DNA of 64,000 nucleotides from Cellulomonas aerilata (lineage in GTDB: Bacteria > Actinomycetota > Actinomycetes > Actinomycetales > Cellulomonadaceae): assembly GCF_007991755.1 (NCBI RefSeq), contig NZ_BJYY01000014.1, forward strand, positions 124,001 to 188,000. Direction: 5' to 3'. The notes under the pieces are model-generated. The model made no database searches. It had not been told where the DNA came from and saw only the letters and a list, made by a program, of their open reading frames with translations. Position numbers and translations under genes: made by a program. Of this stretch, positions 1 to 64,000 are shown one piece after another (position 1 is the stretch's first letter; each line of letters opens with the position of its first letter).

Positions 1-141
1 GGCGCCACGCTGGCCGACGCGGCCCGGGTCGCCGTCGTCGCCGGGGCGCTCGCGGTCACCCGCCCCGGTGCGCAGGACGCCGTGCCCGACGCCGCGGACG
101 TCGAGCACGCCGCGCAGGTCCACGCCGGTGGCGCCCGGTGA
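1..141 (+). CDS. PfkB-family (ribokinase-like) sugar kinase, C-terminal fragment
   Basis: Only the last 46 residues are in the window; the gene is cut by the left edge. The tail reads ALAVTRPGAQDAVPDAADVE, which matches the usual C-terminus of ribokinase/PfkB kinases (helix ending in LAVTRPGA, then a short proline-containing strand). The stop overlaps the GTG start of the next gene (GTGA), so it is translationally coupled to the downstream catabolic-looking genes. Known members phosphorylate a sugar with ATP in the cytoplasm. The substrate cannot be read here because the active site lies outside the window. Confidence 0.65.
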   Translation, partial: GATLADAARVAVVAGALAVTRPGAQDAVPDAADVEHAAQVHAGGAR

Positions 142-2321
142 CCTTCGACCCGCTCGTCCCGCGCCCGATCGACCTGCCCACCCCGGTGCCGCTGGACCTG
201 CCGCCGGCCCCGCCGCTCGACGCGCCCCTCGACCCTCCACCGGACCGGCCGCTCACCCCGCCCCTCGACCCACCGACCGCCGACGAGCGGCTCGTCGCCC
301 TGGACGACGCCAAGATCTTCGCGGCCCCCGACGACCCCGCGCTGTGGCCGGCGTGGCGCGCGACCCTGCACACCTGGCGCGACGACGCCCGGCGCCGGCA
401 CGCCTACTCCGACGCGGCCTACCGGCGCCCGGGCGGGCAGTGGGCCGCACGCTGCCGGGCGGTCGCGCAGGTGTGGCTGTGGGACGAGCTGCTGTTCTCC
501 TACCCGGAGCAGCGGTTCACCCCCGAGCGGCTGCTCGCCGACGCCGACCGCTTCGGCGGGCTGGACGCCGTGGTCCTGTGGCACGCCTACCCGGTGATCG
601 GCCTCGACGACCGCAACCAGTGGGACCACTACCGCGACGTGCCGGGGATCGCCGAGCTGGTCGACCGCTTCCACGCCCGCGGGGTCCACGTGTTCGTCGA
701 CTACAACCCGTGGGACACCGGCACCCGCCGCGGCCGCGACGACGTCACCGAGCTCGCCGCGCTCGTGGCGGACCTGCGCGCCGACGGCGTGTTCCTCGAC
801 ACCCTGCGCAAGGCCGAGCCCGAGCTGGTCGACCGGCTGGAGGAGGCGCGCCCGGGCCTGGTGCTCGAGGGGGAGTCCAGGCTCGCGACCGAGCGGATCG
901 CGGACCACACGTCGTCGTGGGCGCAGTTCTTCGCGGACAGCCCCGTGCCGGGGGTGCTGCGCGCCCACTGGTACGAGCGCCGGCACATGCAGCACCACGT
1001 GCGGCGGTGGCACCGCGACCACGCCGAGGAGCTGCAGTCCGCGTGGCTCAACGGCGTCGGGGTCATGGTGTGGGAGGTCGTGTTCGGCGTCTGGGTCGGC
1101 TGGAACCCGCGGGACGCGGCGACGCTGCGCCGGATGGTGACCATCCAGCGCGCGGCGGACGACCTGCTCCTGGACGGCGACTGGACCCCGCTCACCCCCT
1201 TGCACCCGCAGGCGCACGCCGCCGGGATCTACGCCTCGGCCTGGACGCGGGACGGCGTGACCCTGCTGACGCTGGTCAACCGCGGCGACGTGGACCGCAC
1301 CGGGCCGGTGCTCCCGCCGGCTCCCGCGACAACCGGTGGGACGGTCGTCGACCTCACCACCGGCGACGACGCCGGGCCGGACGCCGTCGTCACCGTGCCC
1401 GCGCGCGGGGTGGGCGCCGTCCTGCACCTGGTCGACGGCGCCGCGAGGCCGGCCTGGCTGGGGCCGCTGCGCGACGCGGCACGGCGCGGCGACCTCGTGC
1501 ACGACGACGACGCGCGGTTCCCGCACCGCCTCGCCCGCCGGCTGGCCCCGCCACCGGCCGCGGACCCGCCCGCGGTGGCGGCCGACGTCCCCGAGCGTGC
1601 GGCGGCAGTCGTCGTGCCGGCCGGGGACTGGGTGCTCACCGTGCGCTACCGGGCCCGGGAGACCGGCATGTACCAGGGCGCCCCGTACGTCGACGAGTGG
1701 AAGCCGCTGCCCCCACGGCTGCACGACGCACGCACCCTGCAGCGCGACGGGACGCTCGACTCGCCGGTCGCCGTCGCCGTCCGCGAGGTCACCAACGCCG
1801 AGTTCCACGCGTTCGTCCGGGCCACCGGTCACCGGCCCGTCGTGGCGCACCGGTACCTGGCGCACTGGTCCGGCGACGGGCCCGCACCCGGGACCGAGGA
1901 CCAGCCGGTGACCCATGTCGACCTCGACGACGCCCGGGCGTACTGCGCCTGGCGCGGGGGCCGCCTGCCGAGCGAGGACGAGTGGCAGCTCGCCGGCCAG
2001 ACCGGGCGGCTGGTGCGCGGGGCGCCGGCGGTGTGGAGCTGGACGGAGAGCGAGCACAGCGACGGGCGCACCCGGTTCGTCATGCTCAAGGGCGGCGCGG
2101 ACCACCGCAGCGAGGGGTCTCCGTGGTACGTCGACGGCGGCGTCCAGCCGCCGGAGGTGTCCCTCAAGCTGCTGCTGCCCGGGCTCGGGGTCGCGCGCAG
2201 CCCGAGCATCGGGTTCCGCGTCGCCTGGGACGTCATCGACGCGGCCCGCCCGGCTGCCAGCGCCCCCGCGCGTGCCGCCCTGCCGCGGCCCCGGCCCGCC
2301 CCCACGAGCGAGGAGGACTGA
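138..2321 (+). CDS. Glycosidase-like barrel fused to an FGE-sulfatase/EgtB-type fold domain
   Basis: A 727-residue cytoplasmic-looking protein with no signal peptide. Residues 1-50 are proline-rich. About 110-420 look like a (beta/alpha)8 barrel, with acid-containing strand ends VFVDYNPWD (near 185), DGVFLDTL (near 216) and LVLEGES (near 241). A small beta domain follows, as in glycoside hydrolases. About 545-720 are a C-type-lectin-like FGE-sulfatase domain: TNAEFHAFV, PVTHVDLDDARAYCAW, RLPSEDEW and the closing GFRVAWD. The cysteine pair used by true formylglycine-generating enzymes is not visible, so Calpha-formylglycine formation is unlikely. The GTG start overlaps the kinase stop, and the stop overlaps the next ATG. 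I cannot name a substrate; the fusion suggests carbohydrate recognition plus hydrolysis, which is inference. Confidence 0.7.
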   Translation: MTFDPLVPRPIDLPTPVPLDLPPAPPLDAPLDPPPDRPLTPPLDPPTADERLVALDDAKIFAAPDDPALWPAWRATLHTWRDDARRRHAYSDAAYRRPGGQWAARCRAVAQVWLWDELLFSYPEQRFTPERLLADADRFGGLDAVVLWHAYPVIGLDDRNQWDHYRDVPGIAELVDRFHARGVHVFVDYNPWDTGTRRGRDDVTELAALVADLRADGVFLDTLRKAEPELVDRLEEARPGLVLEGESRLATERIADHTSSWAQFFADSPVPGVLRAHWYERRHMQHHVRRWHRDHAEELQSAWLNGVGVMVWEVVFGVWVGWNPRDAATLRRMVTIQRAADDLLLDGDWTPLTPLHPQAHAAGIYASAWTRDGVTLLTLVNRGDVDRTGPVLPPAPATTGGTVVDLTTGDDAGPDAVVTVPARGVGAVLHLVDGAARPAWLGPLRDAARRGDLVHDDDARFPHRLARRLAPPPAADPPAVAADVPERAAAVVVPAGDWVLTVRYRARETGMYQGAPYVDEWKPLPPRLHDARTLQRDGTLDSPVAVAVREVTNAEFHAFVRATGHRPVVAHRYLAHWSGDGPAPGTEDQPVTHVDLDDARAYCAWRGGRLPSEDEWQLAGQTGRLVRGAPAVWSWTESEHSDGRTRFVMLKGGADHRSEGSPWYVDGGVQPPEVSLKLLLPGLGVARSPSIGFRVAWDVIDAARPAASAPARAALPRPRPAPTSEED

Positions 2322-3535
2322 TGGCGGTCTCCCGGGACCCCGCCGACGGACCGCTGTCCGGGCTGCGCGTGGTCGACGCCTCCACCCTGTTCGCCGGGCC
2401 GATGGCCGCGATGCACCTCGGCGACCTGGGTGCCGAGGTCGTCAAGGTCGAGCACCCGCGCCGGCCCGACCCCTCCCGCGGTCACGGGGCCGCCCGGGAC
2501 GGCGTCAACCTGTGGTGGAAGACCCTGGGCCGCAACAAGCGGACGCTCACCGCGGACCTGTCCAGCCCGGGCGGTCGGGACGTGTTCCTCGCGCTCGCGA
2601 CGCGGGCCGACGTCGTCGTGGAGAACTTCCGCCCCGGGACGCTCGAGCGCTGGGGGCTGGGCTACGAAGAGCTGTCGACCCGCAACCCCGGGCTGGTGCT
2701 CGCACGGGTCAGCGGCTTCGGCCAGGTCGGGCCGTACCGGGCGCGTCCCGGGTTCGGCACGCTGGCCGAGGCGATGAGCGGGTTCGCCGCGATGACCGGC
2801 GAGCCGGACGGGCCACCGACCCTCCCGCCGTTCGGCCTCGGGGACGGCATCGCGTCCCTGGCCACCGCGTTCGCCGTGATGGTGGCGCTGCGTGCCCGCG
2901 ACGGGCACCCCGAGCGGCGCGGGCAGGTGGTCGACGTGGCGATCATCGAGCCGATCCTGGCGATGCTCGGCCCGCAGATCACCCGGTGGGACCAGCTGCG
3001 CACCGTGCAGCCGCGCACCGGGAACCGCTCGGCGAACAACGCGCCGCGCAACACCTACCGCACGCGCGACGGCCACTGGGTCGCGGTGTCCACGTCGGCG
3101 CAGTCCATCGCGGAGCGCGTGGTGCGGCTGGTCGGGCGCCCGGACCTCGCGGACGAGCCGTGGTTCGCCGACGGCGCGCAGCGCGCCCGGCACGCCGACG
3201 AGCTGGACGCCGCGGTCGGCGGCTGGGTCGGCGAGCGCGACCGGGACGACGTCGTCGCCGCGTTCGAGAGCGCGCAGGCGGCGGTCGCGCCGGTCTACGA
3301 CGCGTCCGACATCGTCGCCGACCCGCAGTTCCGGGCCCTCGGGACGATCCACGAGGTCGAGGACCCCGAGCTGGGCCCGATGCTCATGCAGGGCCCCCTC
3401 TTCCGGCTGTCCGGGGACGACGCGGTCATCGCCTTCACCGGGCGCCCGCACGGGGCCGACACCGACGCCGTCCTGGCCGAGCTCGGGTACACCCCCGAGC
3501 AGGTCGCCGCGCTGCGCAAGGCGGGTGCGGTGTGA
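2321..3535 (+). CDS. CaiB/BaiF-type (class III) CoA-transferase
   Basis: 404 residues, the normal length for family III CoA-transferases, which move CoA between carboxylic acids through aspartyl-CoA anhydride intermediates. Seen: the N-terminal LSGLRVVDASTLFAGPMAAM and DLGAEVVKVEHP, KRTLTADL, VENFRPGTLERWGL, and GLGDG with the likely catalytic Asp near residue 175. AGGAGG at 2311-2316 sits just ahead of the ATG, which overlaps the preceding stop as TGATG. The following CoA-ester lyase starts inside its stop codon, so an acid is probably activated to a CoA thioester here and cleaved by the next enzyme. The substrate is unknown; itaconate/citramalate-type acids are one family precedent. Confidence 0.88.
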   Translation: MAVSRDPADGPLSGLRVVDASTLFAGPMAAMHLGDLGAEVVKVEHPRRPDPSRGHGAARDGVNLWWKTLGRNKRTLTADLSSPGGRDVFLALATRADVVVENFRPGTLERWGLGYEELSTRNPGLVLARVSGFGQVGPYRARPGFGTLAEAMSGFAAMTGEPDGPPTLPPFGLGDGIASLATAFAVMVALRARDGHPERRGQVVDVAIIEPILAMLGPQITRWDQLRTVQPRTGNRSANNAPRNTYRTRDGHWVAVSTSAQSIAERVVRLVGRPDLADEPWFADGAQRARHADELDAAVGGWVGERDRDDVVAAFESAQAAVAPVYDASDIVADPQFRALGTIHEVEDPELGPMLMQGPLFRLSGDDAVIAFTGRPHGADTDAVLAELGYTPEQVAALRKAGAV

Positions 3536-4404
3536 CCGGCGCGCCGGCGGGCTCGACCGGTCCGGTGGTCACCCTGCTGTACGCCCCCGCGGACCGGCCC
3601 GACCGGGCCGCCAAGGCACTGGCCGGCGACGCCGACGTGGTGGTCCTCGACCTGGAGGACGCCGTCGCCCCGGCGCGCAAGGACAGGGCGCGGGCGGCGC
3701 TCGCGGACCTCGCCGCCGGGGCGGGGGCGGACGGCGCGGGACACCGCCGGGTCCAGGTGCGCCTCAACCACCCCTCGAGCCCCTGGTACGCCGACGACGT
3801 CGCGGCGCTCGCGGACCTGCCCCGCGTCGAGGTCCGCGTCCCCAAGGTCGAGGAGGTCGAGCAGGTCCTCGACCTCGCCGTCGCCCTGCCGGACCGGCCG
3901 CTGCACCTGCTGGTGGAGTCCGCGCTCGGGCTGGAGCGGGCGTTCGCCCTGGCCACCGCGCACGCGCAGGTCGCCTCGCTCGGGCTGGGCGAGGCGGACC
4001 TGCGCTCGGACCTCGGCGTTGGCGACGACGCCGGGCTGCTGTGGGCGCGCGGCCGTGTCGTCGTCGCGGCCCGGGCCGCCCGCCTGCCGGCCCCCGCGAT
4101 GTCGGTCCACCCGCACGTCCGGGACGTCGACGGGCTGGTCGCGTCCTGCCGGGTGGGCCGGTCGCTGGGCTTCCTCGGCCGGGCCGCGATCCACCCCGCC
4201 CAGCTCGAGCCGATCCGGGACGCCTTCCGGCCGACCGCCGAGGAGGTCGCCCGTGCCGAGGAGGTCCTCGCCCGGGTCGCCGAGGCCCACGACGCCGGGG
4301 TCGGCGCCTTCGTCCTGCCCGACGGGACGTTCCTCGACGTCGCCATGGTCGAGCGGGCCCGCACCGTCGTCGCCCTCGCCGCGGCGCTCGCTGGCCGCAG
4401 CTGA
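3532..4404 (+). CDS. HpcH/HpaI-family CoA-ester lyase (CitE-like)
   Basis: 290 residues. CitE-like enzymes cleave or form beta-hydroxyacyl-CoA thioesters such as citramalyl-CoA or malyl-CoA using Mg2+. The family signature is clear: LLYAPADRPDRAAKAL, VVVLDLEDAV (40-45), the Arg in VRLN (77), VPKVE, LLVESALGL with the metal-binding Glu near 129, and GLGEADLRSDLG with the second acidic ligand. Near the C-terminus AIHPAQL is the usual substrate-loop motif. The GTG start overlaps the CoA-transferase stop (GTGTGA). Pairing with a CaiB-type transferase supports a transferase-lyase pathway for a branched or hydroxy dicarboxylate; the exact substrate is inference. Confidence 0.85.
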   Translation: MTGAPAGSTGPVVTLLYAPADRPDRAAKALAGDADVVVLDLEDAVAPARKDRARAALADLAAGAGADGAGHRRVQVRLNHPSSPWYADDVAALADLPRVEVRVPKVEEVEQVLDLAVALPDRPLHLLVESALGLERAFALATAHAQVASLGLGEADLRSDLGVGDDAGLLWARGRVVVAARAARLPAPAMSVHPHVRDVDGLVASCRVGRSLGFLGRAAIHPAQLEPIRDAFRPTAEEVARAEEVLARVAEAHDAGVGAFVLPDGTFLDVAMVERARTVVALAAALAGRS

Positions 4405-4407
4405 CCG

Positions 4408-5388
4408 ATGGCACGGACCCGACCCCGGCCCGCCGGACCGGTCGAGGGGGCGGCCGCCGTCACCGGCACCACCCCGGCGGCCCCTGCGCGGGAAGCCGGG
4501 ACGGACACGGCGCGCGCCGCCCGGGCGGGCACCGTCCTGACCGCGCAGGCGCCGTCGTCGGCGGTGGGGAGCATCGACCACGCCGTCTACCTGCCGCCCG
4601 GCTACGACGACGAGCCGGACCGCGCGTACGCGAGCCTCTACCTCCTGCACGGACGCGGTGACACCCAGGCGGCGTGGCAGCGCGTCACCGGCGACCTCGA
4701 CAGGCTGATCGTCACGGGGGCGGTCCAGCCGATGGTCGTCGTCATGCCGGACGCGCCCTGGAACCAGCGCGCCAGCTGGTACACCGACTCCCGGTACACC
4801 GGTCGGCGGGCCGGGGACGAGCCCGGGGTGGCGGTCGAGACCGCGTTCACGCGGGACCTCGTCGACCACGTCGACGCCACGTACCGCACCGTGGGGCACC
4901 GCGGCGCCCGCGCCGTCGGCGGCTACTCCATGGGCGGCGCCGGTGCGCTGCGGTTCGCCCTCGCCCACCAGGACCGGTTCTCCGCCGCGCTGGTGCTCTC
5001 CGCCGCGGTGTACGTCCCGCAGCCGCCGTCCGACTCCTCGACCCGCGACCACGGCGCCTACGGCGACGGCCCGAGGCGTTTCGTCCCGCAGCGGTTCACG
5101 GAGCTGAGCCACCCCGCCGCGATGGCGGCGTTCGACCCGGCGCTGCCCGTCCACCTGTTCATCGCCGTGGGCGACGACGAGGACGCCGACCGGGACCCGC
5201 GGGACGCCGAGCACGCCCTCGACCGGGAGTCCGCGCGGCTGCACGACGCCGCGCGGCGGGTCGAGGGGATCACCGCCGAGCTGCGCGTGCTCCCCGGCGG
5301 GCACGACTGGGACGTCTGGCAGCCGGCCTTCCGCGAGGGCGTCGTCGACATCGCCGCCCACCTGCACACGTCCCAACCCGACCCCTAA
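4408..5388 (+). CDS. Esterase D/feruloyl-esterase-type alpha/beta hydrolase
   Basis: 326 residues of the PF00756 esterase family. Seen: YLPPGY, YLLHGRGDTQ (oxyanion region), the nucleophile elbow GGYSMGGAGAL with Ser near residue 174, and a late GGHDWDVW giving the catalytic His. The first 45 residues are Ala/Pro/Arg-rich without a convincing signal peptide, so a later start is possible although no better one is obvious. It begins four bases after the lyase stop and is the last gene of the run; a long hairpin follows. Such enzymes hydrolyse acyl or feruloyl esters of sugars or short acyl esters; the substrate is not evident. Confidence 0.8.
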   Translation: MARTRPRPAGPVEGAAAVTGTTPAAPAREAGTDTARAARAGTVLTAQAPSSAVGSIDHAVYLPPGYDDEPDRAYASLYLLHGRGDTQAAWQRVTGDLDRLIVTGAVQPMVVVMPDAPWNQRASWYTDSRYTGRRAGDEPGVAVETAFTRDLVDHVDATYRTVGHRGARAVGGYSMGGAGALRFALAHQDRFSAALVLSAAVYVPQPPSDSSTRDHGAYGDGPRRFVPQRFTELSHPAAMAAFDPALPVHLFIAVGDDEDADRDPRDAEHALDRESARLHDAARRVEGITAELRVLPGGHDWDVWQPAFREGVVDIAAHLHTSQPDP

Positions 5389-5410
5389 GGCGCCGACGCC
5401 CACCCCCACC

Positions 5411-5479
5411 CCTCGCCGAGTGCGACGTCTCGGACCCTTCAGGGCGGGCGAACGGTCCAGGACGTCGCACTCGGCGGGG
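5411..5479. terminator. Long inverted repeat, probable bidirectional terminator
   Basis: Two arms, 5411-5440 and 5450-5479, pair almost completely around a 9-nt loop. The core GCCGAGTGCGACGTC is perfectly inverted, followed by a two-base mismatch and a further GGACC/GGTCC match. It lies between two convergent genes and could terminate both. No U-tract follows, as is usual at this GC content. Confidence 0.6.
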
Positions 5480-5505
5480 ATGGAGGTGAGGAGCGCGCGG
5501 GCGGG

Positions 5506-6684
5506 TCACACCCGCTCGAGCAGGACCATCGCCTCGTAGTGGGTGGTCTGCGGGAACATGTCGAGCACCCGCCCGGTCACCGGCCGCAGGGACGGCATCG
5601 CCGCCAGGTCGCGGGCGAGGGAGACGGCGTTGCAGCTCGAGTAGACGACGTGCCGGACGGACGACGCCTCGAGCCACCCGCTCAGCTCGGCCCCGATCCC
5701 GCGCCGCGGCGGGTTGACGATCACCAGGTCCGGCGCGGTGTCCGAGGCGAGCGCGAAGGCGGTGGCGTCGCCGGCCTCGAAGCGCGCGTCGAGGCCGGCG
5801 TCACGGGCGCTAAGCCGGGCGCTCGCGACGGCCTCAGCGCTCACCTCGATCCCCGTGACCGCGCGCGCGGCACCGGCGCCGGCACCGCCACCGGCACCCT
5901 CGCCGTCCGCTCGTCCGGCCCCACCGCCGGCGCAGTGCAGCGCGAACCCGCCGACGCCGCAGTACAGGTCCCACACCGAGGCCGGTGCGAGGTCCTCGAC
6001 CCAGTGCTGCGCCTGGCGGTAGAGCGCCGCCGCGATGTCGGTGTTCGTCTGGAAGAAGCTCTGCGGTCGCAGGTGCAGGTCCAGCCCGTTGACGCGCATC
6101 GTCAGCGTCTCGGCGTCGGTCAGGACGATCTCGTGCTCGCCCTCGAGGACCGCCCTGTGCTCCGGGAGGATGTTGGCCGACACGACCCGCAGTGTGGGCA
6201 GCTCCGCGAGCAGGGACGGCAGGTGCTTGCGGATCCGCGCGACCGGCTCCTGGGAGCGCAGGACGAACCGCAGCATGAGCTCGCCGTCGGGCGACTCGGT
6301 GACCAGCAGGTTCTTCAGCTCGCCGCGCCGGGTGGGCACGCTGTACGGCGTCAGGGACGCCCGGGTGACGAACGAGGCCAGCGCCGGCATGGCGGCCTGC
6401 AGCCCGGGGCTCGTGATGCCGCAGGCGCGCAGGTCGATCCCGGTGCCCCGCGGGTCCAGGATGCCGAGGGTCGGGGACTCCACCGTCCCGCCGACGACCA
6501 TCTTGGCCTTGTTGCGGTAGCCGGACTCACGGCTGGGGACCGACGGCAGCCAGGTCAGGCCTGGGTGGTCGGCGAGCAGGTGGCGGCAGTGGCGCTCCTT
6601 GCCGGCGAGCTGGTCCTCGTAGGGCTGCCCCATGAGGGTGCACGAGCGGCACCGGCCAGCGTCGAAGTAGGAGCACTGCATCAC
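5506..6684 (-). CDS. rlmC: 23S rRNA (uracil-C5)-methyltransferase RlmC-like
   Basis: 392 residues. RlmC/RumB methylates a uridine of 23S rRNA with SAM and carries a 4Fe-4S cluster. Cluster cysteines are visible at C4, C12 and C15 (CSYFDAGRCRSC) and C88 (RACGIT). The SAM fold has DLYCGVGGFALH, IVNPPRRGIG and the catalytic YSSCNAVSLARDL, and the protein ends with DMFPQTTHYEAMVLL, typical of the TrmA/RumB group. Between motif I and VTGIEVS there is an unusual Gly/Ala-rich low-complexity insert of about 25 residues. Either of the first two ATGs could be used. Strong hairpins upstream separate it from the protease gene, so it probably has its own promoter. Confidence 0.88.
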   Translation of the reverse strand: MMQCSYFDAGRCRSCTLMGQPYEDQLAGKERHCRHLLADHPGLTWLPSVPSRESGYRNKAKMVVGGTVESPTLGILDPRGTGIDLRACGITSPGLQAAMPALASFVTRASLTPYSVPTRRGELKNLLVTESPDGELMLRFVLRSQEPVARIRKHLPSLLAELPTLRVVSANILPEHRAVLEGEHEIVLTDAETLTMRVNGLDLHLRPQSFFQTNTDIAAALYRQAQHWVEDLAPASVWDLYCGVGGFALHCAGGGAGRADGEGAGGGAGAGAARAVTGIEVSAEAVASARLSARDAGLDARFEAGDATAFALASDTAPDLVIVNPPRRGIGAELSGWLEASSVRHVVYSSCNAVSLARDLAAMPSLRPVTGRVLDMFPQTTHYEAMVLLERV

Positions 6685-6721
6685 CGTCCAGGGTACGTGC
6701 GGGTGCCCGTCCGCCGGGGGT

Positions 6722-6749
6722 GGCGGTGGTCACTCCCGTGACCACCGCC
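6722..6749. terminator. Perfect 12-bp hairpin upstream of rlmC
   Basis: GGCGGTGGTCAC, loop TCCC, then GTGACCACCGCC. It is the second of two hairpins between the protease stop and the rlmC start, and on the minus strand would act as a back-up terminator. It lies only about 40 nt before the rlmC start codon, so it could instead fold in that gene's leader if transcription starts upstream. Confidence 0.55.
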
Positions 6750-6770
6750 GACGGCACCCGTCACGCGGCC

Positions 6771-6808
6771 CCGCGGGCCCGGTCGCACGACGACGACCGG
6801 GCCCACGG
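6771..6808 (-). terminator. Terminator of the subtilase gene
   Basis: An 11-bp perfect stem (GGGCCCGGTCG with its complement) around an 8-nt loop, extended by CCG/CGG after one mismatch. It begins 8 nt beyond the protease stop codon in the direction of transcription. Confidence 0.65.
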
Positions 6809-6815
6809 ACCACCG

Positions 6816-7985
6816 TCAGCGTCCCGCGTGCAGCAGGCGGTTCGGGCTCCGCGAGCCGGCGCCGGTGACGACGTCCTTGGTGGCCGAGGTGACCAACGAG
6901 TACGCCACGGCGGCGGGAGTCAGACCCGGGTCCCGGGACAGCAGCACGGCGGCGGCCCCGGCGACGTGGGGCGAGGCCATGGACGTGCCCGAGATCGTGG
7001 AGACGCTCGAGGCCGAGGTGGACCAGGCGGACGTGATGGCGGACCCGGGGGCGAACAGGTCCAGGCAGGCGCCGTAGTTGGAGTAGGAGGCGCGGGCGTC
7101 GGACGACGTCGTGGCGCCCACCGTGAGCGCCCCGCCCACGCGTGCGGGCGACGTCCGGCAGGCGTCGACGTGGGAGTTCCCGGCCGCCACGGCGACGGAG
7201 ACGCCGTCGGCGATCAGGCCCTGGACCGCCTGGTCGAGCACGGCGCTGACCGGGCCGCCGAGGCTGAGGTTCGCCACGGCGGGCGTCCCGGCCTGGTGGT
7301 GCTGCGCCGCCCAGTCCAGCCCCGCGATGACCTGCGAGTACGAGCCGGACCCGGCGCAGTCCAGCACGCGGACCGGGACGAGGGTGGCGCGCTTGGCCAC
7401 CCCGTACGTCGTGCCGCCGAGCGTGCCCGCGACGTGGGTCCCGTGACCGTTGCAGTCGGACGTCCCCGTGCCGTCGGCGACGGCGGTGTACCCGGCACGG
7501 ACCCGTCCGGTCAGGTCGGTGTGGTCGGCCCGGATGCCGGTGTCGATGACGTAGGCGCTGACCCCGGCGCCGTCGGTGGTCCAGGTGTACGAGCCGTTCA
7601 GGGGCAGCGCGGTCTGGTCGACGCGGTCCAGGCCCCAGCTCGGGGTGGGCGCCTGGGTGCCGGACAGCTGCACGGTGGCGTCCGGCTCGACCGCGACGAC
7701 GCGCGGGTTGCGGCGCAGCGCGTCGATGGCCGGCTGCGGCAGCGTCGCCGCGAACCCGACCACGGCGTGACCGAAGACGTGCGAGACCGTGCCGGTCGGC
7801 CCGGCGGCCCCGCGGGAGACGGCGGCGGCGTCGGAGCCCGGCCGGAGCTGGACGATCACCGCGGTGCGCTCGGCAGGGGCGGCCTGAGCGGCGGGCACGA
7901 CGCCGACGGCGAGCAGGCCCGCCGCGGCGACGGCGACCCAGGGCGGGGTGCTCGTCCGGCGGCGGAGGGGGGAGGTCCGGTTCAT
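6816..7985 (-). CDS. Secreted subtilisin-family (S8) serine protease
   Basis: 389 residues from the chosen ATG, which has GAGGTGAC upstream; the frame stays open further upstream but without a good start. Layout: Arg-rich N-terminus and hydrophobic core with an AQA-type signal cleavage site near 35; an I9 propeptide-like domain about 38-108; the peptidase about 115-389. The catalytic triad is visible: D148 (VIDTGI), H181 (NGHGTHVAG), S335 (SGTSMASPH), with oxyanion Asn270 (AAGNS). Proteinase-K-like enzymes of this type are extracellular endopeptidases. It is monocistronic, bounded by hairpins; its upstream region carries repeated TGTCAC-like motifs. Confidence 0.92.
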   Translation of the reverse strand: MNRTSPLRRRTSTPPWVAVAAAGLLAVGVVPAAQAAPAERTAVIVQLRPGSDAAAVSRGAAGPTGTVSHVFGHAVVGFAATLPQPAIDALRRNPRVVAVEPDATVQLSGTQAPTPSWGLDRVDQTALPLNGSYTWTTDGAGVSAYVIDTGIRADHTDLTGRVRAGYTAVADGTGTSDCNGHGTHVAGTLGGTTYGVAKRATLVPVRVLDCAGSGSYSQVIAGLDWAAQHHQAGTPAVANLSLGGPVSAVLDQAVQGLIADGVSVAVAAGNSHVDACRTSPARVGGALTVGATTSSDARASYSNYGACLDLFAPGSAITSAWSTSASSVSTISGTSMASPHVAGAAAVLLSRDPGLTPAAVAYSLVTSATKDVVTGAGSRSPNRLLHAGR

Positions 7986-8198
7986 GGGTGTCACCTCGGG
8001 TCGGGTGCCGTGGCACCGGGGGCGGTGGGGAGCGAGCATCCGGGCGCGCGTCGGCGGGCACTCGGGACATGAAGGGTATGACATCAGTGACAGTGCGGTG
8101 TGACAGCGACGGCTGCGAGCACCCGACTCTCGTGCGGTGACCGGCTCCCGGGTCGCCGGGGCTCTCCCGGCGCCTGCTCCGGTTGACCAAGGGCTCTC

Positions 8199-8502
8199 GT
8201 GTCCGTGATCGACGAGCTCCTCACCGCCGACGCGGCGTACGCCGAGGCCTTCCCCGGGCCGCTGCCTGCCGCCGTCGCGGCGCGTCGCGGTGGTCGCGTG
8301 CACGGACGCACGCCTGGACGCCTACCGCGTGCTGGGCCTGAACAAGGGCGAGGCGCACGTCGTCCGCACCGTGGGCGGCGTGGTCACGGACGACGTCGTG
8401 CGCTCCCTGACGCTCTCCGAGCGACTGCCGGGCACCCGCGAGGTCGTGCTCGTGCACCACACCGGCTGCGGGATGCCGACCTTGACCGCCGACGCCTCAT
8501 AG
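8199..8502 (+). pseudogene. Beta-carbonic anhydrase remnant, frameshifted and truncated
   Basis: Two adjoining frames together encode the first half of a beta-carbonic anhydrase. Frame one (GTG 8199) reads SVIDELLTADAAYAEAF; from about 8284 a second frame continues as VAVVACTDARLDAYRVLG and VLVHHTGCGM. These contain the zinc-ligand Cys with the CxDAR motif and the HxxC pair. The switch lies in a CG-rich run near 8281-8290 and fits a 2-bp loss or 1-bp gain. A TAG at 8500 then truncates the protein at about 100 residues where relatives have 160 or more, and no homologous continuation is recognisable. Either the gene is dead or the assembly has an error; the missing C-terminal half favours decay. 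Confidence 0.7.
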
Positions 8503-8592
8503 GCCGCGCGGGGGTTCGTTCGATGTCGCGACGGGCCGCCGGAGGAGGTCGATGCCGGCTGACGTCAGGCGCGCCCGAGCGCCCGTTCCGGG

Positions 8593-8802
8593 CTACGACG
8601 TGGCGGAGTGCGGCGCGTCCTGCAGGTGCTCGACCGTGCAGTCCGGACCGGGGAACACGACGGACTCGTGGCCGTCGGGGTAGCGCACCCGGAACGGCGG
8701 GCCGCCGTCGGCGCCCTGGACGTCGATGACCTCGGCGACCTGAGGCGTCGACCCGACGGAACGGCTGTGGACGTGCAGGCGGTCTCCCACGGCGGCGCGC
8801 AT
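8593..8802 (-). CDS. DUF1918 family small protein
   Basis: 69 residues. The pattern MRAAVGDRLHVHSR, then GADGGPPFRVRYPDGHES and VVFPGPD, is the DUF1918 (SH3-like) signature common in actinobacteria. The ATG at 8802 has AGAGGAG at good spacing; the frame extends upstream but without homology. Function is unknown for the family; the small barrel suggests binding rather than catalysis. It stands alone between the carbonic anhydrase remnant and the DUF1028 gene. Confidence 0.82.
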   Translation of the reverse strand: MRAAVGDRLHVHSRSVGSTPQVAEVIDVQGADGGPPFRVRYPDGHESVVFPGPDCTVEHLQDAPHSATS

Positions 8803-9066
8803 GGCGGTGCTCCTCTGTCTCGACCCGCGGTGTGAGGGCGCCGCCAGGGGCGGCCGGCGCCGCTCGTCCTCACGCTGCACCCGTCACTCGGCCGTCGTCA
8901 ACGCTGCCGGGCGCGCCCCCGTGCCGCCGCCCGCCCCGCGCTCCGGGTCACCGCGGCGGCGACGCTCGGCCATGATGGGACACCGCGGCGCGACCGGCCG
9001 ACGAGCCGCTCGCGCGTCCCAGGCTGCTCCGCGCGATCCGCGGGGCATCGGCCCGAAAGGTGCAGC

Positions 9067-9957
9067 GTGACCTTCTCCCTCGTGGCGCGCGACGACGACG
9101 GGCGCACGTTCGGTGCGGCCACGGCGTCGAAGTACCTGGCGGTCGGTGCGACGGTCCCGGCCGTGGCGGCGGGCGTCGGCGCGCTGGTCACCCAGGCCCA
9201 CACCAACGTCCTGTACCGCGAGGCGGGGCTGGCGATGCTGCGGGACGGCCGGACGGCGGTGCGCACGGTGGAGCTGCTCGTCGCGGACGACCCCGGGCGC
9301 GACCTGCGTCAGGTGGCCGTGGTCGCGGCCAGCGGCGCCCCCGCGGCGTGGACGGGACGGGGCTGCTCGGCCGTGGCCGGGCACGTCGTCGGGGACTCGT
9401 GCGTCGCCGTCGGCAACCTGTTGACCGGCGCCGACGTCCTGGTCGCGATGACGACGGCGTTCGAGGCGACCACCGGCACCCTGGCGCGCCGGCTGCTGGC
9501 CGGGCTGGCCGCCGGCGACGCGGCGGGCGGTGACCGCCGCGGCCGGCAGAGCGCCGCGCTGGTCGTGGCGGCCGGCGAGGGGGTGGTGCACCTGCGCACG
9601 CCGGCGCGCGTCGACCTGCGCGTCGACGACCACCCGGCGCCGGTCGCGGAGCTGACCCGGCTGCTGGGCCGGCACGAGACCCTCGTCGGCGAGCCCGACC
9701 CCGACTCCGCCCTGCCGCTGCGCGGGGAGACGGCCGCCGAGGTGGAGGCGCTGCTCGCGGCCCTGCCTGCGGTGCTCGTCCCCGACCGGGGTCCGAGCCG
9801 AGGCCCGACCCGGGACCCGGACCCGCTGCCCGACCGGCTGGCCGCCTGGGCCCGGACCGAGAACCTCGAGCACCGGGTGCTCCCTGAGGCGGTGGACCGG
9901 CGCCTGCTCGACGAGCTGCGCGGGCAGGTGCGCGGGGTCGTGGCCGGGGCGCCCTGA
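9067..9957 (+). CDS. DUF1028 family Ntn-hydrolase-fold protein
   Basis: 296 residues from GTG 9067, with GAAAGG upstream. The opening TFSLVARDDDGRTFGAATASK and the following VGALVTQAHTNVLY and GLAML are diagnostic of DUF1028, a family with an Ntn-hydrolase-like fold and unknown reaction. The C-terminal third contains an Arg/Pro/Asp-rich linker and a short helical segment that may be a peptidoglycan-binding-like extension. There is no signal peptide, so it is probably cytoplasmic. No operon partner is close. Confidence 0.83.
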   Translation: MTFSLVARDDDGRTFGAATASKYLAVGATVPAVAAGVGALVTQAHTNVLYREAGLAMLRDGRTAVRTVELLVADDPGRDLRQVAVVAASGAPAAWTGRGCSAVAGHVVGDSCVAVGNLLTGADVLVAMTTAFEATTGTLARRLLAGLAAGDAAGGDRRGRQSAALVVAAGEGVVHLRTPARVDLRVDDHPAPVAELTRLLGRHETLVGEPDPDSALPLRGETAAEVEALLAALPAVLVPDRGPSRGPTRDPDPLPDRLAAWARTENLEHRVLPEAVDRRLLDELRGQVRGVVAGAP

Positions 9958-10133
9958 CCGCACGTCCCCGACCGGGCCGGCGGGCCGCCCGCCGGCCTCC
10001 CTCCGGCTGCCCTCCGCGGAGGCGGTGCCGCAGAACCCGGCCGAACCCGTGCCGGTCGCCGTGCCGGGGGCGGTCCCGTTCGCTCCCGGTGCCCGCGGCC
10101 GGGTGCCCCACCAGCGCCGATAGGCTCGCCCAC

Positions 10134-10715
10134 GTGCCCGAGGCCGACGACGAGACGCGCCTCCAGGTGGCCGCGCTCGGCGCCGCCGTCAAGGTCGAGC
10201 GACAGCGTCAGGGGCTGTCCGTCCAGGAGCTGAGCAAGCGGTCCGGCGTCAGCTTCGGCCTCATCAGCCAGCTCGAGCGCGGGCTGGGCAACCCCGGCCT
10301 CGGCTCCATGCACCGCCTCGCGCGCGCCCTCGAGGTGACACTGCCCAAGCTGCTCTCGGGCGTGGGCGGGGACGAGATGGTCGTGCGCGCCGGGGAGCGG
10401 CACCGGCTGCCCGGGACCGCCGGCGGCGGGTCCCCGGTGCGCGAGCTGCTCAGCCCGCGCATGCAGTCCCACCTCCAGGTCATCCGCAGCACGCTGCCGG
10501 TCGGCTTCAGCAACGAGGGACGTCCGTTCCGCCACCTCGGCACGGAATCCGTCCTGGTCGAGAGCGGCCGCCTGCTCGTCGTGCACGGGGAGCGGCGGGT
10601 GGAGCTTGAGCCGGGCGACGCGATGACCTACGGCTGCTCGACGCCGCACTGGTGGGCCAACGCGCACCACGACGTCACGGTCGTCCTCGGGTCGGTCACC
10701 CCGCTGGAGGCCTAG
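10134..10715 (+). CDS. XRE-family regulator with C-terminal cupin domain
   Basis: 193 residues. An N-terminal helix-turn-helix (about 12-66; VKVERQRQGLSVQELSKRSG, then GLISQLERG) is followed by a cupin barrel (about 100-190) with FRHLGTE, VELEPGD and STPHWW. This two-domain type senses a small molecule through the cupin and usually represses a neighbouring catabolic or transport operon. The GTG start is chosen because TAGGCT lies 7 nt upstream, giving a leaderless transcript. The ABC transporter operon follows on the same strand, and its upstream region contains inverted and direct repeats that could be its operator. Confidence 0.85.
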   Translation: MPEADDETRLQVAALGAAVKVERQRQGLSVQELSKRSGVSFGLISQLERGLGNPGLGSMHRLARALEVTLPKLLSGVGGDEMVVRAGERHRLPGTAGGGSPVRELLSPRMQSHLQVIRSTLPVGFSNEGRPFRHLGTESVLVESGRLLVVHGERRVELEPGDAMTYGCSTPHWWANAHHDVTVVLGSVTPLEA

Positions 10716-10765
10716 GGCCGTGGGGCCTGGCGCGGCCGGGGTCCCTGCCCGGCGACGCCGCGCAT

Positions 10766-10852
10766 GTTGCGATGGTGTTGCGACACGCCTGTCGGCTTCC
10801 CCGGCACCCGCTGCCGCGCTACAAAGTGACGCAACGATCAGTCCGCTGATCG
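10766..10852. promoter_or_regulatory. Repeats upstream of the peptide ABC transporter, candidate operator
   Basis: Two copies of GTTGCGA (10766-10772 and 10777-10783) are exactly 11 bp apart, one helical turn. An inverted CGCAAC half-site lies at 10830-10835. It joins a perfect dyad CGATCAG-TCCG-CTGATCG at 10835-10852. The sites sit about 100-190 bp before the lipoprotein start. The adjacent XRE-cupin protein is the obvious candidate ligand, by inference. Confidence 0.45.
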
Positions 10853-10956
10853 CAGCCGGACCGGCTCCGCCGGTGCAGACCGCTCCCGGCTCGGACGACC
10901 CGCCGCACGACCCGCCGCAGTCCCCTCGGACGACCGTCCCGACCCCCGGAGCCACC

Positions 10957-12531
10957 ATGCGTCAGACCATGCGTCAGACCCTGCGTCAGACCCGAGTCCT
11001 CGCCGGCGCGACCGCCGGCCTCCTGCTCCTCACGGCGTGCTCGGGCGGCGGCGAGGACGTCGACCTCGACGGCGGCGGCGACGGCGCGTCCGGTGCGGGC
11101 GCCGAGGCGTCCGGCCCCGTGCTGCGCGCGGCGATCGGCGGCGAGCCGGACCAGCTCGACCCCAACAAGACGTCGTCCTACTTCTCCTTCCAGGTGCTCG
11201 AGAACGTCTTCGACACGCTCGTCGAGCCGGACGAGAACCTCGACATGCAGCCCGCGCTCGCGGAGTCCTGGGAGACCAGCGACGACGGCCTGACGTGGAC
11301 CTTCCACCTGCGCGACGACGTCACCTTCCACGACGGCAGCGAGTTCACCGCCGACGACGTCGTCTACTCCTTCGACCGGATCGTCGACGAGGAGCTGTCC
11401 CCGTCCTGGCGGTTCGGCGCCGTCGAGGACATCACGGCGGTCGACGACCGGACGGTCGAGATCACGGTCAGCCAGCCGAGCCCGAATCTCCTGTCGAGCC
11501 TGGGTGGGTTCAAGGGCCTGGCCATCGTCGAGCAGGCGAACGTCGAGTCCGGTGACATCACCACGGCACCGGTCGGCACCGGACCGTTCTCGGTGGCCGA
11601 CTACACGTCGGGGGAGTCGATCGACCTGGTCGCCAACCCCGACTACTGGGGCGGTGCGCCGGAGATCGGCGGCGTCACCTACACGTTCATCTCCGAGGGG
11701 GCGACGGCGATCGCGGCGCTGCAGGGCGGCGAGATCGACTGGACCGACTCCGTCCCGGTGCAGCAGCTGGAGCAGATCCAGGGCGACGAGGCCGTCGAGA
11801 CCGGCGTCGTGCCGTCCAACGACTACTGGTACGTGGCGCTGAACGAGAAGCGCGAGCCGTGGGACGACGTGCGTGCCCGGCAGGCCGTGGCCTACGCGAT
11901 CGACCGCGAGGCGATCATCCAGGCGGTCAGCTTCGGCACCGCCACCCCCAACCAGCTGGCGATCCCGCAGGAGTCGTCCTGGTTCACCGAGTACGACCAG
12001 TACTCCACCGACGTCGACAGGGCCAAGGGCCTGCTCGCCGAGGCCGGGGTCACCTCGGCGACCGTCGACTTCCTGGCGACCTCGGAGTACCCCGAGACGG
12101 TGACGGCGGCGCAGATCATCGCCGACAACCTCGCTCCGCTGGGCATCACGGTGAACATCCGCACGGTGGACTTCGCCACCTGGCTGGCCGAGCAGGGCGA
12201 GGGCAACTTCGACGCCTTCATGCTGAGCTGGCTGGGCAACATCGACCCGGACGACTTCTACTACGCCCAGCACCACTCCACCGGCGGGTCCAACTACCAG
12301 GGGTACGCCAACCCCGAGGTCGACCGGCTGCTGGACGCGGCGCGCACCGAGACCGACACCGCCGCCCGCAAGGACCTCTACGCCCAGGCTGCGACGACGA
12401 TCGCGGACGAGGCCAGCTACATCTACCTCTACAACCCGTCGGTCATCCAGGCGTGGAGCCCGCAGCTCGAGGGCTACACGGCGCGCAGCGACCGGGCCAT
12501 CCGGTTCCGCGACGTGACCCTGGCCGAGTGA
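10957..12531 (+). CDS. ABC transporter substrate-binding lipoprotein (SBP_bac_5, oligopeptide type)
   Basis: 524 residues. A lipoprotein signal peptide (hydrophobic AGATAGLLLLTAC, lipobox Cys near 28) is followed by an acidic Gly-rich spacer and a DppA/OppA-type domain: GGEPDQLDPNKTSSY, YDTLV-like VFDTLVEPDENL, WTFHLRDDVTFHDGSEFTADDVV, and GTGPFSVADY. It would be anchored outside the membrane and deliver dipeptides, oligopeptides or related solutes. The first 36 nt are three near-identical 12-nt units (ATGCGTCAGACC), giving two in-frame ATGs; the real start may be 10957 or 10969. The permease and ATPase genes follow directly. Confidence 0.9.
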   Translation: MRQTMRQTLRQTRVLAGATAGLLLLTACSGGGEDVDLDGGGDGASGAGAEASGPVLRAAIGGEPDQLDPNKTSSYFSFQVLENVFDTLVEPDENLDMQPALAESWETSDDGLTWTFHLRDDVTFHDGSEFTADDVVYSFDRIVDEELSPSWRFGAVEDITAVDDRTVEITVSQPSPNLLSSLGGFKGLAIVEQANVESGDITTAPVGTGPFSVADYTSGESIDLVANPDYWGGAPEIGGVTYTFISEGATAIAALQGGEIDWTDSVPVQQLEQIQGDEAVETGVVPSNDYWYVALNEKREPWDDVRARQAVAYAIDREAIIQAVSFGTATPNQLAIPQESSWFTEYDQYSTDVDRAKGLLAEAGVTSATVDFLATSEYPETVTAAQIIADNLAPLGITVNIRTVDFATWLAEQGEGNFDAFMLSWLGNIDPDDFYYAQHHSTGGSNYQGYANPEVDRLLDAARTETDTAARKDLYAQAATTIADEASYIYLYNPSVIQAWSPQLEGYTARSDRAIRFRDVTLAE

Positions 12532-12535
12532 CCCC

Positions 12536-13495
12536 GTGACCGCCGGCAGCATCGCCCGGTTCCTGGGCCGGCGCGTGGCGCACTCCGCCGTCGTGCTGCT
12601 CGGCGTCATGGTCGTCGTGTTCGCGCTCGTCCAGCTCGTCCCGGGGGACCCGGTGCGCATCGCGTTGGGCACGCGGTACACGCAGGAGGCCTACGACGCG
12701 CTGCGGGCAGCGAGCGGTCTGGACCGCCCGCTGCTCGAGCAGTTCCTCTCCTACGTCGGCAACGCGCTGACCGGGGACCTCGGGGTGAGCTTCCGTACCG
12801 GGGAGGCGGTCGCCGGCACGCTCCTCGAGCGGCTGCCGGCGACAGTCTCCCTCGCACTCGTCGGCGTGGTCATCGCGCTGGTCGTGGCGCTGCCCGCCGG
12901 GATCTGGTCCGGCCTGCACGAGGGACGCGTGTCGGACGCCGTCGTGCGCGTCGTCAGCCAGGCCGGGGTCTCCGTCCCGGACTTCTGGCTCGGGATGCTG
13001 CTGATCACCGTGGTCGCGTCCGGGCTGGGATGGCTGCCGTCGTCGGGCTACGTCCCCATCGCCGAGGACCCGGTCCAGTGGGCGCGCCGCGTCGCGCTGC
13101 CGGCACTGACCGTCGGGCTCGTCGCCGCCGCGATCATGACCCGGTACGTGCGCACCGCCGTGCTCGAGGTGTCCCACGCCGGGTACGTGCGCACCGCGCG
13201 GTCCAAGGGGCTGCCGGCGAGCGTGGTCACCGGCCGGCACGTGGTCCGCAACGCGCTGATCCCCATCCTCACGATCACCGGGATCCAGCTCGCCACCATC
13301 CTCGGTGGCGTCATCGTCGTCGAGGTGGTCTTCGCCTGGCCGGGACTGGGCCGCCTCACCTATGACGCCGTCGCCGCGCGCGACTACCCGCTCATCCAGG
13401 GAGCCGTGCTGCTCATGGCCGTGATGTTCCTGCTCGTCAACCTCGTGGTGGACGCCCTGTACTCCGTCGTCGACCCGCGGATCCGGCTCTCATGA
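12536..13495 (+). CDS. ABC transporter permease, DppB/OppB type
   Basis: 319 residues, six predicted membrane helices. Seen: the family N-terminus FLGRRVAHSAVVLLGVMVVVF, VPGDPVRIALG, GDLGVSFRTGEAV, and the EAA-loop HAGYVRTARSKGLP, which contacts the ATPase, then RHVVRNALIPILTITG. It starts four bases after the lipoprotein stop and overlaps the next permease by four bases (ATGA). It forms half of the membrane channel of the peptide-type importer encoded by this operon. Confidence 0.93.
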   Translation: MTAGSIARFLGRRVAHSAVVLLGVMVVVFALVQLVPGDPVRIALGTRYTQEAYDALRAASGLDRPLLEQFLSYVGNALTGDLGVSFRTGEAVAGTLLERLPATVSLALVGVVIALVVALPAGIWSGLHEGRVSDAVVRVVSQAGVSVPDFWLGMLLITVVASGLGWLPSSGYVPIAEDPVQWARRVALPALTVGLVAAAIMTRYVRTAVLEVSHAGYVRTARSKGLPASVVTGRHVVRNALIPILTITGIQLATILGGVIVVEVVFAWPGLGRLTYDAVAARDYPLIQGAVLLMAVMFLLVNLVVDALYSVVDPRIRLS

Positions 13496-14502
13496 CCCAG
13501 GTCGACCCCACCGCCGGGTCCGCCGCCGGGTCGGCCGTGGGCCCTGGCGCCGGATCCGCCCTCTTCGCCGCGACGGTGGGGCTCGCGGGCAACGCGCCGC
13601 CGCGGGCCGGGGCGTGGCGGCTGTTCCGGGACAACCCCGTGTCCGTCGCCGCCGCGCTCGTCCTGCTCGTCGTGCTCGTCGTCGGCCTGGTCGGCCGGTG
13701 GGTCGCGCCGTACGGGATCAACGCCGTCGACGTGGCCAACGCCCTGCAGCCGCCCAGCGGCGCGCACTGGTTCGGCACCGACGACCTCGGCCGCGACGTG
13801 TTCTCCCGGGTGCTGGTAGCGACCCAGGTGTCGCTGCGGGTCGCGTTCGTGTCCGTGGCGTTCGCGCTGGTGGTGGGTGTCGGGGTGGGCGTGGTCGCCG
13901 GCTACCGCGGCGGGTGGCTCGACACCGTCCTCATGCGCGTCGTCGACGTGATGTTCGCGTTCCCGGTCCTGCTCCTGGCGCTGGCGATCATCGCCGTCCT
14001 GGGCCCCGGCACGACGACGACCATCCTGGCCATCGGCATCGTCTACACCCCGATCTTCGCCCGGGTCGCCCGCGCGTCCGCGCTCTCGGTCCGGGTCGAG
14101 CCGTTCGTGCAGGTGTCGCAGACGATGGGCACGCCGAGCGGCTACATCCTGCGCAGGCACGTCCTGCCCGGCGTCAGCGGACCGGTGATCGTCCAGACGT
14201 CGCTGTCGGTGGCGTTCGCCATCCTGTCCGAGGCGGCGCTGTCCTTCCTCGGCCTGGGGGTCCAGCCGCCCGAGCCCTCCTGGGGCCGGATGCTGTTCGA
14301 CGCGCAGGGCTTCCTCGGGCTGGCCTGGTGGATGAGCGTGTTTCCCGGGCTCGCGATCTTCGTCAGCGTGCTGGCGTTCAACCTCATCGGCGACGGGATC
14401 CGCGACGTGCTCGACCCCCGCCAGCGCACGCTGCTGCAGGCCCGCCGCAGCACGCGTGTCCCCGGGCGCCGTCGTGCCGCCCGCACCGGGGGTGCGGCGT
14501 GA
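13492..14502 (+). CDS. ABC transporter permease, DppC/OppC type
   Basis: 336 residues. After a 40-residue Gly/Ala/Pro-rich N-terminus come membrane helices with the DppC features WRLFRDNPVSVAAALVLL, HWFGTDDLGRDVFSRVL, and the EAA loop with VQVSQTMGTPSGYILRRHVLP. The protein ends in PSWGRMLFDAQ, IFVSVLAFNLIGDGIRDVLDPR. ATG overlaps the previous stop and its own stop overlaps the GTG of the ATPase gene. It is the second subunit of the channel. Confidence 0.93.
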   Translation: MTQVDPTAGSAAGSAVGPGAGSALFAATVGLAGNAPPRAGAWRLFRDNPVSVAAALVLLVVLVVGLVGRWVAPYGINAVDVANALQPPSGAHWFGTDDLGRDVFSRVLVATQVSLRVAFVSVAFALVVGVGVGVVAGYRGGWLDTVLMRVVDVMFAFPVLLLALAIIAVLGPGTTTTILAIGIVYTPIFARVARASALSVRVEPFVQVSQTMGTPSGYILRRHVLPGVSGPVIVQTSLSVAFAILSEAALSFLGLGVQPPEPSWGRMLFDAQGFLGLAWWMSVFPGLAIFVSVLAFNLIGDGIRDVLDPRQRTLLQARRSTRVPGRRRAARTGGAA

Positions 14503-16154
14503 CCGGCACGCCGGCGGTCGTGCCGGCGAACGGGGCGGTGCTGTCGGTCGCGGACCTGCGGGTGAGCATCGGCGGACGGGAGATCGTCCGGGGCGTCTCC
14601 TTCGACGTCCGGCCGGGGCAGACCCTGGGGATCGTGGGGGAGTCCGGGTCGGGGAAGTCCATGACCGTGCTGGCCGCCACCGGGCTGCTCGACGCACCGG
14701 GTGCGCGGGTGACCGGGTCCAGCCTGATCACCGGGACCGACGGGGGCGCCCCGACCCAGCTCATCGGAGCCGCCGAGCGGACGCTGCGCCGCGTGCACGG
14801 CGACCGGGTCGGGTTCGTGTTCCAGGACCCGAGCACGTCCCTCAACCCGGTGCTGACCCTCGAGCGGCAGATCAGCGAGAGCCTGGAGACCCACCGCGGC
14901 ATGACGCGCCGGGCCGCGCGCACCCGTGCCCTGGACCTGCTCACCGCGGTCGGCATCCCGGACCCCGAGCGGCGGCTTGACGGCTACCCGCACCAGCTCT
15001 CGGGCGGGCAGCGCCAGCGGGTGATGATCGCCATCGCGCTGGCGTGCGACCCGACCCTGCTCATCGCCGACGAGCCGACCACCGCGCTGGACGTCACCAC
15101 GCAGGCGCAGATCGTCGAGCTCGTCCGCGCGCTGCAGCAGGAGCGCGGCACGGCGGTGGTGTGGATCAGCCACGACCTCGGCCTCATCGGGCAGGTGGCC
15201 GACGACGTCACCGTCCTGCGGCAGGGCGAGGCCGTCGAGCAGCAGCCCGTGCTGGGGGTCTTCGACGCGCCCCGGCACGCCTACACGCGTCAGCTCCTGG
15301 ACGCGCGTCCCCTGCTCGGGCAGTCCGCGCCGCCGCCGGCGGACGCGTCCGGCGCTGCGCTCCTGACGGTCGAGAGCCTCGACGTCCGGTTCGCCGTGAC
15401 CGGCCCCACCGGGCGGTCGGTGGTGCACGCGGTCGACGACGTGTCGTTCACCGTCCGACGCGGGCGCACCCTGGGCGTCGTGGGGGAGTCCGGGTCCGGG
15501 AAGTCGACGATCGCCGGTGCGCTGACCGGGCTGGTCAGGCCGCGGGCCGGTGCCGCCCGGCTCGACGGCGAGGACCTGCTGGCCGGGCGCGGCGCGTCCG
15601 GTCGCCGGCTGCGCCGCCGCGTGGCGATGGTCTTCCAGGACCCGTTCTCCTCGCTCAACGGACGCTCCACGATCGGCACGTCGATCGCCGAGCCGCTGCG
15701 CGTGCACCGGCTCACCGCGTCCGGTGCCGCCGAGCGCGCGCGCATCGCCGAGCTGCTCGAGCTCGTGGACCTCTCCGGCGACTACGTCGACCGGTACCCG
15801 CACGAGCTCTCCGGCGGGCAGCGCCAGCGGGTGTCGATCGCCCGTGCGCTGGCCCTGGAGCCGGACCTGGTGATCCTCGACGAGTCCACCGCATCCCTGG
15901 ACGTGTCGATCCAGGCCCGGGTGCTCGAGCTGCTGCTGCGCCTGCAGGCCGAGCTCGGGCTGACCTACCTGTTCATCGCGCACGATCTGGGCGTCGTGCA
16001 GCGGATGAGCCACGACGTCCTGGTTCTGCGCGGCGGGCGCACCGTCGAGCACCGGCCGGCGGCCGACCTCTTCGCGGACCCGCGCGAGGAGTACACGCGT
16101 GCCCTGCTCGACGCCGTCCCGCCGGTCCGGCCACGCGCCGCACAGGCGGGGTGA
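14499..16154 (+). CDS. Fused double-ATPase subunit of the peptide ABC transporter (DppD-DppF)
   Basis: 551 residues with two complete ABC ATPase domains. Domain 1 (about 12-275): Walker [10 protein letters not shown]-loop [12 protein letters not shown], signature LSGGQRQRV, Walker B LLIADEPT. Domain 2 (about 285-545): [38 protein letters not shown]. Each domain ends with the Y-T-R-L/A-L-L-D motif of oligopeptide ATPases. DppD and DppF are separate in many bacteria; the fusion is like GsiA/YejF. It powers uptake by the permeases encoded upstream. The GTG start overlaps the dppC-like stop by four bases, completing the operon. Confidence 0.93.
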
Positions 16155-16212
16155 CGCGGGGCAGGACGGGCGGCCCCGGGCCTGGCGGCGTGCGGGTCGT
16201 TCCCGGACAGGT

Positions 16213-16623
16213 TCAGTCCTGGGCCGCGGCGCCCCAGCCGTGCCACTTCTCGATCTCGACCCGGGCGCTGACCCTGGCCCGGTCCCGGGTGCCGTAGTCC
16301 TGCCCGAGGTAGTGGCGCGACAGCCGGTCGATGTCGGCCAGGTCGACGTCGTCGGTGATCGACACCACGCGTCCCTGCACGCTGACGTGGGTGTACCAGT
16401 CGCCCTCCGCGAGCGCCGTGAGCGACACCCGCGGGTCGCGGCGCAGGTGCTTGAGACGGGCGCGGCCGGCGTCCAGGTTGAGCAGCACCGTGCCGTCCGG
16501 CTCCAGGAGGTACCAGGTGGCCACGGTGACCGGGCGCCCGTCCGCGGCGAGGGTCGCCATCACCGCGGGCAGGGGACGGGAGAGCAGCTCGACGAGGTCG
16601 GCGGGCAGCGGGGGGACGGGCAC
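16213..16623 (-). CDS. PPOX-class (pyridoxamine oxidase-like) flavin/F420-binding protein
   Basis: 136 residues from the GTG at 16623, preferred because TGGAGG lies six bases upstream; a longer frame from 16674 exists but with poor spacing. The split-barrel features are LPAVMATLAADGRPVTVATWYL, RARLKHLRRDPRVSL, and VSVQGRVVSI. This matches the TIGR03618-type group, whose members bind F420 or FMN and reduce small substrates. The substrate and cofactor cannot be fixed by eye. It converges with the ABC operon. Confidence 0.8.
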   Translation of the reverse strand: MPVPPLPADLVELLSRPLPAVMATLAADGRPVTVATWYLLEPDGTVLLNLDAGRARLKHLRRDPRVSLTALAEGDWYTHVSVQGRVVSITDDVDLADIDRLSRHYLGQDYGTRDRARVSARVEIEKWHGWGAAAQD

Positions 16624-16796
16624 GGGATCCTCCAGGGGGTGGTCGGACGGGCCTGCGACCTCGTTCTCTACCACCGTCCTGTGCCCGGCTGCGACCGGTG
16701 ACCGAGCCGGCGGGTCGCGACTCCTTCACCATCCGTGCGTGGCGCGTGCACAGGCGCGCGACCGCCCGGTCACGTGCTGCCGCTTGGATGCTCGCC

Positions 16797-17312
16797 ATGG
16801 CCCCTGCCTCTGTGCCCGCCGCGACCGCCGCGACGCCCGCCGCCCGCGGGCAAGGCCGACGTCGCCTGCTGGTGTCCGGTGCCGTGCTCGTGGCCGTGGG
16901 CCTCGCGGTGTCGACGGCGGGGTCGGGACCGCTCGCGGACGCGCTGGGGGACGCCCTGTACGCGGCGCTGGTCTGGGTCCTGCTGGCGCTCGTCCTGCCG
17001 CGGTGGGGTGCGCCCGCCGTCACGCTCACCGCGATCACCGTCTGCTGGGGGATCGAGCTCGCGCAGCTCACCGGGCTGCCGGCGGCCGCGACCGCTGCCT
17101 GGGCGCCCGCCCGGTACGTGCTGGGCACCACGTTCACGCCCTCGGACCTCGTCGCCTACGCCGTGGGGGCGGTCGCGGCCGGGGTGGCGGCCCGCGGCCG
17201 CGGCGTCGGGACCACGCAGCTCGGCGGCGCTGCGCCCGGAGGAGGACGCGCGGTGACCCCGCGTCCGCCCACGGGTGGACCGGGGTCAGGGTCACGTCGG
17301 GGAGATTACTGA
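16797..17312 (+). CDS. DUF2809 family membrane protein
   Basis: About 171 residues. Four hydrophobic segments with the DUF2809 pattern: LGDALYAALVWVLLALVLP, then GIELAQLTGLPA, and ARYVLGTTFTPSDLVAYAVGA. The C-terminal 35 residues are Gly/Pro/Arg-rich and probably disordered. The start is uncertain: ATG 16797 is chosen (TTGGAT seven bases upstream could be a leaderless -10), with ATG 16788 as an alternative. Function of the family is unknown. It precedes another small membrane protein on the same strand. Confidence 0.7.
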   Translation: MAPASVPAATAATPAARGQGRRRLLVSGAVLVAVGLAVSTAGSGPLADALGDALYAALVWVLLALVLPRWGAPAVTLTAITVCWGIELAQLTGLPAAATAAWAPARYVLGTTFTPSDLVAYAVGAVAAGVAARGRGVGTTQLGGAAPGGGRAVTPRPPTGGPGSGSRRGDY

Positions 17313-17347
17313 TGTGCCCGGCACCGGCGCTCCGCCACGATCGACGC

Positions 17348-17920
17348 ATGACGAACACCGCCGTGCGAGTGCCCCGCAACTCGTCCGCCGTCGCCCTCGA
17401 GGGAGCGGCGGTCCCCGCGACCCCCGCCACCCGCACCCGCGTCGCCGAGGTGGCGGCTGCCGCGGCGTCCGTGCTCGGGCTGGGGTCCGCCGCGCTGAGC
17501 CTGGGGTGGGGGCTCGGCGGCACGGTCCTGCTGGACACCGTCGGCGGCGCCGCGGAGCGCGTCGCGCAGGAGAGCACACCGCTCGCACTCGTCGCGGTCG
17601 TCGCCGTGGTGGCCCTCAAGGTCGTGGCGGCCATGCTGCCGGGCTGGGCGCTGAGCCCCGACGGGTCGACCGGCTACCCGTCGGCCCGTCGTCGGGTCGT
17701 GCGCGCGCTCGCGTGGGTCGCCGCCGCGTCCCTCACCGGGTACGGCACCGTCATGACGGTCAGCGGGCTCCTGGTGACCACCGGGGTGGTCGACGCCGCG
17801 GCGGGCGCCGACCTGCGGGCCGTGGCGTGGAACGCCTACCTGTGGGACCCGTGGTTCCTGCTCTGGGGGCTGGCGGCCACGGTGGCGCTGCTCGCCTCGC
17901 GGGAGCCGGACGCCCGGTAG
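17348..17920 (+). CDS. DUF3995 family membrane protein
   Basis: 190 residues with four membrane helices. The family pattern is seen in the first helix, LGWGLGGTVLLDTVGG, then PLALVAVVAVVALKVVAAMLPGWAL, and the last loop NAYLWDPWFLLWGLA. The N-terminal 35 residues are soluble and Ala/Thr-rich. DUF3995 proteins are uncharacterised. ATG 17348 is the only good start in the frame. No partner is evident apart from the neighbouring DUF2809 gene. Confidence 0.78.
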   Translation: MTNTAVRVPRNSSAVALEGAAVPATPATRTRVAEVAAAAASVLGLGSAALSLGWGLGGTVLLDTVGGAAERVAQESTPLALVAVVAVVALKVVAAMLPGWALSPDGSTGYPSARRRVVRALAWVAAASLTGYGTVMTVSGLLVTTGVVDAAAGADLRAVAWNAYLWDPWFLLWGLAATVALLASREPDAR

Positions 17921-18003
17921 TCGGCCCACCGTCACCGGACGTTCACCATTGCTCCATCTGGGTGGCACCACACGCGATCACCCGATCGTGTAGGGGGAAA
18001 GGT

Positions 18004-18032
18004 TTGACCCGGTGGGAGCCGGGTTGCAGACT
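18004..18032 (+). promoter_or_regulatory. Candidate sigma-A promoter for a small RNA or for the large helicase-like gene
   Basis: TTGACC (18004-18009), a 17-bp spacer and CAGACT (18027-18032) form a near-consensus -35/-10 pair, rare at this GC content. The expected start near 18039-18040 coincides with the first base of a perfect 15-bp hairpin. The spacer itself contains CCCGG/CCGGG, which could also fold if transcribed from further upstream. Confidence 0.45.
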
Positions 18033-18039
18033 CGTCCCT

Positions 18040-18084
18040 GACAGTGCGCACCGCCTGCCCCCTGCGCGGTGCGCACTGTCTTGC
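18040..18084 (+). ncRNA. Candidate small RNA or leader hairpin, unassigned
   Basis: GACAGTGCGCACCGC and its perfect complement close over an 11-nt C-rich loop (CTGCCCCCTGC), followed by TTGC. It starts where the promoter at 18004 should initiate. A run of eight C occurs at 18123-18130. C-rich loops recall the actinobacterial 6C RNA, but I cannot match its two-hairpin consensus. It may equally be an attenuator in a 300-nt leader or a terminator for the DUF3995 gene. The rest of 17921-18347 shows no coding sequence I can support. Confidence 0.35.
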
Positions 18085-18347
18085 ATCCGGACCCGGTGGG
18101 TCCGCCCCCGGACGGCGGCCGGCCCCCCCCTCAGCGGATGTCCGTGCGAACCCCTCCAGGCTCGCCCGCTCGACCTCCTCCGGGTGGTCCCTGCGCCTCT
18201 CCGCCCACCGCGACTCCCCACTCCGGCGCGGGCGACCGACGACCCCCGTCCGGGTCGGCGGACGGCCTCGGGCCGGGACGGCGGCCGCCCGTGGGTGCCA
18301 CGGCGCGGGGCGCCCGGCCCGGTCGGCACGGCGGGTAGCGTTGCCGG

Positions 18348-21300
18348 GTGACCGTTCCCGCGCGCCCCTCAGGCACGGGACCCGACGTGGCCCCGCAGAC
18401 CCCCGAGACCGGCGCCCAGCCCGTCGTCGTGGAGCCGCCGTCCACGTCCGAGCTCGTCGAGTCCGCCGTGGCCACGTGGCGGGCCGCCCTCGTGGAGGCC
18501 GCCGGCGGCTCGACCCTCGCCGAGGTGGACCTCCTCGGCGACGGCCCGCTGGACCTGTCCGCCGCGCACCCGTCCGGGATCGCCCAGCTCTTCGCCGGGC
18601 GCGACACCCGGTTGTCCAACCTCGTCCGCGAGGGCGGGGCGCTGTCCGCTGCCAAGCGGCGCGCCCGGGCGGTCGGCTCCCGCGCGGACGAGTACGCGCA
18701 GCGCTACGGCATCGCCCCCACGTACCTGTCGATCGGGGTCGCGAGCTGGACCGAGCGGACCTCGCCCGACGTCGCCACCGACGACGTCGCCGCGCTCGCC
18801 GCCGTCACCCGCCCCCGGCCGCACGACGGCCCGGTCCACCCCGACGACGAGCCGCACGACGACGCCTGGGTGCCGCCGCAGGACGCGGTCGTCGACCGTG
18901 GCCCGCGCACGGTCCGCGCGCCGGTCCTGGTCCGGCCCGTGTCGCTGCGGGCCCGGGGCAGCGGCGAGAGCGACTACGAGCTCGCGCTGGAGCCGTCGCT
19001 AGAGGTCAATCCGGTGCTGGCCCGCGCGCTGCGCGCCCGCGGCGCGCTGCTCGACCCGGCCGCGCTCGCCCGAGGGGCGTTCACCGCCTCGGGCTTCGAC
19101 CCGCGCCCCGCCCTGGACCGGCTCGCCGCACTCGGGGCCGCGGTGCTCGAGGACTTCCGGCTCAGCGAGCGCCTCCTGGTCGGCACCTTCGTGCACCCCG
19201 GCCAGGTGCTCGTCGAGGACCTCGACCAGCAGTCCGCCACGCTCGACCACCACGAGGTCATCGCCGCCCTCGCCGGGGACGAGGCGGCGCGGTCCGCGGT
19301 GGCCCGGGACCTGCCCGACCCGGTCGCCGGCGACCGCCACCCGGACCACGAGCGTGGGGTCGGGGACCTGGACCCCGCGCAGCAGCACGTCCTCGACGTG
19401 CTCGCGCTCGGCGCCCACCTGTTCATCGACGCCCCGGCCGGCTGCGACGTGCGCGGGACGGTCGCCGCCGTCGTCGCCGACGCCGCCGCCAGCGGACGCA
19501 GCGTGCTGTACGTCCCCGGTCACCGGCGGGCCGCCGCGGCGCTGGGCGCCCGGATGAGCGAGCTCGGCGTGGACGACCTCCTGCTCGACGTCGCCCCGGA
19601 GCCAGGCTGGCGCGCCGCGGCGGCACGCCGGCTGCTCACGGCGATGACCCTGCAGGACGCGCCGGTCGACGGCGCGCACGTGGCGACCGTCCGGCGCGAG
19701 CTCGTCGACCACCGCGACCGGCTGCGCCGCTACGTCACGGCGCTGCACGAGGCGCGCCGGCCCTGGGACGTCTCGCCGTACGACGCGCTGCAGGCACTGG
19801 CGCGGCTCACGTCCGCCCGGCCCGCGCCGCAGACCACCGTGCGCCTGGCGTCGGAGGTGGTCGGGTCCCTGACCCGCCCTCGCGACCGCGAGCGCCACGC
19901 CGCCGACCTGGGCCGGGCCGCGCGGCTCGGCGCGTTCAGCCTCCGACCGGTCGACACCCCGTGGTTCGACGCCGACCTGACCACCGACGCGGCCGCGCAG
20001 GACACGATGGTGCGGATCGAGCGGCTGCTGAGCACCGGCCTGCCCGGTGTGGTGGAGCGCGCCCGCGACGTCGCCGTGTCCACCGGGCTCACACCCGCGA
20101 CCACGGTCGCCGGCTGGGGCGAGCAGCTGCGCATGCTGGCCGGGATCCGCGGTGCGCTGGACGTGTTCCAGCCGATGATCTTCGAGCGCTCCGCCGCCGA
20201 CCTGGTCGCCGCCACCGCGGGCCGCGCCTGGCGCGCCGAGCACGGCGTGACGATGAGCGGGGTGCACCGGCGCCGGCTGCGCAAGCAGGCCAAGGACATG
20301 GTCCGGCCCGGTCGCCCGGTGGCCGACCTGCACGCCGCCCTGGTCGACGTCCAGGAGCAGCGGGAGATCTGGCAGGCGCACTGCCCGGCCGGTGGCTGGC
20401 CCCGGCTGCCGGACGGTCTGGCCGACATCGAGGCCGAGTACGCGGTCGTGCAGGACGACGTCGAGCACGTCGCCCGGGTGCTGGCCAGCACCCCCGCCGG
20501 CGGCGCGCTGGCCGCGGTGTCGTTCGCCGACCTCGTCGAGCGGCTGCGGCGGCTGCTGGTCGACCGCCGCGCGCTGGAGACGCTGCCCGAGCGGACCGCG
20601 GCCCTGCGGGCGCTGCGCGGGGCGGGCCTGGACCCGCTGCTGCAGGACCTCGCGCACCGCCGGGTCGCGCCGGGCCTGGTCGGCGCCGAGCTGGAGCTGG
20701 CCTGGTGGAGCAGCGTGTTCGAGGAGCTGCTGCGCGGCGACCCCGCGCTCGCCGGCTACGACGGCGCCGCGCTGACCGGGCTCGCCGCCGAGTTCCGCCG
20801 GCTGGACCTCGAGCACGTGGCCAGCCTGTCCGGCCCCGTGCGCGCCAGTGTCGCGCGGCAGGTCGGCGACACCCTCCTCGGGCACCGCGAGCGGGCCCGT
20901 GCGCTGTTCGGCGAGCTCAACGAGGAGCGGCTGACCAGCCTGCGCGAGGTGACCGAGCGCTACCCCGACCTGGTCCGGCGGCTGCGGCCCGTGGTGACCG
21001 CCTCGCCGATGCTCGTGCCGCAGCTGCTCCCCGCGACCCGCACGGTGGACCTCGTCGTGCTCGACGCGGTCCAGCACCTGCCGCTGGAGCTGCTGCTGTC
21101 CGCGATCGCCCGCGGGCGCCAGGTCGTCGTCGTCGGCGACCCGCGGTGCGCGTCCGGGACGGCGGTGCGCGAGCTGGCCGAGGTGCTGCCCCGGGTGGCG
21201 CTGCGGGCCTCGGCGACCCGGCGCGACCCCTACCTCACCGCGTTCCTCGCCGACCACGGGTACGCGGGCGTGCTGGAGGCGACGCCGCTGCCGCACGCCG

Positions 21301-23171
21301 CACCGCTCGTGCACCTGGACGTGGTGCCCGGGTCCGGCATGCCCGACCCGGGCACCGGCGCGGTGGAGTCGACCCGCGAGGAGGTCGAGCACGTCGTCGA
21401 GCTGGTCATCACGCACGCGCTGACCCGGCCCGAGGAGTCGCTCGCCGTCATCACCCCGTCGTCCGTGCACGCCGCGCGGGTCCGCGAGGCCGTGCTCGGC
21501 GAAGTCCGCGACAACCCCGCGCTCGCCGCGTTCTTCGACGCCCGACGGGCCGAGCCGTTCGTCTCCACCGACCTGGCCGGTGTCGCCGGCCTGCGGCGGG
21601 AGGCGGTCATCCTGTCGCTCGGGTACGGCCGCACGCCGCACGGGCGGGTGCTGCACCGCTTCGGGCCGCTGAGCGGTCCGGGGGGCGAGGCCCTGCTGCT
21701 CGACGCCCTCGGCGCCATCCGCCACCGCCTGACGGTGGTCAGTTGCTTCGCCCTGGAGGACCTGGACCCCGAGCGGCTGCGCGGGCCCGGTGCGCGCCTG
21801 CTCGGCGACCTGCTCGGGTTCGCCGCCGAGCGCGGCCGCGCCCCGGAGGTGGAGGTGGCGCGCCGGCCGGCCGTGGCGGGGGAGCCCGGCACGCGTGACC
21901 GGCTCGTCACCGACCTCGCCGAGCGCCTGTGGCGTGCCGGGCTGGTCGTGCAGGTCGAGTACGGCGTCGCCGGCGGGGCGCGGATCCCGCTCGCGGTCGG
22001 GCACCCCGACCTGCCCGACGAGATGCTCGTCGCCGTCCTGACCGACGACGAGGCCTACGTCGCCGAGCCCAGCGTGCGCGTCCGGGACCGTCAGGTCCCC
22101 CAGCGCCTGGAGCGGCTCGGCTGGCGCGTGGTCCAGGTGTGGTCCGCCGCGGCGTTCCTCGACCCGCAGGCCGAGGCCGAGGCGATCGAGCGTGCCGTCC
22201 TGGCGTGCCTCGCCGAGCGGCCGACCGCGCCGCCGGAGCCGCTGCAGCTCGCCGACGACGTGGACGGGGACCTCGGTCACGCCGTGCCGGCGCCCGTGGT
22301 CGACGCTGCGGAGGCTGGGCCGGTGACCGAGCGCGTGCCGACGGCGACTGCGCCGGTGCGCACGGCGCAGGGCGCTCCGCCGGTGCCGCCGCAGTCCGAG
22401 ACCGAGCCGGAGTCAGCTGCGGGGTCGGTGCCCGTCCTCGGGTCGGAGCCCGTGTCGGAGTTGGCGGTCGCACCGGAGCCGGAGGTCGAGCCGGAACCGG
22501 AACCCGCTCTCGGGTCGGAGCCCGTCCCGCGGACGCTGCCCCGCCCGGCGCCGGTGCCGACGCCGGGCTCGACGCCGCTGCCGACGCCGGACCCGGTGCC
22601 GACGCCGCACCCACTACCGCCCACCGAGGCCCGGGTCGCGGCCCCGCCCGTCGACCTGCCTCCGATCGTGCTGCCTCCGGTGGAGCTCCCGCCGGCGGAG
22701 CCGACCGGACCGCGCCCGGACCAGGGGACCGGCGCACCGACCCGCGACGTGGAGCCGCCGTCCAGCGCGGACGCGACCGGCGACGTCCGACCGGCCCCGG
22801 CCGGTCGCGCGGACAGGCCTGAGCCGGACGTGTCGGAGCCGGCCGCGCCGGCGCCCGCGCCCGCGCGACCGTCGACCCGGCGCGGGCGTGCGGTGATGCC
22901 CTCCATCCGCGCGACACCGGCCCGGCCGTTCGTCGATCAGCCGAGGCTGCCCGTGCGGCCGCGGCCGCGTCCCGCCGTGCCCGCCGGCCTGCCGATCACC
23001 GCCTACGGGGACGACCAGCTCGACGAGGTGGCGACCTGGATCATGTCGGACGGCGTCCCCCGCGCCGAGGCGCAGCTCGACGCGGCCCTGCGGGCCGAGC
23101 TCGGCCTGACCCGGCGCGGTGTCCGGGTCGACGCGGCCGTGGCCGGCGCCGTGCGTCGGGCCCTGCGGTGA
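18348..23171 (+). CDS. Degenerate DUF4011-type SF1 helicase/REase-like protein
   Basis: 1607 residues. The N-terminus (about 60-310) has DUF4011 features: PLDLSAAHPSG, YLSIGVASW, VLVRPVSLRARG, and LEVNPVLARALR. A split SF1 helicase core follows (about 345-460 and 880-1150): RSVLYVPGHRRAAAALGARM, QVVVVGDPRC, and GYGRTPHGRVLHRFGPL are in register. However, the Walker A region (near 360) reads DAPAGCDVRGT with no Gly-Lys-Ser/Thr. The DEAxQ motif is LDAVQ, and motif VI TRAR is GAIR. A type II REase-like domain (about 1185-1270; GARIPLAV, ERLGWRVVQVWS) has also lost most acids. A Pro/Glu-rich linker (about 1300-1520) leads to a conserved C-terminal helical tail. GTG is preceded by TAGCGT at six bases, so it is probably leaderless. 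The frame is intact over 4.8 kb, so the scaffold is under selection although catalysis looks lost. Confidence 0.75.
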   Translation: MTVPARPSGTGPDVAPQTPETGAQPVVVEPPSTSELVESAVATWRAALVEAAGGSTLAEVDLLGDGPLDLSAAHPSGIAQLFAGRDTRLSNLVREGGALSAAKRRARAVGSRADEYAQRYGIAPTYLSIGVASWTERTSPDVATDDVAALAAVTRPRPHDGPVHPDDEPHDDAWVPPQDAVVDRGPRTVRAPVLVRPVSLRARGSGESDYELALEPSLEVNPVLARALRARGALLDPAALARGAFTASGFDPRPALDRLAALGAAVLEDFRLSERLLVGTFVHPGQVLVEDLDQQSATLDHHEVIAALAGDEAARSAVARDLPDPVAGDRHPDHERGVGDLDPAQQHVLDVLALGAHLFIDAPAGCDVRGTVAAVVADAAASGRSVLYVPGHRRAAAALGARMSELGVDDLLLDVAPEPGWRAAAARRLLTAMTLQDAPVDGAHVATVRRELVDHRDRLRRYVTALHEARRPWDVSPYDALQALARLTSARPAPQTTVRLASEVVGSLTRPRDRERHAADLGRAARLGAFSLRPVDTPWFDADLTTDAAAQDTMVRIERLLSTGLPGVVERARDVAVSTGLTPATTVAGWGEQLRMLAGIRGALDVFQPMIFERSAADLVAATAGRAWRAEHGVTMSGVHRRRLRKQAKDMVRPGRPVADLHAALVDVQEQREIWQAHCPAGGWPRLPDGLADIEAEYAVVQDDVEHVARVLASTPAGGALAAVSFADLVERLRRLLVDRRALETLPERTAALRALRGAGLDPLLQDLAHRRVAPGLVGAELELAWWSSVFEELLRGDPALAGYDGAALTGLAAEFRRLDLEHVASLSGPVRASVARQVGDTLLGHRERARALFGELNEERLTSLREVTERYPDLVRRLRPVVTASPMLVPQLLPATRTVDLVVLDAVQHLPLELLLSAIARGRQVVVVGDPRCASGTAVRELAEVLPRVALRASATRRDPYLTAFLADHGYAGVLEATPLPHAAPLVHLDVVPGSGMPDPGTGAVESTREEVEHVVELVITHALTRPEESLAVITPSSVHAARVREAVLGEVRDNPALAAFFDARRAEPFVSTDLAGVAGLRREAVILSLGYGRTPHGRVLHRFGPLSGPGGEALLLDALGAIRHRLTVVSCFALEDLDPERLRGPGARLLGDLLGFAAERGRAPEVEVARRPAVAGEPGTRDRLVTDLAERLWRAGLVVQVEYGVAGGARIPLAVGHPDLPDEMLVAVLTDDEAYVAEPSVRVRDRQVPQRLERLGWRVVQVWSAAAFLDPQAEAEAIERAVLACLAERPTAPPEPLQLADDVDGDLGHAVPAPVVDAAEAGPVTERVPTATAPVRTAQGAPPVPPQSETEPESAAGSVPVLGSEPVSELAVAPEPEVEPEPEPALGSEPVPRTLPRPAPVPTPGSTPLPTPDPVPTPHPLPPTEARVAAPPVDLPPIVLPPVELPPAEPTGPRPDQGTGAPTRDVEPPSSADATGDVRPAPAGRADRPEPDVSEPAAPAPAPARPSTRRGRAVMPSIRATPARPFVDQPRLPVRPRPRPAVPAGLPITAYGDDQLDEVATWIMSDGVPRAEAQLDAALRAELGLTRRGVRVDAAVAGAVRRALR

Positions 23172-23374
23172 CCGAGCCGGCCGCCCCGCCGCCCGGCCCG
23201 GGTGCCGCCCCGATCCGGCGACCCCGCCGCGCCGTCCGCCAGGGCGCGGGTGCCCCGGACCCGTCGGTCGACCTGCGCAGCGCCGACGACACCGACGTGG
23301 GGTGGCAGCCCGATGCGGCGGGCCTGGACAGCAACGACGAGCGACTGCGCCGGGACGTCCCCCCGCACTGGTGA
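23168..23374 (+). CDS. Small protein coupled to the helicase-like gene
   Basis: 68 residues. The GTG start overlaps the preceding stop (GTGA), implying translational coupling. The N-terminal half is Pro/Ala/Arg-rich. The C-terminal half is acidic and ordered-looking: VDLRSADDTDVGWQP, then SNDERLRRDVPPHW. I recall similar short tails downstream of related helicase-like genes in other Actinobacteria, so it may be a conserved partner; that is from memory and unverified. No domain is recognised. Confidence 0.6.
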   Translation: MTEPAAPPPGPGAAPIRRPRRAVRQGAGAPDPSVDLRSADDTDVGWQPDAAGLDSNDERLRRDVPPHW

Positions 23375-23423
23375 CCGGCCGTTGCGGCGCTGCGCCGGGC
23401 ATTGGCACGGCCGGGCGGCCTGG

Positions 23424-23548
23424 TGCCCGAGCCAGCGGGGTGCGCGAGTCAGCGTGGTGCCCGAGTCGGCCGGGCGCGCGAGTCAGCGGGGCGCCCGAGT
23501 CAGCGGGGCGCCCGAGTCAACCGGACCTCCCGAGTCAGCCGAGCGCGC
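23424..23548. repeat. 17-bp tandem repeat, about seven units
   Basis: The triplet GAG of the unit GCCCGAGTCAGCGGGGC recurs at 23429, 23446, 23463, 23480, 23497, 23514 and 23532: six units, the first five intervals of 17 bp and the last of 18. Seventeen is not a multiple of three, so it is not coding. Each unit has GCCC/GGGC ends and could form a small hairpin. It fills the gap between the small coupled gene and the 3' end of mscL. Confidence 0.85.
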
Positions 23549-23553
23549 CCCGT

Positions 23554-23574
23554 CGGGCCGGTCCGATCGGCCCG
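23554..23574 (-). terminator. Probable mscL terminator
   Basis: CGGGCCG, a 7-nt loop, then CGGCCCG, starting 10 nt beyond the mscL stop codon on its strand. Short but GC-only. Confidence 0.5.
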
Positions 23575-23583
23575 GTCAGCCGG

Positions 23584-24093
23584 TCAGCCCGCGTGCCGGG
23601 GCGCGCGGTCGGACGCCGGGGTGGGCTCCTCGCCGCCGGCACCGCCAACACCGGCGGCGCTCCCGGCCCCACCGACCCGGGCAGTGGTGGTCGCCTGCTG
23701 GGTCAGCAGGTCGCGGATCTCCCGGAGCAGGACGACGTCCGCCGGCTCGAGCGGCGCGGCGGCAGCCGCCTCGGCCTCGTCGCGCTCGCGCAGCCGGGCC
23801 AGGGTGGTCAGCGGCATCTTGATGAAGAAGTAGACCGCCGCCGCGACCAGCAGGAACGTGATGAGGGCGTCGATCGCCAGGCCCGGCCGGAACGGCGTGC
23901 CGGCCACCTCGAAAGCGCCGACCTGGCTGAGGTCGTTGCGGCCGGCGACCAGGGCGACGAGCGGGTTGAGCAGCCCCTCGACCAGGCCGTTGACCAGGGC
24001 GGTGAACGCGGTGCCGATGACGACCGCGATCGCGAGCTCCACCACGTTGCCGCGCATGATGAAGTCCTTGAACCCGGTGAACAGGGACCGCAC
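23584..24093 (-). CDS. mscL: Large-conductance mechanosensitive channel MscL
   Basis: 169 residues. MscL forms a homopentameric inner-membrane pore that opens under membrane tension and protects from osmotic down-shock. The signature is clear: GFKDFIMRGNVVELAIAVVIG (S1 and TM1) and ALITFLLVAAAVYFFIKMP (TM2), then a charged C-terminal helix with LLREIRDLL. A 40-residue Gly/Ala-rich tail follows the helix. The GTG at 24093 is chosen for GAGGAGAG upstream. The SAF-domain gene lies just upstream on the same strand. Confidence 0.96.
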   Translation of the reverse strand: MRSLFTGFKDFIMRGNVVELAIAVVIGTAFTALVNGLVEGLLNPLVALVAGRNDLSQVGAFEVAGTPFRPGLAIDALITFLLVAAAVYFFIKMPLTTLARLRERDEAEAAAAAPLEPADVVLLREIRDLLTQQATTTARVGGAGSAAGVGGAGGEEPTPASDRAPRHAG

Positions 24094-24133
24094 GGGTGCT
24101 CTCCTCGCAGGTCGACGGCAGGACGACGGGCGA

Positions 24134-24982
24134 TCATTCCACGAGCACCGCACTGATCCCAGCCCACCCGGAGGCGCCTGCGAGGGCCGCCGCCTCCTCC
24201 GGCGCGACCGCGACCAGCGTCAGGGCACCGGCGACGTCGTCCTGCGGGGCCCCGCCCAGCAGACCGGACGACGGAGGCGACCGGTCGTCCTCCACGGCGG
24301 GGCGGGGCAGCACGACGGCACGCTCGGCGAGCCGCCGGCTGACCGGGTCGCCGGTGCCGGACGTCGTCGCGGCGACGAGATCGACCCGGTCGCCGGGCCG
24401 CAGCAGCGCGGCCACGCCCGGGTCCGCGAGCCGGACCGGGACCACCACCGTGCCCGGCGGTCCGGACCCGGCCAGCCGGTCGGCGCCGAGCAGCGAGTCG
24501 ACGATCGGCAGCCCGGACGGCACGGCCACCACGGGCGCGCGCCCCAGCACGGCGGCCACGTCGGGGTGCGCGCCGGCGACGGCCGTCGCGACCGGGACGG
24601 GCACCACCCGGACGTCGTCCGTCGTGAGCGCAGCGCCCGCCACGAGGTCCCGCGCCGCCGTGACCACGGGCACCGTCGGCGGGGACGGCGGGCGCAGCTG
24701 AGCGACGGCCAGTGCGGCGGCCGTCCCGAGGAGGAGGGCCGCCAGCGCGAACCGGGCGCGCCAGGCGAGCACCCGCCAGCGGTAGGGCGGGGAGCGGTGC
24801 GGCGGCCGGGGCCCCGCGCCCGAGGAGGACGAGCTCGCGCCGGACCCGCGCAGCGTGAGCGCGTGACCCGAGCCACCGCGGATCCGGGCCGGACGCGAGC
24901 CGCCCACCCGCACGCCGCCGTCGGGCGCAGGGAGCGAGGGCCACCGCGAGATCGGGACGTCGGGAGAGCCGGAGATGGTCAC
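24134..24982 (-). CDS. SAF-domain membrane protein (CpaB/RcpC-like)
   Basis: 282 residues. A basic Ser/Gly-rich N-terminus of about 75 residues leads to one membrane helix (FALAALLLGTAAALAVAQL) and then an exported SAF domain: VPVVTAARDLVAGAALTTDDV, GRAPVVAVPSGLPI, and VVPVRLADPGVAALLRPGDRVDLVAA. CpaB-type proteins assist Flp pilus assembly, but no pilus genes are present here, so the role is open. It is 40 nt upstream of mscL on the same strand. Confidence 0.78.
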   Translation of the reverse strand: MTISGSPDVPISRWPSLPAPDGGVRVGGSRPARIRGGSGHALTLRGSGASSSSSGAGPRPPHRSPPYRWRVLAWRARFALAALLLGTAAALAVAQLRPPSPPTVPVVTAARDLVAGAALTTDDVRVVPVPVATAVAGAHPDVAAVLGRAPVVAVPSGLPIVDSLLGADRLAGSGPPGTVVVPVRLADPGVAALLRPGDRVDLVAATTSGTGDPVSRRLAERAVVLPRPAVEDDRSPPSSGLLGGAPQDDVAGALTLVAVAPEEAAALAGASGWAGISAVLVE

Positions 24983-25125
24983 GGCCCGGACGCTAGGCGG
25001 ACGGTCGCGCCTGCCCGATCCCGGTCAGTGGCGTCGGTGGACGAGCCGACGCGACGTCGACCTGGGGGCGGCGGACCGCCCGTCGACGGCGTCGCGAGGC
25101 GCAGGACCTCGGCGACGCCCGGCCG

Positions 25126-25488
25126 TCAGGAGCTCTTCGCCGCCGCAGGCGCCGAAGCGGACGACGAGGATCCCGACGACGAGGACCCGGACGACGGTGT
25201 GCTGCCGGAGCCGGAAGTGCCCGAGGAGCCCGACGCCCCGGACGAGCCGGCGCCCGACGTGCCCGCCGGTGCGGAGCCGCCCTCGCCGCCGGACGACGCG
25301 GCCACGCTGCCGGACCGCGAGTCGGTGCGGTAGAAGCCGGAGCCCTTGAAGACGACGCCGACGCTCGAGAACACCTTGCGAAGCTTGCCCGAGCACTCCG
25401 GGCACTGCGTCAGGGACGCGTCGGTGAAGGACTGCTGCACCTCGAACGTGTGTCCGCACGCGGTGCAGGCGTAGGGGTAGATGGGCAC
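25126..25488 (-). CDS. ruc: FmdB-type zinc-ribbon protein, Ruc-like redox-regulated chaperone
   Basis: 120 residues. The N-terminus is an FmdB zinc ribbon: PIYPYACTACGHTFEV and CPECSGKLRKVF supply two CxxC pairs, followed by VVFKGSGFYRTDSR. The last 65 residues are a disordered Ser/Gly/Ala-rich tail. This layout and its position beside the 5-formyl-THF cyclo-ligase gene match M. tuberculosis Rv0991c (Ruc), a chaperone activated when its cysteines are oxidised. A CIRCE operator upstream supports control by HrcA with the groEL regulon. GTG 25488 has AGAGGAGA in front. Confidence 0.85.
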   Translation of the reverse strand: MPIYPYACTACGHTFEVQQSFTDASLTQCPECSGKLRKVFSSVGVVFKGSGFYRTDSRSGSVAASSGGEGGSAPAGTSGAGSSGASGSSGTSGSGSTPSSGSSSSGSSSSASAPAAAKSS

Positions 25489-25517
25489 GCGGGTCTCCTC
25501 TGCCGACGCCAGCCGAG

Positions 25518-25549
25518 CTGGCACTCGCTTCATCCGAGTGCTAATGATA
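25518..25549 (-). promoter_or_regulatory. CIRCE (HrcA) operator with overlapping -10 box, upstream of ruc
   Basis: Read on the minus strand: TATCAT (-10, 25549-25544) runs into TTAGCACTC, nine bases, then GAGTGCCAG. The CIRCE consensus is TTAGCACTC-N9-GAGTGCTAA; only two positions in the second arm differ. The operator lies at the expected transcription start, about 30 nt before the ruc start codon, as in HrcA-repressed chaperone genes. Confidence 0.88.
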
Positions 25550-25678
25550 CCGGCCGCTCCGCCCGGTGCGCTCTGTGACGTGCCCGACGGCCCGCGGCCG
25601 TCCCGCCGCTCGTGCGTCGGAGCCCTCCCGCCGCTCGCGCGTCCGGGCCGTCGCGCCGCTGCGGCTACTCTCCCAGGC

Positions 25679-28408
25679 GTGACCCGCCGCCGAGCCACCC
25701 GACTCCTCGCTGTCGTCGCCGCCGTGCTGGTGCTGGTGCTCGCCGCGACCACCGTGGCGGCGGTGCTGGTCGTCCGCCGTCCGCTGCCCCAGACCACCGG
25801 CACGCTGGACGTGCCGGGGCTGGCTGACGAGGTGACGGTCGTGCGCGACGCCCGCGGCGTCCCGACGATCACCGCGCGGACCTCCGAGGACCTGTTCCGC
25901 GCCCAGGGGTTCGTGCACGCGCAGGACCGGTTCTTCGAGATGGACTACCGCCGGCACGTCACTGCGGGCCGCCTCTCCGAGCTCGTCGGGGCGAACCCGG
26001 ACGCCCTCGCGGCGGACCGGGTGATTCGCACCTTCGGCTGGCGCCGGGTCGCCGAGCAGGAGCTGCCGATCGTGGCCGAGTCCACCCGCGCCTACCTGCA
26101 GGCCTACGCCGACGGCGTCAACGCCTACCTCGAGTCCCGCGGCACGGAGTCGCTGGGCGTGGAGTACACGGTCCTCGGCACGCAGGTGTCGGTCCCCGAG
26201 CCCGCGCCCTGGGACCCGGTGGACTCCCTGGCGTGGCTCAAGGCGATGGCCTGGGACCTGCGCGGCAACTACGACGAGGAGCTCGCGCGCGCCACGACGT
26301 ACGCGTCCGTGCAGGACGTCGCCCGGGTCGCCGAGCTCTTCCCGGCGTACCCGCAGGCGGTCAACGTCCCCATCGTGGCCGCCGCCGACCTCACCTCCGC
26401 GCCCGCCGCCGCCCCGGTCACCGCAGCCGCGCAGGCTGCGGGTGCGCCGCCTGCCGCGCCGGCGGCCGCGCCCGCCACGCCGACGTCGGCCGCCGTCCCC
26501 GCCGGGACGACCGAGCCGACCGCGCCGAGCGAGCCGACCGAGCCCACCGAGCCGGGCGACCCGACCCTCGCACCCGAGCCGACCGGACCCGACCTCGCCT
26601 CGGCCGACCTCCAGCGCGCCCTCGCCTCGGCGACCGAGGCGCTGGCCGCCGTCCCGCACCTGGTCGGCGAGGGCGAGGGCATCGGGTCCAACTCCTGGGT
26701 GGTCTCCGGCGAGCACACGAGCACGGGGGCGCCGATGCTCGCCAACGACCCGCACCTGGGCATCTCCGCCCCGGGCATCTGGACCCAGGTGGGCCTGCGG
26801 TGCGCCGACGTCGGGACCGACTGCCCGTTCGACGTGAGCGGGTTCTCGTTCGCCGGCTTCCCCGGGGTGATCATCGGCCACAACGCGCAGCTCGCCTGGG
26901 GCATCACGAACATGGCCGCGGACGTCACGGACTTCTTCGTCGAGCGGACCGACGGCGACGAGTACGAGAAGGACGGCGCGCGCCTGCCGATGACGGTGCG
27001 CACCGAGACCATCCGGGTCAACGGCGGCGAGGACGTCGAGCTTACCGTCCGCTCCACCGAGCACGGCCCGATCGTCTCCGGGGTGCTCGTGGAGACCCTG
27101 TCCGCACGGGTCGGGCCCGGCGACCCGGACGCCTTCGCCGGCGACCACGAGCTCGCCCTCGCCTGGACCGCGCTGACCCCCGGCCGCACTGCGGACGCCG
27201 TCTTCGCGATCGACACGGCCACGGGCGCCGCCGACCTCGCCGCCGCGGCGACGCTGTTCGACGTCCCGGCGCAGAACATCGTGTTCGCCACCACCGACGG
27301 GCACATCGGTTACCAGGCGCCCGGCAAGATCCCGGTGCGCGCGGTCGTGCCCGGCGCGCCGGTCCCGTCGGACGGGTCCTGGCCGCGCCCGGGCTGGGAC
27401 AGCCGGTACGACTGGCAGGGCACCGTGGACCCGGCCCAGCTGCCCGCGGCCCTCGACCCGCCGGAGGGCTTCATCGTGGCGGCCAACCAGGCCGTCACGG
27501 CAGCCGGCGTCGGGCCGTTCCTCACCGGGGACTGGGACTACGGGTACCGGTCGCAGCGGATCCGGACCGTCCTGCAGGAGACGATCTCCGCGGGCGACGA
27601 CGTCGACGTGGACGCGATGAACGACCTGCAGCTCGACGAGCGCAGCCCCTACGCCGGGGTCCTGCTCGACGCCCTGGTGCAGGTGGACCTGGAGTCGTCG
27701 TTCGACGAGGCGGGTCAGGACCTGCTGCGTGACTGGGACGGCGTCGCCGCCGCGGACTCGGCCGGCGCGGCGTACTTCTCCGCCGTCTGGTCGACGCTGC
27801 TCCAGCTGATCTTCTGGGACGAGCTGCCGCAGTCCGTCCGGCCCACCGGCGGCGACCGGTGGCTGGAGGTCGTCTCAGGCCTGCTGCAGCGGCCCGACGA
27901 CGCCTGGTGGGACGACCGGACCACCGTCGGCCTGGTCGAGGGGCGCGACGAGATCCTGTCCCGCGCGCTGACGTCCGCCCGGCTGGAGCTCGCGGTCGAG
28001 ATGGGCAAGGAGGCCACGGGATGGGAGTGGGGCAAGGTGCACGTCCTGGCCCCGCAGCACCCGGTCCTGGGCGGCGACGGCGTCCCCGGGCCGGTGCGCC
28101 GGCTGGTCAACCCCGAGGGCGTCGGCGTGGGCGGCGGCTCGAGCGTCGTCAACGCGACGAGCTGGGACGCCGACACCGACTCCTACGCGGTCACCGCGGC
28201 GCCGTCGATGCGGATGGTCGTCGACCTCGGCGACCTGGACGCCTCCACCTGGGTCAACCTGACCGGCGTCAGCGGGCACCCGGGCAGCCCGCACTACGCG
28301 GACCAGCTGGGTCCGTGGGCGGCGGGGGAGACCTTCCCGTGGCCGTACACGGCCGAGGCCGTGGAGGCGGCCGCGGACGACCGGCTCACCCTGCGTCCGG
28401 GCTCCTGA
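25679..28408 (+). CDS. Penicillin acylase family (S45 Ntn-hydrolase) enzyme
   Basis: 909 residues. A signal anchor (LLAVVAAVLVLVLAATTVAAVLVV) puts it outside the cytoplasmic membrane. The alpha part contains VVRDARGVPTITA and AQGFVHAQDRFFEMD. Autocleavage would expose Ser337 in IGSNSWVVSGEHTSTG, the start of the beta chain, followed by ANDPHLG and FAGFPGVIIGHN. Members hydrolyse acyl-amide bonds, including penicillins and acyl-homoserine lactones; the substrate here is unknown. An Ala/Pro/Thr/Glu-rich insert (about 235-310) sits in the spacer ahead of the cleavage site. GTG 25679 has TACTCT seven bases upstream, so it is probably leaderless. Its end overlaps the convergent cyclo-ligase gene by 23 nt. 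Confidence 0.9.
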   Translation: MTRRRATRLLAVVAAVLVLVLAATTVAAVLVVRRPLPQTTGTLDVPGLADEVTVVRDARGVPTITARTSEDLFRAQGFVHAQDRFFEMDYRRHVTAGRLSELVGANPDALAADRVIRTFGWRRVAEQELPIVAESTRAYLQAYADGVNAYLESRGTESLGVEYTVLGTQVSVPEPAPWDPVDSLAWLKAMAWDLRGNYDEELARATTYASVQDVARVAELFPAYPQAVNVPIVAAADLTSAPAAAPVTAAAQAAGAPPAAPAAAPATPTSAAVPAGTTEPTAPSEPTEPTEPGDPTLAPEPTGPDLASADLQRALASATEALAAVPHLVGEGEGIGSNSWVVSGEHTSTGAPMLANDPHLGISAPGIWTQVGLRCADVGTDCPFDVSGFSFAGFPGVIIGHNAQLAWGITNMAADVTDFFVERTDGDEYEKDGARLPMTVRTETIRVNGGEDVELTVRSTEHGPIVSGVLVETLSARVGPGDPDAFAGDHELALAWTALTPGRTADAVFAIDTATGAADLAAAATLFDVPAQNIVFATTDGHIGYQAPGKIPVRAVVPGAPVPSDGSWPRPGWDSRYDWQGTVDPAQLPAALDPPEGFIVAANQAVTAAGVGPFLTGDWDYGYRSQRIRTVLQETISAGDDVDVDAMNDLQLDERSPYAGVLLDALVQVDLESSFDEAGQDLLRDWDGVAAADSAGAAYFSAVWSTLLQLIFWDELPQSVRPTGGDRWLEVVSGLLQRPDDAWWDDRTTVGLVEGRDEILSRALTSARLELAVEMGKEATGWEWGKVHVLAPQHPVLGGDGVPGPVRRLVNPEGVGVGGGSSVVNATSWDADTDSYAVTAAPSMRMVVDLGDLDASTWVNLTGVSGHPGSPHYADQLGPWAAGETFPWPYTAEAVEAAADDRLTLRPGS

Positions 28409-29045
28409 ACCACCGCACGCCGGACGGCGTCGCCACGGCGTCCACGGTGCGGTCGTGCGGCAGGCGCGGCAGGGGTCGCGCGTCGGCCTCGTACACCTCG
28501 TCGGCGTAGACGACGGCGACCACCGGGACACCCGGGCGGGCGTGCTCCAGGGCGCGGTCGTACCAGCCACCGCCCTGCCCCAGCCGTGCCCCGGAGGTGT
28601 CGACCGCGAGCGCCGGGGCGACCACGACGTCCGCGTGGGCCAGCGCGGCGGGGCCCAGCTGCGGCGTGCCCGGCTCGGGCGGGCGACCGGGGGCGCGCTG
28701 CCGCAGGTCGTCCGCGCCCGCGTAGGCGGCCCAGTCGCGCTGCAGACCCGTGCCGAGCACGGGCATGAGGATGCGGGTGCCCCGGGCGGCGAGCAGGTCC
28801 AGCAGCGGACCGGTGTCCGGCTCACCCGGACGGGCGGCGTACACCGCGACGCAGCCGGCGGCGGCGACGGCCGGGATCCCGGCGACGACCTGGGCGAGGG
28901 CCTCGGCCGCCTCGTGGCGACGGCGCTCCGACCGCGCCGAGCGCGCGGCGCGGATGGACTTGCGCAGCGTCTCCTTGGCGTGCTCGACCTGCTCGGCGTC
29001 GTCCTCGCCGGCACGGGACGGGGACGGCACGGCAGCGCTGCTCAT
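28386..29045 (-). CDS. fau: 5-formyltetrahydrofolate cyclo-ligase
   Basis: 219 residues. The enzyme uses ATP to turn 5-formyl-THF into 5,10-methenyl-THF. Seen: KETLRKSIRAARSARSER at the N-terminus, AVYAARPGEPDTGPLLD, ILMPVLG, and the nucleotide/folate loop LGQGGGWYDRAL (usual form GRGGGYYDR). ATG 29045 is chosen because GATACT lies six bases upstream; ATG 29063 is possible. In M. tuberculosis the homologue (Rv0992c) also sits between ruc and the galU-moeA genes; no galU is present here. Confidence 0.88.
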   Translation of the reverse strand: MSSAAVPSPSRAGEDDAEQVEHAKETLRKSIRAARSARSERRRHEAAEALAQVVAGIPAVAAAGCVAVYAARPGEPDTGPLLDLLAARGTRILMPVLGTGLQRDWAAYAGADDLRQRAPGRPPEPGTPQLGPAALAHADVVVAPALAVDTSGARLGQGGGWYDRALEHARPGVPVVAVVYADEVYEADARPLPRLPHDRTVDAVATPSGVRWFRSPDAG

Positions 29046-29140
29046 GCGGTCAGTATCGGACATGGGCGGCGCCGAGGGGCGTCGACGGGCCCCGGCTCGC
29101 GCTCCGGGCCGGACGGCGTCCGCGTCCCTACACTCCAGAG

Positions 29141-30373
29141 GTGATCTCCGTCCAGGACCAGCTCGCGGCCGTGCTGGCCGCGGTCGGGCCCGTCCCCCCG
29201 CTCGACGTCGCCCTGCACGACGCCGTCGGCTGCATCCTCGCCACCGACGTCGTCGCCCACGCCGACCTCCCGCTGCACCCGCTGGCGACGCGCGACGGGT
29301 ACGCCGTGGCCGCCGCGGAGACCGCCGTCGCCGGTGGTGCGATCCCGCTGCACCTGCCGGTCGCGCACGACGTGCACGCCGGGGACGCCGCCCCGCTGCG
29401 CCTGGCACCCGGGCAGGTGGTGCGCGTCGCGTCCGGCGGTCCGCTGCCGCACGGCGCGGACGCCGTCGTCCCGCTGGAGGAGACCGACCGCGGGACGGCG
29501 CGCGTGCTGGTGAGGCGTCCGGCGCGCGCGGGGGAGAACGTGCGCCGCGCGGGCGTGGACGCCGCGAGCGGCGACGTCCTCATCGCCGCGGGCACCCGGC
29601 TCGGCGCACGGCAGCTGTCCATGGCCGCCGCGGTGGGCCGGGCGCGCGTGCGCGTCCACCCGACGCCGCGCGTGGTGGTCCTGTCGGTGGGGGACGAGCT
29701 GATCGAGCCCGGCGCCCCCGCCGCTCCCGGCGACGTGCACGACGCCAACAGCCACGCGCTGGCCACCGCCGTCCAGGACGCGGGCGCGACGGCGATCCGG
29801 GTCGGCGTCGTCGGCGACGGCCGGGCCCGGCTGCGCGAGGCGATCGAGGACCAGCTGGTGCGCGCGGACCTGCTGCTCACCACCGGCGGCCTGAGCGAGA
29901 CGGACCGGGACACCGTCAAGGACGTGCTCGCGCCGCTGGGGACGGTCCGCTTCGACCACGTGGCCATGAGCCCCGGCCGGCGGCAGGGGTTCGGCACCGT
30001 CGGCGGGCTCGACGACGGCGGCGACCCGGTGCCGATCTTCGCGCTGCCCGGGCACCCGGTCGCGGCGCACGTGTCGTTCGAGGTGTTCGTCCGGCCGGCG
30101 CTGCGTGCGATCGCCGGGCGGTCCGAGCTGTTCCGGCCGTCGGTGCCCGCGGCGGCGACGGTCGGCTGGTCGTCCCCGGCCGGGGTCCGGCAGTTCGTGC
30201 CCGCGCTCGTGGTCGGCAGCCCGGGCGAGGGGTACGGCGTGACCCCCGTCGGCGACCCCGGCGAGGTGTCCGTCTCCGCGCTGTCCCGCGCCAACGCCCT
30301 GGCCGTCGTCCCCGAGGACGAGACCGCCGTCCGCCCCGGCGACCACGTCCACTGCCTCGTGCTGGAGGGCTGA
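29141..30373 (+). CDS. glp: MoeA/gephyrin-like protein, probable divisome protein Glp
   Basis: 410 residues with all MoeA domains: TRDGYAV, RVASGGPLPHGADAVV, VVLSVGDELIEPG with GDVHDANS, LLTTGGLSETDRDTVK, and FALPGHPVAAHVSFEVFV. MoeA inserts molybdate into molybdopterin. Here, however, the active-site KPGK motif is SPGR (near 276), and no other molybdenum-cofactor gene is nearby. The following genes are a RimJ-type acetyltransferase and a SepX/GlpR-type membrane protein, the setting of the gephyrin-like Glp that binds FtsZ in corynebacteria. I therefore favour a cell-division role over molybdenum cofactor synthesis; this is inference from context and missing lysines. GTG has TACACT six bases upstream. 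Confidence 0.8.
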   Translation: MISVQDQLAAVLAAVGPVPPLDVALHDAVGCILATDVVAHADLPLHPLATRDGYAVAAAETAVAGGAIPLHLPVAHDVHAGDAAPLRLAPGQVVRVASGGPLPHGADAVVPLEETDRGTARVLVRRPARAGENVRRAGVDAASGDVLIAAGTRLGARQLSMAAAVGRARVRVHPTPRVVVLSVGDELIEPGAPAAPGDVHDANSHALATAVQDAGATAIRVGVVGDGRARLREAIEDQLVRADLLLTTGGLSETDRDTVKDVLAPLGTVRFDHVAMSPGRRQGFGTVGGLDDGGDPVPIFALPGHPVAAHVSFEVFVRPALRAIAGRSELFRPSVPAAATVGWSSPAGVRQFVPALVVGSPGEGYGVTPVGDPGEVSVSALSRANALAVVPEDETAVRPGDHVHCLVLEG

Positions 30374-30376
30374 CCG

Positions 30377-30997
30377 GTGGCGACGCGGTGGCCGGTCGTG
30401 CTGGAGGACGGCGACGTCCGGCTGCGCCCGCTGCGCCGGCGCGACGCCAAGGCGTGGCTCGCGCTGCGCGCGGTGAACGCCCGCTGGCTGGAGCGGTGGG
30501 AGGCGTCGTCGCCGGTGCCCACGGAGGGCCCGTCCCCGACCTTCGGCGAGTTCGTGCGGATGCTGTCCGCGCAGGCCCGGCAGGGCACCGCGCTGCCGTT
30601 CGCGGTGGACCACCGCGGCCAGCTGGTCGGTCAGCTCACGGTGTCGAGCATCGTCTACGGGTCGCTGCGGTCGGCCTCGATCGGCTACTGGGTGTCGCAG
30701 CACGTCGCCGGGCAGGGGGTCATCCCGACGTCGGTCGCGCTGGCCACCGACCACTGCTTCGGCCCGCTGGCGCTGCACCGCGTGGAGGTCAACATCCGCC
30801 CCGAGAACGCGCCGAGCCTGCGCGTGGTGGAGAAGCTCGGCTTCCGCGACGAGGGCCTGCGCGCCCGGTACCTGCACATCAACGGCGACTGGTGCGACCA
30901 CCGGACGTTCGCCCTCACGGTCGAGGACGTCCCGGAAGGCCTGCTCGCCCGGTGGCACGCGAGGCGGGTCAGGGCTGCGTCCGTCGACGGAGAATGA
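30377..30997 (+). CDS. rimJ: GNAT acetyltransferase, RimJ/RimL type
   Basis: 206 residues. Family pattern: GDVRLRPLRRRDAKAWLALR, QLVGQLTVSSIVYGSLRSASIGYWV, the acetyl-CoA region VAGQGVIPTSVALATDHCF, and RVEVNIRPENAPSLRVVEKLGF. RimJ-type enzymes acetylate protein N-termini (ribosomal proteins in E. coli) or small amines. GTG starts four bases after the glp stop, so both are co-transcribed. The same glp-rimJ-sepX order occurs in mycobacteria (Rv0994-Rv0996), suggesting a target in this module, but none is known from sequence. Confidence 0.85.
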   Translation: MATRWPVVLEDGDVRLRPLRRRDAKAWLALRAVNARWLERWEASSPVPTEGPSPTFGEFVRMLSAQARQGTALPFAVDHRGQLVGQLTVSSIVYGSLRSASIGYWVSQHVAGQGVIPTSVALATDHCFGPLALHRVEVNIRPENAPSLRVVEKLGFRDEGLRARYLHINGDWCDHRTFALTVEDVPEGLLARWHARRVRAASVDGE

Positions 30998-31073
30998 CAG
31001 CCGTGTAGTTCTGCCCGCCGACACGCCGGGCCCGGTGACCGGGACGCGTCGAGCCCTCACCTACCGTCGGGGC

Positions 31074-32219
31074 GTGCACGACATCGCAGGCCTGGTCGCA
31101 CTCGCGATCGTGGGCCTGTGGATCGCGTACCTGGTGCCGCACCGGCTGCGGTACCGGCAGCAGCTGCTCGAGTCGCGCACGGAGGACCGGTTCTCCGACG
31201 CGTTGCGCGTCCTCGTCGTCACGGACCCTCGCGGTCGTGCCGACCGGGGCGCCGACCGGGCGGAGTGCGGCGCGGACCGTTCCAAGCGGTGCGAGCTGCT
31301 CAGCCCGGCGCGGGGTGTCCCCGTGGCCGGGCGACAGGCGTTGACGGACAGAGAGGGCGGGGTCGTGGAGCGACCGTACGGGACCCAGGACAAGATCAGC
31401 GCGGACGCCGCCCGACGCCAGGCCCAGCTGCGCTCGCAGCGTGCCGCGGCACTGGCCCGCCGTGCCGCCGCCGCCCGACGGCGGGCGCTGCTCACCGTCG
31501 CGCTGCTGGTGGTCGCGGCCGGTGCGTGGGTCGTGGTCGGCCTGACGTCGCTCGCCGTCATGGCCGCCGTCGTCCCGACGGTGCTGCTCGTGGGCGTGCT
31601 CGGCCTCGGTCGCCGCGCCGTGCTGCAGGGCCAGGCGGCCGACGCCGCGTGGGAGCAGCAGCAGCGGCGGCTCGCCACCGTGCAGGCCGTCGGGGGACGC
31701 CGCAGCGGCCCGATCACCGGCCGCGCGCTGCACCCGTCCGACAGCCACACTGAGGCCGTGCCGCAGGTGCGGTCCGGGGGTGTCGTCTCCGCACCCGGTG
31801 ACCGGCGTGCCGCCGAGATCGTCGCGGCGTCGACCCCGGTGGCCACGGCTGGGACGACCGTGTCGGTCCTCGAGGCGCCTGGCGCCACGACGTCCGACCG
31901 CGCGTCGACGTCGTCCGACGACGACGTGTCGGCGACGACCGTCGAGGCCGAGGCCGAGGCCGAGGCTGGGGCTGCGGAGGTGGCCGCGGGCGAGGGTGCC
32001 GACAAGGACGCCGACGGCTGGTCGCCCGTGCCGGTGCCGCGCCCCACCTACACGACCAAGGCGACGGCGCCGCGCCGCGAGCCGCTGCCCCTGGTGGTCG
32101 AGGAGCCCGCGGCAGCGGTGGACGGTGGCTCTGCCGAGGACGCCGAGGCGCCGGTCAGCACCCCGCCGGCGATCGACCTGGACGCCGTCCTGGCCCGCCG
32201 CCGCGCCGCCGGGGAGTGA
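31074..32219 (+). CDS. sepX: SepX/GlpR-type actinobacterial cell-division membrane protein
   Basis: 381 residues. One N-terminal membrane helix (GLVALAIVGLWIAYLVPHRLR) is followed by a soluble stretch, two adjacent helices near 140-185 (LLTVALLVVAAGAWVVVGLTS and AVVPTVLLVGVLGL) and a long acidic Ala/Val/Thr-rich disordered tail. This layout and the position after glp and rimJ match SepX of Streptomyces and GlpR of Corynebacterium, which link the divisome to the membrane. Homology is judged by topology and gene order, since the tail is low complexity. GTG 31074 has TACCGT six bases upstream; it is separated from rimJ by 76 nt with its own -10. Confidence 0.72.
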   Translation: MHDIAGLVALAIVGLWIAYLVPHRLRYRQQLLESRTEDRFSDALRVLVVTDPRGRADRGADRAECGADRSKRCELLSPARGVPVAGRQALTDREGGVVERPYGTQDKISADAARRQAQLRSQRAAALARRAAAARRRALLTVALLVVAAGAWVVVGLTSLAVMAAVVPTVLLVGVLGLGRRAVLQGQAADAAWEQQQRRLATVQAVGGRRSGPITGRALHPSDSHTEAVPQVRSGGVVSAPGDRRAAEIVAASTPVATAGTTVSVLEAPGATTSDRASTSSDDDVSATTVEAEAEAEAGAAEVAAGEGADKDADGWSPVPVPRPTYTTKATAPRREPLPLVVEEPAAAVDGGSAEDAEAPVSTPPAIDLDAVLARRRAAGE

Positions 32220-32275
32220 CCGCGGAGGCCGATTTCTCGGATCGGCCCGGCTCGGGCTAGTCTTGAGCCGCTCGA

Positions 32276-32350
<75 letters not shown>

Positions 32351-32357
32351 CCACGAG

Positions 32358-32400
32358 AACCCCGTCTGACCAGCAGAGATGCTCCGGTCAGGCGGGGTTT
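32358..32400 (+). terminator. tRNA-Ala terminator
   Basis: AACCCCGTCTGACC pairs with GGTCAGGCGGGGTT across a 14-nt loop, with one internal mismatch; it is followed by T residues (GTTTCC). One of the few hairpins here with a short U-run. Confidence 0.75.
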
Positions 32401-32442
32401 CCTCATGTTCACCGTGCCCCGGTGTCGTGACGTGTTCTCCCT

Positions 32443-32697
32443 GTGCGCCCTCACCGTTCAGACGGTCCGATCCGGCCCGGTCAGCGGTGGTGCCGAGGTG
32501 GCGCGGGCCGATGTTCGTCGTCGCGATCGACACCGTGCCCGAGCCAGGTCTGAACGGCCACCGCGTCGCCGCCCGCGCCAGCCACAGGCACGCCGCGGTG
32601 TGCCGCAGCTCGTGGATGCGCCGGCCGCCGCGCCGGCGCTCTGCCTGGTCGTGCAGAGCGTCTTGGAGCGGGGCGACCGGCAACCCTCCTGAGGCCG
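32443..32697 (-). pseudogene. Tyrosine recombinase (phage integrase) C-terminal remnant
   Basis: Minus-strand fragments spell the catalytic end of an integrase across three frames: IHELRHTAACLWLAR (box with HxxR), then GDAVAVQTWLGHG (the LGH motif), then SIATTNI and HLGTTADRAGSDRLN. Two frameshifts separate them, and the catalytic Tyr expected after TTNI is replaced (TTNIGPRHLG). It lies 95 nt from the 3' end of tRNA-Ala, the classic attachment-site position. It is therefore probably what remains of an integrated element. The upstream part beyond 32697 is not recognisable. Confidence 0.72.
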
Positions 32698-32813
32698 TGG
32701 GTGGCAGTCGGTCGCTGAGCTCCTGTGAGCCGGAGGTGCCGAGGGCGGCGGGCCCGCGAGGCGCTCGTCGGCGTCCCCGGCGGCTGAGCCGGACCGCTCG
32801 GTACCCTGGGACG

Positions 32814-34304
32814 ATGCGGCGGCCACGGCGGCGCGAGCGGGACGCGGGACTCGTCGTCGAGGTCGTCGAGGTCGACGACGCAGCGGCCCCCGGATCCTCG
32901 ACCGACCCGGCCACGACGTCCGGCCGGCCGCACCGCCGCCGGGTCCGGCTCGCCGTCGGCGCCGCCCTCGTCGGGGTCGTCGGGGTGGTCGGCGTGGTCG
33001 ACCAGTGGCAGGCGCGCAGCCGAGCGGCGGCGCTGCGCGACGTACCTGGGCTCCTCCTGCCGCTCCCTGCGGCGCCGACGGAGGTGTGGCGGCGGGACGA
33101 CGCGTCGTCGGTCCTCGGGGTGTCGGCAGGCCGGCTCGTCCTCGGCACGAGCGACGGCCTCGCGGGGGTCGACGCCACGCACGGCACCGAGGCGTGGCGG
33201 GTGGATGGCGACGGGCTCTGGTGCACCGCCGTGCCGACCGCCGGCCGCGCCGCGTTCGACGGGTCGTCGAGGGCCCTCGAATCAGGGCCGCCGGGCGGTG
33301 ACCTGGCGCTCTGCGTCGGCGTCACCGTCCCGGACGACCTCGGGGCCGGCGACACCTCTGCCGGGTCGGGCCCCGGCTCGGTCGTGATGACGGTCGACCT
33401 GCGGGCGGGGGAGGTGCTGCACCGCCTGGACCTCCCGGGCCGGCTGGTCCACGCGCTCCCGCACGAGGGTGACGCCGTGTACGCCACGGAGGTGGGCGGC
33501 CTCACCCTCCACGTGGTGCGTTGGGACCCGACCTCGGGCGTCGTGCGCTGGCGGTACGCGAGCCGCGAGGGCTTCGTGTCGCCGTCGAGCGGGGTGCGCA
33601 TGGAGTCGGACGGCGGCGTCCTCACGCTCGCGGCGCCGGACAGCATCGCCCTGGACCTGGCGACGGGCCTCGAGGTGCCCCAGCCGCCCCGGCGGCCGCC
33701 GGAGACCAGCATCGAGGAGCGGGAGCTGACCGACGGCACGGTGGTGCGGACGACGTACGACTGGACGGACGCCACCTCGAGCACCGAGGTCCTGGCCGCT
33801 GGTGGCGAGACCCTGTACGCGCTCGACGAGGCGGTGCTGCTGCCCGGGGTCGACGCCGACACCCGGAACGCCGTGCTGCTGGTCCAGCACGACGAGGGCG
33901 GCGTCAGCGCGCTCGACCCGCGCACCGGCGCCGAGGTGTGGGCCCTTCCCGACCTCGACGGCGAGAGCGCCGTCGTCGAGGTCGGCGGCGTCCTCGTCGT
34001 CCTGTCGGCGACCGGCCGCGCGGTCGGTCTGGACGTCGGGGACGGCACCGTGCTGTGGGAGCAGCCGGTGGGCAGCTCCCTGCCCACCTCGGGGCTCACG
34101 GACGGCGACGTCGTGCTGCTGGGGCTGCCCGGTCGGGACGCCGAGGGTCCTGCGGGCACCGACCTGGTGGCGCTCGACGTGCGGTCCGGAACCGAGCGCT
34201 GGCGCACCGCGCTGCCCCCGAGAACCCGTCACGTCACCTCGGTGGGTGGGCGGGTGGTCGCCGCGACGGACGAGGGCCTCGTCGTGCTCGCAGCGCCGGA
34301 CTGA
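32814..34304 (+). CDS. Membrane-anchored PQQ-like beta-propeller protein
   Basis: 496 residues. A basic/acidic N-terminus and a single membrane anchor (VRLAVGAALVGVVGVVGVV) are followed by an extracytoplasmic propeller with repeating blades: GRLVLGTSDGLAGVDATHGTEAW, VSALDPRTGAEVWALP, GLDVGDGTVLWEQPVG, and VALDVRSGTERWRTALP. These Trp-terminated blades resemble PQQ/BamB repeats, which usually act as protein-interaction scaffolds when no quinone ligands are present. No enzyme is suggested. ATG 32814 has TACCCT six bases upstream. It lies between the tRNA-Ala/integrase scar and the hexosaminidase gene. Confidence 0.78.
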   Translation: MRRPRRRERDAGLVVEVVEVDDAAAPGSSTDPATTSGRPHRRRVRLAVGAALVGVVGVVGVVDQWQARSRAAALRDVPGLLLPLPAAPTEVWRRDDASSVLGVSAGRLVLGTSDGLAGVDATHGTEAWRVDGDGLWCTAVPTAGRAAFDGSSRALESGPPGGDLALCVGVTVPDDLGAGDTSAGSGPGSVVMTVDLRAGEVLHRLDLPGRLVHALPHEGDAVYATEVGGLTLHVVRWDPTSGVVRWRYASREGFVSPSSGVRMESDGGVLTLAAPDSIALDLATGLEVPQPPRRPPETSIEERELTDGTVVRTTYDWTDATSSTEVLAAGGETLYALDEAVLLPGVDADTRNAVLLVQHDEGGVSALDPRTGAEVWALPDLDGESAVVEVGGVLVVLSATGRAVGLDVGDGTVLWEQPVGSSLPTSGLTDGDVVLLGLPGRDAEGPAGTDLVALDVRSGTERWRTALPPRTRHVTSVGGRVVAATDEGLVVLAAPD

Positions 34305-34671
34305 CCCCCCGGCGCCGCGGCGCAGCCGATCACCAGCCTGGTGAGCACCTGACCGGCAGCGTGGCCGCCGGCACGTCGCCGGCGCACCGGATGACGGTGA
34401 GCACGAGCGGAGCCGTATCGCTCGACCCCGGCGACCCCGGCGACGCCGTCAGCCGGCGCCGAGCCCGAGCGCCGTGCGGCTGCCGGACGCACGGGGTCCG
34501 AGTGCCGCTCCACCGCATGCCGACGACCGTCGGTGGGATGTGGATCCATGGGCCGCCCGGGTGAAGCCCGGCCGTTCCCCTCCGTTCCGGGCGTCGGTGG
34601 CCGGGCGGCGTCGGTAGCGTGACGGCACGGGCAACCGTCCCCCCGCATCACGACCCCCTGAAGGACGTACC
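34305..34671. other. Intergenic region between propeller gene and hexosaminidase
   Basis: No coding sequence is supported. A short hairpin (CGCCGGC, loop ACGTC, GCCGGCG; 34366-34384) may end the propeller transcript. TAGCGT at 34615-34620 is a candidate -10 for the hexosaminidase, about 45 nt before its first SD-preceded start codon, without a convincing -35. Confidence 0.4.
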
Positions 34672-36141
34672 GTGACCGACCTTCCGCTCGTGCCCGTGCC
34701 GCTCACCGTGGAGCGCACCGGCCGTGCCCCGTTCGTCCTGGGCCCCTGGACGATGTTCGCCACCGGCGACAGCTCCGAGGAGATCAGCGCCGGCGTGCTC
34801 GCCGCGGAGCTGCTCGGGCCCGTCGTCGACTTCCCGATCGGCCTGTCCACCGAGGACCTGCGCCTGCCGGGGACCATCGCGATCGAGATCGACGCCGCCG
34901 CCGGCCCCGCGGACGCCGACCCCGCCGAGCGGTACACCGTCACCGTCGACACTGACCGCATCGAGGTCCGCGCGCCGCGACCCGCCGGGCTGATGCGCGG
35001 CGTCGCCACGCTCCAGCAGCTCGTGACCCCGCAGCCGGACGGGAGCGTCGAGGTGCCTGCGCTGGAGGTGCACGACGCCCCGCGCTTCCCGTGGCGCGGC
35101 CTGAGCCTGGACGTCGCCCGGCACTTCTTCACCGTCGGGCAGGTGTGCGCGGTGCTGTGCGTGATGTCCCAGCTCAAGCTGAACGTCCTGCACCTGCACC
35201 TGACCGACGACCAGGGCTGGCGCATCGACCTGCCGTCGCGGCCGGGTCTCGCGGGGCGGTCCTCCGGGAGCGAGGTCGGTGGCGGACGCGGCGGCTGCTA
35301 CTCGGCGCAGGACTACGCCGCGATCGTCGCCCACGCGGCGGCGCGGAGCATCACCGTCGTCCCCGAGATCGACGTCCCCGGGCACGTCAACGCCGCGCTG
35401 CACGCGCTGCCCGAGCTCACGCCGGACGGCGTCGCGCCGCCCGTCTACACCGGGACCGACGTCGGCTTCAGCCGCCTCCACCGCGACGTCCCGGCGACCG
35501 TGCCGTTCCTCCGGGACGTCTTCGGCGACCTCGCGGCGATGACGCCGGGGCCGTACCTGCACATCGGCGGCGACGAGGTCCTGGAGATGGGGTCGGACGA
35601 GTACGCGTGGTTCGTGCGCTCCGCGCAGGACGCCGTCCGGCAGGCCGGCAAGGTCACCGTCGGCTGGCAGGAGATCGCGCACGGCGAGGTCGACGCCGGG
35701 ACGGTCGTGCAGTACTGGGACCCGCGCGAGGACCCGGCGCCGTTCGTCGCGGCCGCCAGCCGCGGGGCGCGCCTGCTGCTCTCGCCGGCGTCGCGCGTCT
35801 ACCTCGACATGAAGTACGACGCCGCCACCCGCCTCGGCCTGCACTGGGCGGGGCACGTCGAGCTGCGGGACGCCTACGACTGGGAGCCGGACGACGTCAT
35901 CCCCGGCGTGGCGCCCGGCTCGATCCTGGGCGTCGAGGCGGCGGTGTGGACCGAGACGATCGAGACCACCGAGGACCTGTTCACGATGCTGCTGCCGCGG
36001 CTCGCCGCCGTCGCCGAGGTCGCCTGGTCCGCCGCCGACCGCCGCGGCTGGGACGGCTTCCGGGGGCGCGTCGCGCACCTCGCCGACGGCTGGGACCGCG
36101 ACGGGTTCGCCTGGTACGCCAGCCCGCAGGTGCACTGGTAG
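34672..36141 (+). CDS. GH20 beta-N-acetylhexosaminidase
   Basis: 489 residues. GH20 enzymes remove terminal GlcNAc/GalNAc by substrate-assisted catalysis. A GH20b-like domain (about 1-125) precedes the barrel. Seen: FPWRGLSLDVARHFF, LNVLHLHLTDDQGWRI, VVPEIDVPGHVNAAL, and the catalytic Asp-Glu pair in LHIGGDEV (near 302-303). Late aromatic motifs are VQYWDP and VEAAVWTET. There is no signal peptide, so it probably acts in the cytoplasm on imported chitin- or peptidoglycan-derived disaccharides. GTG 34672 has GAAGGAC upstream. It stands alone, converging on pmt. Confidence 0.92.
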   Translation: MTDLPLVPVPLTVERTGRAPFVLGPWTMFATGDSSEEISAGVLAAELLGPVVDFPIGLSTEDLRLPGTIAIEIDAAAGPADADPAERYTVTVDTDRIEVRAPRPAGLMRGVATLQQLVTPQPDGSVEVPALEVHDAPRFPWRGLSLDVARHFFTVGQVCAVLCVMSQLKLNVLHLHLTDDQGWRIDLPSRPGLAGRSSGSEVGGGRGGCYSAQDYAAIVAHAAARSITVVPEIDVPGHVNAALHALPELTPDGVAPPVYTGTDVGFSRLHRDVPATVPFLRDVFGDLAAMTPGPYLHIGGDEVLEMGSDEYAWFVRSAQDAVRQAGKVTVGWQEIAHGEVDAGTVVQYWDPREDPAPFVAAASRGARLLLSPASRVYLDMKYDAATRLGLHWAGHVELRDAYDWEPDDVIPGVAPGSILGVEAAVWTETIETTEDLFTMLLPRLAAVAEVAWSAADRRGWDGFRGRVAHLADGWDRDGFAWYASPQVHW

Positions 36142-36182
36142 CAGCCAGAGCGGGGCCGCGAGCCGGACCGGAGGAGCGGCGC

Positions 36183-38171
36183 TCAGATCCAGCCCGGCAT
36201 CCATATGTGCAGCTGCCAGAACCGGTGCGGCACCACCTGCGCCGTCCACACCGGGTAGAAGAACGCGCTGACCGCGACGACGAGGAGGACGAACGCGACC
36301 GTCACGGTGATCGCCAGCCGCCGGTGCCGGGTCGACCGCCGCAGCCGGTCGAGCCCCCACACGACGACGAGCACGACCCAGGGCGTGAACGCGATCGAGT
36401 AGAAGGCGAAGATCGTGCGGTGGGCGTAGGCGAGCCACGGCACCCACCCGGCGAGGAAGCCGGACAGCACCGCCGCGGCCCGCCAGTCCCGGTGCCGCAC
36501 CAGCCACCACACCGCCACGAGCACGGCCAGGGACGCAGCCCACCACAGCACCGGGTTGCCCAGCGCGGTGATCGCGGCCGCGCACCGGTCGGACCCGCAC
36601 GCCGCGCCGGCCGGGACCGGGGTCTCGAAGAAGAACGCCGTCGGGCGCCACTGGATCGGCCAGCCCAGCGGGTTCGCCGCGTAGGGGTGCGGCGAGGTCA
36701 GGGTCGTGTGGAACTGCCACATCGACTGGTGGTAGTGCCAGAAGGACCGCAGGGCCTCCGGCAGCCAGGTCACGCCCTCGCCCGGGTGCGTGGCCGCCCA
36801 CTGCCGCTCGTACGCACCGGGGGTGCGGAACCAGCTGAACCAGGTCGCCACATAGGTGGCCAGCGCGACCGGGACCAGCGAGACGAACGCCGCGGCGCCG
36901 TCGCGCACCAGCCCTCCCACCGCCCACCTCGGCAGACCGGCCGCGCGCCGCGCCGCCAGGTCCCAGGCGACCGTCACCAGCCCGAAGACGGCGAGGAAGT
37001 ACAGACCGGACCACTTGGTGCCGATCGCCAGCCCGAGCAGCAGACCCGCGGCCAGCCGCCACGGCCGCAGCCCCAGACCCGGACCGGTTCCTGTCAATGG
37101 CAGGCCGCGCTCGCGCGCCTCGTCCACCCGCCGGGCCAGCCGCCGTCGGGCGCTGTCGCGGTCCACGAGGAGCGCGCCGAACGCCGCCAGCGCGAAGAGC
37201 ATGAGAAAGCCGTCCAGCAGCGCCGTCCGTGAGTGGACGATCGCCATCCCGTCCACGGCGAGGAGCCCGCCGGCGAGCGTGCCCATCGCGGTCGAGGCGA
37301 ACAGGCGCCGGGCGATCCGGGCGAGCAGGAGCACGCTGAGCGTCCCGGCGACCGCGGCGGCCAGGCGCCAGCCGACCGGTGTCGGTCCGGCGAGCTGCAT
37401 GCCCAGCGCGATCAGCCACTTGCCGACCTGCGGGTGCACCGAGTAGTCGGCCGTCGGCAGGAACGTGTCCACCTGCCCGGCCTCGAACGCCGGGTTCGGA
37501 TCGTCCGGCCAGCGCGCCTCGAAGCCCACCTGCAGCAGCGTCCAGGCGTGCTTGACGTAGTGGGTCTCGTCGAACACGAGGGTCGGCGGGCGGCCGAGGT
37601 GGACGAAGCGCAGCACGGCGGCGAGCGCGGTGACGAGCAGCGGGCCGAGCCAGCCCCACAGGCGGTCGCGGGGGGTGGCGTCCAGCCGGAGGGTCGCGGT
37701 GCCGAGCAGGCGGGCGAGGGTGCCGGGACCGTTGCTGCGACCCTGGGGGTCGACGGTCTGCGCGAGGTCCGGGGGGCGGACGGCGTCGCGGGTCCCGACG
37801 GCGTCGTACGTGCCGATGAGCTCGTGCGTGGCGACGGGGTCGGGGGTGTCGACGGCGTCGCGGATTCTGTCGGTGGCGCGGGTCCGGACGGCGTCGTGCG
37901 TTCCCTTCGGGTCGCGGGTCCGGACGGGGTCGCGGGTCCGGACGGGGTCGCGGGTCGGGACGGGGTCGCGCGTCCCGACGTCGTCGCGCGTCCCGAGGTC
38001 GTCGTGGACCAGGACGTCGTCGTGGTCGCCCGAGCCCGGAGCGTCGTCCCCCAGGTCGGGCGGCGTCGGGGACGTCGGAGGGCGGACGGAGGAGGCGACG
38101 TCGTCCACCGCATGCCACCGCGGCAGGCCCCGCGCGGGCGGCTCGCCGGCAGCCTGCGGGGCGGTCGTCAC
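36183..38171 (-). CDS. pmt: Protein O-mannosyltransferase (Pmt, GT39)
   Basis: 662 residues. Pmt transfers mannose from polyprenyl-phosphate-mannose to Ser/Thr of exported proteins at the membrane. Seen: RFVHLGRPPTLVFDETHYVKHAW (catalytic Asp-Glu), DYSVHPQVGKWLIALG, GTKWSGLYFLAVFG, and HPYAANPLGWPIQWRP, among about ten helices. The cytosolic N-terminus (about 59-135) carries a degenerate hexapeptide repeat of the form V-x-T-R-D-x. GTG 38171 has TACGAT six bases upstream. It is divergent from rsmI with a 40-bp gap, as in Rv1002c/Rv1003 of M. tuberculosis. Confidence 0.93.
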   Translation of the reverse strand: MTTAPQAAGEPPARGLPRWHAVDDVASSVRPPTSPTPPDLGDDAPGSGDHDDVLVHDDLGTRDDVGTRDPVPTRDPVRTRDPVRTRDPKGTHDAVRTRATDRIRDAVDTPDPVATHELIGTYDAVGTRDAVRPPDLAQTVDPQGRSNGPGTLARLLGTATLRLDATPRDRLWGWLGPLLVTALAAVLRFVHLGRPPTLVFDETHYVKHAWTLLQVGFEARWPDDPNPAFEAGQVDTFLPTADYSVHPQVGKWLIALGMQLAGPTPVGWRLAAAVAGTLSVLLLARIARRLFASTAMGTLAGGLLAVDGMAIVHSRTALLDGFLMLFALAAFGALLVDRDSARRRLARRVDEARERGLPLTGTGPGLGLRPWRLAAGLLLGLAIGTKWSGLYFLAVFGLVTVAWDLAARRAAGLPRWAVGGLVRDGAAAFVSLVPVALATYVATWFSWFRTPGAYERQWAATHPGEGVTWLPEALRSFWHYHQSMWQFHTTLTSPHPYAANPLGWPIQWRPTAFFFETPVPAGAACGSDRCAAAITALGNPVLWWAASLAVLVAVWWLVRHRDWRAAAVLSGFLAGWVPWLAYAHRTIFAFYSIAFTPWVVLVVVWGLDRLRRSTRHRRLAITVTVAFVLLVVAVSAFFYPVWTAQVVPHRFWQLHIWMPGWI
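37766..37997 (-). repeat. 18-bp/hexapeptide repeat inside pmt
   Basis: Within residues 59-135 the motif V-x-T-R-D-P/A recurs about a dozen times (GTRDPVPTRDPVRTRDP is the cleanest stretch). At DNA level this is an 18-bp tandem array whose units have drifted. The region is charged, without predicted helices, and absent from typical Pmt proteins. Confidence 0.75.
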
Positions 38172-38211
38172 GCGGTCATCGTAGGTGGCGGGTGCATGGC
38201 AGGCTCGAACC

Positions 38212-39060
38212 ATGACCGCAGGCCGCCTCGTCCTCGCCGCGACCCCGATCGGGGACGTGGAGGACGCGTCACCCCGCCTGCGCCGGCTGCTGACGGAGGC
38301 CGACGTCGTCGCCGCGGAGGACACCCGGCGCCTGCGCGCGCTCGCGGCCCGGATGGGCGTCGTCGTCGGCGGGCGGGTGGTGAGCTATCACGAGCACAAC
38401 GAGTCCGAGCGGGCGGGGGAGCTGCTGGACGTGGTCCGCGACGGCGGCACCGTGCTCGTGGTGACCGACGCCGGGATGCCGGTCGTGTCCGACCCCGGCT
38501 TCCGGGTGGTGGCCGCCGCGGTCGACGCCGGCCTGCCGGTCACCGCCGCTCCCGGCCCGAGCGCCGTGCTGACCGCGCTGGCGCTGTCCGGCCTGCCGAC
38601 GGACCGGTTCTGCTTCGAGGGGTTCCCGCCGCGCAAGGGCGGGGAGCGCGGGCGGGCCTTCGCCGAGCTGGCGGCCGAGCGGCGGACCATGGTGTTCTTC
38701 GAGTCCCCGCACCGGCTGGCGGACACCCTGACGGACATGGTGACCGCCTTCGGCGCCGATCGCGCCGCCGCGGTGTGCCGGGAGCTGACCAAGACGTACG
38801 AGGAGGTCGTCCGGCGCCCGCTCGGGGAGCTGGCCGAGTGGGCGGCGAGCACGGACATCCGCGGGGAGATCTGCGTCGTGGTGTCCGGGGCGTCCGTGCC
38901 CGCCGCGACGCCGGTCGCGGACCTGCTGGCCGAGGTCATGGCGCGGGTGGACGGCGGCGAGCGCCTGAAGGACGCCGTCGCGGAGGTCGCCGCGGCGGGG
39001 GGAGCGGCGAAGCGGGAGCTGTACGCGGCGGCGATCGCGCGGCGGGCCGAGGGGCGATAG
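38212..39060 (+). CDS. rsmI: 16S rRNA (cytidine-2'-O)-methyltransferase RsmI
   Basis: 282 residues. RsmI methylates the 2'-O of C1402 in 16S rRNA using SAM. Family motifs: GRLVLAATPIGDVEDASPR, ADVVAAEDTRR, VSYHEHNE, VVTDAGMPVVSDPGFRVV, APGPSAVLTALALSGLP, FEGFPPRKGGER, VFFESPHRL, and CRELTKTYEEV. ATG 38212 has CAGGCT six bases upstream, again a leaderless pattern. It is the divergent partner of pmt. Confidence 0.95.
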   Translation: MTAGRLVLAATPIGDVEDASPRLRRLLTEADVVAAEDTRRLRALAARMGVVVGGRVVSYHEHNESERAGELLDVVRDGGTVLVVTDAGMPVVSDPGFRVVAAAVDAGLPVTAAPGPSAVLTALALSGLPTDRFCFEGFPPRKGGERGRAFAELAAERRTMVFFESPHRLADTLTDMVTAFGADRAAAVCRELTKTYEEVVRRPLGELAEWAASTDIRGEICVVVSGASVPAATPVADLLAEVMARVDGGERLKDAVAEVAAAGGAAKRELYAAAIARRAEGR

Positions 39061-39155
39061 CTCGCCGCAGGCGCCGTCCGGTCAGGGGTGACGTTGGCGG
39101 GCCACGGGTCTTCCACATATCTCGACCGGGCCCGCGGCGTGTCGGCGGCAGCGGA

Positions 39156-39177
39156 TAGGCTTCGAACACCAGTTCGA
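39156..39177 (+). promoter_or_regulatory. -10 box and perfect LexA (SOS) box upstream of the DUF222-HNH gene
   Basis: TAGGCT (39156-39161) is followed immediately by TCGAACACCAGTTCGA (39162-39177), an exact match to the actinobacterial LexA site TCGAAC-N4-GTTCGA. The box covers the expected transcription start, 20 bp before the start codon, where LexA would block initiation. Confidence 0.88.
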
Positions 39178-39196
39178 GTCGAGCGAGGTGACCGGG

Positions 39197-40828
39197 ATGA
39201 CAGCCGTCGACATTGGAGTCGGCACCCGTGTCGGCTTGCCGTCGTCCGCAGGAGCGCTGTCCGAGGTGGCCGGGATCGGTGCGGCGATGGCCCGGCTGGC
39301 GGCACAGGTCACGGACGCGCGCCGGTGGCCGGACCTGGATCGCCGCCGGATGCTCGACGAGCTGGATCGCGTGGTCGACGGGCTCTCGATGGTCCGGGCG
39401 ACGGTGCTGGTGGCGGAGCGCGACTCAGGAGAGTGGCACGGCGCGGGTGACCGGTCCTTCGAGGCGTGGCGTGCCCGCACCAGCCGGGCCGGGCAGCGCG
39501 CCGCCGTGGCCCAGGTCCGGCAGGCCGAGCGGCTGGCGGCTGTCCCCTCGGCGGTCGCCGCAGTGACCGAGGGGCGGTTGAGCGCGGGGCACGCCGCGGT
39601 CATCGGTGCCGTCGCTGCCACCGGCACGCCTGTCCAGCGGGACGCGGTGCGGAGCGAGGCCCAGCAGCTGATGGCTCTGGCCGAGACGCAGGACGCCGGC
39701 ACGTTCGCCACCACCGTCGCTCGCTGGGCTGCCTCCGTCGACCCTGCCGCGCTCGAGGCCGACCACCAGGCGCAGCGCTCCGCCCGCTACCTGTCCGTGT
39801 CCACCACGCCACGCGGCACGCTGATCAAGGGTCAGCTCGACGACGTCGCCGGGCACCGCCTGACCCTCGCGCTCGAGGCCCTGTCCCCGCGGCCGGCGGC
39901 GGAGGACGACCGTGACCCCGGCCAGCGGCGCGCCGACGCCCTGGACACCATGGCCGGCCGCATCCTCGCCCTGGCCGACACCAAGCCCGGCGGTCACGTC
40001 CCGCCGCAGATCTCCCTGATCCTCACCGCGGACACGTGGCTCGCCACCCGGGCCGACCGCGACCGCCGCCGCGCGCAGGCTCGCGCAGGGGCGGGTGCAG
40101 CGGTGCGCCGCGGCACCATGGCCGAGCCATCCCTCGCGACCGCCGTGTGCGCCGATGCTGCGGAACGAACGGATGGGCAGGGGAGCGACGCCGGCACCGC
40201 CACGGGCATCGGCACCGGCACCGGGACCGGCACCGGCGGCGCCACGGGCGACGGGGCCGCGGGCTACCTGCCGGCCACACTGGAGGACGGGACCGCCGTC
40301 GCGGCCAGCGAGCTGGCCGCGGCCATGTGCGACTGCGAGATCACCCGGATCGTCATCGACGCGGACGGCGTCCCCCTCGACGTCGGCCGGGCGCAGAGGG
40401 TCTTCACCGGTCTGCAACGGCGAGCGGTCATCGCTCGCGACCGCGAGTGCGCCTGGCCCGAGTGCCACGCCCACGCCCGCTGGTGCGAGGTCCACCACAT
40501 CGCCTGGTGGGAGAGGGACACCGGTCCGACGAGCGTCGAGAACGGCGTCCTGCTGTGCAGCTTCCACCATCACGAGGTCCACCGCCGCGACCTGGCGATC
40601 ACCCGCGTCCCACCGCAGGCGTCCGCGGGGCCGCCGCGGTCCCTGCTTGCCGGTTCACCGGCCGTGGTCGGGTACGAGTTCCGCGACGCCGCCGGGCGCG
40701 TCGTCGGGCAGGCAGCCGCCGCACGCCCGAGTCCGATCGCCGAGGCGCAGGACATCCCACCGCCGCTGGAGTGGGCGACCGACCCGATGACCGGCGCGCG
40801 GACGCCGACGCTCTTCCTGACGGGATGA
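39197..40828 (+). CDS. DUF222/HNH endonuclease domain protein (13E12 family)
   Basis: 543 residues. An N-terminal DUF222 region (about 25-290; VDGLSMVRATVLVAERDSGEWHGAGDRS, GRLSAGHAAVIGAV) leads to a Gly/Thr-rich linker (TGIGTGTGTGTGG) and a C-terminal HNH nuclease: RDRECAWPECHAHARWCEVHHIAWWERDTGPT, then NGVLLCSFHHHEVH with zinc Cys and catalytic His. It resembles the 13E12-repeat family of mycobacteria, dispersed multicopy genes of unclear role. The LexA box implies induction by DNA damage. ATG 39197 is preferred over GTG 39188 because GAGGTGA is correctly spaced. Confidence 0.88.
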   Translation: MTAVDIGVGTRVGLPSSAGALSEVAGIGAAMARLAAQVTDARRWPDLDRRRMLDELDRVVDGLSMVRATVLVAERDSGEWHGAGDRSFEAWRARTSRAGQRAAVAQVRQAERLAAVPSAVAAVTEGRLSAGHAAVIGAVAATGTPVQRDAVRSEAQQLMALAETQDAGTFATTVARWAASVDPAALEADHQAQRSARYLSVSTTPRGTLIKGQLDDVAGHRLTLALEALSPRPAAEDDRDPGQRRADALDTMAGRILALADTKPGGHVPPQISLILTADTWLATRADRDRRRAQARAGAGAAVRRGTMAEPSLATAVCADAAERTDGQGSDAGTATGIGTGTGTGTGGATGDGAAGYLPATLEDGTAVAASELAAAMCDCEITRIVIDADGVPLDVGRAQRVFTGLQRRAVIARDRECAWPECHAHARWCEVHHIAWWERDTGPTSVENGVLLCSFHHHEVHRRDLAITRVPPQASAGPPRSLLAGSPAVVGYEFRDAAGRVVGQAAAARPSPIAEAQDIPPPLEWATDPMTGARTPTLFLTG

Positions 40829-40870
40829 CCGGATGACGGGATGACGGGCTAACCGGCTAACCGGCTGACG
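40823..40870. repeat. 8-bp tandem repeat at the end of the HNH gene
   Basis: Six consecutive 8-bp units: GGATGACC, GGATGACG (twice), GGCTAACC (twice), GGCTGACG. The first unit contains the stop codon of the HNH gene. Copies differ slightly, consistent with slippage after divergence. No function is evident. Confidence 0.75.
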
Positions 40871-40994
40871 CGGCGATCGGGCTGGACGGGATGACCGGCT
40901 GGGGGTCGACGCGGCTACCAACGAACTGCTGGCGACAGTGCTCCGGGGCGCTCGGGCGCTCGGGCGGCCCGGACCCGTGCGACGAGCGCGGGTG

Positions 40995-41684
40995 TCAGCC
41001 CTCGCCGGCACCCTCGCGCACCGTCTTGCCGGACGACTTGCCCGGGGCGCCTCCGGGGACCTGACCCGACGGCTCCTGCGCGACCTGGGAGGACGGGATG
41101 AGCTGGACGCCGGCCGCGGCGAGCTCGGCGCGGGCCGCTTCGCCCTGCTCAGGGGTGACCGGGGCGGTGAGGTCGGTGAGCACCCGCACGGTGAGGCCCT
41201 CGCGGACGGCGTCCAGCGCGGTCGCCTTGACGCAGTGCGACTCCGCGAGCCCGACGACGTCGACGTCGGTGATCTCGTACTCGCGCAGGATGGCGGCCAG
41301 GGGGCGGTCGTCGCCGTCGACGGCCTCGAAGCCCGAGTACGCCGCGGCGTGCATGCCCTTCTTCACGGTGACCTCGGGGTACAGCTCGGAGAGCGCCGGG
41401 TGCAGCTCGGCCTCCTCGGTGCCGGCGACGCCGTGCGGCGGCCAGCTGTCGACGAAGTCGGGCTCGTCGGAGAAGTGGTCACCGGGGTCGACGTGCCAGT
41501 CCTGCGTGGTGACGAGGGTGTCGTAGTGGTCGCGGTGCAGCGACGCGAACGACGCGACGGCGTGCGCGACGTCGTTGCCGCCGGCCACCGGCAGCGACCC
41601 GCCCTCGCAGAAGGTGGGCTGGACGTCGACGATGAGCAGCGCCCGGTGGGTCGGGGTGTCGATCGGGTGGGTGCTGGTGCTCAT
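40995..41684 (-). CDS. pncA: Nicotinamidase (PncA-type isochorismatase fold)
   Basis: 229 residues. The enzyme converts nicotinamide to nicotinate for NAD salvage. The catalytic set is visible: D20 (LLIVDVQPTF), K108/109 (VTVKKG), C151 (AESHCVKATALDA). Metal ligands are D62 and H64 (TQDWH) and H70, with the same spacing as in M. tuberculosis PncA. A 35-residue Gly/Ser/Pro tail is extra. ATG 41684 has CGGAGGA upstream. It is divergent from metG. Confidence 0.9.
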   Translation of the reverse strand: MSTSTHPIDTPTHRALLIVDVQPTFCEGGSLPVAGGNDVAHAVASFASLHRDHYDTLVTTQDWHVDPGDHFSDEPDFVDSWPPHGVAGTEEAELHPALSELYPEVTVKKGMHAAAYSGFEAVDGDDRPLAAILREYEITDVDVVGLAESHCVKATALDAVREGLTVRVLTDLTAPVTPEQGEAARAELAAAGVQLIPSSQVAQEPSGQVPGGAPGKSSGKTVREGAGEG

Positions 41685-41890
41685 GGCGTCCTCCGGTGGT
41701 GCTCGCGTGCGGGTGACTGCTCGGCGGTCCTCCGCGGCCCACGGGGCGCGGGCAGGACCACCGCCCAGCCTGGCAGCAGGCGACCGGGGTCGCAGCCCGC
41801 CACCTCTCGTCGCGGCCCGGCAGGTGTCGCAGCCCGGCGCCCACCACCCCCCCGCCAGGACGGTCGGCGGGGCGGACCTACGATGTGCGC

Positions 41891-43519
41891 ATGCCGGAGC
41901 CGACCGCGTTCTACCTGACCACGCCGATCTACTACGTGAACGACGCCCCCCACATCGGGCACGCGTACACGACGGTCGCGGCGGACATGGTCACGCGCTG
42001 GCACCGGCAGCGGCAGGAGCCGGTCTGGTTCCTCACCGGCACCGACGAGCACGGTCAGAAGGTGCTGCGCACCGCCGAGGCGAACGGCGTCTCGCCGCAG
42101 GACTGGGCCGACCGCCTCGTGACCGAGTCGTGGCAGCCGGTGCTCGGCCTCCTCGACGTGGCGAACGACGACTTCATCCGCACCACGCAGGAGCGTCACA
42201 CGACTCGCGTCCAGGCGTTCATCCAGGACCTGTACGACAAGGGCGAGATCTTCGCCGGCTCCTACGAGGGCCCGTACTGCGTCGGCTGCGAGGAGTACAA
42301 GCTGCCCGGCGACCTCGTCGCCGGGACGGGGGAGTTCGAGGGGCAGCAGGTCTGCGCGATCCACGGCCGGCCTGTGGAGATGCTGTCGGAGCAGAACTAC
42401 TTCTTCCGGATGAGCGCGTACACCCAGCGCCTGCTGGACTTCTACGAGGCCAACCCGACGTTCGTGCAGCCGGCCAGCGCCCGCAACGAGGTCATGGCCT
42501 TCGTCCGGCAGGGCCTGCAGGACCTGTCCATCTCGCGCAGCACGTTCGACTGGGGCGTGCCGATCCCGTGGGACACCTCGCACGTGCTCTACGTGTGGTT
42601 CGACGCGCTGCTCAACTACGCCACCGCGATCGGGTACGGCGCGCAGGACCCCGGGGAGAAGGCCAGGTTCGAGCGGACCTGGCCGGCCGACGTGCACCTC
42701 GTCGGCAAGGACATCCTGCGGTTCCACGCGGTGATCTGGCCGGCCATGCTCATGGCGGCGGGCCTGGAGCTGCCCAAGCAGGTGTTCGCGCACGGCTGGC
42801 TGCTGGTCGGCGGCGAGAAGATGAGCAAGTCCAAGCTGACCGGCATCGCCCCGAGCCAGATCGTCGACCACTTCGGCTCCGACGCGTTCCGCTACTACTT
42901 CCTGCGCGCGATCCCGTTCGGCCAGGACGGCTCGTTCTCCTGGGAGGACCTCGCCGCCCGGTACAACGCCGAGCTCGCCAACGGCTTCGGCAACCTCGCC
43001 TCGCGCGTGGCGGCGATGATCGGCAAGTACTTCGGCGGTGCGCTGCCGCAGGCCGGCCCGCCCGGACCGGCCGAGCAGGCGCTGGAGGCCGTGGCCGTCC
43101 GCGCGGTGGCGGAGGCCGAGGCCGCGATCGACCGGCTCGCTCTGCACGAGGCGATCGGCGCGGTCTGGACGCTGGTCGAGGCGACCAACGGGTACCTCAC
43201 CGAGCAGGCGCCGTGGCAGGTCGCTAAGGACGCCGCCGAGTCCGACGGCGATGGTCACCTCCAGGGCGGGCGGCTCGCGACCATCCTCGTCACCGCCGCC
43301 GAGGCGCTGCGCGCGCTGGCGATCCTGCTGCACCCCGTCACGCCGCAGGCCGCCGCGTCGCTGTGGCAGCAGCTCGGCGCGGACGCACCGCTGGGGCCGC
43401 TGGAGTCGCAGCCGGTCGCGAGCGCGGCCGACCTCGCGGGCCTGCCGCCCGGCACCCGGGTGACCAAGGGCGCGTCCCTGTTCCCGCGCCTGGAGGACCC
43501 GGCGGACGCCCCCGCGTGA
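41891..43519 (+). CDS. metG: Methionyl-tRNA synthetase
   Basis: 542 residues. Class I synthetase charging initiator and elongator tRNA-Met. HIGH is at 21-24 (NDAPHIGHAYTT), KMSKS near 310 (GGEKMSKSK). A zinc knuckle CVGCEEY with a later Cys and His (QVCAIHG) marks the short-connective-peptide class. No C-terminal tRNA-binding domain is present. ATG 41891 is chosen because TACGAT ends six bases upstream; the GTG six bases earlier would lie inside that spacing. tatD follows 10 nt later. Confidence 0.96.
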   Translation: MPEPTAFYLTTPIYYVNDAPHIGHAYTTVAADMVTRWHRQRQEPVWFLTGTDEHGQKVLRTAEANGVSPQDWADRLVTESWQPVLGLLDVANDDFIRTTQERHTTRVQAFIQDLYDKGEIFAGSYEGPYCVGCEEYKLPGDLVAGTGEFEGQQVCAIHGRPVEMLSEQNYFFRMSAYTQRLLDFYEANPTFVQPASARNEVMAFVRQGLQDLSISRSTFDWGVPIPWDTSHVLYVWFDALLNYATAIGYGAQDPGEKARFERTWPADVHLVGKDILRFHAVIWPAMLMAAGLELPKQVFAHGWLLVGGEKMSKSKLTGIAPSQIVDHFGSDAFRYYFLRAIPFGQDGSFSWEDLAARYNAELANGFGNLASRVAAMIGKYFGGALPQAGPPGPAEQALEAVAVRAVAEAEAAIDRLALHEAIGAVWTLVEATNGYLTEQAPWQVAKDAAESDGDGHLQGGRLATILVTAAEALRALAILLHPVTPQAAASLWQQLGADAPLGPLESQPVASAADLAGLPPGTRVTKGASLFPRLEDPADAPA

Positions 43520-43529
43520 GCGGCGCCCC

Positions 43530-44441
43530 GTGAGCCGCCGGACCCGCGACCGCAGCTGGCCCGCCGACCCCGACCCGCTGCCGGTCCCGGTCGTCGACAA
43601 CCACACCCACCTCGACACCGAGGCCGAGCTGCCCGACGGCGAGGCGCCGCCGTCGGTCGCCGAGCAGATCGCCCGGGCGGCCGCCGTCGGCGTCCCGCGC
43701 ATGGTGCAGATCGGGTGCGACCTGGACGCGGCCCGGTGGACCGACCGGGTCGTGCGCGACCACCCCGCGCTGCTCGGCGGGGTCGCGATCCATCCCAACG
43801 AGGCGACCCTGTTCGCCGGCGCGACGGACCCGGGGCCGGACGGGCTCGTCCCGCGCCCCCGGCCCGAGCACGAGCGCGGCCTGGACGCGGCGGTGACCGA
43901 GATCGCCGACCTCGCCCGCGGCAACGACCGCATCCGGGTGATCGGGGAGACGGGACTGGACCACTTCCGCTCGGGACCGGACGGCCGCGCGGCCCAGGTC
44001 GAGTCGTTCCGGGCGCACGTCGCGCTCGCCAAGGAGCTCGGCCTCGCGCTGCAGATCCACGACCGCGACGCGCACGCCGAGGTGCTCGAGGTGCTCGCCC
44101 GCGACGGCGCGCCCGAGCGCACGGTGTTCCACTGCTTCTCCGGCGACGCCGAGATGGCACGGTTCTGCGCCGGGCAGGGCTGGTACCTGTCCTTCGCAGG
44201 CACGGTGACCTTCGCCGGGGCGGGCGGGCTGCGCGAGGCCCTCGCGCAGGTGCCGCTCGGCCAGGTGCTCGTCGAGACGGATGCGCCGTACCTCACCCCG
44301 CACCCGTACCGCGGCCGGCCGAACGCGCCCTACCTCGTCCCGCTCACGATGCGGACGATCGCCGACGTGCTCGACGTCGACCTCGCGACGGCGTGCGACG
44401 CGGTGGCGGCGACCTCCGAGGCGGTCTACGGCCCCTGGTGA
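43530..44441 (+). CDS. tatD: TatD-family metal-dependent hydrolase
   Basis: 303 residues. TatD proteins are two-metal DNases/exonucleases with a TIM barrel. Metal ligands: NHTHLD (near 25), GETGLDHF, LQIHDRDAH, FHCFSGD, and ETDAPYL. GTG 43530 begins 10 nt after the metG stop. The order metG-tatD-rpf-rsmA-ispE is shared with M. tuberculosis Rv1007c-Rv1011. TatD here has no signal peptide and would act in the cytoplasm on DNA ends during repair or turnover. Confidence 0.92.
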   Translation: MSRRTRDRSWPADPDPLPVPVVDNHTHLDTEAELPDGEAPPSVAEQIARAAAVGVPRMVQIGCDLDAARWTDRVVRDHPALLGGVAIHPNEATLFAGATDPGPDGLVPRPRPEHERGLDAAVTEIADLARGNDRIRVIGETGLDHFRSGPDGRAAQVESFRAHVALAKELGLALQIHDRDAHAEVLEVLARDGAPERTVFHCFSGDAEMARFCAGQGWYLSFAGTVTFAGAGGLREALAQVPLGQVLVETDAPYLTPHPYRGRPNAPYLVPLTMRTIADVLDVDLATACDAVAATSEAVYGPW

Positions 44442-44496
44442 CCGGCGGCTGGCGAGCCGCCCTGGCGGCCAGGTGGGGACGCCGCTACCCGGTCCG

Positions 44497-44512
44497 GTCA
44501 CGGATCGGTTAC
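44497..44512 (+). promoter_or_regulatory. Direct repeat GTCAC-N6-GTTAC, MtrA-box-like
   Basis: GTCAC, GGATCG, GTTAC: two half-sites with an 11-bp period, followed by GGTCG. The same arrangement precedes the second rpf-like gene at 45976. MtrA, the cell-wall response regulator of Actinobacteria, binds direct repeats of GTnAC-type half-sites with this period and is known to control rpf genes. TACGGT within the repeat could also serve as a -10. Confidence 0.55.
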
Positions 44513-44623
44513 GGTCGACCGCCGGTGGCGACGAGCGAGGTCGCTCGGCGCCCGCGCAGACCGCAGTCCTGGGTCCGGCCCGCCACCGTGCGCCCGGCCC
44601 GACCCGCACCGAGGAGGACGCCC

Positions 44624-45910
44624 GTGCCCGACCCCACGACGGCGGAGCCGGTGCGCGTGCCGCGGCCGTCCGGACGGGCGAGGTCCCGGGTCGCCCGGGT
44701 GGCCGCGCAGGGGCTCGTGCTGGCGCTGGTCACGGGTGCGACCAGCGCGTTCGCCCTCCTGCACAAGGACGTCACGGTCGACGTCGACGGCACCACCACG
44801 CAGATCAGCGCGTTCGGCCGCACCGTCGGGGACGTGCTGGCCGACGCCGGCATCGACGCCGGGGCGCGGGACCTCGTCGCACCGGCCCTGGACGCGCCGG
44901 TCCGCGACGGCGGCGAGGTCGTCGTCCGGCACGGACGCGAGATGACCGTCGAGGTCGACGGCGAGACCCGCACCGTGTGGACGACCGCCCTGACGGTGGG
45001 CGAGGCGATCGGCGACCTCGGGGTGCGGGGCGACGGCGCGCGCACGTCCGCCTCACGGTCCGCGCTGCTCGGTCGCGGCGAGGTGCTGCGGGTGTCGACC
45101 GAGAAGACGATCCACCTGGCCGTGGACGGTCAGGTCGTCGACGGGGCGACCAGCGCCCCGACCGTGCGCGAGGCCCTGCAGGACCTGGGGCTCGTGCTCC
45201 GCGAGGGCGACCAGGTGTCCGTCCCGCTGGACGCGACCGCCGTCGACGGGCTCGTGGTGCTCGTCACCCGCGCGGCGACCACCACGACGACCGCGGTGGA
45301 GGCGCTGCCGTTCACCGAGACCGTCGTCGAGGACCCGACGCTGCCCCAGGGTGAGCGCGAGGTCGACACCGAGGGTCAGGAGGGTCGGCGCCAGCTCACG
45401 TACAGCGCCGCGACCGTCGGTGGCGCCGAGGTCGGCCGATCCGTCGTCGCCGACGTGGTGCTCGCCGAGCCGGTCACCCAGGTCGTCCGCGTCGGGACGA
45501 AGCCGCCGGAGCTCGAGCCCGAGCCGGCCGAGCCCGGGACGGACGGGCCCGCGTCCGACGGAGCCGCGTCCGAGGCGCCGCCGTCGACCCCGCCGGTGGA
45601 GGTGAGCCCCGGCAGCGCGCAGGCGATCGCCCGCGAGATGCTCGCCGCCCGTGGCTGGGGCGAGGACCAGTTCTCCTGCCTCGTGCAGCTGTGGAACCGG
45701 GAGAGCCGCTGGCGCGTCGACGCCGACAACCCGACGAGCAGCGCCTACGGCATCCCGCAGGCGCTCCCGGGCAGCAAGATGGCGAGCGCGGGCGACGACT
45801 GGCGGACCAACCCCGCGACCCAGATCACGTGGGGCCTGGGCTACGTCGAGAGCCGCTACGGCACCCCGTGCGGGGCGTGGAGCTCCTTCCGCGCCAAGGG
45901 CTGGTACTGA
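44624..45910 (+). CDS. Rpf-like wall protein: DUF348 repeats, G5 domain and SLT-like catalytic domain
   Basis: 428 residues. One N-terminal signal anchor (RVARVAAQGLVLALVTGATSAF) is followed by three DUF348 repeats (each with TVDVDG/ISAFGRTVGDVL-like units), a G5 domain (about 215-290) and an acidic Pro-rich linker. The C-terminal domain has FSCLVQLWNRESRWRVDA, SSAYGIPQALPGSKM, and ITWGLGYVESRYGTPCGAW. That end is a lytic-transglycosylase-like fold with Glu in NRES, not the Rpf domain. It should cleave or bind peptidoglycan outside the cell. GTG 44624 is chosen for GAGGAGG six bases upstream; a GTG at 44525 lacks one. Confidence 0.85.
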   Translation: MPDPTTAEPVRVPRPSGRARSRVARVAAQGLVLALVTGATSAFALLHKDVTVDVDGTTTQISAFGRTVGDVLADAGIDAGARDLVAPALDAPVRDGGEVVVRHGREMTVEVDGETRTVWTTALTVGEAIGDLGVRGDGARTSASRSALLGRGEVLRVSTEKTIHLAVDGQVVDGATSAPTVREALQDLGLVLREGDQVSVPLDATAVDGLVVLVTRAATTTTTAVEALPFTETVVEDPTLPQGEREVDTEGQEGRRQLTYSAATVGGAEVGRSVVADVVLAEPVTQVVRVGTKPPELEPEPAEPGTDGPASDGAASEAPPSTPPVEVSPGSAQAIAREMLAARGWGEDQFSCLVQLWNRESRWRVDADNPTSSAYGIPQALPGSKMASAGDDWRTNPATQITWGLGYVESRYGTPCGAWSSFRAKGWY

Positions 45911-45975
45911 CCGACCCGGGCCGACGGGCCCGCCGCCTGATCGTGTGAGACGCCTCACGGGCCCTTGGCCCGTAG

Positions 45976-45991
45976 GTCACAGATCAGTTAC
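45976..45991 (+). promoter_or_regulatory. Second GTCAC-N6-GTTAC direct repeat, MtrA-box-like
   Basis: GTCAC, AGATCA, GTTAC, followed by GGTCG: identical half-sites and spacing to 44497-44512. The shared block (GGTCAC, GATC, GTTACGGTCG) is the only clear similarity between the two upstream regions, so it is probably a common regulatory site. TTGGCC 18 nt before TACGGT could be a -35. Confidence 0.58.
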
Positions 45992-46114
45992 GGTCGCGTG
46001 TCGCTACAGCGCGCCCCGGACGAGCCCCCTCGCTCCGCAGGGCCGGGTCGCGGCCGGCCGGTGGTGCCGACACCGCAGGCCGTGACGGCCGGATCGGGGA
46101 TCCGGGAAGCAGAC

Positions 46115-47452
46115 GTGGCGCCCCCGCGGCGCACGCCCGACCACGGTCGGGGATCTGCGGCGCCGTGCGGCGTGCCCACCCCCGTGCCCGGGCAGACCGA
46201 CGTCTGGAACCCAGTGGCTCGCTTCGCCCGCCTCACCGCCCCCCTGTCCGCCCGCCTGCGCCGCGGCGCCCCCGAGGTCACGCGCCTCCATGAGCACCGT
46301 GGCCGCCTCGTGGCCGCCACCGCGACCCTCGCCGTGCTGGCCGGTGGCACCACCGCCTACGCCGTGGCCCACAAGACCGTGACCCTCGACGTCGACGGCG
46401 ACGTCACCCGGGTCTCCACCTTCGCCGGGTCCGTCGACGGCGTCCTGGCCGAGGCCGGGGTGGACCTGGGCGGCCGCGACACCGTCGCACCCGCCGAGCC
46501 GACCGCGCTGGCCGACGGCGCCGAGATCGTCGTGCGCCACGCGCGCCAGGTCACGGTCACCGTCGACGGTGCCGAGACGGCCGTGTGGACCACCGCGCTG
46601 ACCGCCGACGAGGCGCTCGGCACGCTCGCCACCCGTGGCGGCGACGTCCGGCTCGTGGCGTCCCGTTCCGCGTCCGGGGGCCGCGCCGAGATCCCGCTGG
46701 ACCTGGACGGGCCGGTCGACGTCGTCGTGGACGGCGTGACGCACACCGTGGCCGAGCCCGCCGGCGGCGTCGCCGGGGTCCTCGACGGCCTGGGCGTGAC
46801 CCTCACCGACCTGGACCGGGTGTCCGTGCGGCACTCCGAGACCGGGGCGGTGACCGTGGTGGTCAACCGCGTCGTCGTGCAGGACGTCGCCGAGGTGCAC
46901 CCCATCGCGTTCGAGGCCGTCGAGCAGGAGGACGGCGACCGCTTCGTCGGCACCCGTGAGGTCGTCACCGCGGGGGTCGAGGGTCAGCGCACGATCGTCA
47001 ACCGCGTCACGACCGTCGACGGCGCCGAGACCGCGCGCGAGCTGCTGTCCGACGCCGTCACGACCGAGCCGGTCACCGAGGTCACCGCCGTCGGCACCAA
47101 GAAGCGTCCGGTCGCGCCGCGCCCGGCGCCCGTCGCTGCGGCGGCCGCACCGGCGTCCCCGTCGGCCGAGGGCGGCGAGGCTGCTGCGGAGGCGCCGGCA
47201 CCCAGTGGCGGCGGCGGGCTGAACTGGGCCGCGCTGGCGGCCTGCGAGTCCGGTGGTCGCGCGAACGCGGTGTCCGCCACGGGCAAGTACCACGGGCTGT
47301 ACCAGTTCTCCGTGAGCACGTGGGCCGCCGTCGGCGGGTCCGGGCTGCCGTCGCAGGCGTCCGCCGAGGAGCAGACCATGCGCGCGCAGATGCTGTTCGA
47401 CCGCTCCGGTGCCGGCCAGTGGCCGCACTGCGGGCCGCGCCTGTTCCGCTGA
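46115..47452 (+). CDS. rpfB: Resuscitation-promoting factor RpfB
   Basis: About 445 residues. A membrane anchor ([20 protein letters not shown]), three DUF348 repeats, a G5 domain and a Pro/Ala linker lead to a complete C-terminal Rpf domain: [13 protein letters not shown] with the catalytic Glu, [31 protein letters not shown], and WPHCG. RpfB cleaves peptidoglycan and stimulates regrowth of dormant cells. The N-terminal start is uncertain: GTG 46115 (GGAAG upstream) is chosen; GTGs at 46172 and 46184 are alternatives. The domain order matches the preceding paralogue except for the catalytic end. Confidence 0.92.
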
Positions 47453-47461
47453 CCGACCGCA

Positions 47462-47493
47462 GGGGGCGTCGACGGTCCACCGTCGGCGCCCCC
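47462..47493 (+). terminator. rpfB terminator
   Basis: GGGGGCGTCGACGG and its complement (one G-T pair) close over a TCCA loop, 10 nt after the rpfB stop. The stem's last base abuts TTAGGCT, the -10 of rsmA. Confidence 0.8.
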
Positions 47494-47507
47494 TTAGGCT
47501 CGCCCCC

Positions 47508-48386
47508 ATGACCGAGACCTCAGGAGCCCTGCTGGGCCCGGCCGAGATCCGGGACCTGGCGGGTCGCCTGGGCATCCGGCCGACCAAGACGCTCGGGCAG
47601 AACTTCGTCATCGACGGCGGCACCGTCCGAAAGATCGTGCGGCAGGCGGGGGTCACCGCCGGCGAGCGCGTGGTCGAGGTCGGTCCCGGCCTGGGCTCCC
47701 TGACCCTCGGTCTGCTCGACGCCGGCGCCTCGGTCGTCGCGGTCGAGATCGACCCGGTGCTGGCCCGCCTGCTGCCCGAGACCGTGGCGGCGCACCTGCC
47801 GGACGTCTACCCCGACGGCGGGGACCCCCGGCTGACCGTCGTCGGCGCGGACGCCCTGGACGTGACCGAGCTGCCCGGGCCCCCGCCGACCGCGCTGGTC
47901 GCGAACCTGCCGTACAACGTGTCCGTCCCGGTGCTGCTCACCTTCCTGCAGCGGTTCGACAGCATCCAGCGCGTGCTGGTGATGGTGCAGGCGGAGGTCG
48001 CCGACCGGCTCGCCGCGCCGCCGGGCAGTCGCACCTACGGGGTGCCGTCGGCCAAGGTCGCCTGGTACGCCTCCGCCCGCCGGACGTCCACGATCGCGCG
48101 CACCGTGTTCTGGCCGGTCCCGAACGTGGACTCCGCCCTGGTGGCGCTCGAGCGGCGCGACCCGCCGTCCACGACGGCGTCACGGCAGGACGTCTTCGCG
48201 GTCGTCGACGCGGCCTTCGCCCAGCGCCGCAAGATGCTCCGCTCCGCGCTCGCCGGGCTGGCCGGCTCGCCCGAGGCGGCGACCCGTGCCCTGCTCGCCG
48301 CGGGTGTCGACCCGCAGGCCCGCGGGGAGCGGCTGGACGTCGCGGACTTCGCCCGGGTCGCGCAGGCCCTGGCCGTCCCGTCGTGA
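47508..48386 (+). CDS. rsmA: 16S rRNA dimethyladenosine transferase RsmA (KsgA)
   Basis: 292 residues. It dimethylates two adjacent adenines near the 3' end of 16S rRNA. Seen: [36 protein letters not shown] (SAM motif I), [13 protein letters not shown] (catalytic NLPY), and [12 protein letters not shown], with RRKMLRSAL near the end. ATG 47508 has TAGGCT seven bases upstream. ispE follows after 22 nt with its own -10-like CATTGT. Confidence 0.96.
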
Positions 48387-48408
48387 GCGACCTGGCATTG
48401 TGGGGGCC

Positions 48409-49380
48409 GTGAGCCTCTCCGGACAGACCCGCACCGAGCGCGAGGTCCGCGTGCGAGCGCCCGGCAAGGTCAACCTGTCGCTGCGCGTCGGCGCCCGCGA
48501 GCCCGACGGCTACCACCCGCTGGCGACGGTGTTCCAGGCGGTCTCGCTCTACGAGGACGTCGTGGCGCGCCCGTCGGACGAGATGACGCTGACCGTCTCG
48601 GGCCAGCAGGCCGAGCGGGTCCCCACCGACGAGACGAACCTCGCGCTGCGGGCGGCCCGGCTCCTCGCGGTGCACACCGGGGTCCAGGCCGGGGTCCACC
48701 TGCACCTGCACAAGGGCGTCCCGGTCGCGGGCGGCATGGCCGGCGGCTCGGCGGACGCCGCCGCGGCGCTGGTCGCGTGCGACGCCCTGTGGCGGACCGG
48801 CGTCTCCCGCGAGGAGCTCACCGACCTGGCGGCCGAGCTCGGCTCCGACGTCCCCTTCCCGCTCACCGGGCACACCGCCGTCGGCACCGGGCGCGGGCAC
48901 CTGCTCACCGCCGCCATGGTGCGCGGGGAGTACCACTGGGCCTTCGCCGTCCGGGACGAGGGGCTGTCCACCGCCCTGGTGTTCGCCACGTTCGACGAGC
49001 TCATCTCCGGCGGCACCCGGCTCGACCCGGACGCCGACCGCGCGCTCATGCAGGCGCTGCGTGCCGGCGACGCCCCGGCGCTCGGCCGGGCGCTGCACAA
49101 CGACCTGCAGCACGCCGCGCTCGAGCTCGCGCCGTCCCTCGCGGAACCGCTCGCGGTCGCCGAGGACGCCGGTGCCCTCGGTGTGCTGGTCTCCGGCTCG
49201 GGGCCGACGGTCGCCGCCCTCGCCCGCAGCCGCCAGCACGCCCTGGTCATCGCCGCCGCGATGACCGCCGCGGGAGTGGCCGACGACGTCGCGACCGCCG
49301 TCGGGCCCGTGCCCGGGGCGCGCATCGTCCCGGCCGGGACGGCAGGACCCCTCGAGGACCCGGCCGACCGGTCGCTCTGA
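48409..49380 (+). CDS. ispE: 4-diphosphocytidyl-2-C-methyl-D-erythritol kinase IspE
   Basis: 323 residues. GHMP kinase of the non-mevalonate isoprenoid pathway. Seen: VRAPGKVNLSLRVG (Lys-Asn of the CDP-ME pocket), DGYHPLATVFQAV, the ATP loop PVAGGMAGGSADAAAAL, LGSDVPFPLTG with the catalytic Asp, and VLVSGSGPTVAAL. GTG 48409 has CATTGT seven bases upstream. Its neighbour rsmA is a near-universal partner in Actinobacteria. Confidence 0.96.
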   Translation: MSLSGQTRTEREVRVRAPGKVNLSLRVGAREPDGYHPLATVFQAVSLYEDVVARPSDEMTLTVSGQQAERVPTDETNLALRAARLLAVHTGVQAGVHLHLHKGVPVAGGMAGGSADAAAALVACDALWRTGVSREELTDLAAELGSDVPFPLTGHTAVGTGRGHLLTAAMVRGEYHWAFAVRDEGLSTALVFATFDELISGGTRLDPDADRALMQALRAGDAPALGRALHNDLQHAALELAPSLAEPLAVAEDAGALGVLVSGSGPTVAALARSRQHALVIAAAMTAAGVADDVATAVGPVPGARIVPAGTAGPLEDPADRSL

Positions 49381-49517
49381 GGCCCGCCCCCGGCCCACCC
49401 GGTCCACCCCGGTCCACGGCGCACCCCGGGGCGACCTACGCTCGTGCTCACGGCGCGACCGCGCCGGCACCCGGCCTCCGCACGCCGCGCCCTGCAGCCC
49501 ACCCGGAAAAAGGATCG

Positions 49518-51353
49518 ATGGCCCACCTGCTCGGAGCGGACTCCGTCTCGCTCACCCTCGGCACCCGCACCCTGCTCGACGGCGTCAGCCTCGGCGTCGA
49601 CGACGGCGACCGGATCGGGGTGGTCGGGCCCAACGGCGCCGGCAAGTCGACCCTCCTGCGGGTCCTCGCCGGCCGCGCCGCCCCCGATGCCGGGCGGGTG
49701 ACCAGCGCCGGCAGCTTCGACGTCGCCCTGCTCGACCAGCGCGACGAGATGCCGGCCCGGACCACGGTCCGCGAGCTCGTGCACGGCTCCGCGGCCGAGC
49801 ACACCTGGGCGTCCGACCCGCGCTCCCGCTCGGTGCACGAGGGGCTGCTGGGCGACCTGGACCTGGAGGCGGACGTCGCCTCGCTCTCCGGCGGGCAGCG
49901 CCGCCGGGCCGCGCTGGCGGCGCTGCTGGTCGGCGACCACGACGTCATCGCGCTGGACGAGCCGACCAACCACCTCGACGTCGAGGGCGTCGCGTGGCTC
50001 GCCGACCACCTCGCCGACCGCTTCGGGCGGGCCGGCAGCGCCAAGGGCGCGCTCGTGGTGGTGACCCACGACCGGTGGTTCCTCGACGCGGTGTGCACCC
50101 GGATGTGGGAGGTGCACGACGGCGTCGTCGACGGCTACGAGGGTGGCTACGCCGCCTACGTGCTCGCGCGCGCCGAGCGTGCCCGCACCGCCGCCGTGAC
50201 GCAGGAGAAGCGCAACAACCTGCTGCGCAAGGAGCTCGCGTGGCTGCGCCGCGGCGCCCCCGCCCGGACGTCGAAGCCGAAGTTCCGGCTGGACGCCGCC
50301 GCCGCGCTGATCGCCGACGAGCCGCCGCCGCGCGACCAGCTCGAGCTGACGCGCATGGCCACCACCCGGCTCGGCAAGGACGTCCTGGACCTGGAGGACG
50401 TCACGCTGGCGGTCGGCGAGGGCGACGACCGCCGCGTGCTGCTGCAGGACGTGACCTGGCGGCTCGGCCCCGGCGACCGGTACGGCGTCGTCGGCGTCAA
50501 CGGCGCCGGCAAGACGTCGCTCCTGCGCCTGCTCGGCGGGCGGCTCCAGCCGGTCGCCGGGCGGGTCAAGCGCGGCAAGACGATCCAGGTCGCCGAGCTC
50601 AAGCAGGACGTGGAGGACCTCGACGAGGTCGGCGGCCTGCGGGTGGTCGAGCTCATCGAGAGCGAGAAGCGGACCGTCTCGGTCGGCGGCAAGGAGCTCA
50701 CCGCGTCCCAGCTCGTGGAGCGCCTCGGGTTCAGCAACGACCGCGCGAGGACCCTGGTCCGGGACCTGTCCGGCGGCGAGCGCCGGCGGCTGCAGCTGCT
50801 GCGCCTGCTGGTCGGCGAGCCGAACGTGCTGCTGCTCGACGAGCCGACCAACGACCTGGACACCGACACCCTGGCCGCGCTGGAGGACCTCCTGGACGGC
50901 TGGCCCGGCACGCTCATCGTGGTCTCGCACGACCGCTACCTGCTCGAGCGGGTGTGCGACCGGCAGGTCGCGCTGCTCGGCGACGGCACGATCCGCGACC
51001 TCCCCGGCGGCGTGGAGCAGTACCTCGACCTGCGTCGCGCCGGCGCCGGCGGTGCGCCGTCCCGGGCGGGGGACGCGACCGATGGCGGCGCGGCGACCGC
51101 TCGTGCCGGCGCGGCGCCGGACGCCGACGCCCCGAGCGCGGCCGACGTGCGCGCCGCGCGCAAGGACATCGCCCGGATCGAGCGCCGGCTGGCCAAGATC
51201 GCGGACCTGGAGAGCCGGCTGCACACGCGGATGGCCGAGCAGGCCACGGACCACACGGCCGTGCAGGGGCTCGACGCGGAGCTGCGCACGCTCGCGGCGG
51301 AGCGTGCCGAGCTCGAGGAGGCGTGGCTCGAGGCGGCCGAGGTCGCCGGCTAG
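49518..51353 (+). CDS. ABC-F family ATPase (Uup/Ettl-like)
   Basis: 611 residues with two ABC domains and no membrane helices. Domain 1: GPNGAGKST, LSGGQRRRAAL, IALDEPTNHLD. Domain 2: GVNGAGKTS, LSGGERRRLQL, LLLDEPTNDLD. Between them is the charged ABC-F linker (VTQEKRNNLLRKELAWLRRG and RTSKPKFRLDAA). The C-terminus ends in a coiled coil (ARKDIARIERRLAKI, ELRTLAAERAELEEAW), as in Uup. ABC-F proteins act on the ribosome in translation or antibiotic protection. ATG 49518 has AAAAAGGA upstream. It follows ispE after 137 nt. Confidence 0.93.
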   Translation: MAHLLGADSVSLTLGTRTLLDGVSLGVDDGDRIGVVGPNGAGKSTLLRVLAGRAAPDAGRVTSAGSFDVALLDQRDEMPARTTVRELVHGSAAEHTWASDPRSRSVHEGLLGDLDLEADVASLSGGQRRRAALAALLVGDHDVIALDEPTNHLDVEGVAWLADHLADRFGRAGSAKGALVVVTHDRWFLDAVCTRMWEVHDGVVDGYEGGYAAYVLARAERARTAAVTQEKRNNLLRKELAWLRRGAPARTSKPKFRLDAAAALIADEPPPRDQLELTRMATTRLGKDVLDLEDVTLAVGEGDDRRVLLQDVTWRLGPGDRYGVVGVNGAGKTSLLRLLGGRLQPVAGRVKRGKTIQVAELKQDVEDLDEVGGLRVVELIESEKRTVSVGGKELTASQLVERLGFSNDRARTLVRDLSGGERRRLQLLRLLVGEPNVLLLDEPTNDLDTDTLAALEDLLDGWPGTLIVVSHDRYLLERVCDRQVALLGDGTIRDLPGGVEQYLDLRRAGAGGAPSRAGDATDGGAATARAGAAPDADAPSAADVRAARKDIARIERRLAKIADLESRLHTRMAEQATDHTAVQGLDAELRTLAAERAELEEAWLEAAEVAG

Positions 51354-51368
51354 ACCGGGGCGATCAGG

Positions 51369-51938
51369 TCAGGACGCGTCGAGCGGGGCGACGACGTCGC
51401 GCAGGAGGTCGGCCAGCCGGGCCCGGCCGGACTCGTCCAGGCCGGCCAGCAGGTTCGACTCGACGTCCAGCAGGTCCGACATCGCCGCGTCGACCCGTGC
51501 CCGGCCCTCGTCGGTGAGCTGCACCAGCACCCCGCGGCGGTCCGCGGGGGACTTCTGACGCCGCACCAGGCCGCGCTGGGCGAGCCGGTCGATCCGGTTC
51601 GTCATCGTCCCGGACGTCACGAGCGTCTGGGTCAGCAGCGCCCCGGGGGACAGCTGGTAGGGCGCCCCGTCGCGCCGCAGCGCGGAGAGCACGTCGAACT
51701 CCCACGCCTCGAGCCCGTGCCGCGCGAACGACGCGCGTCGGGCGAGGTCGAGGTGACGGGCCAGCCGCGTCACGCGGGACAGGACCGTGAGCGGCTCGAC
51801 GTCCAGGTCCGGACGCTCCCGGCGCCAGGCCGCCACGATGCGGTCGACCTCGTCCTCGCCCGACCGGACCACCGGCCTGCCCACGGACCGGCCCACGGAC
51901 CGGCCCACGGGCGGCTCCGGGTCGGTCGCGGGTGCCAT
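51369..51938 (-). CDS. MarR-family transcriptional regulator
   Basis: 189 residues. After a Pro/Arg/Ser-rich N-terminus (GRSVGRSVGRPV) comes the winged helix: LEAWEFDVLSALRRDG, LSPGALLTQTLVTSGTMTNRIDRL, and GLVRRQKSPADRRGVLVQLTDEG. Dimerisation helices flank it. ATG 51938 has TAATCT six bases upstream. A palindrome overlapping this promoter indicates autoregulation. Ligand and target genes are not evident; the TetR gene upstream reads in the same direction. Confidence 0.9.
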   Translation of the reverse strand: MAPATDPEPPVGRSVGRSVGRPVVRSGEDEVDRIVAAWRRERPDLDVEPLTVLSRVTRLARHLDLARRASFARHGLEAWEFDVLSALRRDGAPYQLSPGALLTQTLVTSGTMTNRIDRLAQRGLVRRQKSPADRRGVLVQLTDEGRARVDAAMSDLLDVESNLLAGLDESGRARLADLLRDVVAPLDAS

Positions 51939-51948
51939 GGCGCGAGAT

Positions 51949-51966
51949 TACCTCGACGTCGAGATA
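51949..51966 (-). promoter_or_regulatory. Palindromic operator at the marR promoter
   Basis: TACCTCGACGTCGAGATA, an 18-bp palindrome with one asymmetric position, abuts the -10 box TAATCT of the MarR gene. AT-flanked CTCGA-type palindromes of this size are typical MarR-dimer sites; here it would block the gene's own promoter. Confidence 0.65.
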
Positions 51967-51996
51967 CCGCCGAGGGTCGGCGCGCGCACGGCGGCG

Positions 51997-52644
51997 TCAG
52001 GCGTGGCTGGCGGGCGCCTGCGTCAGGGTCGGCCGGCGCTCGAGCCCGCTGAGGCCGTTCCAGGCGAGGTTGACCAGGTGCGCGGCGACGTCGGACTTCG
52101 CCGGGCTGCGCGAGTCCAGCCAGTGCTGGCCGGTGAGCGCCACCATGCCGACCAGCATCCGGGCGTAGATGGGTGCGGTGCGCGGGTCCAGCCCCTGCTG
52201 GGTGAACTGGTCGGCGAGCAGGTGCTCGACCTCGGTCGCGACGTCGCCGATGAGGCTCGAGAAGGTCCCGGTCGCCTGTGCGACGGGGGAGTCGCGCACC
52301 AGGATCCGGAACCCGTCGGTGTTCTGCTCGATGTACGTCAGCAGCGCCAGGGCGGTGCGCTCCAGCAGCACCTTGGGGTGCCCGCCGGCGGTGAGCGCGT
52401 CGGTCAGCGCTCCGGTCAGCAGGCGGACCTCGCGGTCGACGACGACCGCGTACATGCCCTCCTTGCCGCCGAAGTGCTCGTAGACCACCGGCTTGGAGAC
52501 CTTGGCACGGGAGGCGATCTCCTCCACGCTCGTGCCGTCGAAGCCCTTGTGCGCGAACAGCGAGCGGGACACGTCGAGCAGCTGCTCCCGCCGCTCGGTC
52601 CCCGTCATCCGCGCACGCGCGGGTCGCTTGCTCTCGGCGGCCAC
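51997..52644 (-). CDS. TetR-family transcriptional regulator
   Basis: 215 residues. The N-terminal HTH reads RREQLLDVSRSLFAHKGFDGTSVEEIASRAKVSKPVVYEHFGGKEGMYAVVVD, typical of TetR, followed by an all-helical ligand domain ending in LVNLAWNGLSGLERRP. GTG 52644 has CATGAT six bases upstream; ATG further in (before TGTERR) is the alternative. In M. tuberculosis a TetR gene (Rv1019) occupies the same place opposite glmU. No ligand can be deduced. Confidence 0.9.
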   Translation of the reverse strand: MAAESKRPARARMTGTERREQLLDVSRSLFAHKGFDGTSVEEIASRAKVSKPVVYEHFGGKEGMYAVVVDREVRLLTGALTDALTAGGHPKVLLERTALALLTYIEQNTDGFRILVRDSPVAQATGTFSSLIGDVATEVEHLLADQFTQQGLDPRTAPIYARMLVGMVALTGQHWLDSRSPAKSDVAAHLVNLAWNGLSGLERRPTLTQAPASHA

Positions 52645-52705
52645 CGCGCCATCATGCCGTGCGGGGCTGGCAGACTTGTCCCGTCGCCCGCGCGGGCGCA
52701 GTCGG

Positions 52706-52777
52706 TCCGCCCTGGTGTAACGGCAGCACGCAGGCCTTTGGTGCCTTGCAGTCCGGGTTCGAATCCTGGGGGCGGAG
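52706..52777 (+). tRNA. tRNA-Gln (anticodon TTG)
   Basis: 72 nt. Acceptor TCCGCCC/GGGCGGA, D-arm with GTGTAACGGCAGCAC, anticodon loop CTTTGGT giving TTG, T-arm CCGGG-TTCGAAT-CCTGG, discriminator G; CCA not encoded. Pair 27-43 is a C-T mismatch. It lies directly upstream of glmU on the same strand. Confidence 0.93.
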
Positions 52778-52942
52778 CGCCGGCCGTGGCCCCGTCGGCT
52801 CCGCCGCCGCCCGGCGGTGCCCATCGGGTGACCCCGCGGCGCCCGAGGGCGGGACCCTCCTCCCGCACCGGTAGAGTGGCCGCGCGCCACATCCGCTGCA
52901 CCCCGGGTACCTCTCGGGCACCTCCGACGGGAGTCCCACGTC

Positions 52943-54616
52943 GTGACCCACACCCGGCCCGCCGCCGTGATCGTCCTCGCCGCCGGCGAGGGCACCCGCA
53001 TGCGATCGAGCACCCCCAAGGTCCTGCACACCCTCGGGGGGCGGTCGATGCTCGGGCACGCCGTCGCCGCCGCGGAGGAGCTGGAGCCGCGCCGCGTCGT
53101 CGTGGTCGTCCGGCACGCCCGTGACCAGGTCGTCGAGCACGCCCGCTCGCTCTCCCGCGCGCTCCTGGTCGCGGACCAGGACGACGTCCCGGGCACCGGT
53201 CGCGCCGTGCAGTGCGCGCTGTCCGTGCTGGACGCCGCCGCCCACGCCGGGATGGCGGCGGACGCCGACCGCGACGGCGTCCCGGCCCAGCCGTCCTCCG
53301 CGCGGCTCGAGGGCCCGGTCGTCGTCGTCGCCGGCGACGTCCCGCTGCTGGACGGCGCCACGCTCGGCCAGCTGCTCGCCGCCCACACCGCGGACGGCAA
53401 CGCCGTGACGGTGCTCACCACCGAGGTGGACGACCCCACGGGCTACGGCCGCGTGGTGCGCGACCCGGCCACCGGCCACGTGGTCGCCGTGGTCGAGCAG
53501 AAGGACGCCGACCCGGACCAGCTGGCCATCACCGAGATCAACTCGTCCGTGTACGTCTTCGACTCCGCGGTGCTGCGGGACGCGCTGAGCCGCCTCGGCC
53601 GCGACAACGCCCAGGGCGAGGTCTACCTCACCGACGTGCTGGCGATCGCGCACGCCGGCGGCGGGGCGGTCCGCGCCGTCAGGACGGACGACCCGATGCT
53701 GGTCGAGGGCGTCAACGACCGCGCCCAGCTCGCGGTGCTGCGGGCCGAGCTGAACCGCCGCCTGCTCGACGCCTGGATGCGGGCCGGTGTCACGGTCGTC
53801 GACCCTGCGACCACGTGGGTCGACGTCGACGTCGAGCTCGCGCAGGACGTCACCCTGCTGCCCGGCACCCAGCTGCACGGCCGCACCTCGGTCGCCTCGG
53901 GCGCCACGATCGGGCCGGACACCACGCTGCTCGACGTGACGGTGGGCCCGCGTGCGAGCGTCGTGCGCACGCACGGGTCCGGCGCCGTGATCGGCGCCGA
54001 CGCGACCGTCGGGCCCTTCGCCTACCTGCGCCCGGGCACCGTGCTGGGCGACGAGGGCAAGATCGGCACCTTCGTCGAGACCAAGAACGCGTCGATCGGC
54101 ACCGGCTCCAAGGTCCCGCACCTGTCCTACGTCGGCGACGCGACGATCGGCGAGCAGACGAACATCGGCGCCGCCTCGGTCTTCGTCAACTACGACGGCG
54201 TCCACAAGCACCACACCACGATCGGCTCCTACGCCCGCACCGGGTCGGACAACATGTTCGTCGCCCCGGTGACCGTCGGCGACGGCGCCTACACCGGCGC
54301 GGGCTCGGTGATCCGCCGCGACGTGCCGCCCGGCGCGCTCGCCGTCAGCGCCGGGGCGCAGCGCAACATCGAGGGCTGGGTCACGCGCAGCCGGTCCGGC
54401 ACGCCCGCCGCCGAGGCCGCGGCCCGCGCCCTCGCGCAGCGCGGCGGCTCGGACGAGCTGTCGCCGCAGGCCCGCGCCGAGCGCGCCCGCGCCGGGCAGG
54501 CCGCCTCCACGCCGGCGCCGACCCCTCCACCCCCCTTGCCCCCGGCTCACGGTTCCTCCACCGTCGCCGCGACGCCCACGACCTCCGCCGCGAACGACAA
54601 GGACAGCCACCGATGA
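52943..54616 (+). CDS. glmU: Bifunctional GlmU (uridyltransferase/acetyltransferase)
   Basis: 557 residues. GlmU acetylates glucosamine-1-phosphate and couples it to UTP, giving UDP-GlcNAc for peptidoglycan. N-terminal domain: [47 protein letters not shown]-terminal left-handed beta-helix: [38 protein letters not shown], and [14 protein letters not shown] 50-residue Ala/Pro-rich tail follows. GTG 52943 has GGGAG upstream. The stop overlaps the prs ATG (ATGA), so the two are coupled. Confidence 0.96.
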
Positions 54617-55596
54617 GCACCGGGATCACCTCCAAGGACAGCGAGAAGCGGCTGGTGCTGGTCTCCGGACGCGCCCACCCCGCCCTCGCCACGGCCGTCG
54701 CGCGCGAGCTCGGCAGCGAGCTCGTCCCGACCACGGCGTACGACTTCGCCAACGGCGAGATCTACGTCCGGTTCGGGGACTCGGTGCGGGGGTGCGACGC
54801 CTTCGTCCTGCAGAGCCACACGGCGCCGATCAACGAGTGGATCATGGAGCAGCTGCTCATGGTCGACGCGCTCAAGCGCGCCTCGGCCAAGACGATCACC
54901 GTGATCATGCCGTTCTACGGGTACTCCCGGCAGGACAAGAAGCACCGCGGCCGCGAGCCGATCTCGGCGCGCCTGATGGCCGACCTGTTCAAGACCGCCG
55001 GCGCCGACCGGATGATGAGCGTCGACCTGCACACCTCGCAGATCCAGGGCTTCTTCGACGGGCCGGTCGACCACCTCATGGCGCTGCCGCTGCTCGCGAG
55101 CTACGTGCGCAGCAAGGTGGACCTCGCCACCCTCACCGTCGTCTCGCCGGACGCCGGCCGGGTGCGCCTGGCCGACCAGTGGTCGGACCGCCTCGGCGCG
55201 CCGCTGGCGATCATCCACAAGCGTCGCGACCCCAGCGTCCCGAACCAGGTCAAGGTCCACGAGCTCGTCGGTGAGGTCAAGGGCCGCACCTGCGTGCTGG
55301 TGGACGACATGATCGACACCGGCGGCACCATCGTGCAGGCCGCCGAGGCGCTCTTCGAGCACGGGGCGGCCGACGTCATCGTGGCCTCCACGCACGCGAT
55401 CCTGTCCGGGCCGGCCGTGGACCGGCTGAAGAACTCCCGGATCTCCGAGGTGGTGGTGTCCGACACGCTGCCGATCCCGGACGACCGGAACTTCCCCCAG
55501 CTCACCGTGCTGTCGATCGCGCCGCTGCTCGGCCGCGCGATCCGACAGGTGTTCGACGACGGCTCGGTCACCTCGCTCTTCGACGGCCACGCCTGA
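54613..55596 (+). CDS. prs: Ribose-phosphate pyrophosphokinase (PRPP synthetase)
   Basis: 327 residues. It makes PRPP from ribose-5-phosphate and ATP. Seen: [66 protein letters not shown], the flexible loop [14 protein letters not shown] with KRRD, and the PRPP-binding [16 protein letters not shown] overlaps the glmU stop. glmU-prs coupling links two UDP-GlcNAc/nucleotide precursor steps and is conserved in Actinobacteria. A strong terminator follows. Confidence 0.97.
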
Positions 55597-55616
55597 CCGA
55601 CGTCCCGCGACGCCCT

Positions 55617-55656
55617 ACGGCCCGGCCCCCGCGTGCACCGCGGGACGCCGGGCCGT
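55617..55656 (+). terminator. prs terminator
   Basis: ACGGCCCGGC pairs with GCCGGGCCGT; inside it CCCGCG/CGCGGG closes a TGCAC loop. It starts 20 nt after the prs stop. Confidence 0.78.
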
Positions 55657-55720
55657 CGGCGTCCGGCGGCGTGGCGGGACCTGTGACGCAGCCGCGGTTC
55701 CACCCCGGGGGTGAGCCGGG

Positions 55721-55965
55721 TAGACTCGTCAGGTTGCCTCGGCGAGGGACGTCGGACGGGCCCCGCGGCGCTGAACCCAGCACCTGCGGTACCCACCAGT
55801 GCTGTGCGGGACCTCGGTCCCGCCACGGCTGACGACTTCCGTGATCGACCTGGCGGTCGCTCGCACGCGTGCCCGTCCAGCGTCCCGCGTCGAGGCCACC
55901 GCCACCTGCGCACCACCGGTGCCAGCACCTGCCCGACCTGACGTCCCGCCCGAGGAGCCACCGAA
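55721..55965 (+). promoter_or_regulatory. rplY promoter and long structured leader
   Basis: TAGACT (55721-55726) is a good -10; the transcript would carry about 230 nt before the rplY GTG. The leader holds CCTCGGCGAGG (short hairpin near 55736), CAGCAC/GTGCTG (55778-55804) and the perfect GCGGGACC-TC-GGTCCCGC stem (55806-55823). L25 regulates its own leader in some bacteria by RNA mimicry of 5S rRNA; whether this leader does so is untested. No ORF is supported in it. Confidence 0.5.
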
Positions 55966-56601
55966 GTGTCCGAGACCAAGCTCGTCGCCACCGCCCGCAC
56001 CGACTTCGGCAAGGGCGCCGCCCGCCGCACGCGCCGCGCCGGCCTCATCCCCGCCGTCCTGTACGGGCACGGCACCGCGCCGGTCCACGTGTCCCTGCCG
56101 GGCCACCAGACCTACCTCGCCCTCAAGCACTCGTCGAACCCGCTCTTCGAGATCGACATCGACGGGACCACGCAGCTCGCCCTGGCGAAGGACGTGCAGC
56201 GCGACCCCATGCGCGACGAGGCGATCGAGCACCTCGACCTCCTCATCGTCAACCGTGGCGAGAAGGTCACCGTCGACGTCCCGGTGCACGTGGTCGGCGA
56301 GTCCGCGCCCGGCACGATCCACGTCGTGGAGAGCCAGACGGTCACCGTCGAGGCGGACGCCACCCAGCTCCCCGAGGCCATCGAGGTCTCCGTCGAGGGT
56401 CTGGTCGACGGGACGCAGGTCACCGCCGGCGAGCTCGTCCTGCCGGCCGGCTCCACCCTCGTCGTCGCCCCGGAGCACGTCGTCGTCAGCATCTCCGAGC
56501 CGCGCGGCTCCGCCGCCGACGAGGCCGCCGACGCCGAGGTCGCCGCCGAGCAGTCCGCGGCCTCCGCAGCGGCCGACGCGGCCGCGGGCGACGAGTCCTG
56601 A
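55966..56601 (+). CDS. rplY: Ribosomal protein bL25 (CTC form)
   Basis: 211 residues. bL25 binds 5S rRNA in the large subunit. The N-terminal domain has KLVATARTDFGKGAARRTRRAGLIPAVLYG and IEHLDLLIVNRGEKV; the TL5/CTC domain (about 95-185) has VPVHVVGESAPGTIHVVE and IEVSVEGLVDGTQVTAGELVLP. An Ala/Glu-rich tail closes it. GTG 55966 has GAGGAG at suitable distance. A long structured leader precedes it; pth follows. Confidence 0.96.
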   Translation: MSETKLVATARTDFGKGAARRTRRAGLIPAVLYGHGTAPVHVSLPGHQTYLALKHSSNPLFEIDIDGTTQLALAKDVQRDPMRDEAIEHLDLLIVNRGEKVTVDVPVHVVGESAPGTIHVVESQTVTVEADATQLPEAIEVSVEGLVDGTQVTAGELVLPAGSTLVVAPEHVVVSISEPRGSAADEAADAEVAAEQSAASAAADAAAGDES

Positions 56602-56644
56602 CGAGCGACGGCACCACGGCACGACCTCTCTGACGCGCGACGCA

Positions 56645-56673
56645 GCGCCCGGCACCCCCACGGTGCCGGGCGC
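56645..56673 (+). terminator. rplY terminator
   Basis: Perfect 12-bp stem GCGCCCGGCACC/GGTGCCGGGCGC with a 5-nt loop, followed by TTCGTCG, about 45 nt after the rplY stop. Confidence 0.82.
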
Positions 56674-56729
56674 TTCGTCGTCCCGGACCACGGACCCCGG
56701 ACCCGACCGACCCGACGTGAGGAGCGACC

Positions 56730-57338
56730 ATGACCGACGGCCTGTGGCTCGTCGTCGGCCTCGGCAACCCCGGACCCGCCTACGCGGGCAACCGGCACAA
56801 CGTCGGCCAGATGGTCCTCGACGAGCTGGCGAGGCGCGCGGGGACCGGGTTCTCCAGCCGAGCCGTGGGCGGTGCGCGCGCCGCGACGGCCGAGGCCCGA
56901 CTGGGTGTGCTGCCCGGCGGGGCCCCCGGTCCACGGGTGGTGCTCGCCAAGCCGTCCACCTACATGAACGTCTCCGGGGGGCCGGTCGCCGGGCTGGTGC
57001 AGTACTTCGGCGTGACGCCCGAGCACGTCGTCGTCGTGCACGACGAGCTGGACATCCCGTTCGCGGACATCCGGCTCAAGATCGGCGGCGGCGAGGGCGG
57101 GCACAACGGCCTGCGGGACATCACCAAGGCCCTGGGCACGAAGGACTACGTCCGCGTGCGCGTCGGCGTCGGCCGGCCGCCGGGCCGGATGGACGCGGCG
57201 GACTACGTCCTGAAGGACTTCGCCGGGCCCGAGCGCAAGGAGCTGCCGTGGCTCGTCGACGCGGCGGCCGACGCCGTGGAGCTCGTCCTGACCCAGGGAC
57301 TGCAGCAGGCGCAGCTCGTCCTGCACACGCGTTCGTGA
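56730..57338 (+). CDS. pth: Peptidyl-tRNA hydrolase
   Basis: 202 residues. Pth recycles tRNA from dropped-off peptidyl-tRNAs. Seen: [27 protein letters not shown] with the catalytic His in [53 protein letters not shown] with the supporting Asp, and [26 protein letters not shown] 56730 has GAGGAG upstream. It follows rplY as in most bacteria. Confidence 0.97.
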
Positions 57339-57489
57339 GCCGCGACGGGTTGAGGCGGCGAACGGGTGAACTGCGTCTCATTCACGCCGACGACCGGGTG
57401 AAAACTTACATCCCGGACATCCGCTCGACGCAGGACGCGGATACGGTGGCACGAATCCAACGAAGACGAATTGAGGGTAGGGATCCGTC

Positions 57490-59025
57490 GTGACGTTGAC
57501 TGTAGGTCGGGATGTCGAGTGGATTGACTCCTCGGGCGACCGTCGTGGTCGGGCTGCAGGCGTCCGCCGGTCCTGGGCCTCAGCTCAGCCGTTCGAGCCG
57601 CGGCGCACCGAGGAGAACGACCTCGCGCCCCAGGTGGCGGAGCGTCGGTGGAAGGTCGTGGCCCGTGGCTACGTCCGCACCACGGTGCTCCTGGACGCGA
57701 CCGTGGCGGCGCTCGTCGCCCTGGCTGTGCTGGTCCCGCTCATGGGCGTGACCACCGGCGCGCTGGGTGGCGCACTCGTCGGGGCGGCGCTGTTCGTCCT
57801 CATGGTGGCGCTGTTCCGCGGCTACGACCCGGACGGGATGGGTGACGGTCCGGGCGAGTTCCAGGCCGTCCTGCGCGGTGGCTCGATGGTCGCGGTGGCC
57901 CTGATGACGGCGGCCTTCACGCTCGACGTCGACATCTCCCGGGCCCTGGTCTTCCTCGGTGCCCCGGCGCTCATCGTCGCGTCGAGCCTGGCGCGGTACG
58001 GCCACCGCCACCACCTGCACCACCGGCGCACCGCCGGTGAGGCGATGATGCGCACCATCGTCGTCGGCGAGCCGGAGGCCGTCGAGCAGGTCGTCGGCGA
58101 GCTGTCCGCCGCGCCGTTCCACGGCTACCAGGTGACCGGCGTGTGCCTGCCGTCGCTGGACAACAAGCCCCCGATGATCGGCCGCCCGGTGCTCGGCGCC
58201 ATCTCCGACCTGCCGCAGGTCGTGGTGGACAACGCGATCGACGTCGTCATCGTCGCGGGTCACTACCTCAGCGGGAGCGCGCTGCGCCGGCTGTCCTGGG
58301 CGCTGGGCCGCACGTCCGCGCAGCTCGTCGTCGCTCCGGACCTCGTCGAGGTGACGGGCCCGCGCCTGTCGGTGCGCCCGACGGCCGGCCTGTCGCTGCT
58401 CGAGGTGGAGATCGGTGCCCCGCGTCGCCGCCTCGTCGCCAAGACGGTGCTGGACCGCACCGCCGCGACCCTCGGCCTGCTGGCGCTGTCCCCGGTCATC
58501 GGCGGCGCCGCGCTGGCCGTGAAGCTCACGTCCCCCGGCCCCGCGTTCTACCGCCAGACCCGGGTGGGCGTGGACGGGTCGACCTTCACGATCTGGAAGC
58601 TGCGGAGCATGTACGTGGACGCCGACGCGCGCCGCGACGCCCTGCTCGAGCAGAACGAGGGCCAGGGCCTGCTGTTCAAGATGCGCCAGGACCCGCGCGT
58701 CACCCCGGTGGGCCGCGTGCTGCGCCGGTACTCGATCGACGAGCTGCCGCAGCTGTTCAACGTGGTCCGTGGCGAGATGTCGCTCGTGGGTCCGCGTCCG
58801 CCGCTGGTCGCCGAGGTCGAGGCGTACCCGGACATGGTGCAGCGCCGGCTGCACGTCAAGCCGGGCCTGACGGGCCTGTGGCAGGTCAGCGGGCGCTCGG
58901 ACCTCAGCTGGGACGAGGCGGTCCGCCTGGACCTGCGGTACGTCGACAACTGGTCCGTCGCGATGGACCTGATGATCCTGTGGAAGACCGGGCGTGCGGT
59001 GTTCGCCGGGTCCGGGGCGTACTGA
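57490..59025 (+). CDS. Polyprenyl-phosphate sugar-1-phosphate transferase (exopolysaccharide initiation)
   Basis: 511 residues. After a soluble N-terminus come four membrane helices, a CoA-binding-like Rossmann segment (RTIVVGEPEAVEQVVGEL) and the catalytic bacterial sugar transferase domain (about 320-511). The latter has KTVLDRTAATLGLLALSP, FYRQTRVGVDGSTFTIWKLRSM, RRYSIDELPQLFNVVRGEMSLVGPRP, and KPGLTGLWQVSGRSDLSWDEAVRLDLRYV. Such WbaP/CpsE-type enzymes attach the first sugar phosphate to undecaprenyl phosphate at the inner membrane. The region just upstream (57350-57489) is less GC-rich and probably holds the promoter. It is the first of a small polysaccharide group. Confidence 0.93.
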   Translation: MTLTVGRDVEWIDSSGDRRGRAAGVRRSWASAQPFEPRRTEENDLAPQVAERRWKVVARGYVRTTVLLDATVAALVALAVLVPLMGVTTGALGGALVGAALFVLMVALFRGYDPDGMGDGPGEFQAVLRGGSMVAVALMTAAFTLDVDISRALVFLGAPALIVASSLARYGHRHHLHHRRTAGEAMMRTIVVGEPEAVEQVVGELSAAPFHGYQVTGVCLPSLDNKPPMIGRPVLGAISDLPQVVVDNAIDVVIVAGHYLSGSALRRLSWALGRTSAQLVVAPDLVEVTGPRLSVRPTAGLSLLEVEIGAPRRRLVAKTVLDRTAATLGLLALSPVIGGAALAVKLTSPGPAFYRQTRVGVDGSTFTIWKLRSMYVDADARRDALLEQNEGQGLLFKMRQDPRVTPVGRVLRRYSIDELPQLFNVVRGEMSLVGPRPPLVAEVEAYPDMVQRRLHVKPGLTGLWQVSGRSDLSWDEAVRLDLRYVDNWSVAMDLMILWKTGRAVFAGSGAY

Positions 59026-59042
59026 TCGGTCCTGCTCGCACC

Positions 59043-59075
59043 GACGCGGACGTGTGCACGGCGCACGTCCGCGTC
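59043..59075 (+). terminator. Terminator after the sugar transferase
   Basis: GACGCGGACGTG pairs perfectly with CACGTCCGCGTC across a 9-nt loop, 18 nt after the stop. Between it and 59300 nothing else is recognised. Confidence 0.75.
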
Positions 59076-59299
59076 GTGCGCCCGGGTCCTGCGCCCCGGT
59101 CCCCGGTCGTCCCCTGACCGCCGCCGGACCACCTGCGAGGTTGTGGGCGTCCCGGCGGCCAGGCGGGCGACACACCGGGTGAAGGTGCGTCCGGGTCGGT
59201 CGCCTGCCGTCCCGGCCGGGTCATCATGCAGGGCAGCGCGTGCCGCCGCCGGCGGTTCCCGGCGCATCCCTCGTACGCCGACCCCTCGGAGGCACGTCC

Positions 59300-60163
59300 A
59301 TGACCCCCTCGCCCGTCCCCCGGTCCCTGATCGCCTACAACGGGTACGACTCCGGCCTGGGCAACCGGGTGCGGGTGGTGCTGGGGGCCAAGAGCCTGGC
59401 GGAGCTCGAGGGCCGGCGGTTCGCGTACGTGTGGCCGACCGGCAAGCTCTTCGGGCCCAGGTTCTCCGACCTGTGGCACTACCGGGGGCTGACCGTCCCG
59501 AGGGCCGTCTCCCGCGCCCTGGCGTACCGCTACCCGTACGTGGACGAGTCGCTGACCTGGCTCGACGACCGCAAGCGGACCGAGACCCTGTGGCAGATCC
59601 GCACCGGCAGCCCGCTGCGGCTGCCGCCCGAGGCCAGGCCGTGGCAGGACGAGCTGCGGGCGCTGACGCCCGTCCCGGAGGTGGCCGGCGCGGTCACCCG
59701 GTTCTACGACGAGAACCTGCGCGGCGAGCCGTACATCGGCGTGATGATCCGTGCGCACGCCGTCTCGCACGCCCGTACGCGCGAGGCGTCCCCGGTGGAG
59801 TGGTACCTGCGCCGGATGGCCGAGATCGTCGAGCGCGATCCGGGGACCCGCTTCTTCCTGTCTTGCGACGTCCCCGAGGTCCAGCGCCGGGTCATGGACG
59901 CCTTCCCGACCTGCGTCGCCCAGCAGGGCAAGGGCGGGTACAACTCGGTGGCCGGCGTGCGGTCGGCCCTCGTCGACCTGTACCTGCTCGCGTGCTCGGG
60001 GTACATCCTCGGCCCGTACTTCTCGAGCTTCGTGCACCTCGCCGAGCACCTCGCCGGGGACCGGCTGACCTTCGAGACCTCCGTGGTGGAGAGCCCGGGC
60101 ACGATCGACGCCGCGGCGGCCGGGCTCGCCGCTGACCCGCTGCGGCCCTTCGAGCGGCTCTGA
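59300..60163 (+). CDS. NodZ/GT23-like (fucosyl-type) glycosyltransferase
   Basis: 287 residues. The opening SLIAYNGYDSGLGNRVRVVLGA matches the SGLGNRL motif of NodZ and alpha-1,6-fucosyltransferases; later VMIRAHAVSHART resembles their basic donor-binding loop, and FFLSCDVPEVQRRVMDAF the nucleotide-sugar Rossmann half. No signal peptide, so it is cytoplasmic. ATG 59300 has GGAGG upstream. Placed next to the polysaccharide-initiating transferase, it probably adds a deoxysugar to the repeat unit; the sugar is inference. The family call rests on two motifs. Confidence 0.6.
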   Translation: MTPSPVPRSLIAYNGYDSGLGNRVRVVLGAKSLAELEGRRFAYVWPTGKLFGPRFSDLWHYRGLTVPRAVSRALAYRYPYVDESLTWLDDRKRTETLWQIRTGSPLRLPPEARPWQDELRALTPVPEVAGAVTRFYDENLRGEPYIGVMIRAHAVSHARTREASPVEWYLRRMAEIVERDPGTRFFLSCDVPEVQRRVMDAFPTCVAQQGKGGYNSVAGVRSALVDLYLLACSGYILGPYFSSFVHLAEHLAGDRLTFETSVVESPGTIDAAAAGLAADPLRPFERL

Positions 60164-60195
60164 CGCGACAGGCCCGCCACCCGGCACGGACGACG

Positions 60196-60231
60196 ACGGG
60201 GCCCGCTCTCCATCAGGAGAGCGGGCCCCGT
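60196..60231. terminator. Bidirectional terminator
   Basis: A perfect 16-bp stem (core GGGGCCCGCTCTCC) with an ATCA loop, between the convergent glycosyltransferase and beta-helix genes. Confidence 0.85.
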
Positions 60232-60252
60232 GGTCGTGCGGGACGTGCTGGG

Positions 60253-61866
60253 TCAGCCCTTCGACACGGTGACCGGCTTGCCGTCGGTGTAGAAGTTGTC
60301 GTCCACGGTGAGCCTCGTGGTCGGCGGCGCCAGGATCGCGCAGTTGTCGTGCCGCGTGTCCCGACCGAAGGTGTTGTCCAGGACGGACATGCCCTGGATG
60401 GCGCCCCGGCCCTTCTCGGCCACGTTGATGGTGCAGGCCCCGCCGTCGGCCCAGTTGCCCGCGAAGGTCACGTTCGCGACCTTGCCGGTGTCCTGGGTGA
60501 TCATCACGGCCGCGTTGTTGGCGTCCTCGATGGTGTTGCCCACGATCGCGATGCCGGACCCGGCCTGGATCTGGATGCTGTCGTCGTGCGAGCCGTCCCG
60601 GTGGTTGGGGTCGTTCGCGTAGTGCAGGTTGTCGTGCAGCCAGGACGACTCGATCCGGACGTTGCCGCCGGTGATGGCCACCTGGTCGATGACGTGGTGG
60701 ATGTCGACGCGGCGCAGCGTGAAGCTCTTGCCCACGATGCCGCTGATCCACACGGACTGGTACTGCGGGACGAGCTCGGAGTCCTGGACCAGCAGGCCGG
60801 TGCTCGAGGCCTGGATGAGGTGCATCCCGCCGGAGATCGGCTTGCCGCGGACGATCGAGTTCTTGATCGTGACGTCCGGCGCCTTGACGCGGACGAAGCC
60901 ACGGATGTCCAGGCCGTCGATCACGGTGCCGGCCGTCGTGATGGTGAGGTCACCGTGGTGCACCTTGAGGGTCTTGCCGGCGGGCACGCCGGTGTTCGCC
61001 GCGCCGGGCTTGCCACCGACCGGCTGAGCCGGCGCCGGCGCGGGCTTGGGAGCCGGGGCGGGTGCGGGCTTGGGAGCAGGTGCGGGCTTGGGGGCCGGCG
61101 CGGCGACGGGCGCGGGAGCCGGCTTCGCGCCCTCGGGGACGATGAAGCGCACGATCTCGGGCGTGACGCGCACCGACGCGTGGTCGTTGTGCAGGGTGAC
61201 GCGGTTCTTGTCGTTGCTGCCCAGCGTCACGACCTGCGTGCCCGTGTTGGTCTGGCCCTTGTGGGCGACGAGGATCGGGTCACGGTCGCACCGGCCCCAG
61301 CTGGTGCAGGCGAGCACCGAGGTCGTGCGCCAGGCGCCGGAGCCGGTCAGGCGCAGCTCGACCGCGGTGGCGCCCGCGGGCTTGTCCTTGAAGGTCAGCA
61401 CGGACATGCCGCCGGGGCCGATGACGCGGCTGGGCAGCTTGAGCAGGGCCTTCACCGCGGCCTGCGCGTCGGCCTGCGCTGCGACCTCGGGCGCGACCGC
61501 GTCCGCGGGCTGGACCGCGTCGGCCTCGTCGGTGATCTCCGCGTCGGGGTCCGGCGACGCCTCGGGCTCGGCAGCCTCGTCCGGGACGACGTCCTCCGCG
61601 GGCGCCTCGTCCGGGACGACGTCCTCGACGGGCGCCTCGTCAGCGGGCGTGCCAGAGTCGGAGGCGGCAGCCTCGTCCGGCGACGGCGCGCTGGTGGTGT
61701 CGTCGGCAGGGATCGCGACCTCGGCGGTGAGGTCGGCGGGCGGGGCGTCAGCGGCCTGCGCCGGCATCGCGACCGCGAGGATCGACGTGGCGGCGACGAG
61801 GACGGTGCACGCCGCCCGGAGGGTCGACTGCTTCCGGCTCGGGGCGTGCGTGTAGGACTGAAGCAC
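60253..61866 (-). CDS. Secreted parallel beta-helix protein 1
   Basis: 537 residues. Signal peptide (LRAACTVLVAATSILAVAMPAQA, cleavage near 38); acidic Asp/Glu/Pro/Ala segment with the 9-residue repeat DEAPxEDVV; a beta-sandwich-like domain (about 140-245; TAVELRLTGSGAWRTTSV, GTQVVTLGSNDKNRVTL); a Pro-Ala-Pro-Lys linker; then a pectate-lyase-like right-handed beta-helix (about 290-537). In the helix part are GDLTITTAGTVIDGLDIRG, VTIKNSIVRG, and DIHHVIDQVAI, with HDNLHY. It may bind or cleave a polysaccharide; catalytic residues are not assignable. GTG 61866 has GAGGGAG upstream. It is paralogous to the next gene. Confidence 0.8.
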   Translation of the reverse strand: MLQSYTHAPSRKQSTLRAACTVLVAATSILAVAMPAQAADAPPADLTAEVAIPADDTTSAPSPDEAAASDSGTPADEAPVEDVVPDEAPAEDVVPDEAAEPEASPDPDAEITDEADAVQPADAVAPEVAAQADAQAAVKALLKLPSRVIGPGGMSVLTFKDKPAGATAVELRLTGSGAWRTTSVLACTSWGRCDRDPILVAHKGQTNTGTQVVTLGSNDKNRVTLHNDHASVRVTPEIVRFIVPEGAKPAPAPVAAPAPKPAPAPKPAPAPAPKPAPAPAQPVGGKPGAANTGVPAGKTLKVHHGDLTITTAGTVIDGLDIRGFVRVKAPDVTIKNSIVRGKPISGGMHLIQASSTGLLVQDSELVPQYQSVWISGIVGKSFTLRRVDIHHVIDQVAITGGNVRIESSWLHDNLHYANDPNHRDGSHDDSIQIQAGSGIAIVGNTIEDANNAAVMITQDTGKVANVTFAGNWADGGACTINVAEKGRGAIQGMSVLDNTFGRDTRHDNCAILAPPTTRLTVDDNFYTDGKPVTVSKG

Positions 61867-61999
61867 GGGGGCTCCCTCAGGTAGGCGACGGGGTCGTCAC
61901 ACCGTGCTCCCGACGCGTGCCCGCCCCCCCGGCCTCGCGTCAGTCCCCACGGTGTTCAGCGGCCCGACGCCACCCCTCCAGAAGGGCTGACCCGGGAAC

Positions 62000-62237
62000 C
62001 GGAGCACACGCTAGGCCACCCGGGTGACGGCTGAAAATGCCCTACGTCACACCGCAGCAGGGCGCTGACCAGCACCGTTGGGCGGACGACCGGCAGGCGG
62101 CGGCGCCGGTGGCCGGGCGCTGAGGGCCGTTATGCGTCTGTGACCTGGCGTTTCCCCGGGTCTCGGGCGGCCTGTCGTCGGCCCCGAGGCGCGTCAGGAT
62201 CGAGCCCCGCTCGATGTGTCAATGTGATCATGATCAC
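62000..62237 (-). promoter_or_regulatory. Upstream region of beta-helix gene 1 with a CRP-like palindrome
   Basis: On the minus strand a TAGCGT (near 62011-62006) 17 nt after TTTCAG is a possible promoter, about 140 nt before the start. Further up, TGTGATCATGATCACG contains the perfect dyad GTGATCATGATCAC (62224-62237), close to the CRP/GlxR site TGTGA-N6-TCACA. A small hairpin ATCGAG/CTCGAT lies at 62199-62215 and TTGACA at 62223-62218. Which start is used is unclear. No gene is supported between 61867 and 62375. Confidence 0.5.
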
Positions 62238-62276
62238 GCACGCCGATCGGTTTTCGGTCCCACTTCCAGCGTCATC

Positions 62277-62288
62277 GAAAGCGCTTTC
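62277..62288. promoter_or_regulatory. LacI-family operator-like palindrome
   Basis: GAAAGCGCTTTC is the canonical core of LacI/GalR-family operators (central CG, AAA/TTT arms). It lies 40 bp from the CRP-like dyad. The combination suggests sugar-repressor plus cAMP control of the beta-helix gene downstream on the minus strand, by inference. Confidence 0.55.
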
Positions 62289-62323
62289 CACAGTCCCAGG
62301 TTGCTGCCCGACCACGAACACCA

Positions 62324-62355
62324 CGACCCCCTGGCCGGGGGAGGCCAGGGGGTCG
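62324..62355 (-). terminator. Terminator of beta-helix gene 2
   Basis: CGACCCCCTGGCC pairs with GGCCAGGGGGTCG over a 6-nt loop, starting 20 nt beyond the stop codon in the direction of transcription. Confidence 0.85.
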
Positions 62356-62375
62356 GGACCGGGACAGCGGTGGGA

Positions 62376-64000
62376 TCAGCCCTTCTTGACGGTGACCGCG
62401 ACGCCGTCGGTGTAGCGGCTGTTGGTGACCGTGACGGGGGTGGTGGGCTTGGCCAGGACGGCGCAGCCGGCGATGCGGGTGCCGCGGCCGAAGGTGCTGT
62501 CGGTGACGGTGACGCCCTGGACCGGGCCGTAGGTCTTCTCGGCGATGTTGATGGTGCAGGCGCCGTTGTCGGCCCAGTTCCGGGTCCACGCGACGGTGGA
62601 CACCTTGCCGCGGTCCTGCGTGATCATCATCGCGGCGTTGTGCGAGCCGGTGATCGTGTTGCCGGTGAACGTGAGGTTGGAGCCGACCTGGACCTGGATG
62701 TTGTCGTCGTGGCTGCCGTCGGCGTGGTTGGGGTCGACGCCGGCGGCGTAGTGCAGGTTGTCGTGCAGCCAGCTGGCCTCGACCCGGACGTTGTTGCCGA
62801 TGATGTGGACCTGGTCGATGACGTGGTGGATGTCGGAGCGCACGACGGTGAAGTTCCGTCCCACGATGCCGTTGATGTAGGGGGAGGGGTTGGCGGCGAA
62901 TACCTCCGAGTCCTGCAGGGTGAGGCTGTAGGTGTCGCCGTCGACGGTGATCAGGGAGGCGCCGGACGTGGCGGCCGCGCCACCGCGGACGATGGAGTTC
63001 TTGATGGTGACGCCTGCGGCCTTGACGTTGACGCGGCCACGGATGTCCAGGCCGTCGATGACGGTGCCGGGGGTGGTGATGGTGAGGTTGCCGTCGTGCA
63101 CCCGCAGCGCGGTGCCGGCCGGCACCCCGGTGTTCGAGTCGTCCGGCCGGGCGCCGGGGTTGCTCGGCGCGGCGACCGTGACGGCTCGCTGCGTGCGCGC
63201 GGTGGCGCCCCGGTTGTCGGTGACGGTCAGCGCGACGGTGTAGGTGCCGGCTGCCGGGTAGGTGTGGGTTCCGGTGGCGCCGGTGCCCGTGGTGCCGTCG
63301 CCGTAGGCCCAGGCGTAGCTCGTGATGGTGCCGTCCGCGTCGGTGGACCTGGTGCCGTCCAGCGCGACGGTCAGGCCGGTCGGCGTGGCCGCCACGGCCG
63401 CGGTCGGCGCGACGTTCGGGGCCGTCACGGTGACGTCGCGGCGCGCCGTGGCGGTCGCCCCACGGTCGTCGGTCACGGTGAGCGTCACGGGGTAGGTGCC
63501 GGCGGCCGGGTAGGTGTGCGACGCCGCGGCGCCCGAGGTGGTGGTGCCGTCGCCGTTGTCCCAGGCGTACGCGACGATCCTGCCGTCCCGGTCGGTGGAG
63601 CCGGCCGCGGACAGCGCGACGGACAGGTCCGTGGGGGTAGCCGTCGCGGCCGCGGTGGGCACGACGTTGGGGACGTCGGCGACCACGACGGCACCGGCCG
63701 TCGCCGCGGTGGAGGCGACCCGCAGGTCGGAGTACGTCGCGGTCACCGGGCGGGTCGCCGTGCCGGACACGTACGTGGTGAGGCCGACGGCGCCGGCGGT
63801 CTGGAGACCGGCGGTGGAGTCCGTCCTGGTGACCTGCCACGTGGTGGGCTCGGTGGCCGAGGCCCGCCACACCTTGGCGCGGATCGTCGTCGGAGCGGTG
63901 CCCGTCACCTGCACGCGCACGGCGAGCTTCGTGCCGGGTGCGTAGCTCAGACCGGCCACGTCGGTCGCCGCGAGGGAGGTGCCCGAGCGGGCGATCTGCA
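62376..64000 (-). CDS. Secreted multidomain protein with PKD repeats and parallel beta-helix (5' end outside window)
   Basis: 541 residues are visible; the frame is open at the right edge. Order: end of a jelly-roll-like domain (LSYAPGTKLAVRVQVTG, AVGLTTYVSG, YSDLRVAS); two PKD domains (STDRDGRIVAYAWDNGDGTT with HTYPAAGTYPVTLTVTDDRG, and the same pattern again); a short linker; then a beta-helix of about 270 residues. That helix is clearly paralogous to the previous gene: NTGVPAGTALRVHDGNLTITT, IDGLDIRG, IKNSIVRGG, IHHVIDQVHI, GSHDDNIQVQ. Such exoproteins usually bind or degrade polysaccharide outside the cell. No catalytic set can be assigned by eye. Confidence 0.82.
   Translation of the reverse strand, partial: QIARSGTSLAATDVAGLSYAPGTKLAVRVQVTGTAPTTIRAKVWRASATEPTTWQVTRTDSTAGLQTAGAVGLTTYVSGTATRPVTATYSDLRVASTAATAGAVVVADVPNVVPTAAATATPTDLSVALSAAGSTDRDGRIVAYAWDNGDGTTTSGAAASHTYPAAGTYPVTLTVTDDRGATATARRDVTVTAPNVAPTAAVAATPTGLTVALDGTRSTDADGTITSYAWAYGDGTTGTGATGTHTYPAAGTYTVALTVTDNRGATARTQRAVTVAAPSNPGARPDDSNTGVPAGTALRVHDGNLTITTPGTVIDGLDIRGRVNVKAAGVTIKNSIVRGGAAATSGASLITVDGDTYSLTLQDSEVFAANPSPYINGIVGRNFTVVRSDIHHVIDQVHIIGNNVRVEASWLHDNLHYAAGVDPNHADGSHDDNIQVQVGSNLTFTGNTITGSHNAAMMITQDRGKVSTVAWTRNWADNGACTINIAEKTYGPVQGVTVTDSTFGRGTRIAGCAVLAKPTTPVTVTNSRYTDGVAVTVKKG

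Follow-up and report, generated by a model that had tools for sequence, protein, structure and literature searches.

Retained, probably non-enzymatic descendants of the DUF4011 helicase-nucleases and their small conserved neighbour in Cellulomonadaceae and related actinobacteria

Helicase-nucleases with the layout DUF4011-SF1-MTES_1575-DUF3320 (Hhe, ProA, PDC-S37) form an already known family, and pseudohelicases as a kind are known as well. An excerpt of PMC3710099 presents MTES_1575 itself as a fusion protein in which HEPN, transglutaminase, SF-I helicase and Vsr-type REase domains are joined with two wHTH overlapping DUF3320. In P. aeruginosa, according to an excerpt of PMC10250203, a core DUF4011 gene lies at a defence hotspot, with a small, conserved gene of hypothetical annotation next to it. 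Here, we analysed a stretch of 64,000 nucleotides from Cellulomonas aerilata (hereafter the window), where a 1607-residue protein shares with this family the order of domains, the MTES_1575 domain and the predicted SF1 fold. Yet, it has no counterpart of the approximately 350 N-terminal residues of two aligned active relatives, and, unlike the active family, its clade lacks key catalytic residues and occupies a fixed chromosomal locus. The preliminary description of this DNA proposed an undescribed system: relative to the open-licence PubMed Central literature this is true of the dead clade and its small partner, but not of the parent family. The features of the pair are the following.

18348..23171, + strand: large protein, predicted pseudo-helicase-nuclease of 1607 aa; intact frame, stop at 23169-23171; below the NCBIfam ProA/Hhe cut-offs, above that of MTES_1575, hhalign E 4.1e-78
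18450..19352, + strand: DUF4011-like N-terminal region, residues 35-335; hhalign from residue 104, Pfam sub-threshold; dN/dS 0.15
19353..19787, + strand: initial part of the helicase core, residues 336-480; seen in the AF2 model and in matches to the PDB; dN/dS 0.08
19428..19460, + strand: former Walker A, residues 361-371, DAPAGCDVRGT; GPPGTGKS in active relatives
19788..20987, + strand: helical middle region separating the helicase parts, residues 481-880; AF2 secondary structure; dN/dS 0.11
20988..21887, + strand: second part of the helicase, from the Walker B position to past motif VI, residues 881-1180; alignment, AF2 and PDB matches; dN/dS 0.10
21060..21077, + strand: former Walker B / DEASQ, residues 905-910, LDAVQH; orthologue alignment
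21711..21722, + strand: former motif VI TRAR, residues 1122-1125, GAIR; orthologue alignment
21888..22232, + strand: apparently dead MTES_1575 / Vsr-type nuclease domain, residues 1181-1295
21987..22049, + strand: former nuclease site, residues 1214-1234; D to P1214, E to L1231, C to T1232 and G to D1234 near-fixed, D1233 kept
22233..22967, + strand: proline-rich linker, residues 1296-1540, 27% Pro, weakly constrained; dN/dS 0.388
22968..23168, + strand: C-terminal domain, residues 1541-1607; hhalign to column 1511/1516; dN/dS 0.111
23168..23374, + strand: small partner ORF, 68 aa, overlapping the stop of the large gene by GTGA
23216..23245, + strand: basic block RRPRRAVRQG of the small protein; a loosely defined basic block is present in 68 of 74 members
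23330..23371, + strand: conserved C-terminal peptide of the small protein, SNDERLRRDVPPHW, with a PPHW-type end; dN/dS of the last 16 codons 0.10

Length, frame and coordinates of the large ORF are as first described. We compared 19 family members with 8 active DUF4011/DUF3320 proteins, one of which (L090) is annotated Hhe, and found collinear homology over 1226 columns (hhalign probability 100, E 4.1e-78), with differences at key catalytic residues. Hence, the window protein is a family member by descent. The MTES_1575 domain scores 49.2 bits at residues 1189-1283 (Pfam cut-off 38.2) and matches all 19 members at E<=1. The DUF4011-like block put forward in the preliminary description is recovered by profile-profile alignment, on which the assignment rests because the Pfam match is sub-threshold (12.9 bits against a cut-off of 22.2 in the window protein; 12 of 19 members at E<=1). 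The C-terminal domain is probably, from its place in the alignment, the counterpart of DUF3320, described as wHTH in an excerpt of PMC3710099. AlphaFold2 predicts with confidence a UPF1/UvrD-like fold, and comparison of this model with the PDB matches the helicase fold to Upf1, Ighmbp2, Aquarius, UvrD and HelD. A relative in Actinomyces oris, found in a search of a plasmid collection with 329 matching records, has 43% identity over 78% of the length. It is annotated 'DNA helicase', and such proteins can thus pass as ordinary enzymes.

The loss of catalytic residues is common to the lineage. Our orthologue set includes 82 sequences, i.e. the window, A. oris and the best 80 of 166 relatives in a scan of genome contigs; each carries one long matching frame, and several end at contig edges. 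The motifs read in the preliminary description (DAPAGCDVRGT at 361-371, LDAVQ at 905-909 and GAIR at 1122-1125) are correct by alignment with these orthologues and with active relatives. At the corresponding columns, 7 of the 8 active references show GPPGTGKS, DEASQ, [TS]RA[RKT], [IV]D[LI] and ECDG; the eighth, L087 from a Gemmatirosa plasmid, appears to be split across frames and was for this reason dropped from the counts. None of the 82 has the Walker A Lys, the Walker B Glu (Ala in 71, Ser in 11) or the first Arg of motif VI, and the Gln of motif III present in active relatives is gone. Orthologues with functional motifs, which the preliminary description took as the possible sign of local decay, are therefore absent from this set. 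There is no conserved Walker A elsewhere in the protein either: the classical pattern occurs in a single one of the 82 proteins (L021), far off the Walker A column. In the nuclease, D1214 became Pro and E1231 became Leu in all 81 readable sequences of this set (one is unreadable). By their invariance among active relatives, the D of [IV]D[LI] and the E of ECDG would be the catalytic acids. D1233 is retained in all 81, so the erasure is not total. Some helicase residues persist as well: Asp906 of Walker B (77 of 82), G930 and D931 of motif III (79 and 82 of 82) and the last Arg of motif VI, R1125 (78 of 82). Such retained motif residues, judging from the alignment, leave some room for a residual metal or nucleotide site.

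One might speculate that the former Walker A turned into an unusual nucleotide-binding or -hydrolysing site built on a fixed DAPxGxDxxG loop. In fact, D361, P363 and G370 are each present in all 82 sequences (best 80 of 166 plus two), as is Asp at position 367, where active proteins have Gly, and the Walker B Asp906 is kept in 77. Yet, this places two fixed acids at the former phosphate-binding loop, and it is at odds with the disappearance of the Walker B Glu, the motif III Gln and the first motif VI Arg. We regard such a site as very improbable.

Relative to 7 active proteins, and leaving uncounted the columns outside three classes, the active-invariant columns of residues 35-1295 divide into 56 that are kept, 32 that have switched so that a different residue is now near-fixed, and 55 that are lost and variable. 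H1041 and H1103 are switched and fixed in all 82 sequences (best 80 of 166 plus two), and R1100 is invariant in 19 of 19 family members. The switched near-fixed sites would fit a protein with a new job rather than one in decay. Purifying selection is evident in close relatives: dN/dS over residues 35-1295 is 0.11, as calculated by NG86 counts with a Jukes-Cantor correction, and without a codon-usage model, on 17 close and mutually disjoint pairs. By part, it is 0.152 (residues 35-335), 0.08 (336-480), 0.11 (481-880), 0.101 (881-1180), 0.041 in the dead nuclease domain, 0.388 in the proline-rich linker and 0.111 in the C-terminal domain. The dead nuclease is thus the most constrained part of the protein. 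The median over all 3216 pairs, including distant ones, is approximately 0.5 because synonymous sites saturate in GC-rich genomes, and we did not rely on it. A predicted SF1 fold, key motif residues lost lineage-wide and purifying selection together characterize a pseudohelicase, and the retained pseudo-enzyme of the preliminary description is supported by losses shared among the 82 orthologues (best 80 of 166 plus two) under such selection.

These data bear on two other readings. The region has many spurious overlapping frames, which could have suggested that the gene is decaying locally, or that its frame is an artefact of high GC content. We give this practically no credit in view of 82 orthologous long frames (best 80 of 166 plus two), the dN/dS of 0.11 in close pairs and the collinear homology; local decay in particular was rejected, being contradicted by orthologues that share the same losses. 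Alternatively, the protein might be a hub for protein-protein contacts in transcription, cell envelope or division that has given up contact with nucleic acid, so that its outer surfaces alone would matter. Against this, the dead nuclease is the most constrained domain, and the fixed basic or His residues of the former motif regions, H1041 and H1103 (82 of 82; best 80 of 166 plus two) together with R1100 (19 of 19), would fit a re-used binding groove. We find the hub unlikely.

The second member of the pair is small and has no match in the Pfam, NCBIfam or PADLOC libraries. With a profile built from the 65 first finds, homologues were found at 74 of the 82 loci (best 80 of 166 plus two), and at the other 8 the contigs end 0 to 317 bases after the large gene, so that the small ORF, whose conservation the preliminary description proposed to check, is indeed conserved next to the large gene. 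The GTGA overlap is real in the window but is not a rule of the family: of the 67 loci with the small gene downstream on the same strand, 10 have such a start-stop overlap, and therefore translational coupling is not the rule. Nine profile matches lie outside the 65-member seed. Among them, six have the small gene inverted and convergent with the large gene (L027, L028, L030, L045, L048, L056), which is a local inversion with the pair staying together, and one (L051) has it upstream, flanked by the SAF gene and the large gene. The linkage of the small gene could reflect a common block with mscL and SAF, and the arrangement in L051 leaves the two inseparable. The homologues end in approximately ND-x-RLxxDxPPHW: the P, the P and the H are each found in 73 of 74, the last aromatic is W in 65, Y in 7 and F in 1, and the N, D and L are found in 62, 71 and 72 of 74. 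PPH[WYF] is the very end in 44 of the 73 matching proteins, the remaining 29 having up to five extra residues. The dN/dS is 0.10 in the last 16 codons and 0.28 in the last 60 (14 pairs). Given the loosely defined basic block shared by 68 of 74 members and the GRAVY of the window copy (-0.99), the small protein would be disordered with a fixed C-terminal peptide. No homologues of it were found beside the active-family loci examined.

We built a tree from residues 881-1295 of 41 sequences, 33 from the pseudo set of 82 and 8 of the 9 active references, in which one branch separates pseudo from active rows with an SH-aLRT of 100. Nearest to the window copy lie the rows of Cellulomonas fimi strain SB and of Pengzhenrongella frigida, and the A. 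oris row has a long branch (1.72) and an unsure inner placement. By NCBI family, the hosts of the best 80 of 166 relatives are Cellulomonadaceae (40), Promicromonosporaceae (26), Sanguibacteraceae (2) and Jonesiaceae (2), with 1 labelled Streptosporangiaceae and 9 without family. Two labels, Proteobacteria for L025 and Sphaerisporangium for L050, look misplaced, as the copies at these loci closely resemble the ones from Cellulomonas-type bacteria and from Cellulosimicrobium. The neighbours were counted at 81 loci (from the best 80 of 166 plus two), 68 of which have more than 2.5 kb downstream. Three conserved neighbours, which do not belong to the proposed pair, are listed below.

23584..24153, - strand: mscL (Pfam MscL, E 3e-30); conserved neighbour, 67 of 81 loci
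24134..24982, - strand: SAF / RcpC-CpaB-like gene (domain match); conserved neighbour, 69 of 81 loci
25126..25872, - strand: zinc-ribbon ORF (Zn_ribbon_8), which we take to be FmdB-type; start unsettled; conserved neighbour, 66 of 81 loci

A penicillin amidase gene is near the large gene at 58 of the 81 loci. Upstream, three of the four ORFs tested in the window gave no match and the fourth, an ABC-transporter match, recurs in 16 of 81. Thus the surroundings of the large gene are fixed downstream but not upstream. The A. oris locus has mscL (by search) and an annotated SAF gene. Its record, L001 (NZ_CP116225.1), is a plasmid entry in which mscL, 5-FCL and glp adjoin the large gene in a chromosomal-looking arrangement, and is perhaps a mislabelled piece of chromosome.

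This chromosomal setting matters for the idea that the protein is still an anti-phage defence of the Hhe/ProA type, working without its own catalysis or using the active site of a partner. The profile matches invite it: NCBIfam ProA (NF058533) gives 317 bits (E 2.4e-94), NCBIfam Hhe (NF042953) gives 145.6 bits, and PADLOC gives E 1.2e-93 (313 bits) with PDC-S37, a model without stated cut-off, and E 6.6e-33 with Hhe. But the NCBIfam scores are far under their curated cut-offs (1500 and 2000 bits, respectively), key catalytic residues are absent, and the neighbours are constant across genera rather than those of a variable island. Moreover, in one scan of viral contigs, no relative could be confirmed. 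We therefore see little chance that the function is still defence.

The large protein is also a lysine desert. The window copy has 3 Lys in 1607 residues, and the median in the family core is 0.39% compared with 1.26% in neighbouring genes, the former being lower in 66 of 67 loci; the SAF gene of the window, too, has 0 Lys of 282. Lysine deserts are reported, in an excerpt of PMC10665810, to be prevalent in bacteria with pupylation.

Why would such a large protein be kept? Because catalytic residues were lost while the altered form and its tiny neighbour were preserved, we propose that it is probably retained for a non-enzymatic job, the pattern of substitutions suggesting that both ATPase and nuclease activities are absent. 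On the most parsimonious path, the two would have been lost in one ancestor, and the resulting gene would have settled at a fixed place in the chromosome of Cellulomonadaceae and their relatives. Both folds, that of the helicase and that of the nuclease, would then have been retained as surfaces for binding, in the manner of RecC, and the small, probably disordered protein would dock via its C-terminal ND-x-RLxxDxPPHW peptide on the large protein or on a shared partner. We favour an ATP-independent nucleic-acid scaffold because of the analogy with RecC and with PriA of D. radiodurans; nucleic-acid binding gains no added support from charge, as the protein is non-basic (its folded parts have net charges of -16, -2, +1, -6 and -5; the linker has -15 and the C terminus 0). 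Overall, a dead DUF4011-family descendant, fixed in the chromosome and acting as such a scaffold with a docking small protein, is the reading we hold to be reasonably likely. More tentatively, and with rather less confidence, one might see the two proteins as a housekeeping system with two components, in Cellulomonadaceae and in actinobacteria related to them: a helicase-nuclease of anti-phage stock would have shed both of its activities and become an ATP-independent clamp or hub for nucleic acids, served by a disordered protein of its own that is recognised by the PPHW C-terminus. DNA repair or genome maintenance would be a first guess for the pathway. If the scaffold reading is true, a giant helicase-nuclease was kept after losing both activities, and what it has conserved most is its dead nuclease; this provides a clean test of what helicase and nuclease folds do without catalysis. 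The tiny co-conserved gene would then be a concrete handle on the pathway.

Comparison with other dead helicases and nucleases puts this proposal in perspective. RecC also contains a dead helicase fold. Its inactivated nuclease domain forms a hoop that guides single-stranded DNA, according to an excerpt of PMC1185551. Yet, the RecC nuclease is of RecB type, whereas the large protein combines a UPF1-like SF1 helicase with a Vsr-type nuclease and has a 68-residue protein as partner; neither RecB nor RecD was found among the 8 neighbouring ORFs scanned. The likeness to Upf1, Ighmbp2, Aquarius, UvrD and HelD is one of fold alone. PriA of D. radiodurans is a pseudohelicase with lineage-wide motif loss that kept DNA binding and has no ATPase (excerpt of PMC4504706), and both proteins were retained with helicase motifs lost lineage-wide. 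They differ in that PriA belongs to another helicase family and in that the large protein has an altered nuclease domain as well.
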